Below are positions 1 to 24,930 of a stretch of 24,930 bases of DNA, piece by piece. The stretch is from Cylindrobasidium torrendii FP15055 ss-10 (Eukaryota > Basidiomycota > Agaricomycetes > Agaricales > Physalacriaceae). The notes below the pieces were generated by a model. The model was given only the letters and a program-made list of their open reading frames with translations, did no database searches and had not been told where the DNA came from. A program made the position numbers and the translations under genes. The stretch is from the NCBI GenBank assembly GCA_000934385.1, contig KN880747.1:1-24930 (forward strand), written 5' to 3'. Position 1 is the first letter of the stretch. Each line of letters starts with the position of its first letter.

Positions 1-968
1 TTACTGCACCATAATGGGGTCCATGATAAGGCGCGTAAAATGAATATGTTAGTCAAACCATTATATTACCATCGAAGGTAACGGATGGGCGGTGAATGGG
101 ATAGATGATGATAGATGGTATTCATTGTAATGTCCTGACACGCTTATGGGAACCCATGATAATCGACCAAGGTTTTTCGCGATGGACAAACTGTCTTGCT
201 AGGTCCGGCTATTACACACAGTCATCGCCGTCGACGGTACGTAGCGCTGGGGGGCGCTATCAGTTGCTACCATACTCAAAGGGACTGTTTCCTTTCTTAA
301 TTATCAACTGCAGCCTACAGGTGGCCAACCGACGAAGAGATGGCGTATGAGTAGAAGTCAAAACTTAAACGAAAGCCGCATTTTGCAGAGTCCATTATTG
401 TGGACGTTCCGTTTCGAAATGTTATGACAATGTGTACACTGTACTGTGCTTGGCCAGATTTTCAACAAGTCAGACGTAAATGGAACCGTTTGCAGGTATG
501 AGGGCCGCGCCGAAGGCGCATGCCATGCACAATCAGCAACTTTGACCAAGGTAGTCTACCATATGAGCTCAGACTCAGTACCTTGTCCTGGCCTTCACCT
601 GGTGCGCGCGCATAATCTTGCATAACCCGCAGGAGGCAGGTAGAGTGCGCAGTAAGTCGGACCACCGCAGTCGCGTGCAGGAGGGCTGAGGAGGCTCCGA
701 GGATAAGTGGGGAAGTGTGTTGGTGTTAACTGAATGGCTCTGAGTCTAGAGCAGCACGAATTTGCACGCAGCCGAAGTGCAAAGAAGCCACCTGGCCACC
801 CCAAATTTAAGCGCGCGAAGCACTGCAGCAGTATAAAGAGCCAGGAAGTCGTTGGATAACTCATCAAATCCCCAACCATCTGCTCCAGAGCCACTGTACT
901 CACATCGACGTGAGAGCAGTCCCTGAAGCCGATGGTATGGCGTTGCTGAGCGCTATTCTAGGATCATA
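1..968. other. Upstream region without a supported gene
   Basis: I see no convincing gene here. Open frames are short, lack splice-compatible partners and resemble no family I know. The last 140 bases look like the promoter and leader of the next gene, with a TATA box at 832-837. A GTGAG donor at 910 and a TTCTAG acceptor ending at 961 would make a 52-nt intron in the leader, seven bases before the start codon; this is a guess from the motifs. Confidence 0.5.
832..837 (+). promoter_or_regulatory. TATA box of the first IFI6/ISG12-like gene
   Basis: TATAAA lies 132 bases before the ATG at 969. The spacing fits a leader of about 100 bases. Seen in sequence; use as a promoter is inferred. Confidence 0.45.
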
Positions 969-1524
969 ATGAGCGCCGTTGCCCCTCAGAATCCCAAAAA
1001 CCCGGCCAAGTTTATTCATATGCTCCTCAACGGGGCGAACGCAGGCCAGCTCGCTGGTCGTCTCCTTCAAATTGCGGGCACGCTTGCGAATGCGCGCATC
1101 TACGCACGGTACTTACTGGAGTTACTCAAGCGCCGCGATGTTCAAGAAAAAATCTTCGAGTACACCTTATACGCAGTGGTTGTCGGTGGATGTATTGCCC
1201 TTTTGGTTAATCCTGTTGGTTTGGCTGGCTTTGGCGCTGGAGGAATTGTTGCAGGTGAGCGACGAGTTCTGAACTATGACAAAGATACGCGCTGAAGAGA
1301 TTGGAATAGGGTCTGCCGCTGCTGCGATGCAAGCAACTATTGGGAACGTCGTAGCGGGTTCTCTGTTCGCCGGCCTCACGTCGTTCGGTATGACGCTGGC
1401 GCCGGTCTTGCTTCCCGCAATTGGCGCGACCATGCTGACAGCACTGGGAGTGTCCAAGGCAGGCGCAATCGCATCGAGGGCGCGCCAGTTCGGAGGGTGG
1501 GTCAGGGGAAAATTCGGCCGGTAG
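969..1524 (+). CDS. IFI6/ISG12 (interferon-induced 6-16) family-like membrane protein, copy 1
   Basis: Two exons, 969-1254 and 1310-1524, encode 166 residues. The 55-nt phase-1 intron has a GTGAGC donor and an AATAG acceptor. The N-terminal 60 residues are helical and mildly basic. A hydrophobic segment at about 64-82 leads into the Gly-rich motif NPVGLAGFGAGGIVAG (81-96), followed by IGNVVAGSLFAG and a second hydrophobic stretch to about 142; the tail is basic. This pattern matches the 6-16/ISG12 family, whose animal members sit in mitochondrial or ER membranes and affect apoptosis; a role in fungi is unknown to me. A related gene at 20459-19867 (-) shares the core motif and exact intron position, which supports the model. 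The ATG is the first in frame after a TATA box. Family is inferred from motif pattern; function is not established. Confidence 0.8.
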
Positions 1525-2051
1525 ATTATGTAGAAGAATTTTTTTGTGGCGTACGCCGGGGCGTCGCTTGGATATTCTGTATCATTCCGTCGTTATTCCG
1601 CTGTCAGCTGGTCAAATGTATTATGCGGTCATGACTTTAGGGTGGGAAAGAGAAATATCTTAGAGTGCAGGCGGGACGGCGGGAGGACGTCGTCCAGAGC
1701 AAGGCCGATCTTCGGCCTCACAGCAGCCTCATGTGTGGTCACGAGCACAACGAGGCGGGTCAGAGGGCGCTCCGCACTGGCCGAGTTGGGAAATCCCGGC
1801 AAAACTTGACGGCGGATCAAATCGGCACCGCATGGCATAGCCAGATCGAGGGCGGGGTTTCAATTTTCTCTCAGCTCTTCCTCCCACCACCAAGTCAGCA
1901 CACCGACGACTGCCGCCTCTAGCGCTCGCCGCCTTCTTTGTGAGTTTTACTCCCGATAATCGACAATCAAATCTACCTCGCTGTCGGCGATTTATCTCTG
2001 CGCACATTTTTTGCGATTTTGTTGCACATTTCTCATTTTCTCGGCGTTATC
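1525..2051. other. Intergenic region and leader of the bZIP gene
   Basis: No gene is supported. From about 1860 the sequence becomes pyrimidine-rich, typical of a fungal core promoter or leader. A strong donor motif GTGAGT at 1940 pairs plausibly with the acceptor TATTGCAG ending at 2094. If used, that intron would remove the ATG at 2052 and force translation of the bZIP to start further downstream. Confidence 0.45.
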
Positions 2052-3395
2052 ATGGCATCATCGCTTTCGGCGAATTTCCTTTCTGCTATTGCAGACCTTT
2101 CTCCCGTCGTCGGAGGGCTGAATCGCAGTTCCTTCGACGGCGGTGCTATATGCCCGCCGAGCGATCCATTGTTGACACTGCCAACGAGCGGAGCGCTAAC
2201 TGCATACCCCAGTCCTAGGTCGCCCTTCCAGCCGCCTACTGTCCCGGACCATACGAATACCTCTTCACAAGCGCGCAAATATGTCCGCTTAAATTCGTGT
2301 CGTTCGTCGTTACCCCGTCGCCATGTTCAGTCGACAAACTCTGAAAGTCCGCTTTCGAACTCTTCCTACAACCATGTCTCCTTGAATAACTTTCGACTCG
2401 CCTCCCGCCATGGCATTCCCCTCGACTTCCCAGAACCTCCCAGTACCCGCCCACGCAACAACCCTTTGTCTTCAAATCAGCCCGTCCTTTCGCATTTCAA
2501 ATTGACCCTTGCTTCTATGGTATCATCATCCGCTTCTCGTAATCCGACCGCCGACAAGCACACCGAAAATATGACAGCGCCAACTCCAACCTCGGCCGAC
2601 CTGACCTCGCCCATGTTCAGCGACCTCGGCGACGACTTCCTCATGTCGCCCCCGAACGAGTTCTTGACCTCTCCGGTCTTCAGCTCGTACGGGGACTTCT
2701 CAGACGGTTCTCCGTATGAGACGCCGCTCGATAGCTTCCTCACAACTCCCGTCTTTCAAGACATCCATGAGCCCCTCATTGCCGGAGAGCACGACTATCC
2801 TCTCGATCTCTTCGGCGGCCATGATCTCCTTCTGCCCCTCCAACAGGAGCAGAAGTTGCCTACGTCCATCGACCCAACATCTCTCATCGCTCCGCGGTTG
2901 CCACCTTCGCCGCCGGAGATGTCTTCGCCCCTCGCAATGTCGCCTGCTCCCGCAGCGACACCTGCTCCTAAAACACGCAAGCCTCGCAAGCCGTCAGCCG
3001 TGACTGGTACCCGCAAGAATATCAGTCCGGAGACGATGGTTTCGATGGAAGCGCCGACTCAGACGCGCAAGTATCAAGCACCTTCGGCAACGTCGCGTAA
3101 GGAACTTCCCGCGACGTTCCTCAAGAAGAAGCGTGCCCGGTCTGAGGCGTTTGGAGACGACGATGAACCCGAGGAGATCCTTCCTCCCAACGCGACGGAG
3201 ATGGAGCAGATCGAATTCAAGCGTCGCCAGAACACGCTGGCGGCGCGGAAGAGCAGGAAGAGGAAGCTCGAACACCAGCGAGGTCTCGAGACCCAGCTTG
3301 AGGAACTTCGGGCGCAGCTGACGCACTGGAAGACGCGTGCGGAGTTGTCCGAAGGTGTGCTCAAGGAAAAAGGCCTGTCTGTGCCATCGGCGTGA
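2052..3395 (+). CDS. Gcn4/Cpc1-like bZIP transcription factor
   Basis: A single open frame encodes up to 447 residues. The C-terminus (383-447) is a bZIP: basic region QNTLAARKSRKRK fits the NxxAAxxSR signature, followed by a leucine zipper. This arrangement, with the bZIP at the extreme end, is that of Gcn4/Cpc1, the activator of amino-acid biosynthesis genes. Residues 174-280 hold repeated acidic SP/TP-F motifs (LTSPMF, LTSPVF, LTTPVF), a likely activation domain; 290-375 is Pro/Lys/Arg-rich linker. The ATG at 2052 has a strong context (A at -3, G at +4), but residues 1-155 are Ser/Pro/Asn-rich and look unlike the rest. ATGs at 2517 (residue 156) or 2571 (residue 174, A at -3) may be the true start, giving 292 or 274 residues, with the region before them acting as a regulatory leader. 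Identification as bZIP is firm; Gcn4 orthology is likely; the start is uncertain. Confidence 0.85.
   Translation: MASSLSANFLSAIADLSPVVGGLNRSSFDGGAICPPSDPLLTLPTSGALTAYPSPRSPFQPPTVPDHTNTSSQARKYVRLNSCRSSLPRRHVQSTNSESPLSNSSYNHVSLNNFRLASRHGIPLDFPEPPSTRPRNNPLSSNQPVLSHFKLTLASMVSSSASRNPTADKHTENMTAPTPTSADLTSPMFSDLGDDFLMSPPNEFLTSPVFSSYGDFSDGSPYETPLDSFLTTPVFQDIHEPLIAGEHDYPLDLFGGHDLLLPLQQEQKLPTSIDPTSLIAPRLPPSPPEMSSPLAMSPAPAATPAPKTRKPRKPSAVTGTRKNISPETMVSMEAPTQTRKYQAPSATSRKELPATFLKKKRARSEAFGDDDEPEEILPPNATEMEQIEFKRRQNTLAARKSRKRKLEHQRGLETQLEELRAQLTHWKTRAELSEGVLKEKGLSVPSA
2150..2505 (+). promoter_or_regulatory. Candidate cluster of upstream ORFs in the bZIP leader
   Basis: If the bZIP starts at 2517 or 2571, four short out-of-frame ATG-initiated ORFs precede it: 2150-2218 (22 codons), 2281-2292 (3 codons), 2323-2385 (20 codons) and 2410-2505 (31 codons, in the strong context CCGCCATGG). 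Gcn4/Cpc1 genes are classically controlled by such uORFs, which delay reinitiation until amino acids run short. Against this, the main frame is also open through the whole region. The ORFs are seen; the regulatory role is inferred. Confidence 0.4.
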
Positions 3396-5605
3396 TTTGT
3401 TTTTTCTATCTTTATCTCGAGTTTATCTTCTCCTTTAACCCTGTTCCGTCTGATATGCCATCTGCTCGTACTGATAAAACCCATAAAAACATTCTCATCT
3501 TTTTACTACTCCCATGTACAATTTCCCTCTGTCTCTATACCGTATCATTAGGATCGGACAATATGAGCTTTTGTGTTCAACCTACTTTTCGTCGTGTTTG
3601 TTCTCGGCCACCTGCGTGAATCACTCAGACCAGTTTTGACAAGAGGGTTCGACGGTGCTGAGGTTTGTTTACGTGATGGGCAACTCACCGCTACATGCTT
3701 ACATAGAAGACTTAACGATACTACACTTTTGTAGTCAATGATTTTGTACATCGCTTAGGTGCAGAATTTTGCAGAACATATCTCAGAAGCCACAGAGCAG
3801 TGGCGAAGTTGGGTCCGGGTTCGTGTGTAAGAGTGTTCGCGCCCACCTTTGGTGTTCACTATGTGCATAAATCCGGGCGGCGTGTTTGCATGATATCGCG
3901 ATGTTACTAAGTTCGCAAAGAGGAAGTGACGGAGTGATGGGGAGTGGTGGGTGGGCCCCCATAGGACCGTAATTGAGAATCTGTAGGTGCAGTGTTATGG
4001 TTGGGAAACAATCGTTATGATGTCCTGCAATAGATGTACATAGAGTTGCCGCAATTTGAGTACTGACTAGAACTCAGTCCTTTAATTGCTTTCAGAAGAT
4101 AAGCGACTCTACACTTCATTTTCGCATCAAGGCGTGCTCCTGGCTTCGCGTGCGTACATTCAGTTGTGGTAATTGAATAATGATACCTTGAGAAACGACA
4201 CACACGCACAAGAGGTACGAACAAGATTTATGGTGAGAAATATGGGAATGAAGCTTCTGTACTTCAACCTCCCGTTACTTCCAGATTCTAGACAAGACGA
4301 ACTTATGGCCAGGACACAGTCACGGTGCGGCAACTTGAAGCAAGTCCAAGTCGTTGAATTGAGAGACTACTCTGGGATGTCGAAACTCCGTATTCGCAGT
4401 GTGTCTCGTTTCATTTTTTCCTCGACTTTTGTTGCTTACTCAGACTACATGAATCCTTGACAATGAACGTTGCCATTCAGCTTTGGGAATTGATCCGCAA
4501 TCAGACACGATCGGGGCGCGAACACACGCGAAACTATGCGTCATAACAATTGTCCACGCCCCCTCTTTCCCATCGATTTCCAATTTCCTGCGCCCCATTC
4601 TGATGCTCGCTCTCCGCAGAAAGAAACCTCGCTTTGTCGGCTAATGATACTCCCTCCGAAGGAAGACTCTCACAAACCCAGTGCCCAAACCGCGGTAAGC
4701 TAAGGTGCAGAAGGTGCGACCGGGCTCAAAGATATCCATGCGCAAACATTGTTACACAAAAGGAATCTTGGGCCCTACAAGGACTTTTGGTGGAGAGACG
4801 CAGTCGCGCCGCTACTATGGGGATTCGCGCGGGGTACACTAAACTCTGAGCTTGTTAAGACCGTCTTTGTGCGAAATCTGGGATCCGATAGCATTATGCA
4901 TCATTTGGTGACTCGACGCTACCGACGCCCCTTCGACAAGCACCAGGGTGTGGATAGGACCCGCCCAGCACCCCCGGGCGTCGGTGGTCGCGGGCTGTGG
5001 AGGTGAAATACCGTACACTGATGTCTCCCTATCTGTTCTACACCGTATGGTCATTCTCTTCGAAGTTGGGAACAGAAAGATGGCCAGAGTTCGCGATGGC
5101 AAAGGGACTGGTGGCGTCCCTTTTCGGTGATTGAACTTCCCCGACGCAGCGTACACTGTGTGAACCTTAACCTTATACTGGAAGGCACGCGGCTCACAAT
5201 ACATTGCGCTTCACACCGTGGGAGGGAAAGAACGCGCGCAGAAGGTCACGACGACGCTCAGGTCTATGGCTATTGATACAGTTGGTAGGGGATATTTACA
5301 CGAATTCTACACGATACGAGTATAGAATACGATATGTAGGACGTGTGAACGCCATTTCAGAGTTATATAAACAAGAAAAGAATCAAAACCCGGAATAAAG
5401 GAGAGAGATAATCAAAATAGGGTAGGTATTTGAACGGAGAGGTGGGATAAGGGGGCAACCGAGTCTGGGGATTAGTTGTAGTAAAAAGGTGAGAAACAGA
5501 GACGAGAGAGAGAGAGAGACGAGACAGTGGGAAAAGTCGTAAAGCCGAAGCTTTTGGTTGGATATGCTACACGGGGGATGGAGGATACAGTAGAGCGAAG
5601 ATGGT
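3396..5605. other. 2.2-kb gene-poor intergenic region
   Basis: The first 150 bases are T-rich and look like the 3' untranslated region of the bZIP gene. I found no open frame here with coding character, splice partners or a recognisable domain, on either strand. The longest minus-strand frame (5204-4839) resembles no protein I know. Bases 5400-5605 lie just beyond the HMG-box gene and probably include its 3' untranslated region. Confidence 0.5.
5504..5519. repeat. GA dinucleotide microsatellite
   Basis: Eight uninterrupted GA units, in the presumed 3' untranslated region of the minus-strand HMG-box gene. Confidence 0.8.
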
Positions 5606-6991
5606 TCAATACACAAGTGCGGCTCCGGTGGCTGGCGTCCAAGATTGCTGCTCGAGCGGATTCGGCATGTCAAAGTTCATAAACTCGTTCATGAAGGGCT
5701 CCGTAACACCGTCGAACTCGAACTCAAACGTGTTGGTCTCGTTCGCGAAGAAGTCATCAAACGACGGTGGGGGAGGAACATCCGAAGGAGCGAAAGCCTG
5801 GTTCTCGTAAACCCGATGCCGCTCGAACGCCTGCTGCTGTTGTTGCTCGTAGTATCTTTCCTGCGCATACTCCTGATTGACGATGCTGGCGTACGCCGGC
5901 GTTGACTGGTCATAAACTGGGCCTTGCTGGTAGGTCTGCTGCGGATCGATGGCGCCACTACCAGCGTCGACGAGTTCAGGATTGTAGAACATGTCGTTTG
6001 AGTAGTAGGACTCTGTTGGGCCATCGATGGGAGACGACTCGTACGTGGGAGAGGCAGGACTAGAGGGGTACGGAGATGATGGAGCAACAGAGGCTGATCT
6101 GGGATCGTACGGAGGACTGGACGCAGCGTAATACGAGCCGTCCGGCGACTCTGGATAGTACATTTGCTGCTCAGCGACCTCTACGGCTTTTTCATCCACC
6201 TGGAAGTGGTCGAACGACATTACCAGCTGACCGACGCCGCCCTGCAAAGATAAGTGAGTACGGAAACAATGCCACTAGAATGGAAAGCAGAAGAGGCGTA
6301 CCGGTGTGGCTTTGGCGTTAATCTTGGCCTTGCGGGGCTTGGCTGACTTCCTGGTGGACGGCTTATGCTCGTACGCGTCCTGGGTGACGGGGGTATCAAA
6401 ACGGGTCATGAACTTTTTGGCATGTGTGCGGTCGAACTCGCGCATGATCGTCTCCAGTTCCGGGCCTTGGATGCCCTCGACAAGGAGCTCGGCAATCTTC
6501 TTGCTACGCGCTTTGTCCTTGGGCTCGACGGCGCGTTTGCGCTTGGTGGGCAGCGCAGCGGTGGCGGCGGCGATGGCCAGATCGACATCTTCACCCTCGG
6601 CGATGGCGGCCTCGGCGGCGGCCAACGCAGCCTTTGCGGCAGGACTGGTCTGCGTAGGACGAAAGGCATACTTGGGATAGAGTCGACGATGTTCTTCAAG
6701 CGCAACTTTGGCCCGATCCTGCCAGAACGATCGGTCTCCTGCGCTGAGTCCCTTCCAAGTCATGCCAATGATCTGGCTGAGAGTACTGTGGTTGGTTTCG
6801 ACGTCGAGAGAGATAGCCTGGTTGCGGATGAACGAAGAGCGGAACAAAATGAACGCGTTCGGAGGGCGGGGGATATGGCTGGGACCCTTCTTCCTTGTCT
6901 GTTTAGGTGCCTTTGCCGCCTTTGCCTCTTTCTCAGCCTGAGAATTGGGAAGAGTCCAGACGACGGTTTCGTGAGAGCGAACGGGGGCCAT
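5606..6991 (-). CDS. HMG-box transcription factor
   Basis: Two exons, 6991-6302 and 6241-5606, encode 441 residues; the 60-nt phase-0 intron has a GTACGC donor and a CTTTGCAG acceptor. Residues 40-110 form a single HMG box of the sequence-specific (SRY/MATA_HMG) type: it opens IPRPPNAFILFR, has the conserved W79 and W90 of the helices, and ends RLYPKYAFRP. A Lys-rich stretch precedes it (21-36). Residues 118-150 are an Ala-rich segment, then a KRKR nuclear-localisation-like cluster. The C-terminal half is Ser/Pro/Tyr-rich with a Q-run (QQQQQ) and an acidic Phe-rich end (FDDFFANETNTFEFEF), typical of an activation domain. Such fungal HMG factors regulate mating and fruiting genes, but nothing nearby identifies this as a mating-type locus. 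The start is the ATG at 6991; an upstream in-frame TTG is not a plausible start. The family is firm, the specific role unknown. Confidence 0.88.
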
Positions 6992-8843
6992 GGCAGCGAC
7001 AGACAAAAGTACAAGAACGAAAGAATGAGAGAGAGAAAAGTAATGGGCGGGGACAAGCGGAAGAGGGCGAAGAAACAGAAGACATGTGGGGGGACTTTAT
7101 GTATCGGCGATGAGCCAATAAGGGACCACGAGAAAGCCTGGGTCACCGTGTCGTCCTCGGTGGCTATCATTCATCTCAGCAACCTTGCATCCCCTTCAGG
7201 CAACCGGGTAGATGCAGGGCAGGAGGGTCTATTCAACACCTATTCAGTCCGGCAGAGTTAGCTATGATAAGCGAACGCTTCACACCATTCATCACCATTC
7301 ATTCCACCTGCCCGCCGCCCGCCAGCGCCTCTGAATCAGGCTCTCCCCGATCGTGCATCGCGCCTCCCGACGCCTGCATCGATGCCTCCACGGAATCAAA
7401 TCACGGAATCAGGCGAAAAAGGAAATATACTTGCTCACAGTCCACGGAGGCAAATTTCTTCATTGATCACACGCGGCAGGGTCGTTCAATACTGTTCAAT
7501 AATATACGGCAAATTCCTCGGCGGCAGCAAAGCTGACCTTCGCGACCTCGAGCGCCCGACGCGCTCCCAAGCCGCATGCGGGCCCGGATATCCATTTCCT
7601 GCGCATTTTATAAATTCATTTTATTCTCCTCATCCAAGGAAACACAATCGTCACCGCGGACGTATCCACGCATTGGGCAGAAAATCATTGTTCTGAATGC
7701 GGTTAGAAAACGCCACGTCTATGGATAACGCACGGTCGCATGGGTCTGGGGTCTCCCAAGATCGTGCCCCGGCCTATGCCTCCCAGCGTCGTTTCTCCCT
7801 TGTTATTTCTTCTGATGGCGAAGTCAAGAAACACCACAAAACTTGGGAAAGGGCCGGCGATGCAAAAAGGGATGCGCCTGCTCGGGGCTCAACGTGACCT
7901 GAGAATACGACGGTCTGCCGAATCGTGTACGATTCAGAACCCATATCGTTCTCCAAGTGGGGAGCGCTTGTGTGTCCTCATTTATCGAGCTCTCTTCTGC
8001 CATTTCTCTATCACATCACTCACTTGTAAGATCACATGCCCCCACAGGAACATGGAAGCGCACTTGCTGGGACGATTCCCCTCCACCATCCACACTTCAT
8101 CTAGGAGCGTCGGCCACTCGGTGACGGTGCGTACGCAGCCGGTGTTCGACACTTGTTCGACACACGAAAATCACTGGAAATTCAATTTTCCCTCAATTGA
8201 AGCCCACCCCGATTTCCTGTGGAACAACTTATCGCGGGTCATTACGTGCGACAAGCTTGTGCTTGGGCCCATAGACGACCTGTCAATCTGGAGTTCAAAC
8301 CGAGTCAGAGTCAGCTGGGATGGTCAGCCTCGAAGGGAGCGGCATGAGGATCGCATAGTCTCATTGTCGCCGCCAGAGGCAATGCAGAGAACAATGAGGC
8401 TCAGGCGTCGGCATTGTCATATTCCCTGCGCGCGTCACTGGTCAGCCACACCGGATAAGCGTGGGAAAGAGATCTATGTGATCTCCTCAAGATCTGGTCC
8501 CTTCCGCCTTCTTGTCAAGTCCGGACTCACCGCTGTGTGGGTACTTGACAACTGAGCAACCAGATGTTGAGTTCAGTTAGGCAGTACGGATCGTCACACG
8601 TGAGGGCGCAGGCGCCGACTATCTAGATCTGTGAGCCTAAGCTGAAGCTTTCGGACACGACTTGACTTTTCATTATACTCTTGAATGCGTCGGGTGCGCC
8701 TCCGTTCCCGACACAGGACGGCACCGATTTTGCGTTTCGGGGGCGCAAATCACTGTTCCGCGCCTCAAGGCCTCCCACCTTGTTTCTCCCTCTTTTCGAG
8801 GCCATGGTGGCCGACGAGGACCTAACAACCACTGATGTTTATG
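6992..8843. other. Promoter of the HMG-box gene and gene-poor region
   Basis: The first few hundred bases are the upstream region of the minus-strand HMG-box gene. An ATG-started plus-strand frame of 271 codons (7740-8555) is longer than expected by chance, but it has no domain, repeat or codon pattern that I recognise and no clear splice partners, so I do not call it a gene. A plus-strand frame from 8666 runs to the transposon insertion point at 8843. Confidence 0.4.
8839..8843. repeat. Target-site duplication, left copy
   Basis: TTATG directly abuts the left terminal inverted repeat and is matched by TTATG at 13214-13218 directly outside the right one. Five bases alone could be chance; its placement at both exact ends makes it credible. 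Confidence 0.75.
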
Positions 8844-8897
8844 ATGGGTTCCGGCAAGCCCTCTATGATCGACGGGAATGACAAAGCGTGGCGTGCC
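8844..8897 (+). repeat. Left terminal inverted repeat
   Basis: It matches the reverse complement of 13160-13213 at 52 of 54 positions; mismatches fall at repeat positions 19 (T/A) and 51 (T/G). The first 18 and the next 31 comparable bases are identical. Similarity fades after position 54, with a short CGGCA match beyond a 2-nt gap. Confidence 0.92.
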
Positions 8898-8914
8898 GTG
8901 TCGGCAGCGTCGTA

Positions 8915-8937
8915 CCTATCAAAAATGATGTGATAGG
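8915..8937. repeat. Small hairpin just inside the left end
   Basis: CCTATCA (8915-8921) and TGATAGG (8931-8937) form a 7-bp stem with a 9-nt loop, 18 bases inside the left inverted repeat. It could be a subterminal protein-binding site or chance. Confidence 0.4.
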
Positions 8938-9345
8938 TCCCGAAAGCACCGTCGCGTCCTTGTCACTTGAATAGAGAGTCACTATGTACCGATAAAATCG
9001 TAGATTTATTTCTATATGGTATTTACATATCAATAAACGATTTGGTGGTAAGAAATGTTCATGCGACCCAATTTGCGTGAGCAATTCCTCAATCGGCCGG
9101 CAAGCCGGATACCCAGCTTCTATCGAACACTCCGGGCTCTGATGTTGGCCAAAATGGAAATAAATCCACGCTAAGTGTATAAACCTCATAAGTAAAGAGG
9201 AAATGGCTACTTCACAACAAGTATTTGGCTAGACATAATTAAATTGACCGTGCGAAAATGTAGCCAAGTTTGTACTAATTGCTGGTTGCGGCCTCGCCAT
9301 TTCCCCTCCCAACGGGCTATCCGTGAGTGTTTTAGCTTTACCAGC

Positions 9346-12300
9346 ATGAGAAGAAAGACACAGTCTCAAGCACAAGCAGCACACACAATCAAACTCGGGG
9401 AAAACAAGAAAAGGAAACGAGTTGACAGTGGTAAATGACATTCTTTGTGCTTGGAGTACTATGTTCAGCACTCACTAAGACAACCAGACGCAAAGAACGA
9501 TGACAGAAGTCCCTTTCATATCCCAAGTTGCTCAGATCCTGCCGGAAAGGCACTTGCTACCGAGAATTCAGTGAGTATCTTTGGCATAAACCATAACTTG
9601 AACCTTACTCTACATTGCAGTCACTCAAGCAGTCACTTTGCGACGCCCTAAGCCGTATTTCGCATCTCGAATCCAGTCTACTGCGCGCCAAGGACACCGT
9701 TTCTGCTGGGAAGTCAACAATTCGGTCTCTCCAGGACGAAATTTCGACGGTTCGTGGTCGCGAGTCACGGTCCAAACGAGAGCGCAGCACATACCTCGGC
9801 AGAGCAACTACTGCAGAGCGCTCGCTCCAAGCTTACAAGGCCGATAGCGAGCAGAAAATCAAGCAGGCAAGGGAGAAATATGCGATGTCTGAGCTGTCTC
9901 TGCGAGCCTTGGCTCGAGAGAAAGAGATCTTGGACAGTAACTGTGCCCTTGCTATCCAAGAAAGCTCTTCTTCTCGATGATTGTGCGCAAGCTTGGAAGC
10001 GCAGGTCAGCAGCCTACGATATCAGCTTCGAGCATCGTGTGTCGACAACCAGAGGCTGAAGGGGAAGCTGGAGTCGCTGGACAACGACTTGGATACCATT
10101 ATAGCTGTCCTCAAGTCAGAAAGGTCAGCCTCTGCATCCCTCCAGACACAATTGGACGAATTGCGCGGCTTGCTTGCGTGCACTACAACCCAGCTTGCAG
10201 CTGCCAACCTTCGCTATGACACCATGCGTGATACGACAGCCGGTGCACGAGAAATCTATCGAAAACAGGCAGTGAGAGCATCCGAGGCTTCGAAGAGATA
10301 CTCTGACCTGTACAACGGCTTGAAGGAATGGAGGATGCGCGGTCGGGGACCCGGAGGTCCATACACAGAAGAGGTGCGCTGGCTTATGCGACAGCTAGTC
10401 CGTGCTGGTTGTGCCGAGGACAAGGTTGGATTTGCCATCCTCTGTTGCGGGTCTGCATTTGGGATTACCACCCATTCGCTCCCCAGTGCAAGGATGGTTG
10501 GCCGTGCCGTGAGAGAGGGAGGTGCATATGCATCGATGCAGCTAGGATACGAGATATCTCGCTCCAAAGGTAAGATATGTCCTCAAGACTTGCCAATATT
10601 GTTGTCTGACACCCGCTATAGCAATTGGCCTCAGTACGGATGGGACTTCACATCGTGGTATTACCATCGAAGGACGCCATATAACCTTGAAGGCTCCCGA
10701 GTATCGCGACGAAAACGACGACGAAATGCGCTGGGTCACGCGAGCAATTGGAGTTGAGCGTGCCCTTGACCATACGGCGGAGAGGCAGCTCAGAGGCATG
10801 CACAACTCACTGAGTACGATTGCGACGGTGTATTCAGAGAGCCCGCTGGCTGCCATGGAGAACGACAAACTCACCCTTGATGGAGCGATATCAAAGACGA
10901 AATTCGCAAACATGGACCATGCCGCCGATGGGAAGAAATACCATCGCAAATATGGGGCAGGCAAGCGAGATGCGACTGTCCGCGAGTTTGGCCGGCTGAG
11001 ACTCGAAGGCTTATCGGCAGAAGTGTTTGCTCAGGAGATGTGCCGGGTGAAGAGCGAAGACATAGAGGAATTTCTGCCAGGATTGAGCCTGGACACACTG
11101 TCAGTGAATTTTGACACTTTGGTTTGACTACTCACATGATTATAGAAGCAAAGAAGAGCGCGCCAAAGCCACTCTCCTGGTTCTTCGCACACGACTCGGA
11201 GAGCTTGAGTACGATAAACTCGATGGTGACAAGAAGACTTTCGCTGATCTCTTCCTCTTTGGGGGATGTTGTGGTCACAAGGACTTAAACGCGTGCAAGC
11301 GAGGCGGAGAGGGGATGAAGGCGGATTGGAAGAGGAATGACGCGCCAGAGGAGCGTCCCGTGCCGCTTCCGAACAAAGACAAAGATAGCGCGATTGCAGA
11401 AGGGGGGAAAGCGGGGCTAAAGGCATTGCAAAGCAGTGATGGCGGTGGCATCAAATTTACCGAAATATTGGGGCTGCTTTTGCGAGGCAAACCTGGAGGC
11501 AAGCAGGCGTACCAAGATCTGTATAAGTCGTTCATGGTTCGACGTCGTTCCGAGCTATTTGGCCCCAAGTCGCCAGAAGCAAGGTATGATGATCGCAACT
11601 TCCATTGTTCTACACGATCACTGATCGTGTGTTACAGATTCGTCAAAGACTTCCCAAACACGCCTGCGTGCCGCTACCAAAGCCACACATATGCCGCGGT
11701 CGATGCCTTGGAGTGGGGTGACCTCATCAGCGAGCTTGTCCTCGAGGTATGCGCCAAGAAATCTAATTCCGGACACCAGAGTCATCTCGAAAGCAATGTT
11801 CTCAAGGCTTTCAAATGTCGAGCCACTACTGCCGATCTCTGTGTACTTGCACTTTACGGAGTCCTTGTATCTTGGCCTTACCTATCGCTGGTGCGCACCC
11901 CACGGAACGGACAGCCTGTCAACCTTCTCGACCTTGTTGATTTACATCGACAACTTCCCGTACTCTGCATGCGCCTCTCAATCATGTTTTCATCCATATT
12001 TTCAACTCAGAAGCCGGAGGGCGACTTTGAGATGTTCAAGAGTCGCTTTCCTTGGCACGACTTCACTCTTGATGGAAATGCACCTCAGAATCGGCGCGTA
12101 CTCGGGAAGATACTCGACCTGCATCACGAAGGGAAAGTGCCCGGGCTCAGATGGTGTTTCCGATCCTTCTTTCGCCATGCAGCGAAGGGATGGGTCGACT
12201 TTGGCGAAGAGTTCCGTCCTGGCGGTCCCATTGATTCCCTTCCACTCTCTTTGCGCAAGCTCCTCTTCATACCCGCGACTAACGATGCCAATGAAGGGAT

Positions 12301-12945
12301 TCTGGGTGCATGGCGTGTGGCAACACGATTCCAACCCAATATTTCGCCCACCAACTTCACCGCACGGACTACATGCTCCAGAAATGACACAGAGAGCTTT
12401 ATCAAGGCGAAATGTAGTGAAAACGATGCACTCTATGTCCGACAGTACGTACGCGAGATGGATCAGCAACACGAGAACCAGACTTTTGCCGTGGAGTTTG
12501 CGCATGAACAGGCTAGGAAAGCGGCGGCTGGGCAGAAGCGTGCGGACGATATCGCTCAGAAGAAGCGTGATGTCCTGGCGATGCTTGCTGCTCAAGGGCT
12601 GGAGCGGGATGCCAGTGTTGTGTCAAGAATGGCAGTCAAGTCATTGCAGACTCAATTCCGGATTTACAAGCTAATTATCCAGGATCCTATCATCTTGAAG
12701 CTTAAGATCACGAAGCTCAAGAGAGACGAGCTTGTATCTGTGATCTTAGCAGCTCTTGAGCGGTGCACACCTGGGTATGTGCGAATTTTGTCTCATTGTC
12801 AAGTTTATCTAAGGTTCTTAGGCTCGAGGCTGTGGAAATGGAGGATAACGTTGAGGATTCATCTCTATCTGAGAATCCAAACCACGACATGGAGTGTGAT
12901 GAGGACGACACAATGGAAGTGGATAGAGTGGCTTCCTGCAGTTAA
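9346..12945 (+). CDS. Transposase-like coiled-coil protein of the transposon (one in-frame TGA)
   Basis: Seven exons join in phase: 9346-9430, 9488-9570, 9621-10569, 10622-11099, 11146-11583, 11638-12774, 12822-12945, giving 1098 codons with TGA at codon 176 (9978-9980). The N-terminus has a KKRKR cluster; about 57-285 is a long coiled coil; a conserved block follows (VRAGCAEDKVGFAILCCG, then LSTDGTSHRG). Candidate acidic catalytic residues are D379 (in STDGTSH), D578 (in GCCGHKDLN) and E897 (in ATNDANEGILG). The D-to-E gap of about 320 residues would suit an RNase H-like fold with a large insertion. The C-terminal 42 residues are very acidic. From memory it resembles a high-copy uncharacterised protein family of Agaricomycetes; the transposase role is inferred from lying alone between inverted repeats. 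It lacks the motifs I associate with KDZ transposases. Apart from the TGA it appears intact. Confidence 0.75.
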
Positions 12946-13159
12946 CGTAAATGGAACACACATACCGAGGCAGTATGATCATTGTTGCGGATTTCCTACC
13001 ACGAAATACAAGATGTATATATGAGGTACTAGTGTACCAAATTTCAAGAAATTCCGTGGAGAACTCAGCCCATTATCAACTCGTGAACTTCGCGACGATG
13101 AAATCTGTCTTTGTGCGATCAAGTTTGATCCAAAGACGTCATTTTAGCTGATTGCCGCT

Positions 13160-13213
13160 GGCCCGCCACGCTTTGTCATTCCCGTCGATCATAGTGGGCT
13201 TGCCGGAACCCAT
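13160..13213 (-). repeat. Right terminal inverted repeat
   Basis: This is the reverse-complement partner of 8844-8897, ending in GGAACCCAT at 13213, directly before the TTATG duplication. Confidence 0.92.
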
Positions 13214-13218
13214 TTATG
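13214..13218. repeat. Target-site duplication, right copy
   Basis: TTATG lies immediately outside the right inverted repeat, identical to 8839-8843. Confidence 0.75.
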
Positions 13219-13420
13219 AGACCCAACCGCAAGGAGTGCCCCGAATTCACTCAGGCGGTCCGTCTAAAGCCTGGTCTCTGATAGAAGAGGGGATATTCGA
13301 AAAAGTGCGCCATACAATGCGTTGGCTTCGTATGACGATTCAGAAGCAAACGGGCAGAGAAAGACAGCAGTGCATGTTGGTACAAAATACAGATACCCGA
13401 TATCGTCCACATTTCGATCT

Positions 13421-14605
13421 TTAAACCCTTTCCCACTGTTGGTTGCTCTTGCTATAATGCCACTCGAAATACCCTCCGGACGAAAACTTGAAGCCTACAT
13501 CTCTGCCAAGACTCTCAGAATCGGAAGGGTAGTGTGAAGGAGCGACGCACCTCAAGTTCTTCGCATACATTGCAAGCTCCGTAGCGATGACTCTGCCCAT
13601 CTGGACGTGAAAGGTGTTCAACATATGTGTAGAGGTCAGAACGATCTCGAGTGAGCGCAGGTAGTCCATCTTGAGGAGCGCCTCATGCATCTCCAACCTA
13701 TCATTCTCCAAATTGAACCGTACACCGGTGAGCATTGCTAGCCTCGGACACCTCCTCGCCAACACCGTGAACAGCTCGTTTGCCGCGTCTCCCACGTCTG
13801 CATCGAAGCCCCGCGAACGATAGAACGTGAGATGGCGCACAGAGCTCGGTAACAACACCGAGTCAATCATCCCCGCGTCTGTTGGTGTTGGGAAACACAC
13901 CTCCTGCACATTGTTCATCGACAAATGTGCGAAAAGCTCGACTGGCCCCGAAAATCGCACGACTCGGGGGAGCTCGATAGGCTCAACGTCGTCCATCTCC
14001 GATGTCCACTCCACGTTCTCGAGCATCAGCCGTGTCAGCGTCCGCGAATGCGTGAGCACAAACGTCGCCAGTCCCAGCCCCCACCGCACATGCCCCAGTT
14101 CCAGTACCTCGAGCGAGAAGAGAAAGTCCGCGCACAGGAATTCGTCCGCAGCGGTCACTTCAGATGCGCAGAATACGCGAAGGTTGGGGAGCTGCCCAAG
14201 GAGAAATGCGGCTGCCATCTCGTCTGAGAAGGGTACGCCACAGTATAATATCTGGATATGTTTCCATTGCGTCTGGTCGCTCTGCAGAAAGAGCACGTCA
14301 GAGTCCGGACGTGTAAGTTGTACTTTTCGATAGATGTGCGGAGCAACAAGATCATGAATCTTGCGATTGAGGGATAGAAGGGGAAGTGGATAGTGTGAGG
14401 GTCCCCGTGCACTAAACCCCGCGAAGACAGGCGTCGAGAGAAACTGCAGGATTTTCACCCGGGCTTTTTCGAGCTCCATAATGGCCTCCATGTTGAGGAA
14501 TTTCGTAGGTTCGGAAAGTGAGCGGTGGATGAGGGACGTTGAATATGGAAGTTGCTGGTCAAGACTGTTCTGCGTTCGATCGCTGTCGATCACGTCCAAT
14601 GGCAT
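13421..14605 (-). CDS. F-box-like leucine-rich protein
   Basis: A single open frame of 394 residues starts at the ATG at 14605. The segment LPLLSLNRKIHDLVAPHIYRKVQL (around residues 72-95) resembles the second half of a degenerate fungal F-box, where the first helices are unclear. The rest has leucine-rich-repeat-like periods such as NLRVFCASEV, SLEVLELGHV, TLTRLMLENV, SVRHLTFYRS, RLAMLTGVRF and YLRSLEIVLT. Family knowledge suggests a substrate-recognition subunit of an SCF ubiquitin ligase, but without a clear F-box this is a guess. A downstream in-frame ATG at residue 39 (MEAIMELEKA) is an alternative start. Its stop lies 200 bases from the transposon's right end, so its 3' untranslated region probably runs to or into the insertion. 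Confidence 0.7.
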   Translation of the reverse strand: MPLDVIDSDRTQNSLDQQLPYSTSLIHRSLSEPTKFLNMEAIMELEKARVKILQFLSTPVFAGFSARGPSHYPLPLLSLNRKIHDLVAPHIYRKVQLTRPDSDVLFLQSDQTQWKHIQILYCGVPFSDEMAAAFLLGQLPNLRVFCASEVTAADEFLCADFLFSLEVLELGHVRWGLGLATFVLTHSRTLTRLMLENVEWTSEMDDVEPIELPRVVRFSGPVELFAHLSMNNVQEVCFPTPTDAGMIDSVLLPSSVRHLTFYRSRGFDADVGDAANELFTVLARRCPRLAMLTGVRFNLENDRLEMHEALLKMDYLRSLEIVLTSTHMLNTFHVQMGRVIATELAMYAKNLRCVAPSHYPSDSESLGRDVGFKFSSGGYFEWHYSKSNQQWERV

Positions 14606-15214
14606 TTACTTGGATAAGCTACAGCTACATTCAACCTGGCCACAGGTCGCACGCAGACATGAAAGATACGTATAATGCAGGCCCTGTACTTTTTGCGGAC
14701 TGCAGGAGGCTTCTTTTCGCTCATAACTGGCACGACCAAATACAAAAGCTTAAGCGCTCAGCGCTGAGTGTTAACCACCTCAACGGCTTGACGAAAGTCT
14801 CGCGATTCCAAGCTCTGTATTTCAAGTTAAATATAACGGGTTCAAGTGATTGTTTCAACAAGTAGATAGATGCTTCGTCTGAAAAATCTGAGCGTCTAGT
14901 GGCCGTAGTGCGAAAGTTCTACTAATTGGAAATCGGTAGAAATACATGTCAAGAGCCCTTGCCCAGCCGGATTCAATGCCTTCGCATAATTCCTTTGTCT
15001 AGCGCCTTTAAGTCTCACGTCTCTTGCACCTGTCTTACACGATTTCGAATGGGAGGCGATCACATCACCACTGGCACGTGCAAAGTTGATCCTTTGCTCT
15101 TGACCAACAAGTGCCACTGACCACGTTCGAAAGATTAGCCTGATGCCCACGAGTGTGTCCACTGTAACTTCCCTGTATCGAGCTCATGATGTAACTTAGC
15201 CACCCCTCCTCAAC
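14606..15214. other. Intergenic region and promoter of F-box copy 1
   Basis: No gene is supported. From about 14886 the sequence is a diverged match to 16857 onward, the promoter of F-box copy 2, and marks the left end of the tandem duplication. Confidence 0.55.
15075..15080. promoter_or_regulatory. E-box (CACGTG) upstream of F-box copy 1
   Basis: The palindrome CACGTG is kept in the second unit at 17041-17046, although the surrounding promoter sequence has diverged. Both lie roughly 260 bases before the probable start codon. This suggests a bHLH or bZIP binding site; no direct proof. Confidence 0.35.
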
Positions 15215-15342
15215 ATGCTACCTTTCCCCCATGGTCTCAATCCCCCGACTCTGTGCATCCCATCTTCGGAGACGCCCGTCTGGGTATAGTGCCCTTCGCG
15301 CGCGGGGACGAGCCCAAAGACGATCCTGAACGGGAAAGTCTT

Positions 15343-16679
15343 ATGAAAGAACTAGTGTCTGACTTGCAAGTAGCAACAGTGGAGCTAGACGCACAGGCCA
15401 ATGCACTGCATCATGCCCTTCAGCACATCAACGACCAGCGGAAGCGCTGCAAGAAACTCTTGGGGCAGCGGAATAACATCAATTGTCCAGTGCTATGGGT
15501 TACAGACGATGTCCTCTCCATCATTTTCGATTTTTGTATCGATACTTCGCCCTGGGCCAGGGATATGGCGGTTGACAGTACGCTGCTGACGCTCTCTCAT
15601 GTCTGTGAAAGCGGGCGCAAGATGCTGATCAACTCGTCAGCCTATTGGAAGAATACTGGTGTGACCTTGCAAACCGACCCCCAGCACGATGTCCCCTTAC
15701 CTCTGCTCAACATGTTCCTTGAGCGCGTCGGGCCCCACCCCTTTCCTGTCAGAGTCGTGCCGCGGAAATTGGATGACAATCATAGTACGGCCTTTGGGAA
15801 CTCAGTGCATCTCTGGCGTACGCTCGAGTTGGTGCAGTACAACGGTGCTCTCGAAAGAAGCTTAGGATATTTTGGCTTCCCTCGACTGGCAGGGGCATTA
15901 GAGAAGTTGGATTTCCTGCTCATTACAGACGAGGATGGTGACATGACACGATTCTTCCAACCATTCGAACAGTGCCAAAACCTGCGTGACCTAAAGATAC
16001 GGGTAGTATTTTACATGCCGAGGCTCGCGAAGCTTTCCGTTCCTTCCCCAAACCTAGTTCTCTGGGCTGTTCGGTGTCCGGCGCTCGAAGTACTGGAGCT
16101 AGGGTGTCTTGCCGACTGTGCACCTATCGACGTGTTTCTTGCCCAATCTCGCCCTCCACTTCGAATACTACGCATCGAAACAGATAGACGTATTGTCAAC
16201 AAACTCGGCGATGGAATCAACGAGCTGTGTTCCCATTTTCCCAGTATCGACACGGTGGCATTCATTTCGTATGACCCACAGTCTGAACTGCCCATCTTCC
16301 TTTTGCCTGAACGAGCGCTTCGCCTCTATTACCCAACTGCAAGCACTTTCACCTGGATGTGTATGTAACCATCGCGGAACTATGCGCCCCCGAGTTCTCT
16401 GCTCCCATTCTTGCGTTCATCGATGTCCGTTGGCATGCAGCGGAACGGTATCTTGAATCCGTGACGTTGACTGCAACTGGTGACTCGGAAGACGTGTACG
16501 CTCCAAGAGAAGAGATACGCTCTATGCCATTTCTGGCAGAATTGGGCGCATATCAACGCGAGGGGCTGAAGGTGACGGTGTGCGCAGAACCCGATAGGGA
16601 AGGTCAGTGCTCTCAAGCGTTAGGCAGGGTTAATTCTCACGGTATTGTCACAGGTGGTCTATACTACTATATGTGTTAA
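15343..16679 (+). pseudogene. F-box gene copy 1, disrupted
   Basis: This is the first member of the tandem pair. Its start region (MKELVSDLQ...) is a coiled coil, followed by an F-box-like segment (VTDDVLSIIFDFC, then LTLSHVCESGRKMLINSSAYW), in which the usual W-R of the box is replaced. Compared with copy 2, 79 codons are missing in frame after 16005, removing much of the leucine-rich region. A 1-nt deletion near 16307-16310 then shifts the frame, so the first frame stops at 16368; the homologous reading resumes in another frame from about 16330 (IAELCAPEFSAPILAF) to a stop at 16679. A 51-nt intron-like segment (16603-16653) sits at the same place as in copy 2. One deletion could be an assembly error, but with the lost region a decaying copy is more likely. 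Confidence 0.7.
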
Positions 16680-17173
16680 TGCATAGTGATTATTTTGCCT
16701 TGGCTTTCGTCAAGAAGACTTAGTAGACTCTTGAATAGGAGGACTTACGAGTTCTATGTGGAAAAATTATCGACGCAAGTTATACAACCCATTTTCATAC
16801 TACATTATAGAATAGTTTGGAATTTCTGTGCTCCATTTATTTGTCCATACGAGGCTTCTGAGCGTCCAGCTGTAGCCTTAGTGCAAAAGTCGCCGACATC
16901 CAATTGGCAATTGATAGATTCACTGTGAGCCCTTCGCTTACCCAGGTGCAAACTCGTGCGTCGTAAGGCATGCCTTGTACTTCGTCTAGTGTCTCTCACG
17001 CCTCTTTCGCAATCTCGATTTGGGGATGTGATCAAATCATCACGTGAAAAGTCGATCCCTTGCTCTTAGCCACCAGTGACCAAATTCAAAAGATAGATTT
17101 AATGCCCAAAAGTATGTTCATTATCATTTAATTATGTTGATCTGACGGTATACAATAGCTGCTCATCCTCGAT
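16680..17173. other. Spacer between the tandem F-box copies
   Basis: It holds the 3' flank of copy 1 and, from about 16857, the promoter of copy 2, with the conserved E-box at 17041-17046. No gene is seen. Confidence 0.6.
17041..17046. promoter_or_regulatory. E-box (CACGTG) upstream of F-box copy 2
   Basis: CACGTG at the position equivalent to 15075-15080 in the first unit. Conservation between diverged promoters is the only evidence. Confidence 0.35.
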
Positions 17174-17298
17174 ATGCTACCTTTCCGCCATGGTCACAGT
17201 CCCCTGACAGGCATCCCATCTTCGGAGACGCCCGTCTGGATATAGTGCCCTTCACGCGCGGGGAGGACCCCAGAGACGACCCTGAGCGGGCAAAGATT

Positions 17299-18873
17299 AT
17301 GAGAGAGCTCGTATTCGACTTGAAAGCAGCAAGAGCAGAGCTGGATGTACACGCCAATGCGCTGCGCCGTGCCCTTCGACGTATTGATAACCAGCGGGAG
17401 CTCTGCAAAAAACTCTTGGGAAACCGGAAGCATTCGCCATTACTTTTGGTCCCAGACGACGTCCTCTCCATCATTTTCGATTACTGCATCCAATCTTCGC
17501 CGCCCTGGTCCACAGACACAACTGTCAACGAGGCTCTGCTGACACTCACTCATGTCTGCGCGGGCTGGCGCAGACTATTGATCAACTCCCCGGCGTATTG
17601 GAAAAACACTGGTATTTCCCTGCAAATAGACTCCCAGCACGATTGCACCCTGCCTCTGTTCAACATGTTCCTCGAGCGCGTTGGGTCCCATCCCTTTCCC
17701 GTCCGGATTTTGGTGCAGGAACCCGACCACATCCATACAGCCTTTGGGGAATCAGTACACCTCTGGCGTACGCTGGATTTGACGCAGTATGATGGTGTTC
17801 TCGAGAAAGACTGGGGATATTTTGGCTTTCCTCGACCGGCGAGGGCCTTAGAGAGGTTAGACTTCACGCTCATCTTGATAGAGGGTGGCGATACAGCACG
17901 GTTCTTCCAACCATTCGGACAGTTCCAGAACTTGCGCGACCTAAGAGTCGAGGTATCACTTGCGGATCGTCGCGAAGAAACCATCCCGGGCCCCCCTCGC
18001 GTGGCAGATCTATCGGAGACTGGGTTCCCCTGGGCTCAGCTCACGACATTTCATCTGGAATCCGAGTACCCTGCCAGCGATCTCCTGAGCATTCTGCGCG
18101 CATGCCATGAACTGCAGGAACTTCGACTCGCGACGTTCTGTAATGGCACTGAAGAGTCGGACTGGATACCGGATGAAGACGAGGATGATGGTCCAATCAT
18201 CATGGAGAAGCTTACGAAGCTTACTCTTCCTTCGCAAAATCTAATCCTATGGGCTCTTGAGTGTCCGGTGCTCGAGATTCTCGAGCTAGGGTGTCTCACC
18301 GAGTGTGAGCCCCTTGACGCATTTCTCGATGCATGTTGTCCTCCGCTTCGAATCCTACGCGTTGAATCGGATAGGGGTTTTGTTGCTCAAGCCAGAGAGG
18401 GTAATAGCGACGCCTATCCCAGTATTCCTCAAGTCGAGACATTAATATTCAACTCGTACTTCCCACTGCCGTTCGAACTGCCCGTCTACCTTTCGCCTGG
18501 ACCGACACCTTTGCCTTTATTACCTAGCTGCAGGTACCTCGACCTGAACGTGTGGGGAACAATCGGGGAACTTTGTACGCCCGAGTTCTCTGCTCCCATT
18601 CTCGCGTTCATTGACGCGCGTTGGCATTTGGCGGAGGAGCGGTATCTCGAGTCTGTGACGTTGACCGCGAACGGCGAGGAGCCAAATGTATACGCACCAA
18701 GAGACGAAATATGCTCTATGCCCTTTATACAAGAATTGAGGGCGTATCAGTGCGAGGGGCTGAAGGTGACGGTGTGTGTGCAACCTTTAGGCGAAGGTAG
18801 GTGCTCTCAACCACAGCGAAGCGTTTATTCTCAAAAATTCCTCTCAGGCGACCGATATTATTACATGTGCTAA
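17299..18873 (+). CDS. F-box protein, tandem copy 2
   Basis: The open frame encodes 524 residues, or 507 if the 51-nt segment 18797-18847 (GTAGGT...CTCTCAG) is spliced as an in-frame intron. Residues 1-40 are a coiled coil; about 48-105 is an F-box-like domain (VPDDVLSIIFDYC, VCAGWRRLLINSPAYW), as in many Agaricomycete F-box proteins that recruit substrates to SCF ubiquitin ligases. The remainder has leucine-rich repeat-like units (ALERLDFTLI, ELQELRLATF, VLEILELGCL, PLRILRVESD) and an acidic loop (DEDEDDG). The ATG at 17299 is the first in frame. However, the frame stays open some 120 bases upstream, and its translation there (FPPWSQSPD..HPIFGDARL) is nearly identical to copy 1 despite a 3-nt indel, so an undetected 5' exon with the real start is possible. 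Substrate unknown. Confidence 0.82.
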   Translation: MRELVFDLKAARAELDVHANALRRALRRIDNQRELCKKLLGNRKHSPLLLVPDDVLSIIFDYCIQSSPPWSTDTTVNEALLTLTHVCAGWRRLLINSPAYWKNTGISLQIDSQHDCTLPLFNMFLERVGSHPFPVRILVQEPDHIHTAFGESVHLWRTLDLTQYDGVLEKDWGYFGFPRPARALERLDFTLILIEGGDTARFFQPFGQFQNLRDLRVEVSLADRREETIPGPPRVADLSETGFPWAQLTTFHLESEYPASDLLSILRACHELQELRLATFCNGTEESDWIPDEDEDDGPIIMEKLTKLTLPSQNLILWALECPVLEILELGCLTECEPLDAFLDACCPPLRILRVESDRGFVAQAREGNSDAYPSIPQVETLIFNSYFPLPFELPVYLSPGPTPLPLLPSCRYLDLNVWGTIGELCTPEFSAPILAFIDARWHLAEERYLESVTLTANGEEPNVYAPRDEICSMPFIQELRAYQCEGLKVTVCVQPLGEGRCSQPQRSVYSQKFLSGDRYYYMC

Positions 18874-19866
18874 TGCGCAGCTACTGTGTTCCATTGGCTT
18901 TCATTCTGAAGGCGTAATTGCAGTACATAGTAGACTTTTGAGTTCATATGCAAGTATGTACTCGCTGGTTCTAATCGGGCGCAAAAGATTAGACAACTGC
19001 CCTTCCTGGACTCTGTAAGAGACTCTCGAAATATCGTCATAGGGGTGATCCTCACCTTGGAAGTGTAGCCTCTTGCTGCACGGTGCAATAGTTTATCGAG
19101 ACCGGCCATCATGCCGATGTTTATTTGGTCCGAAGCCTGGCTTACGGTACGCGTCTGCCGCGCGTTGCACCTTGGCTTTCCGCCCCGACGTGAATGGTGA
19201 CCAGAACTTGCTGTGCGTCCTCTGCGTCGCCCACCGCCGCGTGCATCGCTGACATTTGCTCAGCCATTGGAGTGTCTGGACCCTGCGTCGTTCGAGGAGA
19301 CACGCGCAGAGTTGTTGGCCAGGCTTACGGTGCGTTGTTATCGTGCAACCGCCCGCGCCGTCGCTGAACATCACTTGTAGACTCCGTGTTTATATCCTCG
19401 ATGGCCTCCACTGCCGTAGAAGATACCTATGAGCCTCCATCCCGCTCCGGATAAAGAGCATCCCTCGTTAGCACATTTGACGAGGGCTAGCTGGCCAATA
19501 CTGGATGGCATGGAATGTATTCGCTGGTTGCCTACGGAGAGAGGATGGCCCCAGCGCCAGTCGAGTGCGTGCCAGCCTGTTCAGTTTACTTGCATGCTGA
19601 CCATGGTGTAGCCCTCGTGTGTGCGGGATGCCCATTGGGAGTAGTGCCACTGAATTCGACTGGCCACCACCCTGCGGGTATTTGCCTGCGGGGTGGATGT
19701 CAAAATAAAGTAACCCAGGCCAATGTAGTGGAAGCGTACACGATTCCATAGGTCAAGATTGGAAATATGAACACTTTCCACTTCCATGTTATGATTCTCG
19801 AGCTATCGTCCAATAACAACATGTCTATGCATCATTTGCGGAGCAATTTCTACATCTGCTGAGCTA
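18874..19866. other. Intergenic region, possible exon remnant
   Basis: The first 90 bases match the 3' flank of F-box copy 1. Around 19242-19380 there is a branch-point/acceptor pattern (CTGACATTTGCTCAG) followed by a plus-strand frame reading PLECLDPASFEETRAELLARL, which looks exon-like, but I could not connect it to a start or neighbouring exons. It may be a gene remnant. The rest appears empty. Confidence 0.4.
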
Positions 19867-20459
19867 CTAATCCTCTCGCTCCCTCTCTCGGGCTTGCTCC
19901 TCCTCGAGCCACCCCTTGAGTACGGGGTGCGCCATAGCTAGCCCCCAAAGCCCCGCCCCTGCAGCTGGCAGTACGACCGGTGCTGCGGTCATGCCAAATG
20001 CCTGTAAGCCAGCAAAGAGGGAACCAGCAGCGACATTCCCCATGCTCGCCTGCCATAGAGCTGCGAGGGATCCTAGACAGGGTTAAGTCTTCTCACGGCG
20101 CTTTAGGTGCGATTGGGTAACTCACCAGCGACAGGACCAGCCGCTCCAAAGCCTACGAGACCGACGGGGTTCGCGATGAGAATGGCGCCAAGGATGAATA
20201 GCGCGACCTTGGTTGCATCGTTGTTGACGATGTCGACCAGAACCTGGAGGATGCGGTCGCGGAGGTCCTTGCTTTGCAGCATGTGAAGAAATTGGTCGGT
20301 GAATCGACGCAGGTCAGTCATCGTGCCCGAGAACGCAAGGAGTTTGTTGACGATGGGCTCCCATGCGCCGGAGATGTTGAGGTTTTGGACGATGGCGGTG
20401 AGAGCGTCGGCGGTGGGGAAGCTGTCCGAGTTGTGGATTAGTTGATGGTTCTCCGACAT
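19867..20459 (-). CDS. IFI6/ISG12 (interferon-induced 6-16) family-like membrane protein, copy 2
   Basis: Two exons, 20459-20126 and 20072-19867, encode 179 residues; the 53-nt phase-1 intron has a GTGAGT donor and a CTGTCTAG acceptor. The N-terminal 80 residues are soluble and helical. A hydrophobic segment (about 83-97) leads into NPVGLVGFGAAGPVAG (97-112), then MGNVAAGSLFAGLQAFGM and a second hydrophobic stretch to about 160. The C-terminus is highly charged, ending in alternating Glu and Arg. The core and intron position (directly after VAG) are the same as in the gene at 969-1524, so the two are paralogues, but their N-termini and tails differ. Family knowledge points to a small protein of internal membranes, in animals linked to mitochondria and cell death; the fungal role is unknown. 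The start is the first in-frame ATG, 45 bases from a TTAAAAG element. Confidence 0.82.
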
Positions 20460-21026
20460 GGTGCTCGTGGTGAGTGAGAAGAAGGGAGAAAAGGTAGTCG
20501 GCTTTTAAGGGCTTGATGTAGCTCAGCGCCAATTTTTCATGTAACTTTGAGCGTGACATCTTCTGTTGCCAATTTGAGCGGCTAAAGTGAGGCATCCGAC
20601 GATTCAGTAAGTCCAAGTCCAACGAGTCTAGATGATATAGCCCTAGGGTGGTGCTGCATGTAAACCAATAGATGGGCGAGCACATAATAGCAGCTGTTAT
20701 TTCAATCTGGCCGCTCGCGGGCACACCTTCAATTGGAGGACGGACAAAGTCCTCTTCTTTCTCGCATGGTTCGGGTCCACTGACGGCACTAAGTATTCTG
20801 AAGAGACAAGGAGCAGTTGCCGGCGGCACCTGGCGTGCATTGCAGTATCAATGAGCTGCCTCTCCGATGCTACTCGCTCGAATATTACTTGCTTACCAAG
20901 AGACTAGTAAGCCCATTGTTAGGATCTGTTTTGCAGTGTTTACTTGCCTAACATAGGTGTTTTCAGTCTCAATGACTAGCACCTATTGCTCAAAATTCTG
21001 TACCACAATGTACGTCACAAATGCAT
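20460..21026. other. Intergenic region between the IFI6/ISG12-like gene and tRNA-Gln
   Basis: Its left end is the promoter of the minus-strand gene, with a TATA-like TTAAAAG (minus strand) near 20503-20509. I see no gene in the remainder. Confidence 0.5.
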
Positions 21027-21098
21027 GGCTTTGTAGTGTAGTGGCTATCACCCGGGATTCTGATTCCCGTGACCCAGGTTCGATCCCTGGCAGGGCCT
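21027..21098 (+). tRNA. tRNA-Gln (anticodon CUG)
   Basis: A complete 72-nt cloverleaf without intron. The acceptor stem pairs GGCTTTG with CAGGGCC (two G-U pairs), the anticodon stem is CGGGA/TCCCG around loop TTCTGAT with anticodon CTG, and the T arm is CCAGG-TTCGATC-CCTGG with a canonical B box. The discriminator is T. It reads CAG glutamine codons. CCA is not encoded, as expected for a nuclear gene. Confidence 0.95.
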
Positions 21099-21409
21099 TC
21101 TGTGACGAGTGGTTGGCTTTTTGGTCAATACCACACTTTTTCAATATGCATGTGAACAGTTCTAGTGAGGTGTTGTGTGCAGGGCCCTAGGCCGACTGAG
21201 GAACCTGCAGCTGGAGCCAGGAGACTTGGAATTTGCCTCTTGGCTTCTCTACTATAGTAGCACAGGTAGAGCAGCGGGGCACGAATTTCAAAAGCTCGGG
21301 TATGATGTGCGTTTACGGACGCATACAATGTATTGAGCGCCTTGCATATGGGAAGTACCACATATATCCTCAGTGCCCGGAACTCGTCGTGTAGGATGTG
21401 TGCAATCTC
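21099..21409. other. Short intergenic region after tRNA-Gln
   Basis: Apart from the Pol III terminator and the presumed 3' untranslated region of the secreted-protein gene at its right end, nothing is seen. Confidence 0.5.
21118..21122 (+). terminator. RNA polymerase III terminator of tRNA-Gln
   Basis: A run of five T residues begins 20 bases after the tRNA 3' end, as expected for Pol III termination. Confidence 0.7.
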
Positions 21410-21975
21410 TCACAATCCGCCATGCCCCAACACGCCGCCGTTGCTGCCCAACAGGATCCCAGCATGGCCCCCGTCGCTGGAGAAAGCGCGCTGACAGTCC
21501 CCGGAAAGCTCCATGCCCAGCCCGGCGAGGGTGTCGTCGAGGACGGCGCTGACGCCAGCGAGGCCCAGGACTTCGAGCAAATCACAGAGGTCCATTAAAT
21601 TTGTGTCGTTCGGGCGGTCGCAATAGGCCTGGCTTTTGTCGCCGAAGCCGTAACCGTGTTGGTTGAGTAAGTCGACTGAGCCGGAGAGTCGGGCACACCA
21701 GTCCTATAGGACGATGGTTATTAGTCCATTGGCGGGAAAGGCGGGGGCAGATGGGTACGTACAGGACGTGACACGGTTCTTCCGCGAGTACGCGCGTCGG
21801 GTGAGACGCGTTCGAGCATATGAGTCGCCTAGATAGATGTGTGTGTTGAGAGGATTATTTCCAAGGCGAGGAGGGGGCGTACAGCGAATGCCAAATCTCT
21901 TGTCGTCTGCACGAGCAACGCGTTGACACAGCCGAGAAAGAAGAGAGCGACTGCGGCGACGCGGAGGGAATACAT
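21410..21975 (-). CDS. Small secreted protein, three exons
   Basis: Exons 21975-21883, 21828-21763 and 21703-21410 join in phase 0 to encode 150 residues. The introns (54 and 59 nt) have GTACGC/CTATCTAG and GTACGT/CCTATAG sites, the second with a CTAAT branch-like motif. The ATG sits in a perfect GCCACC context. Residues 1-19 form a signal peptide (MYSLRVAAVALFFLGCVNA) with a likely cleavage after NA. The mature part has four cysteines (in DWCARL, AYCDRP, DLCDLL and DCQRAF), which could form two disulfides, a short LEVLGLAG helix, and a Gly-rich tail. I recognise no family. Length, signal and even cysteine number match the fungal small secreted proteins that include candidate effectors, but this is a size class, not a function. 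It diverges from the F-box gene starting at 22696. Confidence 0.7.
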
Positions 21976-22695
21976 GGTGGCAGAAGAGGAAGAGTGGAAG
22001 AGGAAGAGAGAGAGAGAGGGAGAGAGTAAGACTGGGAATCCCTGTGACCGCGTCCCCTGATCTCCGCCGCGTGGATACACTCAGACTTGGTCGCGGCGGG
22101 AAAAGTGATCGCTTCGGTCACGTACTGCTGATCCTCGAGCTCGTCACGGACTAAGTTCAAGTATTCTCATATCTGTGTCGGAGTCGTATTGACAAAAGGC
22201 AGATAGTCTGAGCGGACGTGAGCTCAGCACAAACAAAGGCTTAAATTCCGGAAGAAAATGCTGGATACACACACGCAGGACAGCAGAACTAAGGCTGGAG
22301 TCTCCTGCCTTTCTCCCTGCAAGTAACATCTTGTGCAGTTCATCTCTGCACGACGCCCAACAAGACTTGCATTTGGCAGGGTTCATGATCAGCCAGATGC
22401 AAAGGATCTGCGACATAAGACGCAGTGGTTCTTTCGCGTCTGCTCTGGGATTGTCGCAGAAAACAAGATGTTCTCGAGCCTTATTCACCTTTCTAACTGC
22501 TTGGTTGGACCAAAGTGAGTGGCGAAAGCGAAACCTGCGGGCACCGCATTTACCCGTCTTCTGGGTTCTACTTATCAGCTATCCCCGGATGGACCTTAGC
22601 TTGTTGATAACACGAACGGGGATACTATCCAAAGCCCATCTGCTCTTCATTCTCTACCACACCCTACTTTTACGTCTCTTGTTCTTCCTACCACT
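21976..22695. other. Divergent promoter region
   Basis: This 720-bp gap separates the minus-strand secreted-protein gene from the plus-strand F-box gene. The left 50 bases are purine-rich on the plus strand (GAGGAAGAG-type units), i.e. a pyrimidine-rich leader for the minus-strand gene. The last 60 bases are a CT-rich leader for the F-box gene. Open frames of up to 150 codons here have no coding features I recognise. Confidence 0.5.
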
Positions 22696-24354
22696 ATGCT
22701 CGGCGCGACGAGCAATTTGCTCAAGCTGCCCCAAGAAATTCTGGACGAAATACTCGCAGAAATTGACCTTCACCGACATCTAGTATCCTTTGCCTGTGTG
22801 AGCAAGGCATGTACAGCGCTCGTTATTCCGCGGCACACCGAGTACCGCGTCCTCCGCATCCGACACAAACTTCCCGCCGTCTGGGAACACCTTGCCAGGC
22901 GCGCGGATCTCGCGAGGAATATCCGTCAAGTTCATCTCTGTGAACGGCACAACCAGGCATCTTCGGACCGATTTCCCCAAACGCTGCTGAAAGGTGTGGA
23001 ACGCCCGTACAAGCCAGAAGAAGAGGACGAGCGTGTGCAGAATATCTGCAAGGCGCTCGGACATATGGACAAGATACAGGTGTTTACATGGACGACGGAG
23101 AACATCCTGACGCTCCAGCCTCCACCACTCGTACCACAACATGGAGCCGAGATCATTGCAATGCTCGTGGACAAGGCGCACTTGAAGCATGTCGCCCTCG
23201 GCGGGGATGGCTGGTATCCGTATCCTGGACATCCTAACGCCGTCTATTCAGTGCGTTTGTTGTTTTTCTGCCTGAATGTTACTCACAAATCCAATCAGCT
23301 ATGGAAGTTGACTGACCTCACAAATCTCTCACTATCTGGCCGTGTATGGACACAGTCACATCTTGCACCACTCCTCAGACTCACGCTCAAATCATGTCCG
23401 AACCTCGAGGTCATTTCATAGTACCATCTCCCTTCTATACCCTTTCGCTCATGCACATATTCCCAGGCTCTCCGAATACCCATGGAGCTCACAGCCCTCT
23501 CTGATATCGTCCTGCCCCATCTCAAACGCGTCAAGATCGTCATGCAGAGCGGTGCAAAGCCCTCCATCGACAGATACTGGGTCTCCTTTCTCCAGCGAAA
23601 CAAGAGCATCGAGGATATCTCCTGGTTTCCCGTACAACACCTGCCCTCAGGCATTTCTTCCAACGCTCTACCCAACCTCAAACGCGTGCACACCAATGCT
23701 GAATTCCTGCGTGCGCTGTACGCGTCGCCGCGAGAACTCGAGAGTATCGATACTACGCTCGAGCCGTCGGCGCTCGTCAGCTTGAAAGGATTCAAGGGCA
23801 GCTCTGTGCAATCAGTACGCTTCGGCGCCGTCACCATAGACCCGTATTACTCGCTGCTCGACCTGGCGGAGGCGTGTCCGAATATTCGCGTTCTGACGAC
23901 GCCGGATAAGGAGTCGGATATGGTTGCGCTGCCTCTGGTACGTTTTCCCTTTCGCTCCCTTTGGCTCTCATGTGTGCTGAACTATTGGCGTAGGAAATGT
24001 GGTTGGATATCTTCTCCAGGCTTCCACAGTTGCATACGTTTCGCGGGCAGGCTTTGTGGGCATCAGTCAAAGGCGACATGGACGCCATGCATCTGGCTAT
24101 TATGAAGTGTGTGCAGCGATGCCCGTTGCTGAAGGAACTGGATCATAGCAAGTACGATTATAAGCGTGGGGCGTACAATAAGATTGTCATTATACGGGAG
24201 GAAGGGGATGGGGAGGAGGAGGGGACTCATGTTAGGTATGAGGTGCGCAGGGCGCCGGCTGTGTGAGTACCTTTTGCGCGCGCTTGTTTTGTTCTTCGTT
24301 CGTGAGATTGGGTGCTGATGCGAGAGTAGGAATACGTTGACGGCTATGCTATGA
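22696..24354 (+). CDS. F-box/leucine-rich protein, five exons
   Basis: Exons 22696-23250, 23299-23409, 23467-23937, 23994-24262 and 24330-24354 encode 476 residues. Introns are 48, 57, 56 and 67 nt; the second has a weak GTCATT donor, the others GTGCGT, GTACGT and GTGAGT. Residues 9-55 are a good F-box (LLKLPQEILDEILAEI, then LVSFACVSKACTAL), implying an adaptor for an SCF ubiquitin ligase. The rest shows irregular leucine-rich repeats (LWKLTDLTNLSLSG, LLRLTLKSCPNLE, LPNLKRVHTN, ACPNIRVLTTP, RLPQLHTF), the presumed substrate-binding surface. The first two introns are multiples of three; the first has no stop and could be retained. If the last intron is not spliced, translation ends at 24266 (APAV) instead of eight codons later. 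The substrate is unknown, and it is not closely similar to the tandem pair. Confidence 0.85.
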
Positions 24355-24930
24355 AAGTTGCAGCTTGTTGTACATGTAAATGTGTATTCAATATCTTTCT
24401 TGTACTATGGTTCAAACGTTCAAGGCTGCAGGAAACCGACGCAAGGATACAAACTTTAAGCGCCGTGTGAAGATTGTAATGTGTCAGGTGCGGGGCTCAA
24501 GTCCATGGCCATTCACTCGCGGCGCTTCTTTACCTCTTCATTCATCCATCATGGTGACCGTATATCCTTCGTGAAGGATGGTCGGGTAGGTATGAAACGA
24601 AGGAAGGGTTTCATGAAGTCGGGAGAGATAGCAGAGCGATCGAGTTAGATTAGATTAGATTCTTCCTTTACATCACACTCTCATTGTCGAGGTACCGAAC
24701 TCGACTTAGACGACTTTTTCTTTTTCCATCCCACCCGCCCTACTGACATCTAGCAGATTTGTTGTTCCGAGAGCAAACGCGATGGGTGGTCGTCTTTCCG
24801 TATACGCCATCGCGTGTGCTCGAACCAGGAGTCCCCGAACGCGCCGTACTGAAACGGAATACGCGTTCGAGGGCCCTCCTCCCCCGCCTAGCAGGAACAA
24901 CAAGTCTGCGGTGGCAGACATCAGTTCACA
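24355..24930. other. 3' flank, possible start of a further gene
   Basis: The F-box 3' flank includes a short TTAGA-type tandem repeat (24645-24661, 3.4 units). A plus-strand ATG at 24782 opens a frame that runs to the window edge (about 49 codons, with a PPPPP stretch), and a 71-codon minus-strand frame (24921-24706) overlaps it. Neither is long or distinctive enough to call. Confidence 0.35.

Follow-up and report, generated by a model that had tools for sequence, protein, structure and literature searches.

Analysis of a 24,930-nucleotide stretch of contig KN880747.1 from Cylindrobasidium torrendii FP15055 ss-10 (the window) revealed at positions 8845-13212 a unit with the anatomy of a DNA transposon, here called element A, which very probably moved by cut-and-paste through its own DDE transposase, predicted to resemble Hermes in fold and action. 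The protein belongs to a large family of mushroom proteins that is likely to supply the transposase for a so far undescribed group of cut-and-paste elements. The features of element A are the following, all coordinates being those of the window:

8838..8844, + strand: left copy of the target-site duplication, TTTATGA, 7 bp (symmetric end shift)
8845..8897, + strand: left terminal inverted repeat, 53 nt from TGG (inverted-repeat search and end shift)
9346..9430, + strand: exon 1 of the gene model
9488..9570, + strand: exon 2 of the gene model
9621..10569, + strand: exon 3 of the gene model, with a coiled-coil-like stretch and a predicted three-helix HTH-like region (gene model, structure prediction)
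9978..9980, + strand: in-frame TGA, codon 176, in exon 3 (translation of the gene model)
10622..11099, + strand: exon 4 of the gene model, where the predicted RNase H core begins (gene model, structure prediction)
10639..10641, + strand: codon of D379, predicted first catalytic Asp, in STDGTSH (alignment)
10915..10917, + strand: codon of D471, predicted second catalytic Asp, in NMDHAADGKK (alignment)
11146..11583, + strand: exon 5 of the gene model, with the C(2)H motif GCCGHKDLN and the beginning of the helical insertion (gene model, structure prediction)
11267..11278, + strand: C573-x2-H576 motif (alignment)
11638..12774, + strand: exon 6 of the gene model, with the helical insertion, the predicted catalytic-Glu helix and C-terminal helices (gene model, structure prediction)
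12293..12295, + strand: codon of E897, predicted catalytic Glu, in TNDANEGILG (alignment)
12822..12945, + strand: exon 7 of the gene model, stop codon included
13160..13212, - strand: right terminal inverted repeat (inverted-repeat search and end shift)
13213..13219, + strand: right copy of the target-site duplication, TTTATGA, 7 bp (symmetric end shift)

The 54-nt inverted repeat described in the first-pass annotation (8844-8897 and 13160-13213) was recovered as the longest inverted pair in the window, the runner-up measuring 36 nt with 72% matches. Moving each end one base inward placed the element at 8845-13212 and produced TTTATGA on both flanks, the longest exact duplication obtained by symmetric shifts. 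In this placement element A begins with TGGGTTCC at 8845, stops at 13212 and has inverted ends reading TGG..CCA, each repeat counting 53 nt, as the 54-nt version begins one base further out. Scanning for TG..CA ends gave the same limits. Under the condition of an exact 7-bp duplication, ends within 2 kb of the gene matched at 24/25 positions at best for element A, and the flanks in 300 first-order Markov shuffles under the same requirement reached 16/25 at most.

A protein search of the same genome identified a distant relative on contig C248, with 26-32% identity depending on the piece. This gene, whose three exons form an intact frame of 983 aa, lies in a second element (element B), bounded by perfect 33-nt inverted repeats (31 nt when counted from TGG), which reads TGGTGGTGGG..CCCACCACCA with CTTCTAG (7 bp) on either flank; shorter duplications of 5 bp (TTCTA) and 3 bp can also be read, 7 bp being the maximum. 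The TG..CA end scan gave an identical placement for this element. Both elements have terminal inverted repeats (52/54 positions matching in A, 33/33 in B) and a target-site duplication of one length (7 bp each, n = 2), and the proposal of a complete DNA transposon-like unit is supported by ends, duplication, gene and a second independent element with the same layout. In a tree of 204 rows, from which proteins under 600 aa were excluded, the two elements fell into different well-supported groups (support of 1.0 for the 65-row group holding A and 0.99 for the 3-row group holding B), 2.99 substitutions per site apart. Since A and B have common termini and a common duplication length despite this distance, a chance origin of these traits is disfavoured. 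The common ancestor of A and B covers 71 of the 204 rows, so that the pair does not sample the whole family; as one fungal genome was read at the DNA level, the generality of the layout rests on these two elements. Beyond TGG, the terminal repeats of A and B have little in common. By eye, the hexamer TGATCG was found at positions 22-27 from TGG in A (8866-8871) and 25-30 in B (L012:3397-3402), which could be a common binding motif or chance.

The expectation of a high copy number was not borne out in this genome, where the ends of element A were found once in the 29.3-Mb assembly. In the same assembly no further DNA copies of the ends of A or B, including MITE-like ones, were detected by a search that skips very common words. 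Three gene fragments of the family lie elsewhere in the genome, on contigs C412, C132 and C12 (the last truncated at the contig end), and end-pair searches of the genome found no end pair for any of them: the candidates for C412 and C132 were discarded for a mismatched duplication and end matches of 13-14/25 bases. The C12 and C412 fragments (L032 and L033) are 90% identical in DNA across 1130 aligned columns and represent another sub-lineage of the family. Their BLAST similarity stops near ..CCA, as would fit a terminus and a possible right end; this candidate was not counted, as GCCAGTACTCA recurs 7 bases further on in C412 and a matching left end could not be located. The assembly also contains at least nine hAT-domain matches and at least 39 KDZ matches, some with stops.

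The seven-exon gene model of 1098 codons (stop included) proposed earlier for element A was reproducible; an intact gene was not supported, owing to the in-frame TGA in exon 3, which had not been reported there. Six in-frame GT-AG introns that would excise this codon were listed, the most plausible in our view being 9937-9999 (63 nt, donor GTAACT), and the existence of such introns leaves the status of pseudogene uncertain. The gene is either a decayed copy or one with an eighth exon. Barring an unseen intron, element A has probably become dead or dependent, unlike element B of the same genome, whose frame is intact. The public model P0001 (641 aa, labelled partial) spans only the downstream part of the gene.

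At E <= 0.001, three protein searches retrieved 31, 133 and 415 clusters; in each search scoring was confined to the roughly 7,990 candidates with most words in common, and the best 120 at most were listed. Among the matches listed, named members are hypothetical, uncharacterized or unnamed proteins, many others are environmental proteins without a name, the word "transposase" is absent from the visible names and precomputed Pfam annotation is blank. The genera represented in these matches include Mycena, Hypsizygus, Wolfiporia, Trametes, Schizophyllum, Sphaerobolus, Botryobasidium and Suillus, among others, which we take to be Agaricomycetes; Mycena galericulata alone contributes at least ten of the clusters listed. 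Scans of viral contigs and of bacterial and archaeal genomes detected no relative. Pfam and NCBIfam scans gave, among the matches listed, coiled-coil or chance matches only (alignment-wide Pfam scans of 31 and 24 members, with the best 25 of 67 and the best 25 of 44 families listed), and comparison of the family profile with the sequences of solved structures gave a single match, at E 3.2. We recognised no earlier description of the family in titles and beginnings of abstracts; Repbase and most subscription journals lay outside this search, and the family may already bear a name there. The suggested link between an orphan mushroom protein family and transposon ends was supported, the second independent element making it more than a one-off. 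A second copy with the same layout, together with the Hermes-like predicted fold, makes it likely that the family is a transposase.

Candidate catalytic residues were located by aligning 106 proteins of the family; another 26 of the 132 known at that stage had been set aside before the alignment. Among rows with a residue at the position, column D99 was Asp in 81/83, column D195 was Asp in 91/94 and column E600 was Glu in 98/101; in addition, a C-x2-H motif was nearly invariant (C295 in 104/104 rows, H298 in 103/104). These columns correspond to D379, D471, E897, C573 and H576 of the window protein. The three acidic motifs pointed out in the first-pass annotation exist as strings, and D379 and E897 were retained; D578 is not a catalytic candidate, since its column (D300) mixes D, E and S (87, 14 and 3 of 104 rows), and the conserved second Asp is D471, which had not been named. 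An RNase H core was predicted, with D379, D471 and E897 as its putative catalytic residues. In the element A protein about 425 mostly helical residues separate the second D from E. Of 235 proteins, 147 matched the search pattern, and in these the distance has a median of 401 residues (range 312-466, itself bounded by the pattern). The best match of the predicted fold is the hAT transposase Hermes. Fold and conserved D, D and E would together place the protein among RNase H transposases, and a Hermes-like core with a helical insertion is what would be expected of hAT. The eukaryotic transposase structures among the fold matches listed are limited to Hermes and Mos1; a P-element fold or GTP-binding insertion is absent there, an absence that does not amount to exclusion. 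The three-helix region of exon 3 appears HTH-like in our own reading of the predicted structure.

That the gene could be a host gene, such as a domesticated transposase, lying between chance or unrelated inverted repeats is very improbable. Its single copy in this assembly and the related fragments without ends would agree with such an origin; on the other hand, end repeats, TGG..CCA termini and an exact 7-bp duplication are present in both of two distant copies, the end matches of A or B were reached in 0/300 shuffles, and the gene relics in this genome and the ten listed clusters of Mycena galericulata fit a mobile family. The length of the duplication was also weighed. TTATG, previously described outside both 54-nt ends, is indeed there and directly adjoins them, as a part of TTTATGA read one base outward, and element B can be read with TTCTA; a 5-bp duplication nevertheless appears improbable, since it needs two extra matching host bases by chance in both elements, and in each the exact duplication extends to 7 bp at most, the only placement in which both start with TGG. 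The 5 bp claimed earlier was replaced by 7 bp, which fits both elements better.

The duplication in the hAT superfamily is usually 8 bp, with variants of 5, 6 and 7 bp known, and an N-terminal BED zinc finger is common in it, although not universal. A very divergent hAT member, forming a 7-bp lineage comparable to hAT7 that would need a family name and no new superfamily, is a possible reading, its chances being somewhat short of even: besides the top rank of Hermes among fold matches, the order of motifs in the family echoes that of hAT exons of the same genome, and 7 bp falls within the hAT range, as in the fungal hAT7 variant reported in Kojima 2025 (PMC12730594). Against it, neither a hAT model (PF05699 and the like) nor a BED model is among the Pfam families listed for the 31 and 24 members, any unlisted one being a single-member match at E above about 0.1 or 0.2. 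Profile comparison with a hAT alignment of the same genome gave probabilities of 0.1 and 0.3%, although that profile is thin, with four rows mostly trimmed or joined by hand. In contrast with hAT elements such as Hermes or hAT7 of rust fungi, this family starts with coiled-coil-like and HTH-like regions, and its inverted ends are long (53 and 31 nt) and begin with TGG, with the second D and E widely spaced. The earlier statement that the element does not fit hAT is accordingly upheld for sequence models among the matches listed and contradicted by predicted fold and by the existence of 7-bp hATs. A new superfamily, sister of hAT, restricted to Agaricomycetes and spread over many of their orders, with TGG..CCA ends, 7-bp duplications and a coiled-coil and HTH DDE transposase, has chances just short of even. 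P element and THAP9 resemble the family in the order of coiled coil, HTH and split RNase H, in duplications of 7-8 bp and in a Glu motif followed by R..P, whereas no Pfam P-element model is among the matches listed. The family is most unlikely to belong to KDZ (Kyakuja, Dileera, Zisupton), which are likewise DNA transposons of fungi. Duplications of 7 bp are also produced by Kyakuja in Agaricomycetes, a likeness in host and duplication length (Kojima 2025, PMC12730594), and the Glu motifs are loosely alike (TDGEGIERVW in KDZ, TNDANEG here); however, two Kyakuja families in that paper have CA..TG termini without inverted repeats, and KDZ proteins of the same genome, which have no large D-E insertion, show conserved D and E about 65 residues apart in 5/8 loci aligned (taken by us as the second D and the catalytic E). 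KDZ identity is thus disfavoured by D-to-E spacing, termini and profile, the hhalign comparison giving 0.1%; PF18758 is absent among the Pfam families listed for the 31 and 24 members, and 0/39 matches to it in the genome fall at the five places of this family. The CMCT group (CACTA/EnSpm, Plavaka, ESTA, Transib) consists likewise of DNA transposons found in mushrooms, and differs from the present elements by duplications of 2-5 bp and termini that are mostly CA..TG (PMC12730594). Since Kyakuja and hAT7 also produce 7 bp according to that paper, this length alone defines no new group.

In the proposed mechanism of the cut-and-paste transposase, binding of the inverted ends and pairing of the subunits would fall to the HTH-like region, perhaps together with the coiled coils; excision of the element and its joining to staggered target DNA would be carried out by the RNase H core (D379, D471 and E897 with C-x2-H), and gap repair would then generate the 7-bp duplication. 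Judged by predicted fold and duplication, this would be a hAT-like mode of action.

If this interpretation is correct, a large unnamed family of mushroom proteins consists of transposases, which would bear on gene counts, on repeat masking and on work on how gene families expand in mushroom genomes; a new superfamily would explain hundreds of mushroom genes now called "hypothetical protein". The ends and the duplication length provide a direct handle on complete elements and short non-autonomous copies, and the C248 element, with its intact frame, offers a testable enzyme for variation in the hAT-type reaction.

Other genes were observed in the window. A tandem gene pair at 15190-16722 and 17146-18916 is 70-80% alike in blocks, the second gene having no Pfam match at E 0.01. 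Two short proteins encoded on opposite strands, at 927-1295 (+) and 20103-20504 (-), have a common NPVGLxGFGAxGxVAGE segment; they gave no Pfam match and presumably resemble ISG12/IFI6-type proteins. To the left of element A lie genes for a bZIP protein (1944-3395, +; PF07716, E 3.2e-6) and an HMG-box protein (6275-7096, -; PF00505, E 3.9e-9).
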